From Aquificaceae bacterium (GTDB lineage Bacteria > Aquificota > Aquificia > Aquificales > Aquificaceae): a stretch of DNA of 64,000 bases. Both the position numbers and the translations under genes were made by a program. The stretch covers positions 186,001-250,000 of the forward strand of contig JALWVU010000055.1 in the NCBI GenBank assembly GCA_027079305.1, read 5' to 3'. A model generated the notes under the pieces. The model ran no database searches. It saw nothing but the letters and a program-made list of their open reading frames with translations, and was not told the DNA's origin. Of this stretch, positions 1-64,000 are shown in pieces. Position 1 is the stretch's first letter. Each line of letters starts with the position of its first letter.

Positions 1-605
1 TTCAGCTCTTCGGGCGGGAGGTCCGTGTGCCAGGCGGTCTCGTCTTTCCCAGAGCAAGCCCTCGAGAGGATAAACCTCCTCATGCTTTCTATGGCTTCCT
101 GGTAGGTCTTTCCGTCGAACCTGTAGAGGATGTGAAGGAACCTTGCGGTGGTCCCCACCTCCAAAAGGGCGCCTTCTATCGGCCCGGGTGAGGCGAGGCC
201 CCCTTCCCGCAGGGATCCTATCAAAAACTCCACCGCCTTTCTGACCTTCGGATTTTCCTCTGCACCGAGCAAGAGGGAAAGCTCCACAGCCCTGTAAGTA
301 GCTCCCGAGTTGGGGACGATCCCGTCCACGGAGAAGCTCCCGTCCTCCCTCTGGAGGGAGAGAACGTAGCCAAGGAGGCACGCCAAGGGAACGGGAACTC
401 CCCTCCTGAACCAGGTCTCAAGGATCCTCAGATCTATCCAGGCCTCCACGGGGATGCGGTATTCGATCAGGAGGTCCCTCCTGCTCAGGCTGACCTCGGG
501 ATCGGGGACATCGGAGCGGTAGAGGTCGTAGAGCATGCTGTAAACTCTCCTCCAGGTGCCCGAACTCTGGGAGATGTGGTACAGGGTGAGGGGGAGAGCT
601 CCCAT
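1..605 (-). CDS. Terpenoid-cyclase/prenyltransferase-like alpha-toroid protein (partial)
   Basis: The minus-strand reading frame is open from an ATG at 605 to the window edge, so the C-terminus is missing and about 200 residues are visible. The protein begins MGALPLTLYHIS and contains a QREDGSF segment, which matches the QxxDGSF/W repeat of squalene cyclases and protein prenyltransferase beta subunits. It is followed by helix-rich segments of the kind seen in alpha/alpha toroids. There is no signal peptide. It is divergent from nadC with only 21 bases between the two starts, and an AT-rich stretch at 610-622 could serve both. The substrate and activity cannot be told from this part; it could equally be a non-catalytic toroid. 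Confidence 0.6.
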   Translation of the reverse strand, partial: MGALPLTLYHISQSSGTWRRVYSMLYDLYRSDVPDPEVSLSRRDLLIEYRIPVEAWIDLRILETWFRRGVPVPLACLLGYVLSLQREDGSFSVDGIVPNSGATYRAVELSLLLGAEENPKVRKAVEFLIGSLREGGLASPGPIEGALLEVGTTARFLHILYRFDGKTYQEAIESMRRFILSRACSGKDETAWHTDLPPEEL

Positions 606-626
606 GGGTTATAGTATTTTATCCCC

Positions 627-1451
627 ATGAACAGGCTCTTCGTCCGATCCCAGCTCCAGCGTTTTCTGGAGGAGGACCTCGGGACGGGAGATCTAACTAC
701 GGAGCTGATAGTCTCGGAAGAGACCGCTCGGGCGGTGGTGAGGGCGAAAGAGAGGGGGATACTCGCGGGTCTCCCCTTCGTCCAGGAGCTATTTCTGATG
801 CTGGGGGGTGTATACGTGAAGCCCCTCGTGAGCGAGGGCTCCGAGTTCAGGGAAGGCGATACCATACTCGAGCTCGAGGGAAGGGCTGAGATAATCCTGA
901 GCGGGGAGAGGGTAGCTCTGAACATCCTCCAGAGCCTCTCGGGGATAGCGACCAGGACGAGGGAGTTCGTGAAGGCGCTCGAGGGGACAGGGATAAGGAT
1001 CCTGGACACGAGGAAGACCACTCCAGGATACAGGTTCTTCGAGAAGTACGCGGTTAGAGTTGGAGGGGGCTCAAACCACAGGTTCGCCCTCTACGACATG
1101 GTGCTGATCAAAGACAACCACAAGAGGGTGGCGGGAGGTCTCGAGCCTGCGGTCAGGCGCGTGAGGGAGAGAGTCAGCCCCGCCTACAGGATCGAGGTGG
1201 AGGTGGAAAATCTCGAGGAGCTCGAAAAGGCCCTTGAGCTCGGTGTGGACATGGTGATGCTCGACAACTTCTCCCCCGAGGAGGTAAGGGAGGCGGTAAA
1301 GGTGGTCAGGGGAAGGGCTGAGGTGGAGGTCTCTGGCGGTATCACGCTCGAGAACATCGGGGACTATGCTATAGAGGGGGTGGACTACATCTCCTCTGGG
1401 TCCATCATCTACTGCGCTTCCTGGATCGATCTCTCTTTGAAGGTTCTTTGA
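627..1451 (+). CDS. nadC: Nicotinate-nucleotide pyrophosphorylase (quinolinate phosphoribosyltransferase)
   Basis: NadC converts quinolinate and PRPP into nicotinate mononucleotide, CO2 and PPi in de novo NAD synthesis in the cytosol. The 274-residue length fits the family. The signature RKTTPG lies at residues 129-134, followed by the KYAVRVGGGSNHR block at about 140-152 and KDNH at 162-165; the C-terminal barrel carries MLDNF and VSGGI phosphate-binding segments. The ATG at 627 is preceded by an AT-rich box but no Shine-Dalgarno sequence. The last 47 bases overlap the convergent FtsL-like gene. No other nad gene is nearby, so it appears to be a single-gene unit. Confidence 0.96.
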   Translation: MNRLFVRSQLQRFLEEDLGTGDLTTELIVSEETARAVVRAKERGILAGLPFVQELFLMLGGVYVKPLVSEGSEFREGDTILELEGRAEIILSGERVALNILQSLSGIATRTREFVKALEGTGIRILDTRKTTPGYRFFEKYAVRVGGGSNHRFALYDMVLIKDNHKRVAGGLEPAVRRVRERVSPAYRIEVEVENLEELEKALELGVDMVMLDNFSPEEVREAVKVVRGRAEVEVSGGITLENIGDYAIEGVDYISSGSIIYCASWIDLSLKVL

Positions 1452-1698
1452 AGAGGATGAGGGCGAACTCCTCCCAGTTGAAGGGCTTGAAGCCACGCCG
1501 AAGGGCGTATCTCTCGAGCTCCCTTATGTTTAGCATCCTCTCTATCTCCGCGCGCAGGCGCAGGTTCTCCTCCTTCAGGCTCTTGTAGGTGCTGAGCTTC
1601 TCCGAGTGCTCTTTTAAAACCTTTATTGAGTAGGCGGAGTAGATCATGTTGGCGAGGAATATCAGAACTCCCAGACCTACCGCAAGAAAAGGGTTCAT
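1405..1698 (-). CDS. FtsL-like septal membrane protein
   Basis: This 97-residue protein has a short cytoplasmic N-terminus, one membrane helix at about residues 3-24 and then a charged coiled coil (about 28-60), ending in a basic tail. That is the topology of FtsL/DivIC septal proteins, which bridge the inner membrane and bind partners through the coiled coil. It follows rsmH directly, with a 4-base overlap at 1695-1698, and ftsL follows rsmH (mraW) in the division and cell-wall clusters of many bacteria. FtsL sequences are poorly conserved, so the call rests on topology, size and position. Its 3' end overlaps nadC on the other strand. Confidence 0.72.
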
Positions 1699-2564
1699 AT
1701 CCTCTCCCCTGCTCTTAATTTAGCACTTCTGCTGGCGGGGTTCATCTCTATCTCCTCCTCGGAGGGGGTGAGGGGCTTTTTGGTCAATACTTTGAAGGTA
1801 TCCGAGTGCTCTTTGAAGAATCTCTTCACTATCCTGTCCTCGAGGGAGTGGAAGCTGATTACCACTAGCCTGCCCCCTGGGTTCAGGAGGTCGGGGATCT
1901 TCTCGAGGGCAGTTCTGAGGCTTTCGAGCTCCCTGTTCACCTCTATCCTTATGGCCTGGAAGGTCCTGGTTGCGGGGTGGATCCTCCCGTGCCTGAGGGG
2001 AGGGGGGTAAACTGAGAGCACTATCTGGGCCAGCTCCTTCGTGGTCTCTATGGGCTTTTTCTTTCTCCTCCGGACTATGGCCCTCGCTATCTTCCTGCTG
2101 AACCTCTCCTCCCCGTATTCTCTTAAAATTCTCTCCAGCTCCCTCTCGGGATACTCGTTCACTACTTTATAGGCGGTCAGCCTCTGCTCCCTGTCCATCC
2201 TCATGTCCAGGGGTGCCTCCACCTGAAAGGAGAAGCCCCTCTCGCTTTTGAGCTGGAGCATGGAGACTCCGAGGTCGAAGAGGAGCCCGTCCACCCTGTC
2301 CACACCTTCCGCCCTCAGAACCTCGTCTAAGTATGCGAAGTCCGCCTTGTATATAGAGAACCTCCCCTCGAACTCCTTCAGGTTCTCTTTGGCCAGCTCT
2401 ATAGCCTCCTCGTCCCTGTCTATACCTATCAGGAAGGCTTCGGGGTTCCTCTCAAGGATCCTCCTGGCGTGTCCGCCGAGGCCGAGGGTGCAGTCCAGGT
2501 AGAGCTTCCCTCCGTTTCCTAAAAGTATCTCCGTGGACTCTTCGAGGAGAACGGGGGTGTGCAT
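1695..2564 (-). CDS. rsmH: 16S rRNA (cytosine1402-N4)-methyltransferase RsmH
   Basis: RsmH (MraW) methylates N4 of C1402 in the decoding region of 16S rRNA using S-adenosylmethionine. The 289-residue protein begins [10 protein letters not shown] and has the SAM-binding DCTLGLGGH motif at about residues 24-32, an acidic IGIDRDEEA motif, the [11 protein letters not shown] block and a C-terminal [16 protein letters not shown] segment, all hallmarks of MraW. It is the first gene of a two-gene unit with the FtsL-like gene, a fragment of the usual mra/dcw cluster; no other division genes are adjacent. The start is divergent from ribH across a 64-base spacer. Confidence 0.97.
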
Positions 2565-2613
2565 CGGATCAATCGTTAATATACATCCTGCAGGCTTCAG
2601 AGACCACGTGGAT

Positions 2614-2619
2614 TATAAT
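2614..2619 (+). promoter_or_regulatory. TATAAT -10 box before ribH
   Basis: A perfect TATAAT lies nine bases before the ribH ATG at 2629, with no Shine-Dalgarno sequence between them. Transcription would start about seven bases downstream of the box, at or next to the ATG, so the mRNA would be leaderless or nearly so. No convincing -35 was seen. Confidence 0.55.
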
Positions 2620-2628
2620 GGAATTACT

Positions 2629-3093
2629 ATGAAGACTTACGAAGGTGAGCTGAAGGCGGACGGACTCAGGTTTGCCATAGTGGCCTCCAGGTTCAACCAT
2701 ATGCTCGTGGACAGACTCGTGGAGGGCGCTATCGACTGCATAATCAGGCACGGAGGCTCCGAGGATAACATAGAGATAGCGAGGGTTCCCGGCTCTTGGG
2801 AGATACCCGTGGCGGTAAAGAAGTTTCTGGAGCGAGAGGACATAGATGCGGTTATAGCTCTCGGTGTTCTCATAAGGGGGAGCACCCCTCACTTCGATTA
2901 CATAGCATCCGAGGTCTCAAAGGGGATAGCCAATCTTTCAATAGAGACAGGGAAGCCCGTCTCCTTCGGGATAATAACCGCGGACACCCTCGAACAGGCT
3001 GTGGAGAGGGCGGGCACTAAGATGGGCAACAAGGGATGGGAAGCGGCCCTCTCCGCTATAGAGATGGCAAACCTATTTAGGAAGCTCAGCTAA
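2629..3093 (+). CDS. ribH: 6,7-dimethyl-8-ribityllumazine synthase
   Basis: RibH condenses 5-amino-6-ribitylamino-uracil with 3,4-dihydroxy-2-butanone 4-phosphate in riboflavin synthesis, usually as an icosahedral 60-mer. The 154-residue protein has the early ASRFN motif, the [10 protein letters not shown] segment, [15 protein letters not shown] and the NKGWEAA motif near the C-terminus, all typical of the family. An in-frame upstream extension exists, but the family begins near MKTYEGEL, and the TATAAT at 2614-2619 supports the start at 2629. nusB follows after six bases, giving the ribH-nusB pair common in bacteria. Confidence 0.97.
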
Positions 3094-3099
3094 CCTACC

Positions 3100-3534
3100 A
3101 TGAGGTTCAGGAAGAAGGCTAGGGAGAACGGTCTGCTTATTCTATACAGGTGGGACATAAGGGGGGACTCTATCGACCGAGTCCTAAAGGAGTATCTGGA
3201 GGAGAAGGGGATAAAGAACAAGGATGTGAAGGGATACACGGAGAAGCTCATAGAAACGGTTAAGGAGAGATTGACCGAGATAGACTCCCTCATCTCAGAG
3301 CACTCGGAGGACTGGAGCTTTGACAGGTTGGGATACATAGAGAGGAACGCTCTAAGGCTCGGTGTGGCGGAGCTTCTATATATAGGCCCGCCGGACCCAG
3401 GAAGGGCCTTCAACGATTACATAGATCTCGTCAAGAAGTATGCGGACAGAAAGGCGGCAAGGTTCGTGAACGGTGTTCTATCGAGGATATACAAGGAGCA
3501 CAGGGCTACTTCTTCAGCGAAAAGAGCAGGTTGA
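3100..3534 (+). CDS. nusB: Transcription antitermination factor NusB
   Basis: NusB binds boxA RNA with NusE (S10) and helps RNA polymerase read through rRNA operons. The 144-residue all-helical protein starts MRFRKKARE with the family RKKAREnGLliLY block and has DRLGYIERNALRLGVAELLY and the ADRKAARFVNGVLSRI C-terminal motif. It is co-directional with ribH and six bases downstream. Its 3' end overlaps the convergent DUF2905 gene by 29 bases. Confidence 0.95.
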   Translation: MRFRKKARENGLLILYRWDIRGDSIDRVLKEYLEEKGIKNKDVKGYTEKLIETVKERLTEIDSLISEHSEDWSFDRLGYIERNALRLGVAELLYIGPPDPGRAFNDYIDLVKKYADRKAARFVNGVLSRIYKEHRATSSAKRAG

Positions 3535-3730
3535 GAAGCAAGGTCAGGATAAGGCTGAGTAGCAGGGAAGTGACTATCGGGAAGTAAAAGACGAAGTTGT
3601 CCCTCTTCACGACTATATCCCCGGGGAGCTTTCCAAGGCCCAGAGGTAGTTTTTCAAAGAAAATCAGAAGCAGGCCAAGGACCACCATCAAGATCCCGAA
3701 GAATACCAGGATCTTCCCCATTTCGGACAT
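3506..3730 (-). CDS. DUF2905 family small membrane protein
   Basis: This 74-residue protein has two hydrophobic helices (about residues 5-24 and 47-70) flanking the segment FEKLPLGLGKLPGDIVVKRDNF, which is shortened here in description but matches the LGrLPGDI core of DUF2905. The function of the family is unknown. It sits two bases after the murD stop in the same direction, so it is probably the last gene of the murD transcript. A second ATG three codons in could also be the start. Confidence 0.85.
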   Translation of the reverse strand: MSEMGKILVFFGILMVVLGLLLIFFEKLPLGLGKLPGDIVVKRDNFVFYFPIVTSLLLSLILTLLLNLLFSLKK

Positions 3731-3732
3731 AC

Positions 3733-4980
3733 TTATAGTTTACAACGCTCCCTGATAAGCCTGTTAAAGACCTCCCCCCTCTCCACGTAGCTGGAGAACA
3801 TGTCAAAGGAAGAACATCCTGGAGAGAAGAGGATGTAGTCTCCTGGAACAGCTGAGCGCAGGGCCTCCTCAACCGCTTCCTCTAAAGAGTTCAGTGTTCT
3901 GATATTAGAACCACCGCCGAAGGCGGTCCTCATGGTATCCTTCGTCTCACCTATCAGAAGGGCAAGCTTTACTTTCCCCTCGACGAGATCTCTTAGGGGA
4001 GAGAAGTCCGCGCCCTTGTCCTTTCCGCCTGCTATGAGTATAACGCTCTGGTCTGGGAAGCTCTCTAAGGCGGACTTTAAGGAGTTGGGAGTGGTGGACT
4101 TGGAGTCGTTGTAGATCTCCACACCTCTGAAGTTGGCGACAAGTTCCATCCTGAAGGGAAGCCCTCTAAAACTTCTCAGAGTTTCCCTTATATCCTCCGT
4201 ATGGACTCCAAAGTGCCTTGCCAGAACCGCCGCGGTTATAGCGTTCCTGAGGTTGTGCTCCCCCCTCAGGCTCAGGTCCATGGTCTCGAAGAGCTTCTCA
4301 CCGCGGAAGATGATATCTCCCTCCCTGATTTCCACCTCTTTTTTAAGACTTATCCTCCTCGCTCTTGTGGGAGTGCTGAGCACCTCTTCCTGGTCGAGAA
4401 CCTCCACGAAAAGATTCTCTTCCTTCTGCCTTCTGAATATGTTGTGCTTACTGAACAGATAGTCCTCCATATCCGGATGCCAGTCGAGATGGTCCTGGGA
4501 AAAATTCAGGAAGGCTCCCGCAACAGGTCTGAAGGTGGAGAGTGTCTTTCCCTGAAAGGAGGAGACCTCTACAACTGCGAGAGCCTCAGGGTCCTTCAGG
4601 GCTACTTCCGATAGGGGCGTTCCCGCGTTCCCGGCTTCGTAGACCCGTGGGAACTTCTTTGAGAGCATAAGATAGGTGAGCCTCGTGGTGGTGGACTTCC
4701 CGTCCGTCCCAGTTATGGCTATCGCCCTGCCTTTGAAAAATCTCCAGGCAAGCTCGAGCTCCCCTATCACTTCTATGTCCTTTTTCAGGGCTTCCTTCCA
4801 AAGGGGATGTCTGGGCGGTATTCCCGGAGACAGGACCACAGTGTCTACCGAGTCTAAGAACTCCTCCCACCTGTCTCCTCTGGCGTCGTCTCCTGAGTAG
4901 ACCTCGTAGCCTTTATTCCTGAGAAGCTCTACCGCGGCACGTCCGCTCTTCCCCAATCCCCAGACGAGGTAGGTTTTCAT
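3733..4980 (-). CDS. murD: UDP-N-acetylmuramoyl-L-alanine--D-glutamate ligase
   Basis: MurD adds D-glutamate to UDP-MurNAc-L-Ala in the cytosolic stage of peptidoglycan synthesis. The 415-residue protein has the N-terminal Rossmann-like UDP-binding domain with GLGKSG (8-13), the Mur ligase P-loop ITGTDGKSTT (89-98), the HNLRNAITAA block and the YNDSKSTTPNS segment of the central domain, then a Rossmann C-terminal domain. Its ATG overlaps the stop of the upstream Doc toxin gene in an ATGA, implying translational coupling. No other mur gene is adjacent, so it stands outside a normal dcw cluster. Confidence 0.97.
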   Translation of the reverse strand: MKTYLVWGLGKSGRAAVELLRNKGYEVYSGDDARGDRWEEFLDSVDTVVLSPGIPPRHPLWKEALKKDIEVIGELELAWRFFKGRAIAITGTDGKSTTTRLTYLMLSKKFPRVYEAGNAGTPLSEVALKDPEALAVVEVSSFQGKTLSTFRPVAGAFLNFSQDHLDWHPDMEDYLFSKHNIFRRQKEENLFVEVLDQEEVLSTPTRARRISLKKEVEIREGDIIFRGEKLFETMDLSLRGEHNLRNAITAAVLARHFGVHTEDIRETLRSFRGLPFRMELVANFRGVEIYNDSKSTTPNSLKSALESFPDQSVILIAGGKDKGADFSPLRDLVEGKVKLALLIGETKDTMRTAFGGGSNIRTLNSLEEAVEEALRSAVPGDYILFSPGCSSFDMFSSYVERGEVFNRLIRERCKL

Positions 4981-5408
4981 GCTCTTACATGAGCGACGGA
5001 TGGTATAGTGCTAACGCATAAGTTGTCAGTAGCAAACAAAAAATTTTTAAGCAAACTCCCAACTTCCTCCCGCCCGAGGGAACCTTCAGCGAATCCCACC
5101 GCAATATCGTAGAGAACATCATCCGGTATACCTGAAGTATCGTAGCGGTTTATCTCCAGAAAGGTAAGCATGGCTATTACGCCGGTTCTCTTGTTACCGT
5201 CTATGAAAGGATGATTTCTGATTATAGCCTCGCAAAGCACAACAGCCTTGGTAATATCGTCTTTATAAAGCTCCTGTCCTTCAAAAGAAGCTTTGGGTTT
5301 GTTCACAGCACTTTCCAGCAGATCGTAGCTCCGGATACCAGTTAAACACTCCTCCCCCAAAATACTGGCCCATATGTAGAGGATGTCAGCAAGGTTAAGG
5401 TATTTCAT
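4977..5408 (-). CDS. doc: Doc-type Fic-fold toxin
   Basis: Doc toxins are Fic-fold enzymes that phosphorylate EF-Tu and stop translation until neutralised. The 143-residue protein carries the catalytic signature H-P-F-I-D-G-N-K-R-T at residues 66-75 with every key position intact, and starts with the family-typical MKYLNLADILYIWA. It overlaps the upstream small ORF by four bases (ATGA) and overlaps the downstream murD start in the same way, so toxin, putative antitoxin and an essential cell-wall gene are on one translationally coupled message. The C-terminal tail after about residue 125 shows no recognisable motif. Confidence 0.88.
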   Translation of the reverse strand: MKYLNLADILYIWASILGEECLTGIRSYDLLESAVNKPKASFEGQELYKDDITKAVVLCEAIIRNHPFIDGNKRTGVIAMLTFLEINRYDTSGIPDDVLYDIAVGFAEGSLGREEVGSLLKNFLFATDNLCVSTIPSVAHVRA

Positions 5409-5572
5409 TTCAATCTTTCTAAAAGCTCCCTTCTCTGAGCTACGAGCTTTTTAACCTTTTTGCGTAGATCTTTCACCACCAAGTTGTATTTTATAAGGGC
5501 CTTGGAAAGGTCAATTCCTGTGCGGGATCGTCTTACTATGCTATCAAGTAGAAAATCTTCTTTTACCTTCAT
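5405..5572 (-). CDS. Small basic ORF, putative antitoxin of Doc
   Basis: This 55-residue, lysine/arginine-rich protein (starting MKVKEDFLLD) immediately precedes doc and overlaps it by four bases, the arrangement expected for an antitoxin. It does not show the recognisable Phd/YefM fold; the second half looks like an amphipathic or coiled-coil helix. A longer in-frame extension would run through tRNA-Cys, so the ATG at 5572, 15 bases after the tRNA CCA end, is the sensible start. The antitoxin role is inferred from position only. Confidence 0.6.
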   Translation of the reverse strand: MKVKEDFLLDSIVRRSRTGIDLSKALIKYNLVVKDLRKKVKKLVAQRRELLERLK

Positions 5573-5587
5573 AGCGATCCATTTAAA

Positions 5588-5662
5588 TGGAGGCGACGGG
5601 CGGATTCGAACCGCCGTAGAAGGGATTTGCAGTCCCTCGCCTAACCGCTCGGCCACGTCGCC
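5588..5662 (-). tRNA. tRNA-Cys (GCA)
   Basis: The minus strand folds as a cloverleaf: acceptor GGCGACG pairs with CGTCGCC, the D-arm is GCC...GGC, the anticodon stem AGGGA/TCCCT encloses a loop with anticodon GCA, and the T-arm GGCGG-TTCGAAT-CCGCC is intact. A discriminator T and CCA are encoded at the 3' end. It lies 15 bases upstream of the antitoxin-like ORF in the same direction, so it may be the first element of the tRNA-antitoxin-doc-murD transcript. Confidence 0.96.
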
Positions 5663-5669
5663 TACTTTA

Positions 5670-5700
5670 TAAATTTAAACACACCTCTCGGCTGGTGTGC
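5670..5700 (-). terminator. Possible intrinsic terminator after the hydrolase gene
   Basis: On the minus strand a CACACC...GGTGTG stem (5694-5699 with 5680-5685, eight-base loop) is followed directly by a T/A-rich run (TTTAAATTTATAAAG). It sits just after the stop of the hydrolase gene at 5718 and just before tRNA-Cys. The same AT-rich run could hold the -10 element of the tRNA. Confidence 0.5.
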
Positions 5701-5717
5701 AATCGTCCACAAACCTA

Positions 5718-6602
5718 TCACTCAACTCCCAGCTTCTCTCTTATAAACCTCGCCGCCCTCACTATAGCGTCCTTGGCTGCGAGATCGTCCGCAAACTTCC
5801 TTCTGTTGCCGTTCCTGAAGTCGAAGCCCCTTCCAACGCCCGGGTAAACCACTATGTAAGCCTCCCTTCCCTTACTCTTCAGATAGTCTATGGCCATGAG
5901 AGCGGGTCTGAGCCTCTGATACTGCTCGTCCCTTCCCACGAAGAACATAACGGGAACCTTGACCTTCTCTATGTCCTCGTGATACCTGTAGACCTGCATA
6001 GGTTCGGGCCTGTTGGGGTCCTGGAGGTGGGGATAATACCCGACCCAGCAGGCTATGTCCTTCACCTGCCTATTCTTGGCCACGAGAAGCCTGAGAGAGT
6101 AGAAACCTCCCCTCGTGAGACCGTAAACGCAGACCTTCTTGGGGTGTATGTCCTCCCTCGAGAGGGCGTAATCCAGAACCACGTTCGCATCGTCCTCAAC
6201 CACCGGATCGTGGTAGATGGGGAATCTCTCTATGAACCTACCCGTATAAAGGTCGGGAGCAACAACCACAAAGCCCCTCGCTGCGAGCCTCTTGGCGTGA
6301 AGCTGGAAGAGGTCGTCGAGCCCTCTCCTCCCGTGGAGAAATAGAACTCCCGGAAATTTCCCCTTCTTCTCGGGCCTTGCCACCATCACGGGTATCTCCA
6401 CGTCCCCGTTGTTCACCGTGACCCACTCCACTTCAACCTTGTAGTTTCTGGGTGGCTCTATGTAGCCCTCCTTCCACCATCTCTCGTCCCACCACCAGGC
6501 TTTTTCACCCCTCTCATCCAGCTTCTTGATCAAGTTTTCTATGAACTCGTCCGCGTGGGAAAGGGAGAAAAGAACTGTCAATAAGACTACCAAGAGTCTC
6601 AT
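5718..6602 (-). CDS. Dienelactone-hydrolase-family protein with altered catalytic residues
   Basis: The 294-residue protein has a signal peptide (hydrophobic residues 2-15) and an alpha/beta-hydrolase fold of the dienelactone hydrolase family: LFLHGRRG (88-95), VVAPDLYTGR, the nucleophile elbow VYGLTRGG (159-166), VMFFVGRDEQ with the acid Asp at about 225, and VVYPGVGRGFDF near 251-262. In active relatives the elbow is GxCxGG or GxSxGG and the last motif is PGxGHGF. Here the nucleophile position is Thr163 and the His position is Arg258, so the usual triad is incomplete. It is probably an exported binding or scaffold protein, or an enzyme with altered chemistry. A good AAGGAGG site precedes the ATG. 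Confidence 0.85.
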   Translation of the reverse strand: MRLLVVLLTVLFSLSHADEFIENLIKKLDERGEKAWWWDERWWKEGYIEPPRNYKVEVEWVTVNNGDVEIPVMVARPEKKGKFPGVLFLHGRRGLDDLFQLHAKRLAARGFVVVAPDLYTGRFIERFPIYHDPVVEDDANVVLDYALSREDIHPKKVCVYGLTRGGFYSLRLLVAKNRQVKDIACWVGYYPHLQDPNRPEPMQVYRYHEDIEKVKVPVMFFVGRDEQYQRLRPALMAIDYLKSKGREAYIVVYPGVGRGFDFRNGNRRKFADDLAAKDAIVRAARFIREKLGVE

Positions 6603-6674
6603 GGCTTACCCTCCTTGTGTTTTCTCCTCATGTTATGTTTAAATCTTTAACGTTCTTATTCTCTTGCAAGTATA

Positions 6675-7061
6675 TTATTTCTTCCTCTTTTTCTTACCTT
6701 CGGAGAACTTTTTAATTAAAAAAGCTGTCGATAGGCCGGTTAAAAAGCCAACAAGTCCTCCGGCTGCGACGAGCCCCAGCAAGCTACCTGGGATGAGGCC
6801 CGAGAGATTGGAAACGAGTTTTCCGCTTTCAACATCTTTTAAAATTTCCTTCAGGTCTTCTATCGTGAAGTCTTCACCCTCTTCCGCTTCCTCAACCAGT
6901 GTTTTCAGCCTTTCTAAAGCTTCTAAAGCCTGCCCTCTCGGTTCATTCTTACCATTCTCCCATCTGTTGACGGTTGTGTATCCAACACCTAAGAGTTTGG
7001 CAAACTCTTCTTGCGTCAGCCCCAGCTTCTTTCTGAGTTCTTTTATTTCTTTTCCCGTCAT
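6675..7061 (-). CDS. Membrane-anchored XRE-family DNA-binding regulator
   Basis: Residues 3-55 of this 128-residue protein are a classical helix-turn-helix of the XRE/Cro type (IKELRKKLGLTQEEFAKLLGV, then the recognition helix TTVNRWENGK). A charged linker (55-85) leads into a glycine-rich hydrophobic segment at about 88-116 that looks like a membrane helix or hairpin, then a poly-lysine tail. A repressor tethered to the membrane could couple membrane state to transcription. It is the last of six same-strand genes rich in membrane proteins, 27 bases after DUF445. Confidence 0.85.
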   Translation of the reverse strand: MTGKEIKELRKKLGLTQEEFAKLLGVGYTTVNRWENGKNEPRGQALEALERLKTLVEEAEEGEDFTIEDLKEILKDVESGKLVSNLSGLIPGSLLGLVAAGGLVGFLTGLSTAFLIKKFSEGKKKRKK

Positions 7062-7088
7062 GTTTTAGAGTATATACCATACGATTTA

Positions 7089-7883
7089 TCAGGCCATAAT
7101 CAGCTGGAAAGCACCGAGCAGTAGACCTACGACAAATCCCAAGACAGTTCCGTTTACCCTTATCCACTGAAGTTCATCCCAAGAAGCTTTCTTGACAGCG
7201 GAGATGAATTCTTCATCCGAGATACTGTCTATCCTGTTTTTTATAAGTTCAAGAAGGTAGGAGTGCTTTTCTGCTATGAGCTTTATGAGATACTTTTTCA
7301 TAAGCTGATCCGCTTTTTCCTTTAACTTTTCTTCGCTCCTCAGTCTCGTAAAAGCTTCTTCAATCCACTCATCAAGCTTATTCTCCATCACAGAAGTGAG
7401 TGTTTCCTCTATAGCCTCCATTATCGCTTTGATCAGCGGGCTTGGAATTATGGTCGTAGAAGGCATTAATTTAGCAAGGATATCTCCATAATCTCCTTTT
7501 CGCCTCCTCATCACCTGAAGAATTAGGTCCTTTATTTTGGCCTTCACCTCAGGCGTGTCTATCTGATCTATCACAAACTCAAAGTTTATCTTCTCTATCT
7601 CCCTGGCTATGTATTCCTTATTGAGCAAAAACTCTCCCACAAACTCGGTAACCTTCTCCGAAAGTTCTCCCCGCTTTCTTCTTAGCAGATCCGTGTGTGG
7701 TCCCAGCTTCCTGAAAAGCCCATAAACCGCATAGGCGTCCGCTATTGCACCAACCGCCGCAGCCTCAAAGGCGGTCTTTAAAACGAGGAGCCAGCTGAGA
7801 TGAGGATATGCATGGTAAAAGTATGCGGTGAGGACAAAGAGGACCAGAACCGTAAGGAGTAGGAAATTAACTTTCTTTTCCAT
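7089..7883 (-). CDS. DUF445 family membrane protein
   Basis: The 264-residue protein has two N-terminal hydrophobic segments with the DUF445 hallmark EAAAVGAIADAYAVYGLFR (about 39-57), a long charged helical middle with phage-tail-like and coiled-coil character (KVTEFVGEFLLNKEYI), and the C-terminal LQWIRVNGTVLGFVVGLLLGAFQ membrane anchor typical of the family (B. subtilis YheB). The molecular function is unknown. It is separated from the upstream 282-aa gene by 35 bases and from the XRE gene by 27 bases. No clear Shine-Dalgarno sequence is visible. Confidence 0.88.
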   Translation of the reverse strand: MEKKVNFLLLTVLVLFVLTAYFYHAYPHLSWLLVLKTAFEAAAVGAIADAYAVYGLFRKLGPHTDLLRRKRGELSEKVTEFVGEFLLNKEYIAREIEKINFEFVIDQIDTPEVKAKIKDLILQVMRRRKGDYGDILAKLMPSTTIIPSPLIKAIMEAIEETLTSVMENKLDEWIEEAFTRLRSEEKLKEKADQLMKKYLIKLIAEKHSYLLELIKNRIDSISDEEFISAVKKASWDELQWIRVNGTVLGFVVGLLLGAFQLIMA

Positions 7884-7918
7884 AGCAATTCAGGTTGTGT
7901 ATTTGTTATTAGTGTTAC

Positions 7919-8767
7919 TTAGGATATTTTTATTAAGTGCACACCTTCACTCACATCTTTTGTCAGATCCTTCCACTCTTGGAAAGAGAGGCCAAGATTT
8001 TTCACAGTTTCTACCTCTTTTTTATAGCTCCAGAATCTTTCTATATCTACTTTAAGAAATTCAAGTTTATCCAGCTTATCTTGTAGAGGGTTTGTTTTAT
8101 CTACCAATTGACCATATACATCCTTTACTCTATCATAAGCTTTTTGATACTCAAACGCGGATTGGTCGACCTCATCAAGCTCAAAAAGTAGTCGTGAGTA
8201 TTCAGCGTAAGCAAGCATGTATAGTTTTAAAGGTTCACTAACTACTTCTGGGTTTGAACCATTAAAAAGTTTTGTGAAGGCATAGCTTATATATGTATCA
8301 TAAACAGCCACAGCTCTTCTGAAAGTTGTTAGCCTCTCCGTAAGAAGCTCCCATCTGAGATTTTTATCCTTTATCAAATCCTCAGAAAAGAGCAGGCCGG
8401 ACTTTAAATCCTTGAATACTTCTATAGCTTTTATAATCTCCACATCTTGTCTTATTCTTTGTATTTCCGCAAAAAGTTTATCAAGTTTTTCACTGAGCTT
8501 TGATATCTGCTTTGAGAGGTAATATGTAGACAATGCCACAGCTGCCAAGGTGAGAACACCAATACCAACATTCACGTAAGGCATTAAAGGACCTAAAGAG
8601 CTCATCAATCCCTGTGTAGTCAAATTTCCTACCTCTCTCATATGAGCAACTATTTTTCCTCCATTTGCTTCTCTTATTACTCCGCCTGTAACTTTATATA
8701 TTCCCTGCTTTAAACCCTCCAATATAACAGGATCGTTAGGAGGAGAAACCACAATTTCATGCGGCAT
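7919..8767 (-). CDS. Unknown membrane/coiled-coil protein
   Basis: I do not recognise a named family. The 282-residue protein has an N-terminal domain with the pattern GIYKVTGGVIREANGGKIVAH (about 22-42), one membrane helix at about 64-84, a coiled coil of lysine and glutamate heptads (about 85-115), and a helical C-terminal domain of about 160 residues. It starts at an ATG with a good GGAGG site nine bases upstream, 13 bases after the UPF0174-like gene, so the two are almost certainly co-expressed. The DNA is visibly more AT-rich than most of the window, with many AAA, ATA and TTT codons, suggesting transfer. Confidence 0.75.
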   Translation of the reverse strand: MPHEIVVSPPNDPVILEGLKQGIYKVTGGVIREANGGKIVAHMREVGNLTTQGLMSSLGPLMPYVNVGIGVLTLAAVALSTYYLSKQISKLSEKLDKLFAEIQRIRQDVEIIKAIEVFKDLKSGLLFSEDLIKDKNLRWELLTERLTTFRRAVAVYDTYISYAFTKLFNGSNPEVVSEPLKLYMLAYAEYSRLLFELDEVDQSAFEYQKAYDRVKDVYGQLVDKTNPLQDKLDKLEFLKVDIERFWSYKKEVETVKNLGLSFQEWKDLTKDVSEGVHLIKIS

Positions 8768-8780
8768 AATTCTACACCTC

Positions 8781-9713
8781 CTATTCTGGAAGATCCTTTA
8801 AAGCTTCTATAGTTTTATGAACATTGTGGCGTAGCGTATATATATAGACTACCAAAGGTATGTATTTATCATATTCTCTAGGGTTCAAAAGCTTTGACAC
8901 AAGAACGAGCGTAGAAATAATGACTATTATCCAACCAAGTGGTCCAAGAACTGTTGCTACAACCCTTTGTATCATTGCATTTACAGCTAAAGACAAACCA
9001 GAACCTGTAAGCAAAGCCCCTGTATAACTCCATATACTGTTTATTACTATGGCAGTTAATATGTGGAAGTTAAAGCCTAGGGCTTGTCTCAAAGCTATTA
9101 ATCCCCCATGAGTAAGTATATAACCTACATTAACTCCTGATATATCTACACTTTCCATGCTAGCATATCTTTGAAGGTTATTTACAATTTGTTTAACTAT
9201 ATTCTCTCTATCATTTTTGGGCATAGTCCTCAAGTATGCATCTAATAGCAAACCCACTATAATTTCCTCAATCTTAACACTCTGTTCACAAGTTAGTTCT
9301 ATGTCTTTGTTATCCTCCCGAATTTTGCGTAAACTTCTTCTCCATTCCTCATCTTTGAGCTCTTTTGCTTTTCTTTCCAAGGCAAGGGTTAAGGCTTTAA
9401 CACATTCCTGTAATTGTCTTGGGTACTTATCCATATCCCTGAATTTGTCTACAATCCCCATACCCTCAGTTATAGCATCATTCATTTTCCCTATAATAGC
9501 TTTTATTAGGTCATATTTAATTGGTTTCGTAGTGTTGAAGTTTAACATCGAACATAAATTTCTTTTTTCTTGTTTATATTGTTCATCCTGTATACTAAGA
9601 TACTCTTTTCCAAGTTCTGATATAGCTAACATCTCCTTTAATGTTTCTTCATCAGCGCTCTTTAAGATATCCCAAATGCAATTTTTGAGCGTTGGCTCCT
9701 TTTGACTCATCAT
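8781..9713 (-). CDS. UPF0174/YaaW-like protein with hydrophobic hairpin
   Basis: The 310-residue protein has a soluble, charged N-terminal two thirds and a hydrophobic stretch at about 215-275 with GSGLSLAVNAMIQRVVATVLGP and LGWIIVIISTLVLVSK, followed by KYIPLVVYIYTLR. This order resembles the C-terminus of the UPF0174 (E. coli YaaW, H. pylori HP1587) family as I recall it, where a G(P)xGW hydrophobic hairpin precedes an IPxVxxIxxLR segment. The N-terminal segment (LKNCIWDILKSADEETLKEML) may correspond to the DUF3944-like start of that family. The function is unknown. The gene is AT-rich and has an AAAGGAGG site before a double ATG. Confidence 0.65.
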   Translation of the reverse strand: MMSQKEPTLKNCIWDILKSADEETLKEMLAISELGKEYLSIQDEQYKQEKRNLCSMLNFNTTKPIKYDLIKAIIGKMNDAITEGMGIVDKFRDMDKYPRQLQECVKALTLALERKAKELKDEEWRRSLRKIREDNKDIELTCEQSVKIEEIIVGLLLDAYLRTMPKNDRENIVKQIVNNLQRYASMESVDISGVNVGYILTHGGLIALRQALGFNFHILTAIVINSIWSYTGALLTGSGLSLAVNAMIQRVVATVLGPLGWIIVIISTLVLVSKLLNPREYDKYIPLVVYIYTLRHNVHKTIEALKDLPE

Positions 9714-9714
9714 T

Positions 9715-9951
9715 TCACCTCCTTTTTCTTCCTTTATGCACCCTCACCCTCCACGGTGGCCTAAGCTCTATCTTCCCCCACAACTTTGGAGGCTTCCAGG
9801 CACTTGTAGGCATCTTGTAGCCACCGCCGAGGTCTATAAAGTCTTCGTTTTCATCAAGAGGAATGCTTGTTTTCTTGAACGGCTTTTCCCTTCGCTTTTT
9901 GAAATATCCAAAGAGAGCCAGTCCAAGGAGAATCTTGAGCAGATTCCCCAT
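9715..9951 (-). CDS. Small membrane-anchored protein, unknown
   Basis: This 78-residue protein (starting MGNLLKILLG) has a short N-terminal hydrophobic helix (about 3-15) followed by basic residues and a soluble tail ending in a run of K and R. An AAGGAGG site lies six bases before the ATG at 9951, better than an in-frame start 21 bases further upstream. Its stop is one base from the start of the UPF0174-like gene, and it follows the DUF1232 gene by 24 bases, so it belongs to the same operon. No family is recognised. Confidence 0.65.
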   Translation of the reverse strand: MGNLLKILLGLALFGYFKKRREKPFKKTSIPLDENEDFIDLGGGYKMPTSAWKPPKLWGKIELRPPWRVRVHKGRKRR

Positions 9952-9975
9952 TACTTCCCTCCTTATCTGCAAAGA

Positions 9976-10437
9976 TTATACACTTTCCGGGAAGATGTTC
10001 TCACCGAAAGCCTCAGTTATGAGCTTCTTTAAACTTTCATCTTTTGTATTTTCTGCTTTCCACAAGGCGTAATCTTTAACGTCCTCCGATATCATCTTCC
10101 AGACGAACATGAGCATGGCAAGGTCATCCATCTGGCCGAGGATGGGGATTATGTCAGGTATAAGGTCTATAGGGTTGAGTATATATAAGAGAGCTATAAC
10201 CACCGCTACTACTGTCCTATAGGGAAGCTCGGTATAATCACCGTTCCAGTAATCTTTGATTAGTATCATAAGAAGCTTTACCTTCCCGATCTCCCTGCTC
10301 AGGATAGAGCTTTTTTCCACCTTATCGTAAATCCTGTCCGACTCCTTTACAGCCTTCTCGATATCTTTCTCGGAAGTTCTTTCGCTCAATCTTTCGAACT
10401 CTGCCCTGATCTGATCCTCGGAAATCCTTTCGTTCAT
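9976..10437 (-). CDS. DUF1232 (YkvA-like) membrane protein
   Basis: The 153-residue protein carries the DUF1232 core: a membrane helix with LLYILNPIDLIPDIIPILGQMDDLAML, in which the NPIDLIPD and GxxDD elements are the family signature. The N-terminal third is acidic and helical. DUF1232 proteins are of unknown function, often near membrane or stress genes. The start at 10437 is chosen because GGAGG lies nine bases upstream; the longer reading frame lacks a site. It is the first gene of the minus-strand membrane locus that runs to 6675, and is divergent from the gene at 10534. Confidence 0.85.
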   Translation of the reverse strand: MNERISEDQIRAEFERLSERTSEKDIEKAVKESDRIYDKVEKSSILSREIGKVKLLMILIKDYWNGDYTELPYRTVVAVVIALLYILNPIDLIPDIIPILGQMDDLAMLMFVWKMISEDVKDYALWKAENTKDESLKKLITEAFGENIFPESV

Positions 10438-10479
10438 CTTTACCACCTCCTCAAGATCTCCCCAATAATATAGCGAATG

Positions 10480-10491
10480 CAATATATATTG
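10480..10491. promoter_or_regulatory. Perfect 12-base palindrome in a divergent promoter region
   Basis: CAATATATATTG is a perfect inverted repeat lying between the DUF1232 gene and the divergent gene at 10534. It could be an operator, for example for the XRE-type regulator encoded at the end of the same locus, but a chance AT-rich palindrome is possible. Confidence 0.3.
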
Positions 10492-10533
10492 TCAAGTCTT
10501 GAAATATACCCTTTGCGAAATAAATTTGTAAAC

Positions 10534-11100
10534 ATGGTCTTCAACGATTACCTCTTCAGATTGCCCTTCTATGCCCCTGAGAACATAGAGTTCATACTCG
10601 GGATAGACCTTATAACCGATTCCCCTTCCTCCTGGCTTGTGCTATCCCCTTTCAGCGGTAGGGTGAAGTTTATAAGGGAATACGATGAGGGGTTCTGCCC
10701 CTTCCCTGAGAATCTTTCAGTTCTCGTAAACATAGAAAGTATCAGGCCAGCTGTGAGTATGGCTTACCTCAGGGTTTTCAGAGAATCGGGAGCTCCCCTC
10801 AAAAGGTTCGTGGCCTGTTACCTGATAAACACACAGAGCGAGGAGTGGTTCGTTACTCAGCTCAGGACAGCTGAAGAGATAGTGGGAAGATGGAAAGTTA
10901 GTCCCAAAGAGAGGCTTAGAGTCTTTTTAGAATATGCCAAGCTCCTGAGGCTCTGGGGTGTTGATCCTGCAAGGCCAAGATGGGAGAGGGGAAAAGATCC
11001 CTTACACAGTTACATGGCGGAGAGGAAATCTGTAGGTCTTGAGGAGATAAGGGCTTACAGAGATGAGCTGACCTTTACAGATCCGAGCTACGAAGCCTAA
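10534..11100 (+). CDS. Hypothetical protein
   Basis: The likely product starts MVFNDYLFRLPF and has 188 residues, with no signal peptide, no membrane helix and no motif that I recognise. The sequence looks like a soluble mixed alpha/beta protein with a C-terminal helical, arginine-rich part (RWERGKDPLHSYMAERKS). The upstream extension to 10477 crosses the divergent promoter region and is less likely. Codon use matches the core genes around it. A small open frame (11072-11254) overlaps its end in another frame. Confidence 0.72.
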   Translation: MVFNDYLFRLPFYAPENIEFILGIDLITDSPSSWLVLSPFSGRVKFIREYDEGFCPFPENLSVLVNIESIRPAVSMAYLRVFRESGAPLKRFVACYLINTQSEEWFVTQLRTAEEIVGRWKVSPKERLRVFLEYAKLLRLWGVDPARPRWERGKDPLHSYMAERKSVGLEEIRAYRDELTFTDPSYEA

Positions 11101-11254
11101 CCTGGAAATAATCTCTGCCAGCAGAGGTGTCTTCGATCCCTTACAAAGAGAAGAGCTCATGAGGGCGAGGGCAAGAAGTCTGGGTGTGGATTATGAAGAA
11201 GTAATGAGCGCCTGGGACGTGAGATGGTATCTGGAGAGGGTGGCCTGCAGGTAG
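11072..11254 (+). other. Possible small ORF without a canonical start
   Basis: This frame is open for 60 codons after a TGA at 11069-11071 and ends at TAG 11252-11254, 19 bases before tgt. The predicted peptide is charged and helical (for example EELMRARARSLGVDYEEV) and looks coding, but it has no ATG, GTG or TTG at a sensible place; CTG at 11102, one base after the stop of the preceding gene, is the best candidate. It could be a coupled small gene, or the remnant of a longer C-terminus of the preceding gene after a frameshift. Confidence 0.35.
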
Positions 11255-11261
11255 AGGTTAA

Positions 11262-14130
<2,869 letters not shown>

Positions 14131-14131
<1 letters not shown>

Positions 14132-14844
14132 CAGTAATAATATCTACGCCTCAGGAAGAGCTTATCAATCAGGAGGTATCCCGCCAGAAAGCCCCCTATG
14201 TGCGCCCACCAGGCCACACCTCCCAGACCCACCGCTGGGAGGGAAACCACACCGTTCACCAGCTGGATGAAGAACCAGAGACCTATGAAGATGACCGCTG
14301 GAATTTCCGTCAGGGCCATGAAGAAAAAAACGGGAACCAAAGCGAGGACCCTCGCGTGGGGAAAGAGCTTCATGTAGGCTCCCAGAACACCGCTCACTGC
14401 ACCGCTCGCCCCCACCATGGGAACGTGCCCACCACCGAAGAGGAGGCTTATGAAGGTCTGGGTGAGCGCCGCTACAAGGCCGGTTGTAATGTAGAAAACC
14501 ACATACTTGAACTTCCCGAGCCTGTCCTCCACGTTGTCCCCGAATACCCAGAGGAACCACATGTTCCCGATTATGTGGAACCATCCCCCGTGGAGGAACA
14601 TATGAGTCAGCAGTGTGTAAGGCCTCTCCAGTATCTCAGCGGGAACGAGGCCGAACTGTCTTATGAACACATCGAGGGCGCTCACCTGACCCTGGACCGT
14701 CATAAGGATCTTCTTTGAAAGGCTCCACTCGTAGAGCCACACAACGGAACATATGACGATTATGGCCACACTCACCGTGGGAAAGGTTTTGGAAGGGTTT
14801 ATATCCCTAATCGGTATCATCCTTATCCGCTCCTCGGGCTCCAT
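14131..14844 (-). CDS. Rhomboid-family intramembrane serine protease
   Basis: The 237-residue protein has about six membrane helices and both members of the rhomboid dyad: Ser147 in GASGAVSG and His215 in AHIGGFLAGY. The HGGWFHIIGNMWFLWVFGDNVED block (about 86-108) is the typical L1 and second-helix motif, with the oxyanion Asn in GNMWF. It should cleave membrane-spanning substrates in the inner membrane. It is upstream of polA in the same direction and shares a short AT-rich promoter region with the divergent gene at 14869. Confidence 0.93.
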
Positions 14845-14868
14845 ATAATACTACACGGAGGTGATCTC

Positions 14869-15213
14869 ATGAACAATCCAGAGAGAATCAAGAAGCTGAT
14901 GGAGAAGGCAAAACTCGTGGACGAGAACGTTCAGATAAACTTCGTCATACTCGATCTCAGTCCAAAATGGATGAAGTGCAGGAGGACCAAGCGCCTGGTC
15001 TTCCAGTTTCACAAGCTGGGTGATGCGGAGAACAGAACTGCCTGCGGAAAGGAGCTCGAGAACTACCAGATCCTCCCGGATAGACAGGAGAACCTGGTCA
15101 TAACTCAAGTGAACATGATGCTGGGCGGACTGGGACTTCTGGTCTTCTTCGACCTCTGCCCCGAGTGCTTCGGGGACGTGAACAGGTGCACCCCCTTGGA
15201 AGATAAGAAGTGA
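14869..15213 (+). CDS. Cysteine-containing hypothetical protein
   Basis: This 114-residue soluble protein has Cys37, Cys59, Cys97, Cys100 and Cys107, with the last three in a CPEC...C group (FDLCPECFGDVNRC), suggesting a metal site. I recognise no family. The ATG has both a TATAAT-like box (in CCATATAATAC) and a strong GGAGGTG site, so it is expressed from its own promoter. It is divergent from the rhomboid gene. Its stop is one base from the next ORF. Confidence 0.75.
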   Translation: MNNPERIKKLMEKAKLVDENVQINFVILDLSPKWMKCRRTKRLVFQFHKLGDAENRTACGKELENYQILPDRQENLVITQVNMMLGGLGLLVFFDLCPECFGDVNRCTPLEDKK

Positions 15214-15214
15214 T

Positions 15215-15472
15215 ATGACATGGGGGAAGGCCACCTCCTATTTTATGTCCGAGGTTGTTCGCAAACGCAGTTATCTGAAACCCGAGTGGATAGAAATGGC
15301 AAGGCGAGGGGAAGGAGTCGTTAAAGAAGAAGTGCAGGAGGATGGCAGGATACGTAGGTGGATTCATATAAAAGAAGCGGATAGGTTTCTACGAGTTGTA
15401 TTTCTACAGGACGGAGAGACCGTGCACAACGCGTTTTTTGACAGAAATTTTAAGAAGGAGGTCGGAATATGA
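15215..15472 (+). CDS. DUF4258-like small protein, putative toxin of a DUF2283 pair
   Basis: The 85-residue protein has KPEWIEMARRGEGVVKEEVQEDGRIRRWIHIKEADRFLRVVF-type features in pieces: an N-terminal helix, then strands with a conserved-looking RFLRVVFLQDGETVHNAFFDR tail, much like the small RelE/DUF4258 folds. It overlaps the following DUF2283 gene by four bases. DUF4258-DUF2283 pairs are widely suspected to be toxin-antitoxin modules, so that role is inferred. The start is uncertain: ATG at 15245 is an alternative. Confidence 0.6.
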   Translation: MTWGKATSYFMSEVVRKRSYLKPEWIEMARRGEGVVKEEVQEDGRIRRWIHIKEADRFLRVVFLQDGETVHNAFFDRNFKKEVGI

Positions 15473-15672
15473 AGGTTCGATATTTCCCCGACACGGATAC
15501 GCTTTACATAGAGTTAATAGATGCGCCGAGTGTAGAGTCGGAGGAAGTTATGGAAGGAGTGGTTCTTGATTACGATAAGGGGGGAAAGGTGGTCGGTGTA
15601 GAGATAGAGCATTTCACCGAAAGGTTCAGAATGGAGCCAGTAGAGATACCCCTTAAGCTTGTATCAACTTGA
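15469..15672 (+). CDS. DUF2283 family protein, putative antitoxin
   Basis: The 67-residue protein shows the DUF2283 pattern: MKVRYFPDTDTLYIEL at the start, then VVLDYDKGGKVVGVEIEHFTER. An AAGGAGG site lies just upstream inside the preceding gene, which it overlaps by four bases. The family is of unknown function but is commonly paired with a small DUF4258-type partner, as here. Confidence 0.85.
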   Translation: MKVRYFPDTDTLYIELIDAPSVESEEVMEGVVLDYDKGGKVVGVEIEHFTERFRMEPVEIPLKLVST

Positions 15673-15766
15673 CTCACAGCTATTCTCTAAAAGCGACGTG
15701 GACGTGTGGGAATACCTCTAATTGTGTTATCATTTTATTAGAATTTTCTTAAACGGAGGTGTAGGT

Positions 15767-16081
15767 ATGAGGAAACTGATCGCTCTCGTGGTTCTCGCCG
15801 GAGGGGTGACCTTTGCTGCGGACGGCGCAGCCATATTCAAGTCCAAAGGATGTGCCTCCTGCCACCAGCCCAACGCGGACACCGTAGGACCCTCTCTCAA
15901 GAAGATAGCCAAAGCCTACGCGGGTAAGAAGGATCAGCTCGTCAAGTTCCTCAAGGGTCAGGCCAATCCTATAGTCGATCCCGCAAAAGCCGCCATAATG
16001 AAGGCCCAGCTTGCCACAATAAAGAACCTTTCTGACGATCAGCTTTCCGCTCTCGCGGACTTCATACTCAAGCATAAGTAA
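15767..16081 (+). CDS. Small class I cytochrome c
   Basis: The 104-residue precursor has a cleavable signal peptide (cleavage probably after residues 16-17 in TFAADG), the heme attachment motif C29-A-S-C32-H33 and a probable axial Met78 in AAIMKAQL, giving a soluble periplasmic cytochrome of the c-551/c-552 type. It would shuttle electrons between respiratory complexes. The start is set by a CGGAGGTG site; an in-frame ATG 45 bases upstream is unlikely. A GC-rich hairpin with a T-rich tail follows the gene. Confidence 0.93.
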   Translation: MRKLIALVVLAGGVTFAADGAAIFKSKGCASCHQPNADTVGPSLKKIAKAYAGKKDQLVKFLKGQANPIVDPAKAAIMKAQLATIKNLSDDQLSALADFILKHK

Positions 16082-16088
16082 TATCCGA

Positions 16089-16120
16089 AGGGGCATCCCG
16101 CCCCTCCTTTCCCTTTTAAT
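16089..16120 (+). terminator. Terminator after cytochrome c
   Basis: GGGGC (16090-16094) and GCCCC (16100-16104) form a stem with a five-base loop, followed by a T/C-rich run (CCTTTCCCTTTTAAT). It lies eight bases after the cytochrome stop and before the aspS promoter. Confidence 0.6.
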
Positions 16121-16125
16121 CCCCA

Positions 16126-16131
16126 TATAAT
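16126..16131 (+). promoter_or_regulatory. TATAAT -10 box before aspS
   Basis: A perfect TATAAT ends eight bases before the aspS ATG at 16140, with only TATTCCCCC-type sequence between and no Shine-Dalgarno sequence. The transcript should begin at or within a base or two of the start codon. Confidence 0.6.
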
Positions 16132-16139
16132 ATTCCCCC

Positions 16140-17951
16140 ATGATAGAAGCTTTCGGTGATTTCAAAAGGGACAAATACTGCGGTGAAGTATCCCTCGGGG
16201 ATGTAGGCAAAGAGATAAAGCTCTGCGGATGGGTTCACAGGGTCAGAAACCACGGAGGAGTCGTATTCATAGACCTGAGGGACAGGGAGGGAGTAGTTCA
16301 GGTAGTCGTGGAAGAAAAGTCTAACCCCGATGCCTACGAGAAGGCGGACAGAGTTAGGCCGGAGTGGGTGATCGGCGTTGCGGGGAAGGTCAGGAGGAGG
16401 CCCGAGGGGACCGAGAACCCCAAGCTCAAGACGGGATACGTGGAGGTGGTGGCGAGCGAGATAAAGGTATTCAACACCTCCGAGGTTCCACCCTTCCCCG
16501 TGGAGGAGGAGACCCAAGTCTCTGAGGAGATAAAGCTCAAATACAGGTTCATAGACCTCAGAAGGTTCTCGATGAAGGAGAACCTCCTCTTCAGGCACAG
16601 GTTCTACCAGATAACGAGGAGGTTCTTCGAAGAGGAAGGCTTCGTGGAGATAGAGACTCCCTTCCTCACCAAGTCCACACCCGAAGGAGCGAGGGACTTC
16701 ATAGTTCCCTCCAGGCTCCATCCTGGAAAGTTCTACGCCCTCCCCCAGTCTCCCCAGCTCTTCAAGCAGATCCTCATGGTGGCTGGCTTCGACAAATACT
16801 TTCAGATAGTCAAGTGCTTCAGGGACGAGGACCTGAGAGCGGACAGACAGCCCGAGTTCACCCAGATAGACTACGAGATGTCCTTCGTCCGCGAAGAGGA
16901 GGTTATGGATGTAGCGGAGAGGCTGGTGGCGAGGCTCTTCAAGGAGCTCCTCGGGATAGAGCTCAAAACTCCCTTCGAAAGGATCTCCTACCAGGAGGCC
17001 ATGGAACGCTACGGAACCGACAAGCCCGACAGAAGGTTCGGTTTAGAGCTCATAGAGCTCTCGGACATATTCAGGAACACGGAGTTCAAGGTCTTCAGGA
17101 GCGTCTTGGAGAACGGGGGGATAATAAAGGCGATAAACTTCAAGAAAGGGAACCTCTCGAGGAAGGAGATAGACGACCTGACCAAGTTCGTTCAAAAGCT
17201 CGGAGCAAAAGGCCTTGCCTGGATAAAAGTCGAATCTGGAAAGTTAACCTCCCCAATAGTCAAGTTCTTCTCCAAGAAGGAGATAGACAAGCTCCTGAAG
17301 CGCGTTAACGCGGAAGAGGGAGACGTGATCTTCTTCTCCGCGGATAAGAGGGAGATGGTCTACAAGATCCTCTCCGCCCTCAGGCTCGAGCTCGCGAGAA
17401 CTCACAACCTTATTGACGAGAGCAGATGGGACGTTCTGTGGATCGTCGACTTCCCACTGATGGAGTGGGACGAGGAGGAGGGAAGGTTTGTCTCCCTCCA
17501 CCATCCCTTCACCGCCCCGAAGGAGGAGGACATACCCAAGCTCAAGGAGGCCCTCAAGACCGAGGACCTCGAGGAGAGGAAAAGGCTCGTCCACTTGGTG
17601 AGAGCCAGAGCCTACGACATGGTCATAAACGGAGAGGAGGTGGGAGGAGGATCTATACGTGTACACACGAAAGAGCTCCAGGAGCTGGTCTTTAAGCTCC
17701 TCGGGATAGGAGAGGTGGAGGCCAAGGAGAAGTTCGGCTTTCTCTTAGAGGCTCTTAAGTTCGGTGCACCTCCCCACGGCGGTCTCGCCTTCGGACTGGA
17801 CAGGCTCGTGGCTCTGATGAGAGGTCTGGACTCCATAAGGGACGTAATAGCCTTCCCCAAGACCCAGAAGGGGATATGCATGCTCACCTCCGCACCAGAC
17901 TACGTCACCCCCAAACAGCTCAAGGAGGTCCACATAAAGGTTGTGGAGTGA
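16140..17951 (+). CDS. aspS: Aspartyl-tRNA synthetase
   Basis: The 603-residue class II synthetase has the N-terminal OB anticodon-binding domain (LCGWVHRVRNHGGVVFIDLRDREG), class II motif 1 around FRHRFYQITRRFFEEEGFVEIETPFL, motif 2 with FRDEDLRADRQPEFTQID, a GAD insertion domain that marks the long bacterial type, and motif 3 GLAFGLDRLVALM near the C-terminus. It charges tRNA-Asp; whether it is also non-discriminating for Asn cannot be read from sequence alone, although its length and insertion fit the bacterial type. It is read from its own leaderless promoter. Confidence 0.97.
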   Translation: MIEAFGDFKRDKYCGEVSLGDVGKEIKLCGWVHRVRNHGGVVFIDLRDREGVVQVVVEEKSNPDAYEKADRVRPEWVIGVAGKVRRRPEGTENPKLKTGYVEVVASEIKVFNTSEVPPFPVEEETQVSEEIKLKYRFIDLRRFSMKENLLFRHRFYQITRRFFEEEGFVEIETPFLTKSTPEGARDFIVPSRLHPGKFYALPQSPQLFKQILMVAGFDKYFQIVKCFRDEDLRADRQPEFTQIDYEMSFVREEEVMDVAERLVARLFKELLGIELKTPFERISYQEAMERYGTDKPDRRFGLELIELSDIFRNTEFKVFRSVLENGGIIKAINFKKGNLSRKEIDDLTKFVQKLGAKGLAWIKVESGKLTSPIVKFFSKKEIDKLLKRVNAEEGDVIFFSADKREMVYKILSALRLELARTHNLIDESRWDVLWIVDFPLMEWDEEEGRFVSLHHPFTAPKEEDIPKLKEALKTEDLEERKRLVHLVRARAYDMVINGEEVGGGSIRVHTKELQELVFKLLGIGEVEAKEKFGFLLEALKFGAPPHGGLAFGLDRLVALMRGLDSIRDVIAFPKTQKGICMLTSAPDYVTPKQLKEVHIKVVE

Positions 17952-17962
17952 AGGCCAAGGCC

Positions 17963-17968
17963 TATAAT
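17963..17968 (+). promoter_or_regulatory. TATAAT -10 box before the Uma2 gene
   Basis: TATAAT ends seven bases before the ATG at 17976 and lies just after the aspS stop. No Shine-Dalgarno sequence is present, so the Uma2 message is predicted to be leaderless. Confidence 0.5.
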
Positions 17969-17975
17969 CACTGAT

Positions 17976-18494
17976 ATGAAGCTAAAAGAAAAGCTCACCT
18001 TCGAAGACATAAAGGAACTTCCAGAAGGGAACTACGAGGTTATAGACGGGGAGGTGAAGGAGTTGGCACCCACGGGATTCGAGCACGGAGAGTGGGAAGG
18101 AGAGCTTTACACCCTGCTTAAGCATAAGCTGAAAGGAAAAGGCTACGTGGCTGTCGGGGAGGTCGGAATCCTCATCTCCAAGAACCCCCTCAGGATAAGG
18201 TCCGCGGACGTGGTCTACATAAGCAAGGAGCGCTCCCCAGAGAGGCCCAGAGGGATACTCACGGTGCCCCCCGAGCTCGTTATAGAGATCGTCTCTCCCA
18301 GTAACACATACACGGAGATGGAGGAGAAGGTCTTCGACTACCTCAAAGCTGGCGTGAACAGAGTCCTTCTTATAGACCCCCAGCTCAGGAAGGCCACCCT
18401 CTTTGAGGGAAAGGAGGCCAAGCTATACGACTTTGAGGAGGAGATCGAGCTCCTCCCCGATCTGAAGATAAAGCTCTCGGAAGTTCTTTCATGA
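17976..18494 (+). CDS. Uma2/DUF820 family PD-(D/E)XK nuclease-like protein
   Basis: The 172-residue protein matches the Uma2 pattern: YEVIDGEVKELAPTG near the start, a helical segment, IRSADVVYISKER containing the conserved Asp, PPELVIEIVSPSNT with the conserved Glu, and EKVFDYLKAGVNRVLLIDP with the late Lys. These are the positions expected of a restriction-endonuclease-like fold, but the biological role of Uma2 proteins is unsettled. It overlaps the next gene by four bases, so it begins a run of coupled genes to 19939. Confidence 0.9.
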   Translation: MKLKEKLTFEDIKELPEGNYEVIDGEVKELAPTGFEHGEWEGELYTLLKHKLKGKGYVAVGEVGILISKNPLRIRSADVVYISKERSPERPRGILTVPPELVIEIVSPSNTYTEMEEKVFDYLKAGVNRVLLIDPQLRKATLFEGKEAKLYDFEEEIELLPDLKIKLSEVLS

Positions 18495-18955
18495 AAGTGG
18501 TCTCGGTGATAGGCTCCTCCAGCGCCACGGAAGAGGAGTATGAGGTAGCCTACCAGGTAGGCAGGGAGCTCGCCAGAAGAGGTATAGCGGTCGTCTGCGG
18601 AGGCAGAACGGGAGTTATGGAGGCGGTCTGCAGGGGAGCCAAGGAGGAGGGAGGCCTGACCATAGGCATAATGCCCTCCTACGACGGCCACGAGGCTAAC
18701 CCCTACGTGGACATCAGGATAAACACGGGGATGAGCTGGAACAGGAACCCCATAGTGGTCGCCAGCGGGGACATGGTGGTGGCCATAGGGGGACACTGGG
18801 GAACCCTTTCGGAGATAGCCTACGCCCTAATCCTCGGGAAATACATAGTCGGATACAAGACCCACGACGTAGGTGAGATTGAAAAAGCCAACAGCCCTGA
18901 CGAAATTATTAGGAAGGTGGAGGAGTTTTATGGGAAAGGACGTCAGCCTCCTTGA
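18491..18955 (+). CDS. LOG/TIGR00725-like nucleotide-binding protein
   Basis: The 154-residue Rossmann-type protein has VSVIGSSSA at the start, VVCGGRTGVMEAVCRGAKEEGG with the GGRxGxM phosphate motif of the LOG and MoCo-carrier-like families, and VVAIGGHWGTLSEIAYAL, the GGxGTLxE motif. The short length fits TIGR00725. The ligand is unknown; lysine-decarboxylase annotations of relatives are misleading. It overlaps the upstream Uma2 gene by four bases and the next gene begins within its 3' end. Confidence 0.87.
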   Translation: MKVVSVIGSSSATEEEYEVAYQVGRELARRGIAVVCGGRTGVMEAVCRGAKEEGGLTIGIMPSYDGHEANPYVDIRINTGMSWNRNPIVVASGDMVVAIGGHWGTLSEIAYALILGKYIVGYKTHDVGEIEKANSPDEIIRKVEEFYGKGRQPP

Positions 18956-19283
18956 GGAGATGCTCTTCAACACCATGTTCTCGGAGATAGAGGAGAGATA
19001 CAACGACGTTGTAGACATATACAGGAACGACTACGAGATAATGTCTCTGGCCCAGCATTTAAAATCCGTGAAGGATGCGGTGGGAGAGGTCTTCAGGGAG
19101 ATCCCCAACCCCGAGAAGAAGCTCGGCGAGGAGCTCTACACCACCCTCTACGAGGTCCTCAAGGAGGTGAGCTCCATACTCTACGACCTCTCCATAGCGG
19201 AGGGGGATCAGCTCAGCTATGTGATAGTCCAGGCCTACAGGAAGCTCGACAACATAAACTCCCTTTTCGAGAAGCTCGTATGA
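18930..19283 (+). CDS. Hypothetical helical protein
   Basis: The product starting MGKDVSLLEEML is 117 residues, all helical and charged, with no membrane segment and no recognised family. GGTGGAGGAG lies about four to ten bases before the ATG at 18930, whereas a longer in-frame start at 18873 has no such site. It overlaps the LOG-like gene by 26 bases and the phosphoribosyltransferase gene by four, so it belongs to the same operon. Confidence 0.75.
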   Translation: MGKDVSLLEEMLFNTMFSEIEERYNDVVDIYRNDYEIMSLAQHLKSVKDAVGEVFREIPNPEKKLGEELYTTLYEVLKEVSSILYDLSIAEGDQLSYVIVQAYRKLDNINSLFEKLV

Positions 19284-19939
19284 TGTTCCAGGACAGGGAG
19301 GAGGCGGGAGAGCTACTGGCGGAGGCCATCAAAGACAAAATCCATCCCGAGGACAGGCCCATAGTCCTCGCCATCCCGAGGGGAGGGATACCCGTAGCCT
19401 ACAAGGTTTCAGAAAAGCTCGGGATTCCCATGAGCATCGTCGTGGTCAGGAAGCTCGGACTTCCCTGGAACGAGGAGGCAGGCTTCGGAGCGATAGACTC
19501 AGACGGAGCTATCTATCTGGACGAAGACCTCGTGAGCTACGCCAAGCTCGACACAAAAACCATAAGCGAGATAGCCAAGAGGGAGCTCGACGAGCTTAAA
19601 GAAAGGGAGAGGAAGTTTCTCCCCGAGGGATATCCAGAGCTGAAAGGGAGGGAGGTTCTGATAGTGGACGACGGCGTTGCCACTGGATACACCGCGGTGG
19701 CGTCCGCGGGCTTTGCCAGAAAGAGGGGAGCGAAGAGAGTGATAGTTGCGGTCCCCGTGTGTCCCAAGGACAGCCCCAAGAGGTTCAAAGGATATGCGGA
19801 CGAGTTTGTATGCTACCACCCTTCCGGAGAGATGAGCTTTGCGGTGGGGATGTTCTACAGAGACTTCCACCAGCTTTCGGACGAAGAGGCTAAGGACTAC
19901 ATAAACAGAGCTAAGGAAAAAGGCCTCTTCGAGCCCTGA
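19280..19939 (+). CDS. Phosphoribosyltransferase-domain protein
   Basis: The 219-residue protein has a type I phosphoribosyltransferase fold: an N-terminal PRGGIPVAYKVSEKLG segment, the VVVRKLGLPWNEEAGFGAI block, and the PRPP-binding VLIVDDGVATGYTAVAS motif at about residues 125-140. The order is that of the COG1926-type predicted phosphoribosyltransferases, whose substrates are unknown. It ends the coupled run that begins with Uma2 at 17976. Confidence 0.88.
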   Translation: MMFQDREEAGELLAEAIKDKIHPEDRPIVLAIPRGGIPVAYKVSEKLGIPMSIVVVRKLGLPWNEEAGFGAIDSDGAIYLDEDLVSYAKLDTKTISEIAKRELDELKERERKFLPEGYPELKGREVLIVDDGVATGYTAVASAGFARKRGAKRVIVAVPVCPKDSPKRFKGYADEFVCYHPSGEMSFAVGMFYRDFHQLSDEEAKDYINRAKEKGLFEP

Positions 19940-19943
19940 GTGT

Positions 19944-19949
19944 TATATT
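19944..19949 (+). promoter_or_regulatory. TATATT -10 box before trpG
   Basis: TATATT ends eight bases before the trpG ATG at 19958, with the sequence AATCTCCC between and no Shine-Dalgarno sequence. It fits the leaderless pattern seen elsewhere in the window. Confidence 0.45.
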
Positions 19950-19957
19950 AATCTCCC

Positions 19958-20542
19958 ATGAAGGTCCTCATGATAGACAACTACGACTCCTTCACCTACA
20001 ACCTCGTCCAGTATCTGGGAACTCTCGGGGCGGATGTGATCGTTAAGAGGAACGACCAGACGAGCGTAGAAGAGATAAGAAGCCTGAAGCCCGAGGCCAT
20101 AGTCATCTCCCCAGGTCCCTGCACCCCCGCGGAGGCGGGAGTATCGGTGAAGGTGATAAAAACCTTCCACAGAGAGATTCCGATCCTCGGAGTCTGCCTC
20201 GGCCACCAGTCCGTAGGTGTGGCCTTCGGTGGGAGGATAGTGAGAGCCAAGAACCTGATGCACGGGAAGGTCTCGAAGATAACCCACACGGGAGAGGGGA
20301 TCTTCCAGAACATCCCCAGCCCCTTCACCGCGGTCAGATACCACTCCCTCGTGATAGAGAAGGAGTCCCTTCCAGAGGTACTCAAGGTAACCGCCTGGTC
20401 CGAGGACGAGGAGATCATGGGAGTCCAGCACAGGGAGTTTCCCGTCTTCGGAGTCCAGTTCCACCCCGAGTCCGTCCTCTCCGAATACGGGATGGACATA
20501 CTGAGGAACTTCCTCGAGATAGCAAGGAGCGTCAGAGTCTAA
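19958..20542 (+). CDS. trpG: Anthranilate/aminodeoxychorismate synthase glutaminase
   Basis: This class I glutamine amidotransferase supplies ammonia to TrpE or PabB. The 194-residue protein has [13 protein letters not shown] at the start, the oxyanion loop SPGPCTP, the nucleophile elbow GVCLGHQ and the catalytic His-x-Glu in [10 protein letters not shown]. One gene may serve both tryptophan and folate synthesis, and the partner subunit is not in the window, so trpG versus pabA cannot be decided. Confidence 0.94.
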
Positions 20543-20858
20543 TCTCCTCTATGTTGTAGATCTCAAAGACCTCTCTGTGCCTCAAAAGGCCGAGAGCCTC
20601 ACGGTATATTATCAGATACCTCCTCTGCTCCACGGCCCTATCCCTGAGCTCGTAGAACCTCTTCCTGAGCCTCACGAGGAGCCTCATGGAGAAAGTCGGC
20701 GTTCCCCTCTCCCTCTCGAGCCTGAGCTTCAGATAAAAAACAACTCTCTGGATCCTCCTCATCTCGGAGAGATAACTCTCTATCTTGGCCCCGTAGCCTC
20801 CGCCAACGCTCGCTATCTCTCTAAGAAGCTCCTCGTCCAGCTCGGACTTGTCCAGCAT
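20532..20858 (-). CDS. Hypothetical helical protein
   Basis: The 108-residue protein is helical and very rich in Arg and Leu ([22 protein letters not shown]), with no membrane segment and no family that I recognise. An AT-rich stretch and a possible GGAGG site (CCAGGAGGTAAATTAATACTT before the ATG, shortened here) support the start at 20858. It converges with trpG and overlaps its end by 11 bases. Beyond it begins an AT-rich accessory region. Confidence 0.7.
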
Positions 20859-21024
20859 AAGTATTAATTTACCTCCTGGAACACCGCCCAGCTGAAATTC
20901 CTTATACTTTAGACATTTGCTTGTGCTTGTATTTTATATAAATGTGTTCTCTAATTTATATGTGCTTCGGGATTTAAAGGGAAAACTATAAACAAAACCG
21001 CTTTATTTTGATAGTGTGTTCTAT

Positions 21025-21326
21025 TCAATTTATTTTATTGATGTTCCGAATTATCGAGTCGATTTGATTGGTGATGAGTTGCCCTCCTTGTCCTTCTATG
21101 CCGTTGGCGTTATAATTAGTAACAACAGTCTTAAGTTCTATTGCCCGGTCATCGAAAGTAATATCTATCTTTTGGTTGTTCTCTATATTATTTTCTACAA
21201 TAATGTTAGAAACCTCACCTAATTTTGATAAGCTGTCGCATAATTCTACTTTGAGCCATCCTTCAAACCTCGATCTTCTCCTAATAAAAAAATAAACTCG
21301 CTCAAGTCTTTAGCCCTTACACTCAT
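21025..21326 (-). pseudogene. Frameshifted PD-(D/E)XK nuclease-like small gene
   Basis: On the minus strand an ATG at 21326, with an AAAAGGGAG site upstream, opens MSVRAKDLSEFIF. A one-base shift in the A7 run (T7 in the coding strand, 21286-21292) joins it to a second frame reading IRRRSRFEGWLKVELCDSLS and then KIDITFDD..AIELKTVV up to TGA at 21025. Adding one T restores exactly 100 codons. The D-x(9)-ELK pattern resembles the catalytic motif of restriction-like nucleases. It may be a broken gene, a sequencing error in the homopolymer or a programmed frameshift. The surrounding 20859-21485 interval is AT-rich and shows no other gene. Confidence 0.6.
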
Positions 21327-21485
21327 AACTGCTTCTCCCTTTTAGCCCAAAGTATTTGATGTATTATATTACTCCTACGAAAATCATCACCTTTTTAAGT
21401 TAAAAAGTTGAAATGTTGGGGCATAAGAACTTTCATACATAGAAACAGAATACCCGTTGAAATACAAGGATCTACAATTCCACAT

Positions 21486-21884
21486 TTAAACCCAGCTGTC
21501 TACTCTGAGGTCTTTTATCCTCTTGAACTCTCTCAGGTTGTTAGTTACAAGCACGGCGTTCAGAGAGATGGCGTGGGCAGCGATTTGCAGGTCATACGCT
21601 CCTATCGTTATTCCCTTCCTCTCAAGCTCTGCCCTCAGCCTCCCGTACTCAACAGCTGCCTTGAGGTCATAATCGTAAATCTCGAAGTAGTCCACGAAGC
21701 TCTCAACAAGCCTTACAAGCCTCCGACTCCCCTTTTTATAGGCGCCGTAGAAAAGCTCCGAGACGACCACGGAAGACAGTCCTATGCTGTGTTCCTTTTC
21801 CACTTCTTCGAGCTTCTCTTTTATGTGCTTCGGCCTGTTCCTTATGATGTAACTGCACGTGTCGGTGTCCAGCATGTAGAGCAT
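21486..21884 (-). CDS. vapC: VapC-type PIN-domain ribonuclease toxin
   Basis: The 132-residue PIN-domain protein has the acidic residues expected of a Mg-dependent RNase: Asp6 and Asp8 in MLDTDTC, Glu43 in VVSELFYG, and Asp98 in GAYDLQIAAHA, followed by VLVTNNLREF. VapC toxins cut tRNA or rRNA. Its ATG overlaps the end of the vapB stop, the usual antitoxin-toxin coupling. It lies in the accessory region between trpG and tmk. Confidence 0.94.
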   Translation of the reverse strand: MLYMLDTDTCSYIIRNRPKHIKEKLEEVEKEHSIGLSSVVVSELFYGAYKKGSRRLVRLVESFVDYFEIYDYDLKAAVEYGRLRAELERKGITIGAYDLQIAAHAISLNAVLVTNNLREFKRIKDLRVDSWV

Positions 21885-22117
21885 TAGAAGATCTCCCTCT
21901 CCTGAGGTTCCGGCTGATCCCTTTCGATCATAAAGTCCCTCGCTTCCGGAACTTCCTCGAGTTCCTTATACAGCCTGTCCCACTTGCTTTCCTTCGGGAT
22001 TATCACTATCGTGCCGTCTTCCTTTTTCAGGTAAACCTCACCCTCCTTCAACCCGAACTCCTTAGGTATCCTTACAGCTATTGAGTTACCGCTCCTGAAG
22101 ACCTTTGCCGTTTTCAT
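21884..22117 (-). CDS. vapB: VapB-type AbrB-fold antitoxin
   Basis: The 77-residue protein starts MKTAKVFRSGNSIAVRIPKEFGL, a swapped-hairpin AbrB/VapB DNA-binding domain, followed by an acidic C-terminal tail that would thread into VapC. GGAGG lies seven bases before the ATG at 22117, so in-frame starts further upstream are less likely. It is coupled to vapC and has a palindromic region in front that should be its operator. Confidence 0.92.
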   Translation of the reverse strand: MKTAKVFRSGNSIAVRIPKEFGLKEGEVYLKKEDGTIVIIPKESKWDRLYKELEEVPEARDFMIERDQPEPQEREIF

Positions 22118-22131
22118 ATCCATACCTCCGT

Positions 22132-22162
22132 CCGTATATACAAAAAGTATATACATATACGG
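22132..22162. promoter_or_regulatory. Palindromic operator/promoter of vapBC
   Basis: The segment has outer arms CCGTATATAC (22132-22141) and CATATACGG, inverted about a central A-rich run, plus two direct GTATATACA copies. It lies just upstream of the VapB start, where AbrB-type antitoxin-toxin complexes bind to repress their own transcription. It also contains TATA-like -10 sequences. Confidence 0.6.
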
Positions 22163-22192
22163 TTCGGGGCAAGGGCTGAAAGCCGGCCGGAT

Positions 22193-23188
22193 TCAGCTCA
22201 AGAAACTGCTTATAAACTCCTTTGCTGCGAGTGACATGAGATCCCTGTCGGTCCGAATCTCGGGAAGCAACATTACAGGCTCTCCCTCTTCTGTGGAACT
22301 TATAACGCCTATACGTTCCGCCTCATCATTTACTAAGGAACTTTTGCTTAATCCGGGACCTGACACAAATCCTATCTGGTAGTCGTAGCCGAGATACTTT
22401 TCCCTCAGCTGTCCTATACCGCTTCCTTCAGAGTGGTTGTTGGCCTGATAGGATGTGGACTCTGCCTCGACAACTATACCCACATCGACGTGACCGAACC
22501 TGCTGCTGAATTCCTCTGCGAAAGTGCTAACTACTTCTGAACTTTTACCGTATGTGTGGAACACGGGATGGGTATCAACTATTAATTCTTTCACCATAAG
22601 CATCAGGAGGGACCACTGGTACGGATAATCAATCGGAGGGCTATAATCCCTGAGGAAGTAGCCGTGGAGGTCAGCGTTGGTAAGGCCCTTTTCCCCGGTA
22701 ATTACACCGCACTTTCTAAGTGCAAGGGAAGAAAAGTAAACCCAGAAGTCTTCACCGAGGTATGCTCCCCACACGAGCAGATATCTTGAGTCCGGACAGA
22801 CTTCACTGTTGAGTCTGTCGAACTCCACGGGGTTTTCGCTGTAGGGAAACAGGGAAACATCTTTGAATACAAGGGGTATGTCGCTTTCCCTGAGCAGGAG
22901 ATCAAGTTCGGTGCTCCTAAATGCGTCAGGAGACACCTTATTAACAAGCGGTTTCCACCTGTATCCTTCTGCAACTTCCAGGACATCCCTAAACACAACC
23001 GGTTCTCCCACCCTGAAGACCATCTTTCTGTCTCTATCTACTATTGCTACGTTTCCATAAGCTGATATGTTGAAGGCTTCTACACCATTAGCCAACTTCA
23101 GATAGTCCTCCTCTTTTCTAAATAGGTCGGGAAATGTGTTTACCAGTAGCTCCTTTGCCAGGACTGTATCTATTTCCCAGTTTCCCAT
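22193..23188 (-). CDS. Unknown protein with nuclease-like C-terminal motif
   Basis: I do not recognise the family. The 331-residue protein is soluble. Its C-terminal third holds VDVGIVVEAES (about 234-244) and then GIGQLREKYLGYDYQIGFV (about 257-275), an arrangement like the D...ExE/ExK core and following Q-containing helix of restriction-like (PD-(D/E)XK) nucleases. The N-terminal two thirds have no recognised domain. It sits directly upstream of vapBC on the same strand, next to a decayed IS, in an accessory region, which would fit a defence or transposition-linked role. That role is an inference. Confidence 0.65.
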   Translation of the reverse strand: MGNWEIDTVLAKELLVNTFPDLFRKEEDYLKLANGVEAFNISAYGNVAIVDRDRKMVFRVGEPVVFRDVLEVAEGYRWKPLVNKVSPDAFRSTELDLLLRESDIPLVFKDVSLFPYSENPVEFDRLNSEVCPDSRYLLVWGAYLGEDFWVYFSSLALRKCGVITGEKGLTNADLHGYFLRDYSPPIDYPYQWSLLMLMVKELIVDTHPVFHTYGKSSEVVSTFAEEFSSRFGHVDVGIVVEAESTSYQANNHSEGSGIGQLREKYLGYDYQIGFVSGPGLSKSSLVNDEAERIGVISSTEEGEPVMLLPEIRTDRDLMSLAAKEFISSFLS

Positions 23189-23293
23189 AGTTGTTCCTTA
23201 ATAGTCTTAAAGTTACATTGCTTTCATTCTATACACAACCTTAGATAGCAGTAATAGTTATGAAGAAGGCAAAGTTAGTGTGTATATAGGAGA

Positions 23294-23959
23294 ATGTCAG
23301 CTTTTTCAAGCAAGGGAACCCCTCCGAGCGGAGGGGTAGAATGGAAATATGAGTGCTCTAAGGCTCGTCAGAGAAATACTTGATAAAGTTTACCACTGGC
23401 ACAGAGTTCCTTCAAGTGTTAAAGCAAAAGCAGTCCTGCTCTACTTCAGAGGTATGTCTCTCAGAGACGTTCAGAAATACCTCTCAGACGAAGGTTACAG
23501 AGTAAGCATAGAAGCTATCAGGGAATGGTTCCACTCAGTAGGCAAGATGCTTAGAGCTTTATACACTCATGCGCTATGTGTGTATGTGGACGAGACTAAG
23601 ATAAAGAAGCGAAGGAAGTTTTACTATCTGTAGCTTGCTGTGGATGAGAAAAGCAGACCTGTGTATGTAAGTCTGACAGCCAGGAGAGATTCATGGACAG
23701 CTTAGGTGGTTATAAGTAGCACGAGAGCCAAGGTATGCACAACTCGTGGTATGTGAGTGCTGTTAGGAAGCTTTCGGTAAAGTGGGTTCATGAGACTTTC
23801 GGGAAGAGGAATGTGGTAGAGAGGTGGTTCTTTCCCATGAAGCACAGGTTGAGGAGGTTTTACAAGAGGTTTCCCTGGAACGCTAAGTATGAGACTATTT
23901 GGAGCTGGCTTGCTTCTTTCATTACTCTCTACACGCTCCTGGAGGTTAAAAGTTGACAT
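23294..23959. mobile_element. Decayed insertion sequence, IS6/IS240-like
   Basis: A roughly 670-base element is bounded by short imperfect inverted repeats: ATGTCAGCTTTTT at 23294-23306 and the reverse complement of AAAAGTTGACAT at 23948-23959. Inside are two pieces of one transposase, with a stop codon and a deletion between them. Near the left end is the hairpin CCCCTCC-GAGC-GGAGGGG (23319-23336). The element is too damaged to move by itself. Confidence 0.7.
23349..23956 (+). pseudogene. Broken DDE transposase (IS6/IS240-like)
   Basis: The first piece (23349-23633) encodes an N-terminal helix-turn-helix region and the first catalytic Asp in CVYVDETKIKKRRKFYY, then meets an in-frame TAG. 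Reading on past the stop continues the family sequence (LAVDEKSRPVYVSLTARRDS) to a second TAG. After missing sequence and a frame change, the C-terminal piece (from about 23735) has the NVVERWFFPMKHRLRRFYKRFP block that carries the final Glu. The middle Asp region appears deleted. Confidence 0.85.
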
Positions 23960-24082
23960 GGTCAATCTTCTTCCCCATTCTTAATTAAATTTTAATAAAC
24001 TTACGCCCTAAGGCCACTTCCATAAGGGGATAGAGGTTCACGCTATTGTGCAACATTTTATCCTTATTAAGGAGTGAATGCG

Positions 24083-24364
24083 ATGGGTAAGGTGGTAACC
24101 GTAACCGCAAGGGTGGATGAAGAGACCAAGAAGGAAGCGGAAAGGATATTCAGAGAGTTCGGCATTCCGATGTCCTCTGCCATATCCGCTTTCCTGAAGG
24201 CTGTGGTAAGGAATAAGGGCATACCCTTTGAACTCAGGGTTGAAGGTGCGGTTCCACTCTATCCCTATGAGGGCAGGCTTGCAAAAGTAAGAGATGCAGA
24301 GCTGTCCGAGTCCTCCTTAAAGGCTCTTAAAGAGCTGGAAGAGGGGAAGGTAGAACCGTATTGA
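24083..24364 (+). CDS. RelB/DinJ-type ribbon-helix-helix antitoxin
   Basis: The 93-residue protein begins MGKVVTVTARVDEETKKEAERIF and continues with FGIPMSSAISAFLKAVVRNKGIPFEL, the RelB/DinJ signature. It should bind its own operator and neutralise a toxin. The start at 24083 has TAAGGAG eight bases upstream; an ATG nine bases earlier is less well spaced. The next gene follows after ten bases and is not a RelE-like protein, so the toxin partner is unclear. Confidence 0.85.
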   Translation: MGKVVTVTARVDEETKKEAERIFREFGIPMSSAISAFLKAVVRNKGIPFELRVEGAVPLYPYEGRLAKVRDAELSESSLKALKELEEGKVEPY

Positions 24365-24374
24365 GGTGCCTACG

Positions 24375-24710
24375 ATGCTGTTCAGGTTACTTACGAAGCT
24401 CGGCTACAGAACGGACGAAGAAGTGAGGGAGGAGTATACCAAAAGGTTGAAAGAGCAACTTGAGAGAAAAGAGAAGGAGTGGGAAGAAAGGCTCAAAGAC
24501 CTCAGTGACGCTGAGAGACTCGACATTATAGAAGCCATTGTCAAGTATGAGACCAACTTGGAGGAGATGAGGGATAAGATCGTTAAAGTTCTCGAAAGTA
24601 GACCAAAGCCCGAGGGCATGGATACGTCAGAGTTCGAGGAAGACTGGTACTGGACTCCCGGTGCAGCCGGGAGCTATTTTGATCCCTTTGATTACCTCCC
24701 GAGAAAATAG
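24375..24710 (+). CDS. Hypothetical acidic coiled-coil protein paired with RelB-type antitoxin
   Basis: The 111-residue protein starts MLFRLLTKLGYRTDEEV and has a long charged helix likely to form a coiled coil (KRLKEQLERKEKEWEERL), then an acidic tail with EEDWYWTPGAAGSYFDPFDY. It has neither the RelE/YafQ fold pattern nor any other toxin signature that I recognise. A GAGG site lies eight bases before the ATG. Its position after a RelB-type antitoxin makes it a candidate partner, but it could be unrelated. Confidence 0.6.
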   Translation: MLFRLLTKLGYRTDEEVREEYTKRLKEQLERKEKEWEERLKDLSDAERLDIIEAIVKYETNLEEMRDKIVKVLESRPKPEGMDTSEFEEDWYWTPGAAGSYFDPFDYLPRK

Positions 24711-24788
24711 TTACCTTCTTATTTCCCTTTCAAATTTACTGTCCTCGATCATGGTGGAGCGGACCCCGCCCTCAGAAGATATAGAGCT

Positions 24789-25388
24789 ATGAAGAGGAGG
24801 ATAGTGAGCCCCATAAACCTTAGGAAGGACAGGCTTCCCCCAGGACAGCACTGGATCCAGTATCCTATCGTCTACGACATAGTCGACAGAGTCCCCGACT
24901 TCGACATGACAAGATACAGGTTCAAGGTCTGGGGAGAGGTGAAGAACCCCGTGGAGCTTACCTACGAAGAGGTCCTGAAGCTCCCCTCTGTTGAGCTCGT
25001 GGCGGACTTCCACTGCGTTACCAGGTGGAGCGTCAAGGAGATCCAATGGGAAGGAGTTCCTACACGGGAGATAATAAAGCTGGTAAAGCCTAAGCCCGAA
25101 GCCAGGTTCGTCTTCGTCTACTGCCTTGAGGGATACACCACCAACATGCCCTTGGAGTTCTTCGCTCAGGAAGATTCCATCCTCGCCTACAAGATGTTCG
25201 GCGAAACTATACCCAAAGAGCACGGCTACCCATTGAGGCTCGTGGTTCCCAAGCTCTACGCCTGGAAGAGTGCCAAGTATGTGTGGGGAATAGAGTTCAG
25301 GAAGGAGGACAGACCAGGATACTGGGAGGAGAGGGGATACCACATGGTGGGAGATCCCTGGAAGGAGCAGAGATACTGGGGAGACTGA
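24789..25388 (+). CDS. Sulfite-oxidase-like molybdopterin enzyme
   Basis: The 199-residue protein matches the catalytic domain of the sulfite oxidase/YedY family: the molybdenum-ligating Cys76 in ADFHCVTRWSV, then VYCLEGYTTNMPLEF and HGYPLRLVVPKLYAWKSAKYVWGIEF. There is no Tat or Sec signal and no dimerisation domain, so it looks cytoplasmic and single-domain. The substrate is unknown. It is followed after 12 bases by tmk with its own TATAAT box. Confidence 0.9.
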   Translation: MKRRIVSPINLRKDRLPPGQHWIQYPIVYDIVDRVPDFDMTRYRFKVWGEVKNPVELTYEEVLKLPSVELVADFHCVTRWSVKEIQWEGVPTREIIKLVKPKPEARFVFVYCLEGYTTNMPLEFFAQEDSILAYKMFGETIPKEHGYPLRLVVPKLYAWKSAKYVWGIEFRKEDRPGYWEERGYHMVGDPWKEQRYWGD

Positions 25389-25394
25389 TATAAT
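25389..25394 (+). promoter_or_regulatory. TATAAT -10 box before tmk
   Basis: TATAAT ends six bases before the tmk ATG at 25401 with no Shine-Dalgarno sequence, so the predicted start of transcription falls on the ATG itself. This is the clearest leaderless candidate in the window. Confidence 0.6.
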
Positions 25395-25400
25395 CCCCCT

Positions 25401-25994
25401 ATGCTCATAACCTTCGAAGGGATAGACGGGAGCGGAAAGACCACCCAGTCCAGGAAGCTCTTCCACTTTTTGAAAGAAAGGGGACTCCCCGTCCACCTAT
25501 TCAGGGAGCCTGGAGGAACCGACCTTGCGGAAAAGCTCAGGGAGATCATACTCGGGAAAGAGATGAGCGAAAGGACAGAGCTCCTCCTGTTCGAGGCCTC
25601 CAGAGCGGACCTATGCTCAGAGGTCATCCTTCCCCTTATTGAATCCGGGGAGATCGTAATCCTCGACAGGTTCACCGACTCCACCCTCGCCTACCAGGGA
25701 TACGGCAGGGGGATAGAGCTTGAGCTTGTAAAGAGGCTAAACGATTTCTCCACCTTCGGCCTCAGGCCCCACCTGACCTTCCTCCTCGACCTGGACCCAA
25801 GAACCGCCCTCGATAGAGTAAGGGAGAAGACCCGATTCGAAAGTCTCGAGTTCCTCGAAAAGGTCAGGAAAGGCTTTTTAGAAATCGCAAGGAAAGAACC
25901 AGACAGAGTGGTCGTCCTCAGAACCGATATGCCCGAAGATCAGGTTTTTGATGAGGTTGTCAAAATCCTTAAGGAGAGAACGCCTTTAATTTAG
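25401..25994 (+). CDS. tmk: Thymidylate kinase
   Basis: Tmk phosphorylates dTMP to dTDP. The 197-residue protein has the P-loop FEGIDGSGKTTQ at about residues 4-15, the LFREPGGT motif, the DRFTDSTLAYQGYGRG block with the catalytic Arg, and the LLDLDPRTAL segment. The length is typical. It is read from its own promoter and followed by a GC-rich hairpin. Confidence 0.97.
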   Translation: MLITFEGIDGSGKTTQSRKLFHFLKERGLPVHLFREPGGTDLAEKLREIILGKEMSERTELLLFEASRADLCSEVILPLIESGEIVILDRFTDSTLAYQGYGRGIELELVKRLNDFSTFGLRPHLTFLLDLDPRTALDRVREKTRFESLEFLEKVRKGFLEIARKEPDRVVVLRTDMPEDQVFDEVVKILKERTPLI

Positions 25995-25998
25995 AAAG

Positions 25999-26018
25999 GC
26001 CCCTCCGGGCGGAGGGGC
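25999..26018. repeat. GC-rich hairpin, copy 2 of CCCCTCC-loop-GGAGGGG
   Basis: GCCCCTCC (25999-26006) and GGAGGGGC (26011-26018) form a perfect eight-base stem around GGGC. It lies five bases after the tmk stop, where a terminator is expected, but no T run follows on the plus strand. Nearly the same stem occurs inside the decayed IS at 23319-23336. Confidence 0.55.
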
Positions 26019-26325
26019 AAAAACTCTTGGGGAGGGAGGGGGAGGGAGTTTCTCACTCCCAACCTCTTTCTCACCTATAGCTGTGATTAAATATACCACC
26101 AAGGAACTGCACTGTCAAGTAGTTTTGAGCCTGTTGGAAAAAACCTCATTTTATTGAAGGACAATGAGCTGGAAAGAGTTATAAGCTTCAAAAGCTTAGG
26201 CCACAAAAGGTTGTGTATGACAAACCTATCTAAGGATTAAGGATTCGCAACGCGCATTTCGGTCCAGTTCATTTCCTCATTAAAACCGTTGCATATACGC
26301 TCGCTCCACTTGAGAATGATAGATA
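26019..26325. other. Non-coding stretch with several hairpins
   Basis: About 307 bases hold no convincing reading frame. I see four small stems: GGGAGT/ACTCCC (26044-26060), CTCATT/AATGAG (26145-26168), TAAGCTT/AAGCTTA with a three-base loop (26182-26198) and CACAA/TTGTG with a four-base loop (26202-26215). The sequence is more AT-rich than its neighbours. It could be a small non-autonomous mobile element, the end of a lost IS, or an RNA gene. Confidence 0.4.
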
Positions 26326-27438
26326 TTAGACAAAGCTTTCCTTAATTAATCTTAGGAAGATATCTCTCAGTCTTCCGAGAACACCCTCCCCGCCTAAGCT
26401 CTCTCTCAGCTCCAGGAAGGCCTTCTTCTGTTTCTCTCTTATATCCGCACTCCTCAGGAGCTTTTCCGCTTCCTCGACCAGCCTCTCGGGGCTTTCGTTT
26501 ATTAGCTCGGGAACCGCGCACCTTTGCAGGACTATGTTGGGGAGGCTGATAAAAGGGACTTTCACGAGAAACTTTCCCAGAAGGTAAGTTAAGGAGTTTA
26601 CCCTGTAGAAGACCACATGAGGATTTCCCGCAAGGGATGCCTCGAGGGAGGAGGTTCCGGAGGCTATGAGGGAGATTTCCGAATAGAACATGGAGCTGTA
26701 AGCAGGAGAGGGGATGTCCCTTTCGGTTATAACTTTCACGGGAAGGAACGAAAAACTTTCCTTCAAAAACCTTTCGAACTCAGGGAAGGTAGGAAGGACG
26801 AACTCAAAGTCTTCCAGTTTTTTCACAACCTCTTTGAGCAAGGGGACGTGTCTCTTGATCTCGCTCCATCTGCTTCCGGGCATTAGGTTTATGAACTTGC
26901 TCTTGATACCGAGCCTTTTCCTGAACTCCGCCTCTCCCAAACCAGGCCTTACCATATCCACGAGAGGATGGCCTACGTAGTGAACCTTTAGGTTTCTAAA
27001 CTTCCTGTATATTTCTACCTCAAAGGGGAGTATCACGATCAGGTGATCACAGAATTCGGCGATGGTCTTGGCCCTTCCCGGCTTCCAGGCCCAGACTTGG
27101 GGAGATATAAAGTAAATGATCCTTTTAACACCTGCCTCCCTTGCCTTTTTTATGAGCCTGAGATTGAAACCCGGTGCATCGCAGGCGACCAGAACATCGC
27201 ACCTTTTCAGCTCCTCAACAGACCTTCTGAAGATTTCTCTTATCTTTGCAAGACGCGGGACAACCTCCGCAAGGCCCACTACCGATAGATCTGATATCTT
27301 CCCAACGCTTTTGATGCCGAGATTTTCAAGCCTATCATCCGTGATACCCACAAAATCCGTATTCTCGAAGCCTACCTTCAGGATCTCGTAGAGGTAGTTT
27401 GCAGCGGAGACGTCTCCAAGGGAGAGAAAGACTCTCAT
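26326..27438 (-). CDS. lpxB: Lipid-A-disaccharide synthase
   Basis: LpxB joins UDP-2,3-diacylglucosamine and lipid X at the inner membrane during lipid A synthesis. The 370-residue GT-B protein starts MRVFLSLGDVSAANYL, where the family has S-x-GExSGD-like sequence, then has DAPGFNLRL, ISPQVWAWKPGRAKTI, YVGHPLVDMV, LMPGSRWSEIKRH and SGTSSLEASLAG, all typical. A longer in-frame start would overlap the divergent arsenate-reductase-like gene, so 27438 is chosen; AT-rich sequence just upstream lacks a Shine-Dalgarno. Confidence 0.95.
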   Translation of the reverse strand: MRVFLSLGDVSAANYLYEILKVGFENTDFVGITDDRLENLGIKSVGKISDLSVVGLAEVVPRLAKIREIFRRSVEELKRCDVLVACDAPGFNLRLIKKAREAGVKRIIYFISPQVWAWKPGRAKTIAEFCDHLIVILPFEVEIYRKFRNLKVHYVGHPLVDMVRPGLGEAEFRKRLGIKSKFINLMPGSRWSEIKRHVPLLKEVVKKLEDFEFVLPTFPEFERFLKESFSFLPVKVITERDIPSPAYSSMFYSEISLIASGTSSLEASLAGNPHVVFYRVNSLTYLLGKFLVKVPFISLPNIVLQRCAVPELINESPERLVEEAEKLLRSADIREKQKKAFLELRESLGGEGVLGRLRDIFLRLIKESFV

Positions 27439-27454
27439 GGTAATATTTAAAGAC

Positions 27455-27856
27455 ATGAGGATAGCCTTCGTCAGCAGGGGAAACGCGGTAAGAAGCATAA
27501 TGGCGGAGGCGATCGCCAGGAAACTTTTCGCCGATGCCGGCCTCAGAGCGGAGGTCTTCTCCGCCGGGACTGAACCTGAAGAAGAGGTAGACCCTTTAAC
27601 CATAGAGGTTCTGAAGGAAAAGGGGTATCCTACCGAAGGTCTTTTCCCTAAACCCCTCGAGAAGATACCTTACAAAAAGCTCGACATTCTCGTTACCCTC
27701 TGCAACGAGGCGAGGGAGAGATGCGAGTTCGTTATCTCCCACAAAAGGAGGGAGAACTGGAGCGTGGAGGAGCCTCCGAAGAGGGCTGAGGCCTTCAGGA
27801 AGACCTTAACCACCCTCGAGGAACTTATCATGGACTTGCTCAAGCTCCGATCTTAA
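27455..27856 (+). CDS. ArsC/low-molecular-weight phosphatase-like protein lacking the catalytic Cys
   Basis: The 133-residue protein has the fold pattern of thioredoxin-coupled arsenate reductase: an N-terminal loop FVSRGNAVRS, SAGTEPEEEVDPL, and TLCNEARERC, where Cys83 and Cys90 match the two resolving cysteines of S. aureus-type ArsC. The nucleophilic Cys of the family (C-x5-R) is Ser7 here, while Arg13 and Ser14 are kept, and the general-acid Asp of the DP motif seems to be Glu (NWSVEEP). It is probably not a normal arsenate reductase or phosphatase. It is divergent from lpxB and its end overlaps waaA by 51 bases. Confidence 0.85.
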   Translation: MRIAFVSRGNAVRSIMAEAIARKLFADAGLRAEVFSAGTEPEEEVDPLTIEVLKEKGYPTEGLFPKPLEKIPYKKLDILVTLCNEARERCEFVISHKRRENWSVEEPPKRAEAFRKTLTTLEELIMDLLKLRS

Positions 27857-28915
27857 ACCGCTCAGGTAGCACTTCTTTACCTTATTCGAATACTCTATCA
27901 GGCTCTCTTTAGGTTGGAAGCCTTCAGAAAGGATCTTTCTTACAGCGCTGACCATATCCATATAGTCTCTTACCTTGAAGCCGTAGCCTTTCTTTAAAAG
28001 GATCTCCTCCAGGTCTCTAACCTTCCACGTGTTCGGCCCAAAGAGAACGGGCTTTCCAAAAACAGCAGGCTCCAGGAGATTGTGACCTCCCACCTTTGCC
28101 ATAGTTCCTCCCACAAAGGCTACATCCGCAACCGAATAGAAACTTTTAAGCTCACCCAAGGTATCTACCACGAGGACCTCCCAGTCATGGTTCTTCTCCG
28201 ACATTTTGGATACCTTAAATCCCATTCCTCTGGCCAGACGGACCACCTCTTCCGCTCTACTGATATGCCGTGGGGCTATCACGAACCTGATGGGAAAATC
28301 CTCTTTCAGCTCCGTAAAGGCCCTCAGGATCACCTCTTCTTCACCCTCTCTCGTGCTCCCCGCTACAAAGATTCTGCACCCCTCAGGAACATCTGGAGGT
28401 TTAACCTCACCGATCTCCTGAACCACCTTAAGATTCCCGCAGGCTATAACCTTCTTAGCTCCCTCCTCCAAGAATATCTCGCGGTCCTTCTGCGTCCGGG
28501 CTATCACAAGATCAAATTCCTTTATCAGGAGCCTCTCCATAAGACCTCCGGTAGAGTAGGCGTTCAAAAGGATTTTTTTAGTTCTCGTGAACTTTATCAG
28601 AGAAGGCCACATCTCCCTTTCCATCACGAGGAGAGCTTTAGGTTTTATAAGACTCTCGAACCTTCTAACCAGAAAGGGAAAGTCGAGCGGGAGGGGGAAA
28701 AGAAGATCGTAGAAGTTTGCCTTTTTTTCCAGATACTCTCTGGCTCTCGGAGAGAAGTAGGTTAAAACTATGCTGTAGAACTTCTTAAGTTCCTTTATTA
28801 TGGGGAGGGCGGTGTTGAACTCTCCTACGCTCGCACAGTGGAACCACAGGACGTTTTCAAGATCACGGATATCAGGTTTTTTTATCAGGAGTCTTTTCCT
28901 GAGACAAAGATCCAT
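27806..28915 (-). CDS. waaA: 3-deoxy-D-manno-octulosonic acid transferase
   Basis: WaaA (KdtA) transfers Kdo from CMP-Kdo to lipid IVA. The 369-residue GT-B protein has WFHCASVGEF with the conserved Gly-Glu, LLVMEREMWPSLI, an FVAGSTREGEEEVIL donor-site block, IAPRHISRAEEV, and VGGTMAKVGGHNLLEPAVFGKPVLFGP near the C-terminus. The usual N-terminal membrane anchor is short or absent: the protein starts with a basic MDLCLRKRLLIKK segment. It accompanies lpxB nearby and kdsB later in the window. Confidence 0.94.
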   Translation of the reverse strand: MDLCLRKRLLIKKPDIRDLENVLWFHCASVGEFNTALPIIKELKKFYSIVLTYFSPRAREYLEKKANFYDLLFPLPLDFPFLVRRFESLIKPKALLVMEREMWPSLIKFTRTKKILLNAYSTGGLMERLLIKEFDLVIARTQKDREIFLEEGAKKVIACGNLKVVQEIGEVKPPDVPEGCRIFVAGSTREGEEEVILRAFTELKEDFPIRFVIAPRHISRAEEVVRLARGMGFKVSKMSEKNHDWEVLVVDTLGELKSFYSVADVAFVGGTMAKVGGHNLLEPAVFGKPVLFGPNTWKVRDLEEILLKKGYGFKVRDYMDMVSAVRKILSEGFQPKESLIEYSNKVKKCYLSGLRSELEQVHDKFLEGG

Positions 28916-28935
28916 CGGTGGCTTAGAATTATAGT

Positions 28936-29457
28936 ATGAAAGTCCTGCTCCTCCTTTACTCGGACCTTCTCAAAGAGGGGAAGGAAAAGCTTTATTCCCG
29001 CCTTGAGAAAAACTTAAAGCTTATAAATAAGGTTATAGGTATAGATAACATATACGCCTCCGTGAGCGTTCACTTCAAAGATCTCTTCGAAAGGTTTCCA
29101 GAGGTATGTTTCATAAACAACGTCAGGGACAGTTCCGTCTTCGGGGCCTACAAAGGTCTAAGGAAGCTGAGGGGAAACGACGTTCTCATAATAGACGGGG
29201 GCATTAAACTCGAGAAGGAGCACCTCCTCCAGTTCCTGAGCAGGGTCCACGTTACGGTAGGTATGATAAGGGAGAAGTGGTCCGGGATAGCCTTCGTGAA
29301 GATGAGGGATGTGGACTACATGATAAGGAGCCTCGAGAGGAACTTTGAAAAGAGTATGCTCGATGCGTTCAGAACTCTGAAGGAGACCTACAGCATAGCG
29401 GCGGATTTCGTTGAGCTTACCGGAAGCCTGGAGACACCCCTCCTCAAGCTTAAGTGA
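28936..29457 (+). CDS. Hypothetical protein, possible nucleotidyltransferase-like fold
   Basis: The 173-residue protein starts MKVLLLLYSDLLKEGKEK and contains NDVLIIDGGIKLEKEHLLQFL, reminiscent of the D-x-D-like central strand of GT-A or nucleotidyltransferase folds, and it begins much like TIGR04282-type glycosyltransferase-like proteins. Metal-binding acids are not complete, so the activity is uncertain. The gene lies next to waaA, divergently, with a TATAGT immediately before the ATG. The IS605-type element inserted just downstream separates it from the gene at 31076. Confidence 0.6.
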   Translation: MKVLLLLYSDLLKEGKEKLYSRLEKNLKLINKVIGIDNIYASVSVHFKDLFERFPEVCFINNVRDSSVFGAYKGLRKLRGNDVLIIDGGIKLEKEHLLQFLSRVHVTVGMIREKWSGIAFVKMRDVDYMIRSLERNFEKSMLDAFRTLKETYSIAADFVELTGSLETPLLKLK

Positions 29458-29567
29458 GACTATCTTTTAAATCAGGAGGTCAACAACAGTTGAGGATTAA
29501 CGCACAACTGTGCACAAAAGTAAAAGGCAGTCCGCAAAAGCAGAAAACCGTAAATTACAGCAACGCG

Positions 29568-29573
29568 TATAAT
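29568..29573 (+). promoter_or_regulatory. TATAAT -10 box before tnpB
   Basis: TATAAT ends nine bases before the ATG at 29583, followed by AAAAGCAAA with no Shine-Dalgarno sequence. The tnpB message therefore fits the leaderless pattern of the host genes. Confidence 0.5.
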
Positions 29574-29582
29574 AAAAGCAAA

Positions 29583-31064
29583 ATGCTCAAGATCATGACC
29601 ACGATCCAGGCAATACTTAAGGTCAAGGGAGAGGAGAAAAAAATCTTGGACGACCTCATGAGAAGGTGGTCTTCCTGTATGAGGTTCGCATATAAAAGGC
29701 TTCTCGAAGGAAAGACAAGAAAGGAGCTGAAAAAGGAGCTTCAAAAGATCTTTGGTCTCAACTCCCGTTATGTGGATGATGCAATCTTAGAGGCACAGGG
29801 AATAATAGCCTCTGCAGAAGAACTGGGCTTCAAACCTGAGAAGGTTGTGTTCGGTGGAAGAGTCCTCTTTGAAAAGCTCTCCGGAAAACACTTGTCAGAA
29901 AAGGAAAGGACAAAGCTAAAGAGAGAATGGAAAGAGAAGAGACAGGGAAACCTGTATTCGAGAGGAGACAAGTCCAAGGACGGAAATCTCAACCTCAGGG
30001 TTGTTGAGAAGGAGGACAAACTGTATCTCAGGATAAACACGGGAACGAGGAGCTGGGTATTCGTTGAGATGGTAACCTCTCACAAGAAGCTTTGGCTCTT
30101 CAGGAGCCTGCTTGCCCAAGAAGTTCCGTATTCGGTAAGAGTTCAAAAGAGAAACGGAAAATATTACGCCCACATCACCTTTGAAGAACCTTTGCATGAG
30201 ATAGAGATAGGTTTTGAAGAAGGAGCGATAGGGATAGACCTCAATGCCTTTCCCTCACACGTAGCATGGGCGGAAGTTAGCAAAGATGGGAACCTGATAA
30301 GCTACGGGGAGATACCCACACCTCATCTGTGGGATGGTAGGAAGACGAAGAGAGATTACTGGGCATGGCAATACGCTCACCAAATAGTCAGAATTGCCTT
30401 AGAGAAGAGGAAGGGAATAGTCCTTGAATACCTCAAGATTAAAAACAAAGGCTTTAGAGGAGACTACACGGGAAGAAAATCAAGGAGGGTAAAGCACAAC
30501 TTCTCATACAGGAAGCTCAAGGAGAGGATAGTTCAACTTGCAAGAAGGTACGGGATAGCGGTTAAAGAAGTAAATCCTGCATACACAAGCGTGATAGGGA
30601 TACTGAAGTATACACCGCAGTTATCACTCACCAAAGACGTAGCTTCAGCGTGGGTGATAGCGAGGAGAGGGTTGGGGCTATCTGAGAAAGTGCCCAGAAA
30701 TTACAGGTTGTTGATAGAAAGCCCTCGGTGTGAGCCAGGGACGGAGGTAGGGTCAACCGGTGGAAGGAACCTCTCCTCTGCGGGGAACCTGAAAAGGTCT
30801 CCGTACAATCTCTGGCGAGTGCTGAGGGTAGCGGCGCTAACTGCGCTCTCCCCTGACCCACTTAGAGTTCCCAGGTGCGGGTCTTCCCTAAAGCGCTTAC
30901 TTGTTTCAGGGGACGTGGGGAGAACCCTAAAAAGGCGTGAGACCCTGCTACCTGGGACAGGGTCTATGGGTGTCCAAATGCCGCCTGCCGGGTATCTGGG
31001 CACCCTGAATAGGCGGGGTATAAATAGCCCGGCACCGGACTGCACAAATGTGCGGTTCGGTTAA
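29583..31064 (+). CDS. tnpB: TnpB-type RNA-guided nuclease without zinc finger
   Basis: The 493-residue protein has a TnpB-like N-terminal recognition and wedge region, then a RuvC-like nuclease with Asp219 (GIDLNAFPSH), Glu282 (VLEYLKIKN) and Asp352 (LTKDVASAWVIARRGLG). The usual C4 zinc finger between the second and third RuvC motifs is absent; the chain goes directly from NPAYTSVIG to KYTPQLSLTKDV. After about residue 366 the frame continues for about 127 residues of R/S/P/G-rich sequence that coincides with the structured right end, so this tail may be RNA-encoding rather than functional protein. TnpB proteins cut DNA next to a short target motif using a right-end RNA. Confidence 0.88.
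   Translation: MLKIMTTIQAILKVKGEEKKILDDLMRRWSSCMRFAYKRLLEGKTRKELKKELQKIFGLNSRYVDDAILEAQGIIASAEELGFKPEKVVFGGRVLFEKLSGKHLSEKERTKLKREWKEKRQGNLYSRGDKSKDGNLNLRVVEKEDKLYLRINTGTRSWVFVEMVTSHKKLWLFRSLLAQEVPYSVRVQKRNGKYYAHITFEEPLHEIEIGFEEGAIGIDLNAFPSHVAWAEVSKDGNLISYGEIPTPHLWDGRKTKRDYWAWQYAHQIVRIALEKRKGIVLEYLKIKNKGFRGDYTGRKSRRVKHNFSYRKLKERIVQLARRYGIAVKEVNPAYTSVIGILKYTPQLSLTKDVASAWVIARRGLGLSEKVPRNYRLLIESPRCEPGTEVGSTGGRNLSSAGNLKRSPYNLWRVLRVAALTALSPDPLRVPRCGSSLKRLLVSGDVGRTLKRRETLLPGTGSMGVQMPPAGYLGTLNRRGINSPAPDCTNVRFG
30840..31055 (+). ncRNA. Candidate right-end (omega) RNA of the TnpB element
   Basis: The right end contains several perfect stems: CCCCTGA/TCAGGGG (30850-30856 with 30906-30912), GACCCTG/CAGGGTC (30941-30947 with 30958-30964), GCCGGG/CCCGGC (30987-30992 with 31028-31033) and the terminal GCACA/TGTGC hairpin. 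TnpB guide RNAs begin inside or after tnpB and end at the right border with the guide in flanking DNA, so the guide would start near 31060 and read into the gene at 31076. This is an inference from structure and position. Confidence 0.55.
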
Positions 31065-31075
31065 CCAGGTGCGGT

Positions 31076-31501
31076 ATGGTGGATCCCGATATCCTCCTCA
31101 TCGCCATGGTGGAGCTTATAGAGGGTGTAAAGAACCTGATAGGAGATAAAGGGGCTAATGCGGTCTTGAGAGATGCGGGAAGGCACAGCGGGCCGAGGCT
31201 CCTGGAGAGTCTCATAGGAAAACTGCCGGAGGTTCTCGACAAGGAAGAGGCGGTCAGGAGAACCTGTATGATGCTGGAGGAGCTCGGGTTCGCAAAGAAG
31301 ATTGAGAAGGAGAATGGAACAATACGGGTTCAGGGTGACATATTCAGCGATGCGGTCAGATCCGAAAACATGGAGGATTCCCCGGTGGTTTACTTCCTGA
31401 TAGGCCTTATAGAGGGTTTCGTCCAGTTCATGTCCGAGGACAAGATCGTCCTCATGCCGAAGGAGATCAAGAAAGGAGACATGCTCTTCTCCTACTCCTG
31501 A
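31076..31501 (+). CDS. Hypothetical protein, possibly V4R-like
   Basis: The 141-residue protein begins MVDPDILLIAMVELIEGVKNLIG and includes GANAVLRDAGRHSG and, near the C-terminus, PVVYFLIGLIEGFVQF, which resembles the small-molecule-binding V4R fold in pattern but lacks its cysteine pair. The family is therefore tentative. It starts only 11 bases after the tnpB stop and has no clear promoter of its own, so the IS605-type insertion may have separated it from the gene at 28936 or supplied new transcription. The end overlaps the methyltransferase gene by ten bases. Confidence 0.65.
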   Translation: MVDPDILLIAMVELIEGVKNLIGDKGANAVLRDAGRHSGPRLLESLIGKLPEVLDKEEAVRRTCMMLEELGFAKKIEKENGTIRVQGDIFSDAVRSENMEDSPVVYFLIGLIEGFVQFMSEDKIVLMPKEIKKGDMLFSYS

Positions 31502-32802
31502 ACCCTCAGATAGCTCACGCTCTCTATGTGGTAGGTCTGGGGGAACATGTCGATCAACCTTATCCCCTCCAGAAGGTAGCCGTTCTTGATGAGAACCTTG
31601 AGATCCCTCGCCAGGGTTGAAGGGTTGCAGGATACGTAGACTATCCTCTCGGGTTTGTTTTTAACGAGAAGGTCTATCTCTTTCCCTTCAAGACCGCTTC
31701 TGGGAGGGTCGAGCACCACAAGATCCAGCACCTCTCCTCCCCTGCTTTTAAGGTGTCTGTAGGCGTCAGCCTTTACGAAGACCACGTTGTCCCTTCCGTT
31801 GATCTTGGCGTTGTAATCCGCGTCGTCTATCGCAGATCCAGAGCTGTCCGATCCTTCTATGAAGTTCCCTCTCTCGGAGAGGGGTATTGTAAAGAAGCCG
31901 ACACCGCAGTAGAGCTCGAGGGCCTTCCTGTAGGATACGTCCGAGGCCACCGCCTCTACAAACCTCTCCCACAGGGTATGGTTCACCTGAAAGAAGGAAT
32001 CAGCGCTCACCCTGTAGGTCCAGGGACCTACCTTGAAGAAGAGATACTCTTTTCCTATCCAGTAGCGCCTGTTGAGGATGGTTCTCAGGCGCGAGTAGTC
32101 CCCTATCCCGACCACATCCTCGGGAAGGTAGTCCTCCTTGAGGGAGACAAGAAGGCCTCTGTCTATCTCGGTAGGGGTTACGAACTTGAGAAGGAACTTG
32201 TCCTCGTAAGGGGAGTAGATCACGTGGACCTCCTGGAGCTCCCTTATGTGTCTCGCACACTCTTTGAGGGGCTTTATCAGATCGTTTATCCTCGGGTGTG
32301 CCACGGGACAGTGGTCTACGTCCACCACCTCCCTCTCGTTCCACCTGAAGAAGCCCACCCTGCCGTTCCTGACCTTGAACTGGACCCTGATCCTGTATCC
32401 GAACTCCTGTCCCGAAGGTATGCCGTCCATTAGGTTGGGATCCGTTATCTTGCCTATTCTCGAGAGAGTCTCTCTTAGAATCTCCTCCTTCGACTCGAGC
32501 TGGGCGGTGTATTCGATGTGCTGAAGCTGACAGCCTCCGCACACGCCGTAGTATGGACAGGGAGCCTCCCTCCTTACGTTGGAGGAAAGAACAACGCTTT
32601 TTACAAGGGCCTCCGCGTAGTCCCTTTTTGTATGTATCACCTCCGCGTCCACCAGCTCTCTGGGAGCGGCGTATCTGACGAGGAAGGTTTTGCTCCTGTG
32701 CCTCGCGAGGCCGTATCCGCCGTAAACGAGCTTTTCTATGCTCAACCTGAGGAGTTTATCACTCTCCCGATCCTGACTCTCTAAGTTCTGTGAGCTTCTC
32801 AA
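31492..32802 (-). CDS. RlmD/TrmA-family RNA uracil-C5 methyltransferase
   Basis: The 436-residue protein has an N-terminal TRAM domain (SIEKLVYGGYGLAR), a cysteine cluster CPYYGVCGGCQLQH plus DHCPVAHP for an iron-sulfur cluster, a SAM domain with ELYCGVGFFTIPL, LVVLDPPRSGLEG and VYVSCNPSTLARDL, the last holding the catalytic Cys. It methylates uracil C5 in 23S rRNA (RlmD-like) or tRNA; which one cannot be decided. It overlaps nusA by 44 bases on the same strand, completing a rimP-nusA-methyltransferase operon. Confidence 0.93.
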   Translation of the reverse strand: MRSSQNLESQDRESDKLLRLSIEKLVYGGYGLARHRSKTFLVRYAAPRELVDAEVIHTKRDYAEALVKSVVLSSNVRREAPCPYYGVCGGCQLQHIEYTAQLESKEEILRETLSRIGKITDPNLMDGIPSGQEFGYRIRVQFKVRNGRVGFFRWNEREVVDVDHCPVAHPRINDLIKPLKECARHIRELQEVHVIYSPYEDKFLLKFVTPTEIDRGLLVSLKEDYLPEDVVGIGDYSRLRTILNRRYWIGKEYLFFKVGPWTYRVSADSFFQVNHTLWERFVEAVASDVSYRKALELYCGVGFFTIPLSERGNFIEGSDSSGSAIDDADYNAKINGRDNVVFVKADAYRHLKSRGGEVLDLVVLDPPRSGLEGKEIDLLVKNKPERIVYVSCNPSTLARDLKVLIKNGYLLEGIRLIDMFPQTYHIESVSYLRVQE

Positions 32803-33760
32803 AGTCCTCCTCCGACATCACATCGATGTGCCATCCCGTCAGCTTGTGGGCGAGTTTCACGTTGGATCCCCTCCTGCCTATGGCGAGTGAGAGCTGGTCC
32901 TGGGGAACCGCCACCTCCGCCCTCTCCTCTTCGGGGATAAGCCTCACCGCTGTCGGCTGGGCAGGGGAGAGGGCCCTCCTTATGAACTCCTCATCCTCCT
33001 CGGTCCACCTGACCACGTCTATCTTCTCCCCGTGAAGCTCCTCCGAGATAGGCTGGATCCTCGAACCTCTGAGGCCCACAACTATACCGACGGGATCCAT
33101 CTTCATGTCCTTGGCGTAGACCGCCACCTTCGCCCTCTCGCCCGGTATCCTCGCCACAGCCTTGACCTCTATCTCCTTCTCCGCCACCTCAGGTATCTCC
33201 GTCTCAAGAAGCCTCTTCAGGAAGAGGGGATGCGTTCTCGAAAGTAAGAGCCTCGGCTCTCCGTGGACCTTCTTTACCTCTAAGAGGAGAGCCTTTACTT
33301 TATCCCCTACCCTGTATGTCTCCCCCGGGATCTGCTCCCTCCTCGGGAGGACCGCCTCCACCTTACCGAGGTCCACCAGGATATCGCCGTTATCGAAGAT
33401 CTTCCTCACTATTCCCGTGACTACCTCTCCCTCGAGCTCTTTATACTCCAAAAAGCCCCTCTCTCTTTCCGCTCTTTCGAGCTCGCTCAGGAACTCTTCT
33501 TTGGCCGCGTAAGCTGCTATCCTGTTTACGTCTTCCGTGGATATGTCGAGGGGAAACTTCTCCTTTTTCTTGCCCTTTTTCCTGACCACGTAGACCTTTA
33601 TCCCCTCGTCCGTGAACTCTATGTCGAGGCTGTCTTTTATCCTCTTGTCCTTCTTGATCGCTATCGCTATGGCGTTCTTAAGGGCGTATTCCACAACCCT
33701 TTCGGGAAGGTCCTTTTCCTTGGCCACCTGCTCGATGAGTCTTCTTATGTTCTTTACCAT
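32759..33760 (-). CDS. nusA: Transcription termination/antitermination factor NusA
   Basis: The 333-residue protein has the N-terminal RNA-polymerase-binding domain, an S1 domain (GEVVTGIVRKIFDNGDILVDLGKVEAVLP), and two KH domains ending with the LSLAIGRRGSNVKLAHKLTGWHIDV signature. It lacks the acidic C-terminal repeats of E. coli NusA, as is usual outside gammaproteobacteria. It overlaps rimP by seven bases at its start, the classic rimP-nusA order. Confidence 0.96.
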   Translation of the reverse strand: MVKNIRRLIEQVAKEKDLPERVVEYALKNAIAIAIKKDKRIKDSLDIEFTDEGIKVYVVRKKGKKKEKFPLDISTEDVNRIAAYAAKEEFLSELERAERERGFLEYKELEGEVVTGIVRKIFDNGDILVDLGKVEAVLPRREQIPGETYRVGDKVKALLLEVKKVHGEPRLLLSRTHPLFLKRLLETEIPEVAEKEIEVKAVARIPGERAKVAVYAKDMKMDPVGIVVGLRGSRIQPISEELHGEKIDVVRWTEEDEEFIRRALSPAQPTAVRLIPEEERAEVAVPQDQLSLAIGRRGSNVKLAHKLTGWHIDVMSEEDFEKLTELRESGSGE

Positions 33761-34227
33761 CTCTCCGGCTCCAACCTCCCTTTAGCTATGGCGGAGAAGG
33801 GTATGTGAAGCTCCTCTCCCTTTTCCTTCTCCCGTAGCGTAATTATACCTTCTTTGACATCCTCCACGTATCCGGTCGCCTCTCTCCTTCCTCCGACGGG
33901 CTCTCTGAGGACGACCTTTACAAGCCTACCCTTGAAGAATTCGTAGTGTTCTGGCTTTTCTAAGGATCTCGTGAGCCCGGGAGAGGATATCTCGAGCATG
34001 TAGGAAAAAGGTATGAGGTCCTCCACATCCAGAAGACCGCTTATCCTCCTGCTAACTTCCTCGCAGTCTCCTATTGTTACTCCACCGGGCTTGTCGATTA
34101 TGACCCTGAGGACCCACCCCCTCTCGGGCTTGAACTCCACATCGAAGAGCCTGTAGCCCATGCCGATTATTATGGGCTCTACAAGCTCCTTAACCTTTTC
34201 AGCCACCTCGTTGCTGTCTATGTTCAT
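33754..34227 (-). CDS. rimP: Ribosome maturation factor RimP
   Basis: RimP helps assemble the 30S subunit. The 157-residue protein has the N-terminal domain with LVEPIIIGMGYRLFDVEF and IIDKPGGVTIGDCEEVSRRISGLLDVEDLIP, then SYMLEISSPGLTRSL, and a C-terminal SH3-like domain. The start at 34227 is preferred over a longer frame, because it fits the family and has a TAAAAT box seven bases upstream, again without a Shine-Dalgarno sequence. It begins the rimP-nusA operon. Confidence 0.95.
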   Translation of the reverse strand: MNIDSNEVAEKVKELVEPIIIGMGYRLFDVEFKPERGWVLRVIIDKPGGVTIGDCEEVSRRISGLLDVEDLIPFSYMLEISSPGLTRSLEKPEHYEFFKGRLVKVVLREPVGGRREATGYVEDVKEGIITLREKEKGEELHIPFSAIAKGRLEPERW

Positions 34228-34237
34228 GGATATTATT

Positions 34238-35035
34238 TTAAAGCTCCCAGCAGGCAACCCTCCAGGCGTCGAGTTCCCACCTCTTCTTCATAGAGGAAAA
34301 TCCCATAGAGTTTGCCTGAGGACAGAACTGGGAGGGATCCAGTTCATACTCCACCTGAAAGACCGCCTTATCTCTGTTTATGAAAGGCAGAAGCTTATCA
34401 CACTCGTTGTAGTAAAAGCATTCTTCGTTCAAAGCCCAGTCGAAGTAGGGTTCAAGATCAGGGATCTGATCCAGATCGTTCTTCAGACCCACAGAAAGTC
34501 CCCTCTTGTGAGCCTCCTCCGCTATCCAGCGGTTGTATCTGAGCTGATCCTCGTAGCTTAAAGAGAAACCCGTATCGTTCTGGTAGCCGTCCACGTTGTC
34601 CGGCTCTACACCGTCGCACCCCTTGCTTACAGCGAGATCGAGCCTCGCCTCCATTATGGGACCGATCACGTCCAGCTGTCTTATGTCAAGCCAGCGCTCA
34701 TCCGGCCAGTCCTGGAGGGGATTGCCTATAACTTCCTGAGGGAATTTCCAGGCGTCCGGCCTCCAGGGTTCATAGGTTCCAGCGCTGAAGTAGCAGATGA
34801 CAATTCTCCCCTTCCTGTGAAGCTCTTCTATGACCTCCACGGGCGTGTCGAAGAGGTCCACATCGAACATTTCAGCCTCAACCGAGGTATCTACACTTCC
34901 TGTGAGTTGCCACTGCCAGGTGGTTCCCGGTGCGGGTTTCCATACGTCGGTGTTCCCGTTGGTTGGGTTTCCGGAACCGCCCCCGCAGGCTGTAATTAGA
35001 ATCAGCAGGAGTGAGTATAAGGCAATTGACCTCAT
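34238..35035 (-). CDS. GH114-like lipoprotein (endo-alpha-1,4-polygalactosaminidase family)
   Basis: The 265-residue precursor has a lipoprotein signal ending LLILITAC, with lipidation at Cys17, then a GGGS/N linker. The body matches the GH114/DUF297 family: TWQWQLTG, DVDLFDTP, GRIVICYFSAGTYEPWRPD, ERWLDIRQL, and SKGCDGVEPDNVDGYQNDTGF with the acidic residues expected to be catalytic, then VGLKNDLDQIPDL. The substrate may be a galactosaminoglycan or another exopolysaccharide; it may help release or remodel it outside the cell. It is upstream of rimP on the same strand. Confidence 0.9.
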   Translation of the reverse strand: MRSIALYSLLLILITACGGGSGNPTNGNTDVWKPAPGTTWQWQLTGSVDTSVEAEMFDVDLFDTPVEVIEELHRKGRIVICYFSAGTYEPWRPDAWKFPQEVIGNPLQDWPDERWLDIRQLDVIGPIMEARLDLAVSKGCDGVEPDNVDGYQNDTGFSLSYEDQLRYNRWIAEEAHKRGLSVGLKNDLDQIPDLEPYFDWALNEECFYYNECDKLLPFINRDKAVFQVEYELDPSQFCPQANSMGFSSMKKRWELDAWRVACWEL

Positions 35036-35045
35036 CGGGTTATTT

Positions 35046-35051
35046 TATAAT
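35046..35051 (+). promoter_or_regulatory. TATAAT -10 box before the site-2 protease gene
   Basis: TATAAT ends 14 bases before the ATG at 35066. The gap is a little longer than in the other cases and leaves a leader of about seven bases, too short for a normal Shine-Dalgarno arrangement. Confidence 0.45.
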
Positions 35052-35065
35052 TTCCTGAACAAGCT

Positions 35066-35719
35066 ATGGGTTTGAGCGAGGCGATCCTTTCTATACCAGC
35101 CCTCATGATAGCGGTTATACTCCACGAGGTAGCCCATGGATGGGTGGCCTACAGGTGGGGAGACCCAACAGCTAAACTTGCCGGGAGGCTTACCCTTAAT
35201 CCCATTCCCCATATAGACCCTATAGGGACTCTTCTTCTTCCGGGCATGTTCATAATCCTCGGATCGCCCATAATATTCGGCTGGGCGAAGCCCGTCCCTA
35301 TAAATCCTTCGAACTTCAGAGACATAAGAAAAGGGACATTCTTCGTATCCATAGCCGGCGTTGTGATGAACCTGAGCCTCGCGATCCTCTTCGGAGCCTT
35401 GTACAGGGTGATAAGCGGTCTCTACGATGCTGTGGATCCTTTCTTGGCTCAGTCGGTAATAACTCCCCTCCTGATATTCTGCACCAAATCGGTTCTTATA
35501 AACCTGGTTCTTGCCCTCTTCAACATAATACCTATACCACCCCTCGACGGGAGCAGGGCCCTCATGAGCTTTCTCTCCTTCAAATACTGGGAGCTCTTTT
35601 ACAGATACGAGATATACGGCTTCTTCGTGATAACCATATTGCTCTTTACAGGAGTCCTGGGTAAGATCATATACCCCCCGCTGATATTCCTATATCATCT
35701 CATACTGGGCGGAGCATGA
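35066..35719 (+). CDS. Site-2-protease-type (M50) membrane metalloprotease
   Basis: The 217-residue protein has several membrane helices, the zinc-binding HEVAHG at residues 20-25 and the second metal-ligand motif [12 protein letters not shown] in the C-terminal half. There is no PDZ or CBS domain, so it belongs to the short family of site-2 protease homologues rather than RseP. Its substrates are unknown. hemN follows after 22 bases. Confidence 0.92.
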
Positions 35720-35741
35720 AAGGAGCTATATTTATAAAAGC

Positions 35742-37112
35742 ATGAGAACGATCTTTGACAGGGAACTTATAAAGAAATACGACAGGCCCGGCCCAAGATA
35801 CACCAGCTACCCGCCCGCGACCGAGTTTACCGAGGAGGTGAAGGAGGAGGATTATAAAAGGAAGCTAATCGAGAGCAACTCCAGAAAAACTCCCCTATCC
35901 CTTTATTTCCACATCCCCTTCTGCGAGAGTGGATGCTACTACTGCGGGTGCAACATAATAATCTCCCACAGGAAGGGGATAGAGAGGCCATACCTGGACA
36001 GAGTCTATGAAGAGATGGACATGGTCTCGGAGCTCCTGGACAGAGAGAGAAAAGTAGAACAGCTCCACTGGGGAGGAGGAACCCCAAATTACCTGGACTC
36101 GGAGGAGATAAGGGAGTTTATGGAAGAAATCAGAAAAAGGTTCGATTTTTCCGAGGACGCGGAGGTAAGCATAGAGATAGATCCCAGATACGCGACAGAG
36201 GAACAGCTCGAGACCATAAGGGAGGTGGGCTTCAACAGGGTAAGCATGGGACTGCAGGACCTCGACGAGAGGGTTCAGAAAGCTATAAACAGGATCCAGC
36301 CCTACGAGCTGATGGTAAGGACCATGGAAAAGCTCAGGGATCTCGGTTTTCAGAGCGTAAACATAGACCTCATATACGGCCTCCCCTACCAGACGAGAGA
36401 GAGCTTTGAGAGGACAGTGGAAAAAGTAATAGAGCTCAATCCCGACAGGCTCGCGGTCTACAGCTTCGCCTACGTTCCCTGGGTAAAGCCCATACAGAAA
36501 CACATAAACCCAGATACACTCCCCTCCCCCGAGGAGAAGCTCTCCATACTCGAGATGGTGATAGAGAAGTTCCAGGATGCGGGATACGTCTACATAGGTA
36601 TGGATCACTTCGCCAAGCCCGAGGACGAGCTGGCGGTGGCCCAGAGGGAAGGGAAGCTCTGGAGGAACTTCCAGGGGTATACAACCCGCAAGGGGGTGGA
36701 GCTGATAGGCTTCGGCGCCACCTCGATAGGAATGCTCTACGACTCCTACTTCCAGAACTACAAGACTTTGAGAGAGTATAACGAAGCTATAGACGAGGGC
36801 AGGCTTCCCACCTTCAGGGGATACGTTCTAACCGAGGACGACTTCGTGAGGAGGGAGGTGATAATGGACATAATGTGCAACCTGGGTGTGAGCTTCCCCA
36901 AGATAGAAAGTATGTTCGGAATAAACTTCGAGGAGTATTTCGAGAGGGAGCTGGAGGAGCTGAAGGAGCTTGAAGAGGACGGCCTGATAAGGGTAAAGGA
37001 CAGGAGGATCGATATCCTCCCCGTGGGTAGGCTCCTCATAAGGAACGTGGCCATGGTCTTCGATGCCCATCTCAGAAACAAGAAGGAGCTGAAGTTCTCG
37101 AGGACCATATGA
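35742..37112 (+). CDS. hemN: Oxygen-independent coproporphyrinogen III oxidase
   Basis: HemN is a radical-SAM enzyme that turns coproporphyrinogen III into protoporphyrinogen IX without oxygen. The 456-residue protein has the HemN-specific [14 protein letters not shown] near the start, the cluster motif C61-ESG-C65-YY-C68-G-C70, WGGGTPNYL, and a C-terminal HemN domain. These features separate true HemN from HemW. AAAGGAG lies before the ATG together with a TATATTTATA stretch. The next gene overlaps its end by four bases. Confidence 0.95.
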
Positions 37113-38026
37113 GCGGGCTCCTGGAGATAGATCAGGTATCCAAGGCTTACCCCGTCAGGAAAGGTCTCTTCAGAAGGGAGCACTTCTACGCTCTGAGGGG
37201 TGTGAGCCTGAGCGTGGACAGATCGGAGATCCTCGGTGTGGTGGGTGAGTCGGGCTCTGGGAAGACCACCCTGGGTAAGCTCGTTCTCAGGCTCGAGAGG
37301 CCCACGTCGGGAAGGATCCTTTTCGAGGGAAGGGAAGTGTTCTCCATGGGAAAGGAGTATACAAGAAAGGTCTCGGTGGTCTTCCAGGATCCAAGGAACT
37401 CTCTTAACCCCAGGATGAAGGTAAAGGAGATAGTTGAAGAACCTCTTGTTGTTCACAAGGTAGGTGAAAGGAGGAAGAAGGTCAGGGAGGTTATCGAGAA
37501 GGTGAAGCTGGAGGAGAGTTTTCTGGAGAGAAGGCCCGACGACCTTTCGGGAGGCCAGAGACAGAGGGTGGCCATAGCGAGGGCTATAGTTCTGGATCCA
37601 GACCTCATAGTGGCGGACGAGCCAACCGCCTCCCTCGACGTCTCCGTTCAGGCGGAGATCCTGAAGCTCTTCGAGGAGCTTAAAAAGGAGGGCATAGCAT
37701 TCATCTTCATAACCCACGACATAAGGGTGGTGGAGAGGATAGCGGACAGGGTGGCGGTCCTCTACGGAGGCATGCTGATGGAGCTGGGGAGCAGGGAAGA
37801 GGTCCTGAGAAACCCCATGCACCCCTACACCAGGTTTTTACTCAGCAACGTCCCAGTTAAGCATCCGAGGGAGAGGAGAGCGGAGAGCTACGCTGAGATA
37901 GAATACGAGATACCTCAGAAGGGGTGTCCCTTTGCCCCGAGGTGTCCCGATTACATTCAGGAGTGTTCAGAAAGGGTGAGGAGGTTCGAGCTGAATGGAA
38001 GGATCGTTAACTGCAATCTACACTGA
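37109..38026 (+). CDS. OppF/DppF-type ABC transporter ATPase
   Basis: The 305-residue ATPase has Walker [10 protein letters not shown] (about 46-54), the Q-loop [13 protein letters not shown], the signature [14 protein letters not shown], Walker [15 protein letters not shown], and the C-terminal OppF tail with [14 protein letters not shown]. That tail is typical of oligopeptide/dipeptide importers. No permease or binding protein is near, so its partners must be encoded elsewhere. It is coupled to hemN by a four-base overlap and overlaps the CNNM-like gene by 32 bases. Confidence 0.92.
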
Positions 38027-39257
38027 CCTTCTCGTCTTCACCTTCCTGCTGATGGCCTCTGGCTTCTTCGCCTCCTCCGAGGTGGTCTTCTTCAGCGTCA
38101 GCAAGCCCGTCCTTCTCAAGTATTCAAAAAGCAGAGTATACAAGCTCCTGATGAAGCTCCTCTCCAAGCCAAAAGAGCTTCTGATCTCGATCCTCATAGG
38201 GAACGAGATAGTGAACGTCCTGATATCCTCCTACGGGGCCAAGCTCTTTACCGATCTTTTCGGAAAGGGAGGAGCCTTCCTCTCCGCGGTCCTCATGTCC
38301 ACGCTCATATTCATCTTCGGGGAGACCCTTCCAAAGAACGCGGTCCTCCCGATAGCGGACAGGCTCTCCCTCATCTACACGCCCATCTTCTACATATTCC
38401 ACACCCTCAGCATGCCCATAAGGTGGATATTCCTGAGACCCCTCCAGGGACTACTTTCAAGGCTGGGTGTGGAGGCCAAGGAGGAGACCTACGAGCTTTC
38501 GGAGGAGAAGCTTCTGGGAATACTCGAGCTTGGAGTTGAGTCGGGAGAGTTCACCGAGGAGGAGAGGGAGATAGTGGAGAAGGTCTTCGAGATGGACGAG
38601 GTGCTCGTAAGGGAGATAATGACGCCCAGGCCCGATATATTCGCCCTTCCTGAGGAGAAGAAGGTGGGGGAGGTTATAGAGGAGATTAAAAGGCACGGCC
38701 ACAGCAGGGTGCCCGTCTACGGGGAGAAGCTCGACGACATAACGGGAATAGTTCACGTCAAGGACCTGCTTCCCGTGAGCGCAAACAGGGAGAGGAAGCT
38801 CTCCGATTTCAGAAGGGAGGCCCTTTTCGTTCCAGAGGTCATGAGCGTGGAAAGTCTCCTGCAGGAGCTGAGGAAGGCCAGGACCCAGATGGCCATAGTG
38901 GTGGACGAGCACGGTGCTGTCTCGGGTCTGGTGACCATGTCGGACGTTCTCAGGTGGCTCATCGGGGAGGTTCCAGAGGAGTGGGAGGAGGAGAGGGAGG
39001 TGGAGAAGATCTCCAACGATATGTATAGGATAGACGGATCCGCGGACATAGAGGAGGTGGCCCAGATGCTCGGATTCGAGCTTCCAGAGGAATATGACTA
39101 CGACACGGTCAGCGGTTTCGTGATGGCCAACCTCGAGAGGGTTCCCAAGAAGGGGGACGAGTTCGAGAGGGGAGGCTTCAAGTTCATAGTGGGCGAGGTG
39201 GAAAAGAACAGGGTGAAAGAAGTTATAGTCAAGGTCCCCAAGGAGGAAAAGGTGTAG
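37995..39257 (+). CDS. CNNM/CorC-family membrane protein with CBS domains
   Basis: The 420-residue protein has a DUF21 (CNNM) membrane domain of about 180 residues starting with ASGFFASSEVVFFS, then a CBS pair (EIMTPRPDIFALPEE and MAIVVDEHGAVSGLVTMSDVLRWLIGE), and a C-terminal CorC_HlyC domain (GSADIEEVAQMLGF, YDTVSGFVMANLERVPKKGD). Family members are linked to magnesium and cobalt efflux or to haemolysin annotations; magnesium export is the best current guess. The ATG lies inside the previous gene. Confidence 0.92.
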   Translation: MEGSLTAIYTDLLVFTFLLMASGFFASSEVVFFSVSKPVLLKYSKSRVYKLLMKLLSKPKELLISILIGNEIVNVLISSYGAKLFTDLFGKGGAFLSAVLMSTLIFIFGETLPKNAVLPIADRLSLIYTPIFYIFHTLSMPIRWIFLRPLQGLLSRLGVEAKEETYELSEEKLLGILELGVESGEFTEEEREIVEKVFEMDEVLVREIMTPRPDIFALPEEKKVGEVIEEIKRHGHSRVPVYGEKLDDITGIVHVKDLLPVSANRERKLSDFRREALFVPEVMSVESLLQELRKARTQMAIVVDEHGAVSGLVTMSDVLRWLIGEVPEEWEEEREVEKISNDMYRIDGSADIEEVAQMLGFELPEEYDYDTVSGFVMANLERVPKKGDEFERGGFKFIVGEVEKNRVKEVIVKVPKEEKV

Positions 39258-39339
39258 CCCTGATATGAACTTACAGCACTCCGCTCAAGGCTAAGAAATA
39301 CCTGCCTAATTGGGATTAAGACCTGCTCCTGAAGATCCG

Positions 39340-39345
39340 TAATAT
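39340..39345 (+). promoter_or_regulatory. TAATAT -10-like box before dnaE
   Basis: TAATAT ends nine bases before the dnaE ATG at 39355 and no Shine-Dalgarno sequence is present. It lies in the 97-base gap after the CNNM-like gene. Confidence 0.4.
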
Positions 39346-39354
39346 GAGATTCCG

Positions 39355-42300
39355 ATGAAAGACTTCGTTCACCTCCACCTCCACACTCAGTACTCACTAC
39401 TCGACGGAGCCATAAAGATAGAGGATCTCGTCAAGAAGGCCAAGGAGTTCGGATACAGGGCGGTAGGAGTTTCGGACCACGGCAACCTCTTCGGCTCCTA
39501 CCAGTTCTACAAGGCTCTAAAGAAGGAGGGGATAAAGCCCATAATAGGGATGGAAGCCTACTTCACGACGGGATCCAGGTTCGACAGGAGGACCAAGGGG
39601 AGCGAGGACAACATAACGGACAAATACAACCACCACCTCATACTGATCGCCAAGGACGACAGAGGTCTCAAGAACCTCTTCAAGCTCTCCACCCTCGCCT
39701 ACAAGGAGGGCTTCTACTACAAGCCGAGGATAGACTACGAGCTCCTGGAAAAATACGGGGAGGGCCTGATAGCGCTGACCGCCTGCCTGAAGGGGGTTCC
39801 CACCTACTACGCCTCCATAAACGAGACGGAGAAGGCTATCGAGTGGGTTAGGAAGTTCAAGGACATATTCGGTGAGGATCTATACCTTGAACTCCAGGCC
39901 AACGATCTTCCCGAGCAGGCTGTAGCCAACAGGAACCTGATAGAGATAGCAAGAAAGTACGGGGTGAAGCTGATAGCCACCAACGACTCCCACTACCTGA
40001 ACCCCGAGGACAGGGACGCCCACACGGTCCTGATGGCGATACAGATGAAGAGAACCATCCACGAGATCACAAAGGGAGGCTTCAGGTGCGCCAACGAGGG
40101 ACTCCACTTCGCGAGCCCCGAGGAGGTCTGGAGAAAGTTCGAGGGCAAGTTAGACGGATGGGAAGAGGCCCTCCTGAATACCCTCGAGGTGATGGAAAAG
40201 ACCGCGGACAGCTTCGAGCTCTTCGAAAGCAGCGGATACCTGCTTCCTAAATACGAAGTTCCCAAGGACACCACCTTGGAAGAGCATCTCAGACACCTCG
40301 CGGTAAAGGGACTCAGGCAGAGGATAGCCAAAGGACAGGCGAGGGATTCAAAGGAGTACTGGGAGAGGCTCGAGTACGAGCTGGACGTCATAAACAGAAT
40401 GGGCTTTGCTGGATACTTCCTGATAGTTCAGGACTTCATAAACTGGGCCAAGAGCAGGGACATACCCGTGGGACCGGGAAGGGGATCCGCGGCGGGATCC
40501 CTCGTTGCCTACGCCATAGGCATAACGGATGTGGACCCCATAAGGCACGGCCTCCTCTTCGAGAGGTTCTTAAACCCAGAGAGGGTCTCCATGCCCGACA
40601 TAGACGTGGACTTCTGTCAGGACAACAGGGACAGGGTCATAGACTACGTGAAGGAGAAGTACGGGCACGAGAACGTGGCCCAGATAATCACCTACAACGT
40701 CATGAAGGCAAAGCAGACCCTCAGAGACGTGGCCCGTGCCCTCGGCCTGCCCTACTCCACCGCGGACCAGCTGGCCAAGCTCATACCCCAGGGGGACGTT
40801 CAGGGGACCTGGCTTTCCCTCGAGGAGATGTATCTGACTCCCCTGGAGGTTTTAAAAGAGAGATACGGAGCCCACAGGGGGGACATAGAGGACAACGTAG
40901 GTAAGTTCAGGAAGCTCTGCAGAGAAAATCCGGAGATAGACAGGCTCGTCCAGATAGCCCTTAAGCTGGAGGGCCTTACAAGGCACACATCCCTCCACGC
41001 GGCGGGCGTGGTCATAGCACCCGAGCCACTTTCAGAGCTCATACCCATGTTCTACGACAGGGACGGGACCGCCGCGACCCAGTATGACATGACCAAGCTG
41101 GAAGATCTGGGGCTCCTAAAGATGGACTTTCTGGGCCTCAAGACCCTAACAGAGCTCAAGGGCATGAGGGATCTCGTCAAAGAGAGGAGGGGGATAGATG
41201 TGGACTTCCTCTCCCTCCCCATGGACGATCCCAAGGTCTTCGAGCTCCTTCAGGAGGGGAACACAACGGGAGTCTTCCAACTCGAGAGCAGGGGTATGAA
41301 GGAGCTCCTGAAACGCCTCAAGCCCGACTCCTTCGACGACATAGTGGCGGTCCTCGCCCTCTACAGACCGGGCCCCCTCAAGAGCGGTCTCGTGGACAGA
41401 TACATAAACAGGAAGCACGGAAGGGAGGAGGTAGAGTATCCCTTCCCCGAACTCGAAGAAGTTCTCAAAGAGACCTACGGGGTGATCGTCTACCAGGAGC
41501 AGGTGATGAAGATGTCCCAGATCCTCGCGGGCTTCACTCCCGGAGAGGCGGACACACTCAGGAAGGCGATAGGAAAGAAGAAGAAGGAACTTATGGAGCA
41601 GATGAGGGAGAAGTTCATTAAAGGGGCTGTCGAGAGGGGCTATCCAGAGGACAAGATAACAAAGCTCTGGGAGGACATAGAGAAATTCGCCTCTTACTCC
41701 TTCAACAAGTCCCACTCGGTAGCCTACGGATACATCTCCTACTGGACCGCCTACATGAAGGCCCACTACCCCGAGGAGTTCTTCGCCGTCAAGCTCACCA
41801 CCGAAAAGAACGATAACAAGTTTATAAACCTGATAAAGGACGCAAAGCTGATGGGCTTTGAGATCCTCCCTCCCGATGTGAACAGGAGCGATGTGGGCTT
41901 CAGAATAGAGGGCGACAGAAAGATAAGGTTCGGGATAGGCAGGATAAAGGGAGTCGGTGAGGAAGCAGCCAAAGCCATAATCTCCGCAAGGGAGAAAGGT
42001 AAGTTCAGGAGCCTACAGGACTTCGTGAGAAGGGTGGACGGGAAGAAGGTGAACAAAAAGGTTCTGGAGTGCCTCATAAAGGCAGGAGCCTTCGACTGGA
42101 CGGGAAGCAGAAGGGAGGAGCTCCTGGAGAGGCTCTCCTCCGCGGGCAAGAGCATGGCTAATCTGAGCCAGAATGCCCTATTTGGAGGAACACCCGAGAA
42201 GAAGGTGGACAGGAACGAGATCCTCAAGATGGAGAAGGAGGTTATAGGCTTTTACATCTCGGGACACCCCCTCGACAAGTACGAGTCCCTACTCGGGGGC

Positions 42301-42834
42301 AAGTTCACACCGATAGAGGATCTCGAAAGCGGTAGATCCTATACGCTCGCGGGCGTTATATCCAACCTCCAGGTCAAGAAGACCAAGAACGGAACCTACA
42401 TGGCTGTGTTCAATCTCATAGACAGATCCGGCATGATAGAGGCGGTCGCCTTCCCGGATGTGTTCGAGGAGAACAGAGACAGGATTTCGGAAGATAGCGT
42501 TGTTGTATTGCACGGGAGTGTGGAAGAGGATCTTGAAACCGAAAACCTCAAATTTCTCGTAAAGGAGGTCTTTCTTCCGGAGGAGTTCTCAAAGAACACT
42601 TCAGGAGCCATAACCTTTGTTCTAAAGAGGGAGGATACCCTCAACGGCAAGCTGGAAGCCTTGAAGAGGATCCTTGACAGGAGCCAAAGTGAGGAGGGCC
42701 TTCAGGTAGTCTTTAAGGTTGTCAGCAGGGATTTCGAAGCTGTCCTTCAGGCACCGCCCGATTACAGAGTAAATCCCTCTCCCGAGCTTATAAACCTGGT
42801 AACTGGAAAGTTAAAGCTCCGGGTTCTGATGTGA
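39355..42834 (+). CDS. dnaE: DNA polymerase III alpha subunit
   Basis: DnaE is the main replicative polymerase. The 1159-residue C-family polymerase starts in the PHP domain (FVHLHLHTQYSLLDGA, GVSDHGNLFG), then palm motifs VGPGRGSAAGSLVAYA and MPDIDVDFCQDNRD with the catalytic Asp pair, fingers with YEQV-type YQEQVMKMSQ and FNKSHSVAYG, a helix-hairpin-helix region, and an OB domain (TLAGVISNLQVKKTKNGTYMAVF). There is no built-in exonuclease, so proofreading would need a separate subunit. It is a single-gene unit. Confidence 0.97.
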   Translation: MKDFVHLHLHTQYSLLDGAIKIEDLVKKAKEFGYRAVGVSDHGNLFGSYQFYKALKKEGIKPIIGMEAYFTTGSRFDRRTKGSEDNITDKYNHHLILIAKDDRGLKNLFKLSTLAYKEGFYYKPRIDYELLEKYGEGLIALTACLKGVPTYYASINETEKAIEWVRKFKDIFGEDLYLELQANDLPEQAVANRNLIEIARKYGVKLIATNDSHYLNPEDRDAHTVLMAIQMKRTIHEITKGGFRCANEGLHFASPEEVWRKFEGKLDGWEEALLNTLEVMEKTADSFELFESSGYLLPKYEVPKDTTLEEHLRHLAVKGLRQRIAKGQARDSKEYWERLEYELDVINRMGFAGYFLIVQDFINWAKSRDIPVGPGRGSAAGSLVAYAIGITDVDPIRHGLLFERFLNPERVSMPDIDVDFCQDNRDRVIDYVKEKYGHENVAQIITYNVMKAKQTLRDVARALGLPYSTADQLAKLIPQGDVQGTWLSLEEMYLTPLEVLKERYGAHRGDIEDNVGKFRKLCRENPEIDRLVQIALKLEGLTRHTSLHAAGVVIAPEPLSELIPMFYDRDGTAATQYDMTKLEDLGLLKMDFLGLKTLTELKGMRDLVKERRGIDVDFLSLPMDDPKVFELLQEGNTTGVFQLESRGMKELLKRLKPDSFDDIVAVLALYRPGPLKSGLVDRYINRKHGREEVEYPFPELEEVLKETYGVIVYQEQVMKMSQILAGFTPGEADTLRKAIGKKKKELMEQMREKFIKGAVERGYPEDKITKLWEDIEKFASYSFNKSHSVAYGYISYWTAYMKAHYPEEFFAVKLTTEKNDNKFINLIKDAKLMGFEILPPDVNRSDVGFRIEGDRKIRFGIGRIKGVGEEAAKAIISAREKGKFRSLQDFVRRVDGKKVNKKVLECLIKAGAFDWTGSRREELLERLSSAGKSMANLSQNALFGGTPEKKVDRNEILKMEKEVIGFYISGHPLDKYESLLGGKFTPIEDLESGRSYTLAGVISNLQVKKTKNGTYMAVFNLIDRSGMIEAVAFPDVFEENRDRISEDSVVVLHGSVEEDLETENLKFLVKEVFLPEEFSKNTSGAITFVLKREDTLNGKLEALKRILDRSQSEEGLQVVFKVVSRDFEAVLQAPPDYRVNPSPELINLVTGKLKLRVLM

Positions 42835-42864
42835 AATTTCACGACTCAAAAAACTTTCCAGATC

Positions 42865-42870
42865 TATAAT
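42865..42870 (+). promoter_or_regulatory. TATAAT -10 box before the lipoprotein cluster
   Basis: TATAAT lies 23 bases before the ATG at 42894, and an AAAAGGAGGG site lies between, so this operon has a normal leader. The contrast with the leaderless genes is useful. Confidence 0.55.
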
Positions 42871-42893
42871 ATGACCAAAAGGAGGGTGGAAAG

Positions 42894-43484
42894 ATGAAGA
42901 AGGCTGTAGCTTTCTCTCTCGCGGGACTGATGGCCCTATCCTTCGTTACATCCTGCGGTAAGAAGAAGGAGCAGGCCGCTACGGGATTCGAGGGAGACCC
43001 CTGCCTCAAGGGTGCACCTTCTTGGGTCCTGAACCCGCAGGTTGAAGGCTCCAAGATAGCGGCGGTAGGATCCGCCCGTATAGGCAAGGCAGGTCTTCAG
43101 TTTGCACGGACGGAAGCGCTCGCTAACGCCAGGGATGAGCTTGCCAGGATGATAGAGGTAAGGGTAAAGAACATGGTCAAGAACTTCATGCAGGTAACCG
43201 GCGTGGGAGACGCTGAGACAGTAGACAGAGTTTCCGTTCAGGTCTCGAAGCAGGTTGCCTATCAGACCATAAGAGGGTCCAAGCAAGTAGCTCTCTGGAG
43301 GTCACCCTGCAACGAGCTGTTCGTTCTCGTGGGTGTGGATCCGGAGATGGTCAAGGACTTTATAAAGACACAGCTCGAGACGAGCCTCAAGAACGAGCAA
43401 GCCCTCTGGCAACTTTACCAGGCCAAGAAGGCGTATCAGGAGCTGGATAAGGAGATAGAGAAAGAGTTTAAAGGAGGACGTTGA
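42894..43484 (+). CDS. LPP20-family lipoprotein
   Basis: The 196-residue precursor has a lipoprotein signal ending LSFVTSC, then GAPSWVLNPQVEGSKIAAVGSARIG, an LPP20 family pattern, and a helical domain with ARTEALANARDELARMI. LPP20 is an outer-membrane-associated lipoprotein in Helicobacter. The gene begins a four-gene cluster of envelope proteins (second LPP20-like lipoprotein, lytic transglycosylase, outer-membrane barrel), suggesting a shared role in the envelope. Confidence 0.87.
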   Translation: MKKAVAFSLAGLMALSFVTSCGKKKEQAATGFEGDPCLKGAPSWVLNPQVEGSKIAAVGSARIGKAGLQFARTEALANARDELARMIEVRVKNMVKNFMQVTGVGDAETVDRVSVQVSKQVAYQTIRGSKQVALWRSPCNELFVLVGVDPEMVKDFIKTQLETSLKNEQALWQLYQAKKAYQELDKEIEKEFKGGR

Positions 43485-43485
43485 T

Positions 43486-43878
43486 ATAAGACTTTCTCTC
43501 TTCCTTTTTTTCCTTATACTTTTGTGGGGATGCGGTGAGAAATCCTCTAAACCTCCCCAATGGATATACCACTACAAGCCCAAGAAGGGGGAGATATGCG
43601 GTATAGGGAGTGCGGGAGTTCATATGAAGGGCTTTCCCTACCAGAGGGCTACCGCCATAGCGAGGGCAATAGACGAGATAGCACGGCAGAAGGGTGTTAC
43701 GGTGAACACCCAACTCGAATACTTCATGAGGGGAAGTTCTTCGGGAGGGTCCCAGTCTTCCCTTTCCGTTTACAGCGTCCAGACCACGGAGGGTCAAACG
43801 ATAAGAGCGCGTATAGTGGAGACATACTACGACAGGGAGAAGGAAGTTTTCTACGTTTTGATGTGTGAGGAGAGATAA
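43486..43878 (+). CDS. Second LPP20-like lipoprotein, probable ATA start
   Basis: The reading frame encodes a good lipoprotein signal (RLSLFLFFLILLWGCG) followed by QWIYHYKPKKGEICGIGSAGVH and RATAIARAIDEIARQKG, resembling its upstream neighbour. No ATG, GTG or TTG exists in frame before the signal. ATA at 43486 is seven bases after a perfect GGAGG (43474-43478), one base after the upstream stop, and is the best start; TTG at 43522 would delete most of the signal. The product would have 130 residues with lipidation at about residue 14. Confidence 0.75.
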   Translation: MRLSLFLFFLILLWGCGEKSSKPPQWIYHYKPKKGEICGIGSAGVHMKGFPYQRATAIARAIDEIARQKGVTVNTQLEYFMRGSSSGGSQSSLSVYSVQTTEGQTIRARIVETYYDREKEVFYVLMCEER

Positions 43879-43881
43879 GGT

Positions 43882-45057
43882 ATGAACAGGAGGGAGTTCC
43901 TCCTCGGACTCTTCTTAAGCACAGCCTTTGCCCAGGAGAGCTTTCAGGAATTTTTGAAGAAAGAATTGGAGGGATACAGAGAGGAAGAGGAGGGTTTCAA
44001 CAGATACCTTGAGGAGATAAACAGGGAGTTTGAGGAGTACAAAAGGATAACTATAGAGGAGTTCCGGAAGTTCAAAGGGGAGGTGCTCAGCCACTGGGAT
44101 GTATACGAGGCTACCGACAGAAGGAAGATCGTGCAGTATTCGGATAACTTCAGAGTAAAAAGGGTCTTTGACTTCAAAAAAGGTGAACTTAGAGTTGAGG
44201 TAAGGGATGGTATTAGGGACTTTAAAAATTTTCTAAAAAAAGAGCTTGAGGACTTTACCTCCCAAGACGAGAAGGAAGCCTTCAGATCCGATAGACTCCT
44301 CAGCAATATAGAGAGAAGAGTCCGGAAACTCAAGCACATAAAGACGGGCGAGCTGAAGAGGGACCCCGTCCTTACACCGATAGTTTTTGGAAAGGATAAA
44401 GTGAGCACCTCTGAACTCAAAGAGGGTGTGAGACGCCTCATTAAAAAGGGAGCTATCCATAGAGGAAGAGATGCAAAAGGCAGTTACACAACCTTCGTAG
44501 TCAGGTTTCCCCCCAAGAGAGTTCTGGAGAAGGCCCGTCAGTATAAACCCATAGTGGTCAGAGAGTCGGACAGGTGGCGTCTTGACTATCCCCTAATCTT
44601 TGCCATAATCCATACGGAAAGCTATTTCAATCCCCTCGCTACTTCTCACGTTCCCGCCTACGGGCTTATGCAGATAGTTCCGCAGACCGCGGGCAGGGAT
44701 GTGAGTGAGTTCCTGCTTGGTAGACCCGTGCTCTTTGCGCCCTCTTACCTTTACAATCCGGAAAACAACATAAAGATAGGAACGACCTACGTGTATCTAC
44801 TCTACTACAAGTATTTCAAAGGGGTAAAGAACCCGGAAAGCAGGCTTTACTGCACCATAGCCGCTTACAATACCGGACCGGGAAACGTGGCAAGAGCTCT
44901 CACGGGAACTACAAGCTTGAAAAGAGCCTATAAAGTGGCCAACGCCATGGATCCGGACGATGTTTACAGAATTTTACTCAGGAATTTGCCGTATCGGGAA
45001 ACAAAGGATTACCTGCGTAAAGTTTCTGCGAGAATATCCGTTTATAAGAATCTGTAA
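43882..45057 (+). CDS. Lytic transglycosylase (MltC-like)
   Basis: The 391-residue precursor has a signal peptide (residues 2-17, ending TAFAQ), a long charged helical N-terminal region, a DUF3393-like middle, and a C-terminal SLT domain with the catalytic Glu in AIIHTESYFNP, then YGLMQIVPQTAG and CTIAAYNTGPGNVARAL. It cleaves peptidoglycan glycan strands to anhydromuropeptides. It is the third gene of the envelope cluster, three bases after the lipoprotein stop. Confidence 0.92.
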   Translation: MNRREFLLGLFLSTAFAQESFQEFLKKELEGYREEEEGFNRYLEEINREFEEYKRITIEEFRKFKGEVLSHWDVYEATDRRKIVQYSDNFRVKRVFDFKKGELRVEVRDGIRDFKNFLKKELEDFTSQDEKEAFRSDRLLSNIERRVRKLKHIKTGELKRDPVLTPIVFGKDKVSTSELKEGVRRLIKKGAIHRGRDAKGSYTTFVVRFPPKRVLEKARQYKPIVVRESDRWRLDYPLIFAIIHTESYFNPLATSHVPAYGLMQIVPQTAGRDVSEFLLGRPVLFAPSYLYNPENNIKIGTTYVYLLYYKYFKGVKNPESRLYCTIAAYNTGPGNVARALTGTTSLKRAYKVANAMDPDDVYRILLRNLPYRETKDYLRKVSARISVYKNL

Positions 45058-45069
45058 GGAGGTGTAAGG

Positions 45070-45846
45070 ATGAAAAAGTATGTCCTCGCTGTCGGCACAC
45101 TGTTGATTTCGGGCACAGGTTTTTCCCTTCCTCTTGTAAAGATAGACCTCTCGGTAGGAGCCATTAGCCACGATCCATCTGGTTATCTCCAGTATCCCGC
45201 GGATACGGGAACGCGTATAGACCTAAAGGATACCCTGGGTCTGGACAAAAAGACGAAGCCCTTCGCGAGAGCTAAGATAGAGATACCCATTATCCCGAAC
45301 CTCTACCTTCAGTATATGCCCATGGAGTTCAGCGGGAGAAAACAGCTCACGCAAACTATAACCTACGGTGGGCAAACCTTTACAGCAAGCACAACTGTAG
45401 AGACAAAGGTTAAGCTCGACAGATACGATGTTGGCCTATACTACAACCTGCCCTTTATAGGATCCCTGACCGGTGGTGCACTTGATGCGGAACTCGGTGT
45501 GAATGTCAGGGTGGTAAATTTCGAAGGGAGCATAAGGGATACTTCCGGGACTCTTTCAGAATCCAAATCCGCCACCATACCTATTCCCATGCTCTACACA
45601 AGTCTTGGCTTAAATCTGCCTTACGTATCCGTGCTGGGTGAGCTTAGAGGTATAACCTATTCGGGGAACAGATACTACGACATTACCGGCGAACTCAGGA
45701 TAAAGCCCTTCTCCATACCCGGAACAGCTACCTTCTTCGTGGGTGTGGGATACAGATACGAACAGCTGAAACTCGACAGTGTTAGCGACATAAATGCGGA
45801 CATAAAGATCAAAGGTCCCTTCGCGGTCGCAGGAGTTTCCTTTTAA
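45070..45846 (+). CDS. TIGR04219-type outer membrane beta-barrel protein
   Basis: The 258-residue precursor has a signal peptide (cleavage probably after GFS or SLP near residue 20) and alternating amphipathic strands (VKLDRYDVGLYYNLPFI, ELGVNVRVVNFEG, FFVGVGYRYEQLKLD) ending in Phe (VAGVSF), as in outer-membrane barrels. The pattern and length match the TIGR04219 family. An AAGGAGGTG site precedes the ATG. It ends the envelope cluster and converges with hisH. Confidence 0.88.
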   Translation: MKKYVLAVGTLLISGTGFSLPLVKIDLSVGAISHDPSGYLQYPADTGTRIDLKDTLGLDKKTKPFARAKIEIPIIPNLYLQYMPMEFSGRKQLTQTITYGGQTFTASTTVETKVKLDRYDVGLYYNLPFIGSLTGGALDAELGVNVRVVNFEGSIRDTSGTLSESKSATIPIPMLYTSLGLNLPYVSVLGELRGITYSGNRYYDITGELRIKPFSIPGTATFFVGVGYRYEQLKLDSVSDINADIKIKGPFAVAGVSF

Positions 45847-46463
45847 AGGGCGTTTTCGCAGAACTTCCTGAAATTCTCGAGGAGCCGGAGGCCTTTCCTC
45901 TGGCTCTTCTCTGGATGGAACTGAACCGCCCAGAGGTTTTCCTTCTGAACCGCGGAGACGAAATCCACGCTGTAGTCTGTAGTTGAAGCCACAACACCGC
46001 TGTCCCTCGGAACCACATGGTAGGAATGGACGAAGTAGAAGAAGTCCCCGCTTTCTATCCCAGAGTAGAGTCCCCCTTTCTTTCTAATCCAAACCTGATT
46101 CCAACCTATGTGGGGTAGTTTTACCTTCGGTGGAAGCAGGACCACCTCTCCCTCAAGGAGTCCGAGGCCCTCCGTCTCTCCGTGCTCGTAGCTCTTTTCA
46201 AAAAGAAGCTGGAGGCCAAGGCATATTCCCAGAAAGGGTTTGCCTCTCTCCACATGTTCTCTTAGGGGTTTGAGAAGCCCGAGATCCTTCAGGTTCTCCA
46301 TAGCTTTCCTGAAGGCTCCTTGACCCGGGAAGACGAGAGCATCAGCTTCTCTCACCTCTTTCGGATCCGAACTTATCTTGACCTCAGGGAATCCCACATA
46401 CTCTAAGGCCTTTGCCACGCTCCTTAGATTTCCCATCCCGTAGTCTACCACCACCACTCTCAT
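45843..46463 (-). CDS. hisH: Imidazole glycerol phosphate synthase glutaminase subunit
   Basis: HisH makes ammonia for HisF in histidine synthesis. The 206-residue class I amidotransferase has VVVDYGMGNLRSVAKAL at the start, VFPGQGAF, the elbow LGICLGLQLLF with the nucleophilic Cys, and the VQFHPEKS catalytic His-Glu. No other his gene is present here. It overlaps ccdA by four bases and is therefore coupled to a cytochrome biogenesis gene, a functional mismatch often seen in Aquificota. Confidence 0.96.
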   Translation of the reverse strand: MRVVVVDYGMGNLRSVAKALEYVGFPEVKISSDPKEVREADALVFPGQGAFRKAMENLKDLGLLKPLREHVERGKPFLGICLGLQLLFEKSYEHGETEGLGLLEGEVVLLPPKVKLPHIGWNQVWIRKKGGLYSGIESGDFFYFVHSYHVVPRDSGVVASTTDYSVDFVSAVQKENLWAVQFHPEKSQRKGLRLLENFRKFCENAL

Positions 46464-47302
46464 ATACCGACTCCGAGGGAGGCAAACCAGCTGAGTTTAT
46501 CGAGAACAAGAAGAACACCGAGGGATATGAGAAGCACACCTCCCGCGAACTCGACCACACCGAAGAACCTCCCGAACTTCTTGACAAAGTTGAGGAACAG
46601 AGAGAAGAGGAGACCAGCTATGAGGAATGGTATTCCAAGGCCGAGGGAGAACAGAAACAGCATAACAGCTCCTTCCCTGACCGTCTCCTGTTGGGAGGCC
46701 AAAAATAGAATGGATCCGAGCACGGGGCCTATGCAGGGCGTCCATCCGAAGGCAAAGACTACACCTATCAGGAAGGCTCCTATATAGGAAGCCTTGGCTT
46801 TGGCCTCCTTCTTGAGTTGTCTATACAGGTATTGATGAACACCGAAGACATACAGGGCCAGAACGATCGCAAGGGCTCCCGTGAGATTTAAGAAGGCTTC
46901 CTTCGATATGACTTCAAATAGGTATAGAGACAGTAGAAAGGCCTGCACACCGATAAGCTCCTTCAGGAAATTAGGTCTCAGGAACGCTCCCGCAAAGTGG
47001 AGTCCGAAAAATATGACCAGCCCCCCACCTATCTTGGCTATTTCCGTCTGATAAGCTCGCAGGAATTGACCTATAAAAGAGGCTCCCGCCCCGAGTAGTG
47101 TAAACACTATGGAAAAGCCGATCACGAAGAACAGAGTCGAGAGGAATATCTTTGTATTGAAAGCTTTGCTTTCCTTCTGAACCTCCTCAACACCAACGCC
47201 AGATATGTAGGACAGGTATGCAGGTATTATGGGAAGAACGCAGGGCGACAGGAATGCGAGTATCCCCGCTAAAAACGCGCCCAGGAAGGTCACTTCAAAC
47301 AT
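46460..47302 (-). CDS. ccdA: CcdA/DsbD-type thiol-disulfide transporter
   Basis: The 280-residue protein has six or more membrane helices, the LSPCVLPIIPAYLSYISG motif near the start and GWTPCIGPVLGSIL in the C-terminal half. These paired P-C segments are the redox-active cysteines of CcdA, which passes electrons from cytoplasmic thioredoxin to the periplasm for heme attachment. It fits the periplasmic cytochromes in the window. Only the membrane domain is present, with no thioredoxin fusion. Confidence 0.94.
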   Translation of the reverse strand: MFEVTFLGAFLAGILAFLSPCVLPIIPAYLSYISGVGVEEVQKESKAFNTKIFLSTLFFVIGFSIVFTLLGAGASFIGQFLRAYQTEIAKIGGGLVIFFGLHFAGAFLRPNFLKELIGVQAFLLSLYLFEVISKEAFLNLTGALAIVLALYVFGVHQYLYRQLKKEAKAKASYIGAFLIGVVFAFGWTPCIGPVLGSILFLASQQETVREGAVMLFLFSLGLGIPFLIAGLLFSLFLNFVKKFGRFFGVVEFAGGVLLISLGVLLVLDKLSWFASLGVGI

Positions 47303-47388
47303 AGCTCTAATTATAAATCCCTGCGGTTGTGGTAAGTATGATCGGGTTTTGCAAGGAAATTTTCCGGAATTATCATATTACCTAAACT

Positions 47389-48762
47389 ATGAAGCTCATA
47401 GTTGTATCTAACAGAGAACCTTACAAGGTGGAGGCGAAGAGGGGGAAAGCGAACCTCGAAAAGACGGTGGGAGGTCTCGTCTCAGCCTTAGAGCCTATAC
47501 TGCGTAAGAATGGAGGTATATGGATCTGCTGGGGCAGGAGAGGGCAGAAGACTCCCCTCGAAGTCTGGATACACGATAAATTCCTGATGAAGCAGGTGCC
47601 CCTTACGAGTGCGGACGTATCCGAATACTACTACGGATTTTCCAACGAGACCCTGTGGCCCCTCAGCCACATGTTCCTTAACAGAACCCACTTCGATGAC
47701 AGCTACTGGCTCGGATACAGAAGGGTTAACAGGAAGTTCGCGAGAGCGGTCAAGGAGGTATACGAAGAGGGATCTAAGATAATAGTGAACGACTACCACC
47801 TGGCTCTCGTTCCCAAACTGATCAAGGACGAGGGGATAAAAGATCCCATCTACTTTTTCTGGCACATCCCCTTTCCTCCCTACTTTATGCTCAGGTTCCT
47901 GCCCCAGAGGAGGGAAATTCTCGAAGGTATGCTGGGTGCGGATGTAATAGGTTTCCACACTCAATACTACGTGAACAACTTCTTAGAGTGCGTGAGGGAG
48001 ATTCTCGGTGCTTTCCCTGACGGGAACACAGTCTACTGGAACGGGAGAAAGATAGAGGTCAGGGCGGTTCCGGTAGGTATAGACGTGGAGAGATGGGAAA
48101 AGCTCAGAACCGATACCAAGGTAGTAAGGTATGCGAGGAACCTAAGGAGAAAGCTCGGCGTCGAGTACGTGGGAATAGGTGTGGACAGGCTAGACTACAC
48201 GAAAGGTCTTGAGGAAAAGTTCAGAGGTCTTGAGAGGTTCTTCGAGAAGTATCCCTCCTTCAGGGGTAAGGTTTCCTTCATGCAGATAGCTGCCCCCACA
48301 AGGACTAAGCTCGAGGATTACATGGACATAAAGAGGAGAACGGACGAGATCGTGGGAAGGGTGGAGGGAAGGTTCGGGGAGCCGGGCTGGGTCCCCATCT
48401 ACTACTATTACAAAAATTACGGGGATGAGAGGCTCGCATCCTTATACATGATGGCTGACTTCGCCCTAATAACACCGGTAATAGATGGGTTAAACTTGGT
48501 TGCCAAAGAGTATGTGGCTTCAAGAACGAACGATGAAGGTGTTCTCATCCTGAGCGAGTTCGCCGGAGTGAGCGTCCAGCTGAGGGAAGGAGCGCTTATA
48601 GTAAACCCCTTCGACGAGGATCAGGTGGCGGAAGCCATATACATGGCTTTGAAGATGAAGAAGAGGGACAGAAAGGAGAGGATGAGGAAGCTCAAAGAGA
48701 TAGTCAGAGAGAGGGACGTCCACTGGTGGCTTAAGGAGTTCTTAAAGGATGTACCTGCTTAG
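47389..48762 (+). CDS. otsA: Trehalose-6-phosphate synthase (GT20 family)
   Basis: The 457-residue protein begins [10 protein letters not shown] and has the GGLVSALEP block, WVNDYHLAL-like [58 protein letters not shown] and [11 protein letters not shown], which are the donor- and acceptor-site motifs of trehalose-6-phosphate synthase. It would make a compatible solute from UDP-glucose and glucose-6-phosphate. Glucosylglycerol-phosphate synthase is a close alternative in the same family. No phosphatase gene is adjacent. Confidence 0.9.
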
Positions 48763-50091
48763 CTCCTCGTCCTCTACTATGTCCTCGAGCTTGGCTTTGA
48801 CGAACTTACTATCGATTATTATGTATTGACCAGCCATGTCCGGAGCGTTGAAGGATATATCCTCGAGGAGTCTTTCCATAACCGTGTGAAGACGCCTTGC
48901 TCCTATGTTTTCGGTCCTGTTGTTTATCTCCTCGGAGATCCTCGCTATCTCCTCTATGGCGTCCTCCGTGAACTCTATCTCCACCCCCTCCGTCTTTAGA
49001 AGCTCTACATACTGCTTGGTGAGGGCGTTCTCGGGCTCGGTGAGGATCCTTATGAAGTCCTCCTTGGTCAGTGGTTTTAGCTCCACTCTTATGGGGAACC
49101 TTCCCTGAAGCTCGGGTATAAGATCCGAGGGTTTGGCCATGTGGAAGGCACCCGCCCCTATGAACAGGATGTGGTCGGTTTTTACGGGGCCGTACTTGGT
49201 GTTCACCGTAGTTCCTTCCAGGATGGGGAGCAGATCCCTCTGGACTCCCTCCCTCGAAACCCCCGGCCCGTGCCCCGGGGTCTTGACCGCTATCTTGTCT
49301 ATCTCGTCTATAAAGATTATCCCGAAGTTCTCCGCCCTGAAGATGGCTTCCCTCGCCACTTCCTCCATGTCTATCAGCTTCTCCGCCTCCTCCTGCTCCA
49401 ATATATGAAGGGCCTCCTTGACCTTTAGCTTCCTCCTCTTTTTGGAGGGCATGAGGTTCGAAAACATCTCCCTCAGTTGATTCTCAAGCTCTTCCAGCCC
49501 GGGCGGTCCCGCTATCCCTATCATAGGGATGGCCTTCTCCTTGACGTCTATCTCTATTACCTTCTCGTCCAGCTCTCCTTTTCTGAGTTTCTCCCTGAGT
49601 TCCTCCCTTTTACCCGAGTCCTGAGTCTCCCTTATGCCGAAGCTGGTAAACTGCTGAGGTGTCAGATAATCGAGCACCCTCTCCTCAGCCAACCTCCTGG
49701 CTCTCTCTCTAACTTTCTCCACCTTCTCTCTCTTTACCATCTGGTAGGAGACCTCCGCCAGCTCCCTCACCATGGACTCCACGTCCCTGCCGACGTATCC
49801 CACCTCGGTGTATTTGGTTGCCTCCACCTTCACGAAGGGAGCTTTTATAAGGCCTGCGAGTCTCCTCGCTATCTCCGTCTTCCCAACACCGGTCGGGCCT
49901 ATCATAAGGATGTTCTTGGGGGCTACCTCGTCCCTTATGTAATCGGGAAGCTTCTGTCTCCTCCATCTGTTTCTGAGGGCTATCGCAACCGCCTTCTTAG
50001 CCTCCTCCTGGCCCACTACATACTTGTTAAGCTCCTCTACTATGCGTTTCGGAGTCAGATCCTCTAAGAGTTCAGAAAGGGAACTCTTCAT
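48742..50091 (-). CDS. hslU: HslU ATPase of the HslUV protease
   Basis: The 449-residue AAA+ unfoldase has [35 protein letters not shown] at the start, Walker [10 protein letters not shown] at about 68-76, [19 protein letters not shown] with the pore loop GYVG, an I-domain insertion (about 110-240), Walker [11 protein letters not shown], and the family C-terminal [15 protein letters not shown]. The tail inserts into HslV. hslV is not adjacent, unlike in many genomes; a 154-residue gene overlaps the start instead. The 3' end overlaps otsA by 21 bases. Confidence 0.96.
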
Positions 50092-50536
50092 CGGTGAATC
50101 CTCTCTTGGTGAGTTCTCTCGGCGTGTTCTTAACGATATCTTCCAGGAACTTATCTATGTCTTCTGGAAACTTCTCAAACTCGGGCTCCACCGGGAAGAA
50201 CTTTTTGACTATATCCACGGGAGGGTTGCCGTATCCTATGGCGGGGAGTATCCTTTTGGCTCCCCTCCTCGCCGCCTCTCTGTAAGCTATCTTATATCCT
50301 TCCCTGAAGGCGGTCTCTATGTCTCTGAACCTCTCTATCTCGTCCCCCAGCTCGTAAAGGACGATGTCGTATGTGGTCTCCTTGAACCTTTCCCAGTTCT
50401 TTATGCCTACTATGTAACTCTTCCCGGACCACTCCTTCAGCTCTACGGACTTCAGGTTCCCCAATTTAAAGGCCAGTATGTAGTAGTCTATGAGCTGTCT
50501 GTCCGCGTAAACGTCGAGGAAGAAGAAGAACTCCAT
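50072..50536 (-). CDS. Hypothetical protein upstream of hslU
   Basis: The 154-residue soluble protein starts [19 protein letters not shown] and has no family that I recognise; [31 protein letters not shown] looks helical, and [18 protein letters not shown]-like sequence suggests a mixed fold. GGAGG lies about four to five bases before the ATG. It overlaps the hslU start by 20 bases on the same strand. It is divergent from rpsA. Confidence 0.7.
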
Positions 50537-50586
50537 ATCGCCTCCGTGGTTAATAGTATATAATGTATTCTCCCGTGGAGGACCGA

Positions 50587-52185
50587 ATGAACGAATTTGA
50601 GAAACTCCTCAGCGAAGCTATTCCCAAAGAAGAGGACTTCAAAAAGGGAAAGATAGTTACAGGGAAGGTGGTCAAGGTAGACGATAGATACGTTTATGTG
50701 GATATAGGCTACAAGGTGGAGGGAGTGATACCGAGAGAGGAGCTTCCGGAGGTGGGTGAGGGAGAAGAGATCCAGGCGGTAATAGTTAGGATATCTCCCC
50801 GCCTTGACTACCCGAGACTATCCTACAGGGTGATAGCCCAGCAAAAGGGCCTCGAAGAGCTTCAGAAGGCCAAGGAGGAAGGAAAGGACGTAGTCGGGAA
50901 CGTGGAGAAAAAGGTCAGGGGCGGATTCATAGTGGACATAGAAGGTGTAAAGGCCTTTCTACCCTCGAGCGAGGCGGGTAAGAAGCTCAGCGTAGGTAAG
51001 CCAGTCAGGGTTAAGATCTTGGAGATCCAGGTTCAGGAAGGAAGGCCCAAGGTGGTTGTATCTCACAGGGCCTACGTGGAGGAGGAGAGGGAGAAGAGAA
51101 AACAGGAGCTTCTAAAGACTCTAAAGAAAGGGGACGTTGTAGAAGGCAGGGTGATAAAGATAGATCCTAACAAGGGGATAACCTTGCTGATAGACGGTGT
51201 TCTAAGGGCTTTCTTGCCCAAGGAAGAGCTTTCCTGGGGAAGGGATAAGAATCCTTACAACTACGCGGAGGTAGATGAAACAATCAAGGTTAAGGTTAAG
51301 AAAAAGAGTAGGGAGAGGGACTTCATCATAGTCTCCCTCAGAGAGATGAAGGAGAACCCGTGGGACAAGTTCCTTAAAGAGCACAAAGAAGGGGATATCA
51401 TAGAAGGCAGGGTAGCTCAGGCGGTTCAGAAGGGTTTAATCATAGACATAGAGGACGGCCTCGAGGGATTCGTGCCCTCCGAGGAGATCAGCTGGAACGG
51501 AGAGGTCCCCGAAAGGGGAGAGTCTGTAAAGGCTAAGATCCTCAGAATAGAACCTAAGAGAAAAAGAATAATCTTAAGCATAAAGCAAGCCCTTCCTAAG
51601 CCCTGGGAGGAGTTCATAGAGGAGCATCCCGTAGGTTCCAAGGTGAAGGGCAGGGTGGAGAAGATAGAGGGAAGCAGAGCAATAATAGACCTGGGGAGCG
51701 AAAAGGTAAAGGGAATAATCCACAGAAGCGATCTTTCCTGGACCAAGCCTAAAAGGGTCGAGGAGGTTCTCAAAGAGGGTGAGGAAAAGGAGTTTGCGGT
51801 TCTCGGAACCGAAGGCAAGTTCGTAAAGCTTGGTCTGAAACAGCTCACCCCCAACCCCTGGGATATAATCTCCGAGAAGTACAAGGTGGGTGATGTGGTC
51901 AAACTGAAGGCAAAGGAGGTTATGCCCTTCGGAGCATTCCTCGAACTGCCTGAAGGTGTGGAAGGCCTGCTTCCCTTTTCGGAGGTTCCGAGGGACGTTA
52001 GGATCGAGGAGGGCGGTGAGTACGAGGTGAAGATAATAGACCTTAACACCAAGGAAGGAAAGGTTACCTTCTCCATAAAGGCCCTCCGGGGCGAGGAAGA
52101 GGAAAAGACTGAGGAAAAAGCTGAAGAGGTCTCCGCAGCAGGGTTTAAGCTCGGAGATATTCTGAAGAAGAAGTGGAAGCTTTGA
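50587..52185 (+). CDS. rpsA: Ribosomal protein S1-like protein with repeated S1 domains
   Basis: The protein has about six S1 RNA-binding domains over 532 residues, visible as repeated GxVxxI...G...VDIG...GxxP motifs, for example GKVVKVDDRYVYVDIGYKVEGVIP, GRVIKIDPNKGITLLIDGV and AKEVMPFGAFLELPEGVEGLLP. S1 binds mRNA to help initiation on structured leaders. A GGAGG site lies five bases before the ATG at 50587, so I prefer this to an ATG at 50563 that overlaps the TATAAT box. A charged C-terminal tail follows the last domain. Confidence 0.92.
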   Translation: MNEFEKLLSEAIPKEEDFKKGKIVTGKVVKVDDRYVYVDIGYKVEGVIPREELPEVGEGEEIQAVIVRISPRLDYPRLSYRVIAQQKGLEELQKAKEEGKDVVGNVEKKVRGGFIVDIEGVKAFLPSSEAGKKLSVGKPVRVKILEIQVQEGRPKVVVSHRAYVEEEREKRKQELLKTLKKGDVVEGRVIKIDPNKGITLLIDGVLRAFLPKEELSWGRDKNPYNYAEVDETIKVKVKKKSRERDFIIVSLREMKENPWDKFLKEHKEGDIIEGRVAQAVQKGLIIDIEDGLEGFVPSEEISWNGEVPERGESVKAKILRIEPKRKRIILSIKQALPKPWEEFIEEHPVGSKVKGRVEKIEGSRAIIDLGSEKVKGIIHRSDLSWTKPKRVEEVLKEGEEKEFAVLGTEGKFVKLGLKQLTPNPWDIISEKYKVGDVVKLKAKEVMPFGAFLELPEGVEGLLPFSEVPRDVRIEEGGEYEVKIIDLNTKEGKVTFSIKALRGEEEEKTEEKAEEVSAAGFKLGDILKKKWKL

Positions 52186-52203
52186 ACCTTCCGGAGCTGT
52201 AGG

Positions 52204-52509
52204 ATGACCAAGAGGGACATAGCCAACCTGATCTACGAAAGGTGTGAGGGTGAGTTCGATCTCACCAAGAAGGAAGTTTACGAGATAGTTTCCGAGATCT
52301 TCGAGATAATTGAGTCTACCTTGAAGAAGGGAGAGAAGGTTCAGATATCGGGCTTCGGAACCTTCCTCGTAAAGGTCAGGAAAGGCAAGATAGGGAGAAA
52401 TCCGAGGACGGGAGAGGAAGTTCCCGTTCCCGACAGGAGGGTGGTCGTATTCAAGCCCAGCAGGAAACTTCTGGAGCTTGTGGAGCTTAAGCTGAAGAAT
52501 ATAAAATAG
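52204..52509 (+). CDS. HU/IHF-family DNA-bending protein
   Basis: The 101-residue protein begins MTKRDIANLIYER and has VSEIFEIIESTLKKGEKVQISGFGTFLV, then KIGRNPRTGEEVPVPDRRVVVFKPSRKL with the conserved Asn-Pro that intercalates into DNA. Size and sequence fit HU or IHF; an IHF-alpha-like reading is possible. It is co-directional with rpsA, 18 bases downstream, an arrangement also seen for rpsA-ihfB in proteobacteria. Confidence 0.93.
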   Translation: MTKRDIANLIYERCEGEFDLTKKEVYEIVSEIFEIIESTLKKGEKVQISGFGTFLVKVRKGKIGRNPRTGEEVPVPDRRVVVFKPSRKLLELVELKLKNIK

Positions 52510-52517
52510 TTAGAGAA

Positions 52518-52590
52518 CGGGGTGTAGCGCAGGTGGCAGCGCGCTGGCATGGGGGGCCAGAGGTCCCGGGTTCAAGTCCCGGCACCCCGA
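52518..52590 (+). tRNA. tRNA-Pro (GGG)
   Basis: The acceptor CGGGGTG pairs with CACCCCG, the D-arm is GCGC...GCGC, the anticodon stem CTGGC/GCCAG encloses ATGGGGG with anticodon GGG, and the T-arm CCGGG-TTCAAGT-CCCGG is intact. The discriminator is A and CCA is not encoded. It lies nine bases after the HU/IHF gene and may share its transcript. Confidence 0.96.
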
Positions 52591-52681
52591 TTTTATCCGA
52601 ATAAAATCTCAAACTCTGTGGCACTCCCATACCCACGATGCTATCTTATTCAGGGAAATAAAAACCTAAAGGGGGTGTGCC

Positions 52682-53206
52682 ATGGACAGAAGGGACTTCA
52701 TAAAGGTAGGAGCCTTTACCTTATCCATGCCTTTCCTCATGAAAGGGGCCTTTGCCCAGGAAAAGAAGCAGAGTCTTCCGAGGCTGAGTCTGGAGGACCT
52801 GCCCCAGAAGGAGACCGAAGACGCGGTTGTCTACCACTGTGACTTTCCTCAGGAAAGTAGGTTCCACGCAATGCTTACCAACATGAGAAACCACTTATCC
52901 GCTTACGACTTCGATCCTTTCAGAATCAAGCTTATACTCGTTGCCAACGGTGTAGGAGTAAAGTTCTTCATGAAAACCCACAAAGGGACAAAGTGGGAGA
53001 AGGAAAAGATAGATCTCAAACGTGCCCATGAGCGTCTCTCCTATCTTTCCCAGTTCGAGGTGGAGTTTTACATCTGTGACATAACCATAAGAAGCCTCAA
53101 ACTCAAATACGAGAACTTCTTTGACTTTGTCAAGATAGTCCCCTCCGGGGTGGGGAGTGTAGGGAGACTTCAGACCAACGGATTCGGATACATAAAAGTT
53201 CTCTGA
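52682..53206 (+). CDS. DsrE-like protein with export signal
   Basis: The 174-residue precursor has an N-terminal RRDFIKVGAFTLSMPFLMKGAFAQ, a twin-arginine-type signal peptide, and then a DsrE/DsrF-like fold: VVYHCDFPQESRFHAMLTNMRNHLSAY, IKLILVANGVGVKFF, VEFYICDITIRSLKLKY and KIVPSGVGSVGRLQ. DsrE-family proteins handle sulfur or sulfur relays. The conserved Cys of DsrE may correspond to Cys in YICDIT. An AAAGGGGGTG site precedes the ATG. Its stop overlaps the dinG-like start by one base. Confidence 0.85.
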   Translation: MDRRDFIKVGAFTLSMPFLMKGAFAQEKKQSLPRLSLEDLPQKETEDAVVYHCDFPQESRFHAMLTNMRNHLSAYDFDPFRIKLILVANGVGVKFFMKTHKGTKWEKEKIDLKRAHERLSYLSQFEVEFYICDITIRSLKLKYENFFDFVKIVPSGVGSVGRLQTNGFGYIKVL

Positions 53207-55149
53207 TGGACGCACAGGATTTTTACGAGTATCTTCTCACAAAGGGTTTCGAGAGGAGGAGATCCCAAGAGGAGTTTATAGAGATAGTCCGGGAGCTAAT
53301 AGAGGAAGGAGGTGTTAAGCTCGTCGAAGCTCCCACCGGAACAGGGAAGACCTTCGCATACCTGATACCTCTTATAACCTCCGGACAGAGGGCTATAATC
53401 TCCACCGGGACCAAGATACTACAGGATCAGTTAAGGAGGGACATAGAGTTCCTCGCAGGACACTACCGGCTCCTGACAGGGGAAGAGATCAGCTACGCCA
53501 TACTTAAGGGAAAGGGGAACTACCTGTGCCTGGACAGATTCCATAAGGAGAAGCTTCCTCCCGAAGAGCTGGGAGATATTCCTGAGCTTCTGGAAACAGA
53601 ATGGGAAGGAGATCTGACATTAAGCTCGTGCTCCCCGGAGGCTATTCCCAAGCTGAACGTGGATGAGGACTACTGCACTTTCCACTATAGAAAAGTCTGT
53701 CCTTACAGGATGGAGTGCTACTACTGGGAAAAAGTTAAGTCGAAAGAGAGGAAGGCTCGGATCCTTGTGGTGAATCACGCACTGCTCGCCCTTAAGGAGT
53801 TTGATGACACGGAGGACAGAATCCTCGTTGTAGACGAGGCCCACGAGCTGGACAGATACCTTATCCTTGCAAGCACCTCCGCCCTATCCCTCTACTGGTT
53901 CAGAGAGCTGATAGGTAACCTTGAAAAGCTTTTGAACAGGGAGATCAGACTCAGTCCGGAGGACTTCTTCAGGGAGAACTTCGAGAAGCTCTTTAAAGAG
54001 GAAAGTCAGGAGATCTCTCTGGACAGCCTATCCTCCTACGTTCCCCAGCTCAGGAAGGAGCTCGCGGATCCGATAAGAAGACTCGTTCAGGAGTTCAGGG
54101 ACAGACTCCTCTCGGAGGTGGAGGAGTTCTTAGAAGGCAGGTTGATGATCAGCTTCCGGCTAAAGAGCTTCTTAGAGGGAACTATGCTCTTTCCACCCGA
54201 GTTCCTCGAACGCTTTAAAGCAGGCTACGAAGAGCCTGAAAAGGAAGAGAAGAGGCTTATAGAGAAGGTCAAGAAACTCGACTACCTGGACAGAAAGGTC
54301 AGAAAACTTTTCCAGTTCTTAAGACTCTGCGAGGAAGATAGGGAAGATCTTGGCTACAAGGTTTCCAGAAGCTGGAGCAAAAGGCTTCAGACCTACAACT
54401 ACAGACTCGAGATATTCCCCGTCTTTCCGAGGGGAATAGTGGAGCCGGAGCTTTACAGGGGTGTTCTGCTCACCTCCGCTACAGTGGATCCCGAGGACAT
54501 CAGGTTTACAACGGGCATAACCGGAGACTTCCACAGGCTCGATCACAACTTCGACTACTCGAAGGTAACCTTCATAATCACGAACACCAATCCCAAGAAG
54601 GAAGGCTGGGAGGAGAGACTAAAAGAGTCCTACGAGGACATAAGGAACGTTTACGACAAGGTTCTCGTGCTTCTGACGAACAGAAGACACCTAAAGCTCT
54701 TCGAAGGGAACGGAGAGGTGGCAAAGCAGGGGGAGGGAAGTCTGAATTCACTCCTTGAGAAGCTGAGGAAAGGGGAGATAAAGGTTCTTGTCGGTCTCGA
54801 CAGTCTCTGGACGGGTGTGGACGTCAGGGGTGAAAAGGGAATACTCATGTCCAAACTACCCTTCGAGAGTCCAGAGGATCCCGTAACCTACCACAGGATA
54901 AGGTATCTAAGAAGTATCGGGGAGGATCCCTTCGAATATCAGAGGAGAAAGGCCTTCATAAAGTTCAGGCAGGGGGTGGGCAGGCTCATGCGTCAGAAAA
55001 CTGATTCAGGAACTATAGTCCTCTGCGACAACAGAATATGGCGCTACAGAGAATTTATAGACTTCCTGCGCCAGCTCGGAGTAAACGTGATCTACGAAAA
55101 GAACTTTACAGCCCGAAGGACATGGGGACGTCCATATTCACGTCCTTGA
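53206..55149 (+). CDS. DinG/XPD-family iron-sulfur helicase
   Basis: The 647-residue superfamily 2 helicase has Walker A EAPTGTGKT at 41-49, motif Ia with ISTGTKILQDQL, four cysteine-bearing segments (GNYLCLDRF, LSSCSPE, DYCTFHYRKVCPYRMEC) consistent with the XPD-type Fe-S cluster, DEAH box VVDEAHEL, and late motifs including FRQGVGRLMRQKTDSG. It would unwind DNA 5'-3', perhaps at R-loops or other structures. It overlaps the DsrE-like gene by one base and converges on the nfu-like gene with a 44-base overlap. Confidence 0.92.
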   Translation: MDAQDFYEYLLTKGFERRRSQEEFIEIVRELIEEGGVKLVEAPTGTGKTFAYLIPLITSGQRAIISTGTKILQDQLRRDIEFLAGHYRLLTGEEISYAILKGKGNYLCLDRFHKEKLPPEELGDIPELLETEWEGDLTLSSCSPEAIPKLNVDEDYCTFHYRKVCPYRMECYYWEKVKSKERKARILVVNHALLALKEFDDTEDRILVVDEAHELDRYLILASTSALSLYWFRELIGNLEKLLNREIRLSPEDFFRENFEKLFKEESQEISLDSLSSYVPQLRKELADPIRRLVQEFRDRLLSEVEEFLEGRLMISFRLKSFLEGTMLFPPEFLERFKAGYEEPEKEEKRLIEKVKKLDYLDRKVRKLFQFLRLCEEDREDLGYKVSRSWSKRLQTYNYRLEIFPVFPRGIVEPELYRGVLLTSATVDPEDIRFTTGITGDFHRLDHNFDYSKVTFIITNTNPKKEGWEERLKESYEDIRNVYDKVLVLLTNRRHLKLFEGNGEVAKQGEGSLNSLLEKLRKGEIKVLVGLDSLWTGVDVRGEKGILMSKLPFESPEDPVTYHRIRYLRSIGEDPFEYQRRKAFIKFRQGVGRLMRQKTDSGTIVLCDNRIWRYREFIDFLRQLGVNVIYEKNFTARRTWGRPYSRP

Positions 55150-55369
55150 CTTCCTTTATTTCGGGAAACTTCTGCTTTAACGCCCTCTCTATGCCTGCCT
55201 TCAATGTCAGGACGGACATACCGCATCCGGAGCAGGCTCCTACCAGTCTCACGAGGACCGTTCCGTCCTCTTGAACGTCCACAAGTTCAACGTCCCCGCC
55301 GTCGAACCTGAGAGCGGGCCTTATCTCGTCGAGAACCTTTTCAATTTCCTCTCTCGTAGGCATTCCCAT
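55106..55369 (-). CDS. NifU C-terminal-domain (Nfu) iron-sulfur carrier
   Basis: The 87-residue protein is a single NifU C-terminal domain: VLDEIRPALRFDGGDVELVDV, then VRLVGACSGCGMSVLTLKAGIERAL with the cluster-binding Cys46-x2-Cys49. It carries and delivers iron-sulfur clusters. GGAGG eight bases before the ATG supports the start at 55369. It converges with the DinG-like helicase, itself an Fe-S protein. Confidence 0.93.
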   Translation of the reverse strand: MGMPTREEIEKVLDEIRPALRFDGGDVELVDVQEDGTVLVRLVGACSGCGMSVLTLKAGIERALKQKFPEIKEVKDVNMDVPMSFGL

Positions 55370-55444
55370 CCTTCTTACCTCCTCTTTTGAATTTAAAGTT
55401 TACGTTCCTTTCCGCAAGCGGAGTATGTAGCTTATCATATTCCC

Positions 55445-56329
55445 ATGAGACTTCTGGTCCCTGCAACCACCACCAACTTTGGTGCTGGCTTCGACACCTT
55501 TGGCCTTGCCCTGAACCTATACAATACCTTCGAGTTTGAAAAGAGCGATACCTTCAGTGTGGAAATAGAGGGGAAAGGTAAAGACCTTCCGAAGAACGAG
55601 AACAATCTGGTTATAAAGGTATACAAAAGAGCCTGTGAAATCTTCGGTGTCGATTTGAAACCCTTCAGATTAAGGCAGATAAACAAGGTTCCAACCGCAA
55701 GAGGCTTGGGCTCCTCCGCAACCGCTATAGTGGGTGGGATAGAGGCTTGTGTGAGGTTTCACTCTTTGGATGTGGACCTCGAAGAGAAGCTCAGGATAGC
55801 TTTCGAATTCGAGCCTCACCCCGACAATCTCCTCCCCGCCTTCGTGGGAGGCTTCGTGATCTGCGTCCAGAACGGGGAACTTCGCTTCAGCAAGCTTGAA
55901 TTTCCTGAGGACCTTATCCTCGTTTTCGCTGTTCCGGACTTTGAGCTTTCCACGGAGGAAGCGAGGAGGGTGATAAAGAGAGAGATATCACTGAAGGATG
56001 CGATCTTCAATATCCAGAGGGCAAGCCTTTTCGTTTCCGCCCTGCTGACCGGAAGATACGAACTTCTCAAGACCGCGGTGGAGGACAGGCTCCACCAGCC
56101 CTACAGATCTAAGCTCGTTAAGGGGTTCAACAGAGTCCTGGAGGCGGGATACTCCGCAGGAGCCTACGCGGTTTTCCTGAGCGGTGCTGGACCTACCGTA
56201 TGTGCTATAGTCAGCGAAGATCTTGCGGACGGTGTGGGTAGAGCTATGAAGAATGCCTTCCTTGAAGAGGGCGTGCGGGCGGAGATACTGCTTCTCAGGG
56301 CTGAAAGTAAGGGAGCACGGTGGGAGTAA
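55445..56329 (+). CDS. thrB: Homoserine kinase
   Basis: ThrB phosphorylates homoserine in threonine synthesis. The 294-residue GHMP kinase begins LLVPATTTNFGAGFDTFGLALNL, the substrate-binding start typical of ThrB, then has PTARGLGSSATAIVGGI, the ATP-binding loop, and the C-terminal AVFLSGAGPTVCAIV motif. The residues fit the family. A CATATT stretch lies before the ATG without a Shine-Dalgarno sequence. It is a single-gene unit. Confidence 0.96.
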   Translation: MRLLVPATTTNFGAGFDTFGLALNLYNTFEFEKSDTFSVEIEGKGKDLPKNENNLVIKVYKRACEIFGVDLKPFRLRQINKVPTARGLGSSATAIVGGIEACVRFHSLDVDLEEKLRIAFEFEPHPDNLLPAFVGGFVICVQNGELRFSKLEFPEDLILVFAVPDFELSTEEARRVIKREISLKDAIFNIQRASLFVSALLTGRYELLKTAVEDRLHQPYRSKLVKGFNRVLEAGYSAGAYAVFLSGAGPTVCAIVSEDLADGVGRAMKNAFLEEGVRAEILLLRAESKGARWE

Positions 56330-56392
56330 TTTATGTGGACGCTGATCATACATTACCTTGTCTTATATGCCTTTAGAAGTTAATATCTTTTA

Positions 56393-58457
<2,065 letters not shown>

Positions 58458-58458
<1 letters not shown>

Positions 58459-59333
58459 CAGGCTGTCTCTTCCTGAGGCTCCTCTTTTTTAAAGAACCTG
58501 CTTACATCGAGGACGAGGGAGCTGGCAACGAATACGGAAGAGAAGGTTCCCACCACCACGCCCACCACAAAGGCGAACATTATGTTGGAGAGGGCGTATC
58601 CGCCGAGAACGAACAGGGCCAGAGCGGTCGCAAAAGTTGTAAGGGACGTCATCAAGGTTCTTGAGAGGGTCTGGTTTATAGAGAGATCCATTACCTCCTC
58701 CAGGGGCAGTGCCTTTCTGATCCTGAGGTTCTCCCTTATCCTGTCGAAGATGACCACCGTGTCCGCCACAGAGTATCCTGCCACTATCAGCAGAGCGGAT
58801 ACCACCTCCAGGTTTACCTCCCTGTAGGTTAGAGAGTAAGCACCGAGGACTATCAGAACATCGTGAACCAGAGCGACAAGCGCCCCCACACCCCAGAGGG
58901 GTTTGAACCGGAAGGCGAGGTATATCAGTATACCCGCGAGGGCGGTCAGTATGGCCATTATCGCCTTTTTCCTCAGCTCCTCGCTGATCACACCCCCTAT
59001 CCTCTCCTCCCTTATAAGCTCGAACCTTCCCAGCTTCTCGAGGGCTTTTTTAACTGCGGAGATGTTTTCGCCCTCCCTGACTTTAACTATGTAGGTTCCC
59101 TCTTTGGTCTCCTGAACGAGGAAGGACTCTATACCAGCCTCATTAAGGACCCTCCTAAGATCTCTTATCTCAGGCTTCTTCTCGAATCTGACCTCAACCA
59201 CCTTCCCTCCCGTAAAGTCGAGGCCGAGGTTAAGACCTTTTGTAGATAGAAGGAAGATGCTTCCCGCAACGAGAAGCAGAGAGACAAAGTAGGAGAAGAA
59301 CCTGAACCTTAGGAACCTGAATCTTATATCCAT
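58458..59333 (-). CDS. secF: Protein-export membrane protein SecF
   Basis: SecF supports preprotein translocation with SecD. The 291-residue protein has an N-terminal membrane helix, a first periplasmic domain with [15 protein letters not shown], and a five-helix C-terminal domain with [19 protein letters not shown] and [17 protein letters not shown]. Length is typical. secD is not adjacent; the order is hpf-secF-pilD, so secD must lie elsewhere or be missing from this locus. It starts one base after the hpf stop. Confidence 0.95.
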
Positions 59334-59334
59334 C

Positions 59335-59937
59335 CTACATGAGCTTGCACTTGGTAGTTATGAGACCGTAGTTTCCTCCCTTCTTCCTGTAGAGGATCTT
59401 AAGGCTTCCCGTGTCTATGTCCACGAAGGGAAGGAAGAAGGCTCCCGTCTGCTCAAGCTCGAACATGGCATCCTCCACACTCATCGGCTTTTCCACCGCC
59501 AGCTCCTCTTCCACTATGAGGGGCTTTTCCCTCTCTTCCGGGGGTAGTGTTTCTGGCATGTGCATCTGTTCCTTGATCTTGGCGGACACTCTCCTCTGCT
59601 CGAGCCTCCTCTGCTTAAGCTTTATGAGCTGTCTCTCTATCTCATCGAGGACCTGATCCAGCGCTGTGAAGACGTCCGTATCCTCCTCCCAGGCATGTAT
59701 AGATCCGTGGGGGAGGTTTTTGAGATACATGTGCATATCCACCCTGTAAACGATGGGCTTGCTGTCCCCTGCGTAATCCTTGTGCCTCGCACGGACCGCG
59801 GATATGGAGACTATAACCTCCACCTGATCTTCTCCCGCCTCCTTCAGGTATCTGTTGAATCTTTTGAGCTTCCCTTCGATGAAGCTCTTCATGGCGTCCG
59901 TTATCTGGACATCAACTCCCCTGAACTCGATGTTCAT
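59335..59937 (-). CDS. hpf: Long-form ribosome hibernation promoting factor
   Basis: The 200-residue protein has an N-terminal YfiA-like domain ([63 protein letters not shown]) and a C-terminal dimerisation domain with [42 protein letters not shown], written here in pieces. Long HPF joins two 70S ribosomes into inactive 100S dimers under stress. It heads the hpf-secF-pilD set. Confidence 0.95.
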
Positions 59938-59958
59938 CCTCTTACCTCCGTGGATCTA

Positions 59959-61563
59959 TTATTTTAACCGCAAGCTCTCCACCCTGTAATGGGCCTCTCT
60001 GAGAAGCCTTCCCACCCTCACTCCCGGATCGAAGGGCTGAGTCTCCTCGAAGGAACTGGGAACGAACACCACTCCGTCCGCGATGTTGTTGTTGATCTTT
60101 ACCCTCAGTCTTACTCCCCTTATCTCTATATACTCCTCCACTCCGATAGTCCTTGCGGTCCTTTCACTTATGTGGGCAAGCTGTTTTCTTTCTATCTCAT
60201 GGGTCCAGACGTTCCAGTGGCCCAGCTCGTCCACGAGGGTGTTGTCGCAAACAAGGTATAGATCTTCTTCATCAATCTCGGATCTTTCAACCTCCCCATC
60301 CCATTCCTCTATTGGAGGAAGGTCCACGTCCACGCCACCTTCCTTTTCAGGAAGTTCATCAACACCAACACCCAGATCCGATAGATAAGCTCTTACGTCC
60401 GTTTCAAGGCCGAAGACATCCTCCGGGAGCGGAACGCCTTCTGGTCTTTCTAATACCGGGGGTGAATAGGATACAAATCCGAATCCGTTTCTGAAACCTA
60501 TGAACTCTCTCTCTGGAAAGATCAGGTAGGGAAGAACGAGGTCCGAGTGGTGGGCGGTGAGGTTGGGGAACACTTCAAAGCTAAGAACCTTCTTGCGGGA
60601 AAGCTTCTCAAGCTCTTCTTCAGATAAGTATACCGCGGGGTTTCCGAAGAGTATGAGGGCGTCGAGGTCCTCGAGATCCCTCTTGAAGTCCCTCACCTCT
60701 TCCGCCGGAAGGGGAGATACGTTTCCCACTATCGCATAGTTCACTCCCACCTTTCTCCTTATCCTCCTGAGGGCATCGAGCACGTTCCCTCTCCAGCGTG
60801 TCCTTAAAAGAATCTCGCCTATAAGTATGAGGGACTCCTTTATAAGGGTGAAGGCTCTGGACAGCTTCTCCACCTTCTCTTCAAACCTGTATTCTCTTTC
60901 TTTTCCCTCAAGTTTATCAGCGAGTTCTTCCAGGAACCTCACAACCAGAGGCGGTTTCAGGAGGAGTCGCTCGGTGGCCTTTGCGGAGGTCGTTTCGAAG
61001 CGTGAGGAGACCGAGAGTATGTAAGCGGATCTCTCGAAGGCGTCCACGAGCCACCTGGTTGCCATCACTTCCGAGAAAACCGGATCACACTCTAAAGACA
61101 GGATCACCCTCTGCTCCCTCCATTCCTGAGGTCTGAGCGTGGAGGCCCTGAAGGGAAGGTATACCGAGTCCGAGTAAACCCTGTCCGCCAGCTGTCTGGC
61201 GAGAGCGTAGTCTTTAAGATCGGTGAGTCTGTCCAGGAACACCCCTATACTTCCTCTGAGGTTTTCCTCTATCCAGTCCTTTACCTCCCGATAGGTCATT
61301 CCCCTGAAGCTGTCTCCCTCCTTGATCAGAGGCTTTCTTATTCTTAGCGGGCTTTGAGTTGCTTCCTGGATAAGCGTTAGCCCTTTGGTGCAAAGGCTCC
61401 CTATCCCGTTGGGATCGTGGGGGTGCCCGTAAAGGTCAACGAGCTTGCTGTCCTTTAGGTAGACTATATATCCGCATGCGCAACCGCATCCTGCACAGAC
61501 CCCACACCTCTGGGTGTCGAACTCCTTTACCGTCAGGGGGACGTTGGTGGGCCTGAGGCTCAC
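59959..61563 (-). CDS. Short molybdopterin-oxidoreductase-like protein with 4Fe-4S site
   Basis: The 534-residue protein starts with a cluster-binding region: Cys20, Cys23 and further Cys at 26, 28 and 30, then Cys58 with Lys60 in SLCTKG, the pattern of bis-MGD oxidoreductases. The middle (RPQEWREQRVILSLECDPVFSEV, LILFGNPAVYL) and C-terminal part (VLPYLIFPEREFIGFRNGFGFV, then a beta-rich EYIEIRGVRLRVKINNN) resemble the FmdB and formate dehydrogenase family. It is shorter than most catalytic subunits, and the catalytic ligand (Cys/Sec/Asp) is not clearly identifiable. The activity is unknown. Its stop is just upstream of hpf, and its start overlaps fabI by four bases. Confidence 0.78.
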   Translation of the reverse strand: MSLRPTNVPLTVKEFDTQRCGVCAGCGCACGYIVYLKDSKLVDLYGHPHDPNGIGSLCTKGLTLIQEATQSPLRIRKPLIKEGDSFRGMTYREVKDWIEENLRGSIGVFLDRLTDLKDYALARQLADRVYSDSVYLPFRASTLRPQEWREQRVILSLECDPVFSEVMATRWLVDAFERSAYILSVSSRFETTSAKATERLLLKPPLVVRFLEELADKLEGKEREYRFEEKVEKLSRAFTLIKESLILIGEILLRTRWRGNVLDALRRIRRKVGVNYAIVGNVSPLPAEEVRDFKRDLEDLDALILFGNPAVYLSEEELEKLSRKKVLSFEVFPNLTAHHSDLVLPYLIFPEREFIGFRNGFGFVSYSPPVLERPEGVPLPEDVFGLETDVRAYLSDLGVGVDELPEKEGGVDVDLPPIEEWDGEVERSEIDEEDLYLVCDNTLVDELGHWNVWTHEIERKQLAHISERTARTIGVEEYIEIRGVRLRVKINNNIADGVVFVPSSFEETQPFDPGVRVGRLLREAHYRVESLRLK

Positions 61564-62372
61564 TTCTGGAAGACCTCTTCCTTTATCTCCTCCTCTCTTC
61601 CGAAGACGCCCATTATGTGGTATCCGTTGTCCACATGGATTACCTCTCCCGTTATGCCCCTCGACCAGTCGCTACAGAGGAAGACCGCGGTGTCCCCAAC
61701 GTCCTCTATGGTTATGGGCTTTCCAAATGGGTTCACCTTGGTGGTATGCTCCATAAGGAGGTGGAAGCCCGTTATGCTGTAAGCTGCGAGTGTCTTGACC
61801 GGTCCCGCAGATATGGCGTTTATCCTGTGGCCGTGCTTGGCTATGTCGTAGGCCAGATACCTGACCGTGCTTTCGAGGGCCGCCTTGGCTATTCCCATAA
61901 CGTTGTAGTGGGGAACTACCTTCTCCGCCCCGTAGTAAGAGAGTGTTATTATTGTCCCGTTCCTTCCCTCCATAAGGGGCAAAAGCTCCCTCGTTATAGC
62001 TATCAGAGAGTAAACGGAGATGTCCATGGCTATCTTGAAGCCCTCCCTCGTGGTGTCTATCACACCCTTCTTGAACTCCTCCTTGGGGGCGAAGGCTATG
62101 GAGTGAACTATGATGTCCAGGGATCCCCAGTTCTTTTCAAGAAACTCTTTAAGAGCCTTTATCTCCTCGTCAGAGGAGACGTCACACTTGGTAGTGAGAT
62201 CGGAGCCGAACTCCTTGGCTATCTCTTCGACCCTCTTCTTCAGCTTCTCGTTCGCGTAGGTGAAGGCGAGCTGGGCCCCCTCTCTGTGGAAGGACTTGGC
62301 TATGCCGTAGGCTATGCTTCTTTCGTTGGCTACGCCGGTTATGAGAGCCTTCTTTCCCTCGAGAAGTCCCAT
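61560..62372 (-). CDS. fabI: Enoyl-[acyl-carrier-protein] reductase (NADH)
   Basis: FabI reduces trans-2-enoyl-ACP in the last step of fatty-acid elongation. The 270-residue short-chain dehydrogenase has ALITGVANERSIAYGIAKS at the start, DIIVHSIAFAPKEEF, and the catalytic Tyr-x6-Lys as YNVMGIAK, then PVKTLAAYSI and VFLCSDWSRGITGEVIHVDNGYH. The Y-x6-K spacing is specific for FabI rather than FabG. It overlaps the molybdopterin-like gene by four bases and follows the aldolase gene by 21 bases. Confidence 0.97.
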   Translation of the reverse strand: MGLLEGKKALITGVANERSIAYGIAKSFHREGAQLAFTYANEKLKKRVEEIAKEFGSDLTTKCDVSSDEEIKALKEFLEKNWGSLDIIVHSIAFAPKEEFKKGVIDTTREGFKIAMDISVYSLIAITRELLPLMEGRNGTIITLSYYGAEKVVPHYNVMGIAKAALESTVRYLAYDIAKHGHRINAISAGPVKTLAAYSITGFHLLMEHTTKVNPFGKPITIEDVGDTAVFLCSDWSRGITGEVIHVDNGYHIMGVFGREEEIKEEVFQK

Positions 62373-62393
62373 CCGATACCTCCTGTGTTTATC

Positions 62394-63194
62394 TCAACCG
62401 TTTTCTAACACCTCAAGAGCCTCCTCTACGGTTCCGCCCTCGTGAACTATCTTGGCCATCGCCCTGACCATCAGGGCCGGATCCTTTGCCTGGAATATGT
62501 TCCTGCCTATGGAGAGGCCCGAGGCCCCCGCCTTTATGGCTCCGTAGACCATCTCCAGAACGTCCCTCTCAGACTTCATCTTGGGACCGCCAGCTATGAC
62601 CACGGGTATGGGACAGCCCTCGGTGGCGAGCCTGAAGCTCTCGGGATCACCCGAGTAGGGGACCTTCACTATGTCCGCTCCCAGCTCCGCCCCTATCCTC
62701 GCACAGTGGGCCACTACCTTGGGATCATACTGGTTCTCTATCTTGGGTCCCCTTCCGTAGACCATGGCCAGAAGTGGTATCTGCCACTCCTCGCATGCTC
62801 TCGAGACTATGCCGAAGTCCCTTAGCATTTCCCTCTCTAAGTCAGCTCCTATGTTAACGTGTATGGAGACAGCGTCCGCCCCCAGCTTTATGGCCTCCTC
62901 AACGCTTCCCACCAGGACCTTGTCGTTCTTAGAGGGGGAAAGATCCGTGGAGGCGGAGAGGTGAACTATGAGACCTATGTCCCTTCCTCCTCCCCTGTGG
63001 CCCGCTCTGACCATACCCTTGTGGAGGACAACCGCGTTGGCACCACCTTCCGCCACCCTGTCTATGGCAAGCTTTATGTCCCTTATTCCCTCTATAGGAC
63101 CCGAACTCACACCGTGATCCATGGGGACGATTATGGTCCTCTTGGTGTTCCTGTTCATTATCCTTTCCATCCTGACCGCCTTACCTATTCCCAT
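62394..63194 (-). CDS. DhnA-type class I aldolase / ADH-synthase-like enzyme
   Basis: The 266-residue TIM-barrel protein has [42 protein letters not shown], and [10 protein letters not shown] with the Schiff-base Lys. This matches the archaeal-type fructose-bisphosphate aldolase/2-amino-3,7-dideoxy-D-threo-hept-6-ulosonate synthase family. In archaea the latter starts an alternative entry to aromatic amino acids; whether this enzyme does so or is a DhnA aldolase cannot be told from the sequence. It is downstream of the TonB-like gene by four bases. Confidence 0.88.
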
Positions 63195-63198
63195 CTTA

Positions 63199-63894
63199 TC
63201 AACCTCCCTGGAAGCTGAAGGTTATCTCTCCCACCTGGACCTCCTGCTCCTGCACCTTCTCGAACCTTATGCCTCTTACAAAATTGAGCAGAGTATTATC
63301 TATATTAACACTTCCGCTCCTCTGAAGGAGGAGAGCCTTCACCACCCTGCCGTCCGGAGATACCCATATCCTTATTCTCACCCCGCTGGGGAACTCCGTG
63401 GATATGAGCTGAGGGAGGGGTGGAGTGTATACTATCCTCCTCGTCCCCCCCTTTATCCTGACCTGTTTACCCGTTACCACCGCGGAGATGCTTCCCACTT
63501 CCTTCTTTACCTTCTTCTCCTTCTTCTTAAGCCTGCTCTCTATCTTTTTCTCAAGCTCTGCGAGGACCGAAATGTCCTCTTCCTTTTGAACTGGAACCTT
63601 CACATCTCCTTTCTTGAAAGCGGAGCTCACCGTAGCTCCGGCCTTTCTTTTACTGGCTGAGCCTTTGCTCTTTTTGGCGACTGTTTTCTTGGCGGTGGCC
63701 TTTGCCTTTACCACAGAGCGGAGTTTTTTGGGCTTTTCCACCTTCAGTTCTCTTATCTCCACCCGGAGAGGGTAAAACTCGGGAACCTCTTGAACTTTAA
63801 CTATGAAGACCGTGGTGAGGAGCGAGAGGAGTATGAGGTTTATTAGAAGGGATATTGCCCAGTAAAGAATCTCTTCCACAGCGCTCTTGAGCAT
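63199..63894 (-). CDS. TonB-family energy transducer
   Basis: The 231-residue protein has one N-terminal membrane helix (about 12-34), a long Lys/Ala/Ser/Val-rich basic region instead of the usual Pro-rich stretch (about 50-140), and a C-terminal TonB-like domain with [43 protein letters not shown]. It would link proton motive force to outer-membrane transport. No exbB or exbD or receptor is adjacent. It starts 29 bases from gpsA, divergently. Confidence 0.86.
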
Positions 63895-63908
63895 CCTGGT
63901 CCGAATAG

Positions 63909-63914
63909 TATAAT
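63909..63914 (+). promoter_or_regulatory. TATAAT -10 box before gpsA
   Basis: TATAAT ends nine bases before the gpsA ATG at 63924. The intervening CCTAACACC has no Shine-Dalgarno sequence, as in the other leaderless candidates. Confidence 0.55.
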
Positions 63915-63923
63915 CCTAACACC

Positions 63924-64000
63924 ATGGAGTTCGGAATCCTTGGAGGAGGCAGATGGGGAACCGCCTTGGGACTTCACCTCTCGAGGCTCGGCCACAGGAT
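63924..64000 (+). CDS. gpsA: Glycerol-3-phosphate dehydrogenase [NAD(P)+], N-terminal fragment
   Basis: Only the first 25 codons are inside the window. They encode MEFGILGGGRWGTALGLHLS, which matches the GpsA NAD-binding start GxGxWGTALA. GpsA makes sn-glycerol 3-phosphate for phospholipids. The remainder lies beyond 64000. Confidence 0.8.
   Translation, partial: MEFGILGGGRWGTALGLHLSRLGHR

Follow-up and report, generated by a model that had tools for sequence, protein, structure and literature searches.

Six open reading frames lie consecutively on the minus strand between positions 6675 and 10437 of the window, the whole 64,000-nucleotide stretch of DNA analysed here, just where an earlier note made from the letters had placed them. 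In transcriptional order they encode a DUF1232 membrane protein (9976-10437), a 77-aa protein (9715-9948), a 310-aa protein (8781-9713), a 282-aa protein (7919-8767), a DUF445 membrane protein (7089-7883) and an XRE regulator with a C-terminal hydrophobic helix (6675-7061), and the gaps between the genes are, in the same order, 27, 1, 13, 35 and 27 bp. The gaps are short, as the earlier note had it, and of the good ribosome sites it had given to the set, clear ones stand ahead of several of the six genes. The description as a six-gene unit holds for these genes but leaves out a seventh, divergent gene on the plus strand (10477 to about 11251, start uncertain) that also belongs to the unit. It is a frameshifted homologue of a 254-aa protein of another genome (G023, below): two matches to that protein, covering its residues 1-204 and 202-254, lie in different frames, and the frameshift falls near position 11097.

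Pfam confirmed the DUF1232, DUF445 and HTH_3 domains. The DUF1232 protein scored 48.5 bits (E 7e-13) against the PF06803 cut-off of 23 and the DUF445 protein 129.8 bits (E 3e-37) against the PF04286 cut-off of 33.8, which makes both members of these families, and HTH_3 was found in the XRE protein with E 3e-16; the 77-, 310- and 282-aa proteins had no Pfam match above cut-off. No described function was found for DUF445 or DUF1232, in agreement with the earlier reading. The label UPF0174-like, previously attached to the 310-aa protein, is not supported by Pfam, the UPF0174/DUF3944 domain being absent from it at E up to 1; a DUF3944 annotation is carried by plasmid relatives of its homologue in G105 (below). 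Hydropathy indicated a hydrophobic helix in each of the DUF1232, 310-aa and 282-aa proteins and two in DUF445. The C-terminal helix claimed for the XRE regulator was observed in the hydropathy profile of its homologue in a congener (G007), and the corresponding segment is conserved in the window protein, whereas the 77-aa protein, taken earlier for a membrane protein, has a short hydrophobic N-terminus and nothing more. The AT-richness of the two middle genes is real: their GC is 0.35 and 0.37, versus 0.43-0.48 in the other four and 0.54 in the flanking genes, and GC at third codon positions (GC3) is 0.30-0.31, 0.47-0.55 and 0.71-0.74, respectively.

The two AT-rich genes

The PADLOC JukA profile matched the C-terminal half of the 310-aa protein (residues 144-300, E 1.2e-9), the N-terminal half being unmatched, and the PADLOC JukB profile matched residues 10-48 of the 282-aa protein (E 1.6e-6). 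With hhalign, the JukA alignment matched plasmid JukA proteins recognised by PADLOC (JukA E below 1e-65) with a probability of 97.9% (E 3.9e-13), and the JukB alignment matched a clear JukB with 96.8% over its first 101 columns; for JukB the sequence match is convincing for the first ~100 residues only. Searched against the PDB (E up to 0.1), the JukB family profile had as its sole match the solved JukB structure 9jht (E 1.2e-9), and Foldseek ranked the two chains of 9jht first among 350,542 for the predicted structure of the 282-aa protein (probability 0.99, E 0.005-0.011), a model of poor quality (mean pLDDT 56.6). A sequence search of the PDB found no solved JukA, and the Foldseek search with the poor model of the 310-aa protein (pLDDT 51.6) had no match, to 9jht or otherwise. 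From the matches to profiles and structures we assign the 310-aa protein as a divergent JukA and predicted sensor, and the 282-aa protein as a divergent JukB and predicted membrane effector.

The pair resembles Juk in the adjacency and order of the JukA-like and JukB-like genes, in the conserved JukB N-terminal motif PxIxEGL..G...GGVIRxA...GKIVxHL, and in having the solved JukB 9jht as the best fold match of its poor model. It differs from Juk in its strong divergence, with 21-22% identity when aligned with clear JukA and JukB, and in its setting, a shell of four genes that includes a regulator. The window pair also comes from thermophilic Aquificota. The phages with which Juk has been associated are nucleus-forming jumbo phages, and to our knowledge none has been described in thermophilic Aquificota.

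Homologous genes stand side by side in the same order in G105, a genome of another Aquificota family, where the 331-aa and 298-aa products matched PADLOC JukA (E 9.7e-10) and JukB (E 2e-12); this is a draft genome with 7% contamination, and no shell was seen on the 5.2-kb contig of the pair. JukA matches in the phylum numbered five, including one fragment at a contig end. A solitary 266-aa JukA-like gene in G131 (L081:5184-5984) has neither JukB nor DUF445 as a neighbour.

The shell and its slot

The shell is here defined as the genes for DUF1232, the 77-aa protein, DUF445 and the XRE regulator with its membrane helix, and the cassette as the content of the two-gene slot within it. Among the 136 genomes of the phylum that were compared, G023 (contig JALWEG010000031), a MAG from a different genus of Aquificaceae, has the shell genes in identical order and with 66-70% identity to the window (DUF1232 66%, the 77/79-aa protein 69%, DUF445 68%, the C-terminal part of XRE 70%), accompanied by the divergent seventh gene. 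The gaps are 26, 2 and 27 bp in G023 versus 27, 1 and 27 bp in the window, and each cassette starts 1-2 bp beyond the preceding shell gene. Instead of JukA-JukB, the slot of G023 holds two dynamin-like GTPases, LeoA (PADLOC E 1.4e-99) and LeoBC (E 8e-96), a pair of the Eleos/Dynamins defence type (PMC11811056) that is absent from the window and unrelated to JukAB by profile comparison. The LeoA and LeoBC genes have a GC of 0.32-0.345 against 0.44-0.47 in their shell, the cassette being far AT-richer than the shell in both genomes. That the gene order should recur elsewhere had been set beforehand as a test; the shell order recurs in G023 and the JukA-JukB neighbours in G105, and the AT-rich pair has conserved partners.

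A domain common to JukA and LeoBC was considered as a reason for the swap. The PADLOC LeoBC profile weakly touches the window JukA (E 0.0023) and an Acinetobacter JukA (E 6.7e-6), but the idea was dropped because hhalign of the two alignments gave a probability of 0.2.

A smaller version of the locus is found in G007, where the DUF1232 and XRE genes are directly adjacent, 9 bp apart, with no cassette, small protein or DUF445 (70% identity to the window for DUF1232, 72% for the C-terminal region of XRE). The 77-aa protein was found in the window genome (G000) and G023 only among the 136 genomes, and the two loci with this protein are the two that bear a cassette.

Dynamins and Juk proteins share neighbourhoods outside the Aquificaceae loci too: a JukB-like gene on the Nostoc plasmid NZ_CP040300.1 (L167) and a clear JukA gene on the Acinetobacter plasmid NZ_CP051212.1 (L168) both have dynamin-family genes in their vicinity.

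Insertion site

In three congeners (G006, G001 and G014) the tgt gene directly neighbours the DLH hydrolase gene at a distance of about 40 bp, and the 4.7 kb that separate the hydrolase gene (5718-6602) from tgt (11274-12404) in the window, positions 6603-11273, are therefore an insertion. The G023 and G007 versions lie at other genomic sites. Neither an integrase nor flanking repeats were seen at the island, and the search for direct repeats at its ends found no common word of at least 7 bp between the two flanks. No relatives of the JukA, JukB or DUF445 alignments were found among the viral contigs (viral_contigs) and no match to the window JukA or DUF445 among the plasmids, and these searches rule against carriage by viruses or plasmids. 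Near carB in G030 there is a remnant consisting of the last ~54 codons of the seventh gene, with 89% DNA identity to G023. Outside the island, a Fic/Doc toxin homologue (4977-5408, minus strand; TIGR01550 over cut-off) has a murD-like gene (3733-4980) on one side and the hydrolase gene on the other, and a small ORF upstream of it overlaps tRNA-Cys (5588-5662).

Promoter-operator and regulator

Upstream of the DUF1232 gene, the window, G023 and G007 share a promoter of TTGACA, 17 bp and TATATT (10467-10495 in the window, minus strand), in which the end of the spacer, ATATTGCATTYGC, is almost invariant. With up to 3 mismatches the pattern had a single occurrence per genome in these three and none in the rest of the 136; as it was derived from the three loci, their own matches are given by construction and the finding is the absence of other sites. 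The reversed pattern, used as a control, had zero matches in the same 136 genomes. An inverted repeat lies over the -35 box, TGTCAAGACTTGACA in G023 and TTTCAAGACTTGACA in the window (10490-10504, the promoter and repeat together covering 10467-10504), where it is a candidate XRE operator; G007 has a different palindrome at this position. The shared promoter-operator fits an autoregulated operon with the XRE protein as candidate repressor, and its being unique to these operons indirectly supports a tethered XRE protein that would regulate its own expression.

It is very improbable that the locus is instead a module of toxin-antitoxin type, in which the XRE protein as antitoxin restrains a hydrophobic toxin and the whole serves the stability of the island and not phage defence. 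Such a module would agree with the accessory nature of the island and with the match of the XRE protein to the HTH part of MqsA-type antitoxins, but the score for an MqsA-like type II antitoxin (TIGR03830) was 52.9 bits against a curated cut-off of 61.8, Pfam and NCBIfam profiles found no homologue of a known toxin family in the operon, and both cassettes match known anti-phage proteins. With the NCBIfam antitoxin scores below cut-off, the toxin-antitoxin reading was rejected.

DUF445 and DUF1232 in other contexts

G065, a genome of another family, encodes one 573-aa protein whose N-terminal half is JukA-like (PADLOC JukA E 1.9e-11, 34% identical to its counterpart in the window) and whose C-terminal half is DUF445 (Pfam E 1e-33). 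This fusion is known from one genome, and together with the operon in the window it links DUF445 and JukA in two lineages among the five JukA matches of the phylum. Apparent DUF445 fusions in G093 and G108 turned out to be separate ORFs within one long stop-free open frame. Compared with the DUF445 family (E. coli YjiN type), the window protein is alike in scoring over the PF04286 cut-off and in having membrane helices at both ends. It differs in that its subfamily is short, at about 262 aa, carries a GLFxKLGPHT motif and is co-operonic with, or fused to, JukA.

The fusion raises another reading, namely a Juk subtype in which the effector is DUF445, signalled by JukA, with the JukB-like protein and LeoA-LeoBC as alternative or additional arms. 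The gene for the fusion has no JukB gene beside it, and a review (PMC13282480) describes JukA effectors as diverse and JukA alone as protective in some cases, both of which would agree with an effector DUF445. We nevertheless regard this reading as improbable, since the window also has a JukB, the DUF445 of G023 accompanies dynamins in place of JukA, and DUF445 proteins of the ordinary kind occur widely, in most genomes as solitary genes.

Relatives of the shell proteins do occur in other contexts, so that these proteins are not confined to defence. Close relatives of DUF445 are solitary in Sulfurihydrogenibium and in an unclassified MAG, with housekeeping genes beside them in Sulfurihydrogenibium-like genomes, and related DUF1232 genes are found in housekeeping loci of family f5. 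In G075 (L156) a more distant relative of DUF1232 adjoins a cluster of Cas10 and a SAVED protein with Cas1 nearby, and in G062 (L155), G107 (L154) and G090 (L151) DUF1232 repeatedly adjoins a similar conserved gene cluster. In G064 (L149, G064:C15:46000-61318) the Eleos pair LeoA-LeoBC is flanked by two more distant DUF1232 genes, with Cas6 and a CARF protein also present, and this locus is a looser version of the shell-dynamin association in another family. A 129-aa DUF445-like ORF at the same locus is weak and below cut-off.

These contexts bear on the main rival explanation, in which the shell serves membrane stress or the envelope and has no part in defence, and JukAB and LeoA-LeoBC were inserted into it independently for the sake of a ready promoter, with no joint working. 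It accounts for the solitary DUF445 genes and for G007, where the core of the shell stands without a cassette, and it agrees with the housekeeping DUF1232 genes and with the occurrence of dynamin pairs and JukA genes, like DUF445, without the shell. It does not account for the JukA-DUF445 protein of another family or for the repeated choice of membrane-acting defence: the two unrelated cassettes are both known pairs of this kind, they occupy one and the same slot at a distance of 1-2 bp from the gene ahead, and the 77-aa protein is restricted to the two loci that hold them. We therefore consider independent insertion into a stress operon rather unlikely.

Discussion

The locus is probably a horizontally acquired anti-phage operon, in which a divergent JukA-JukB pair occupies the exchangeable slot of a conserved, self-regulated shell with DUF445 and the small protein as membrane partners. 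Juk, the jumbo phage killer, consists of JukA and JukB (Cell 2025, doi 10.1016/j.cell.2025.02.016; account taken from the review PMC13282480). The review describes JukA as the sensor of early phage proteins on the early infection vesicle. The effectors that it recruits include JukB, whose tetrameric pores form on this early phage vesicle. For the operon described here, the computation shows the homologies, the gene order, the cassette exchange, the common promoter, the insertion and the fusion, while the functional steps are inferred. The XRE protein would most likely repress the operon promoter and so keep potentially toxic membrane proteins low. Upon infection, JukA may recruit JukB after sensing a structure of the infection located on the membrane or close to it, and JukB would insert, make a pore and permeabilise the target membrane, and in this way the operon could protect the cell against phage. 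The JukA-DUF445 fusion in a third lineage suggests that DUF445, and probably also the 77-aa protein, most likely anchors or gates the cassette protein at the membrane.

The guess in the earlier note, of a phage-defence module with a pair of proteins acting on membranes, is supported in part by the JukA and JukB matches and by LeoA-LeoBC in the shell of G023. Its proposal of an undescribed system has to be narrowed, as Juk and Eleos are already known; what is undescribed is the shell, along with the swapping of cassettes within it. Two elements are new, the shell with its exchangeable slot and the fusion of JukA with DUF445, and the sample is thin, two genomes for the exchange and one for the fusion.

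The presence of two different anti-phage pairs in one operon slot means that the operon may hold interchangeable membrane-attacking defences. A broader and more tentative possibility is a defence chassis, that is, a mobile self-regulated membrane-protein operon that takes interchangeable, membrane-acting anti-phage pairs (JukAB or LeoA-LeoBC) and in which DUF445 would generally couple sensors such as JukA to the membrane. DUF445 and DUF1232 are widespread membrane families, and the fusion, together with an operon shared with two unrelated defence pairs, gives them a first testable role in phage defence. If whole effector pairs are indeed exchanged while promoter and regulator stay the same, defence systems can be modular at the level of the operon, and the locus would likewise, if true, put Juk in thermophilic Aquificota.
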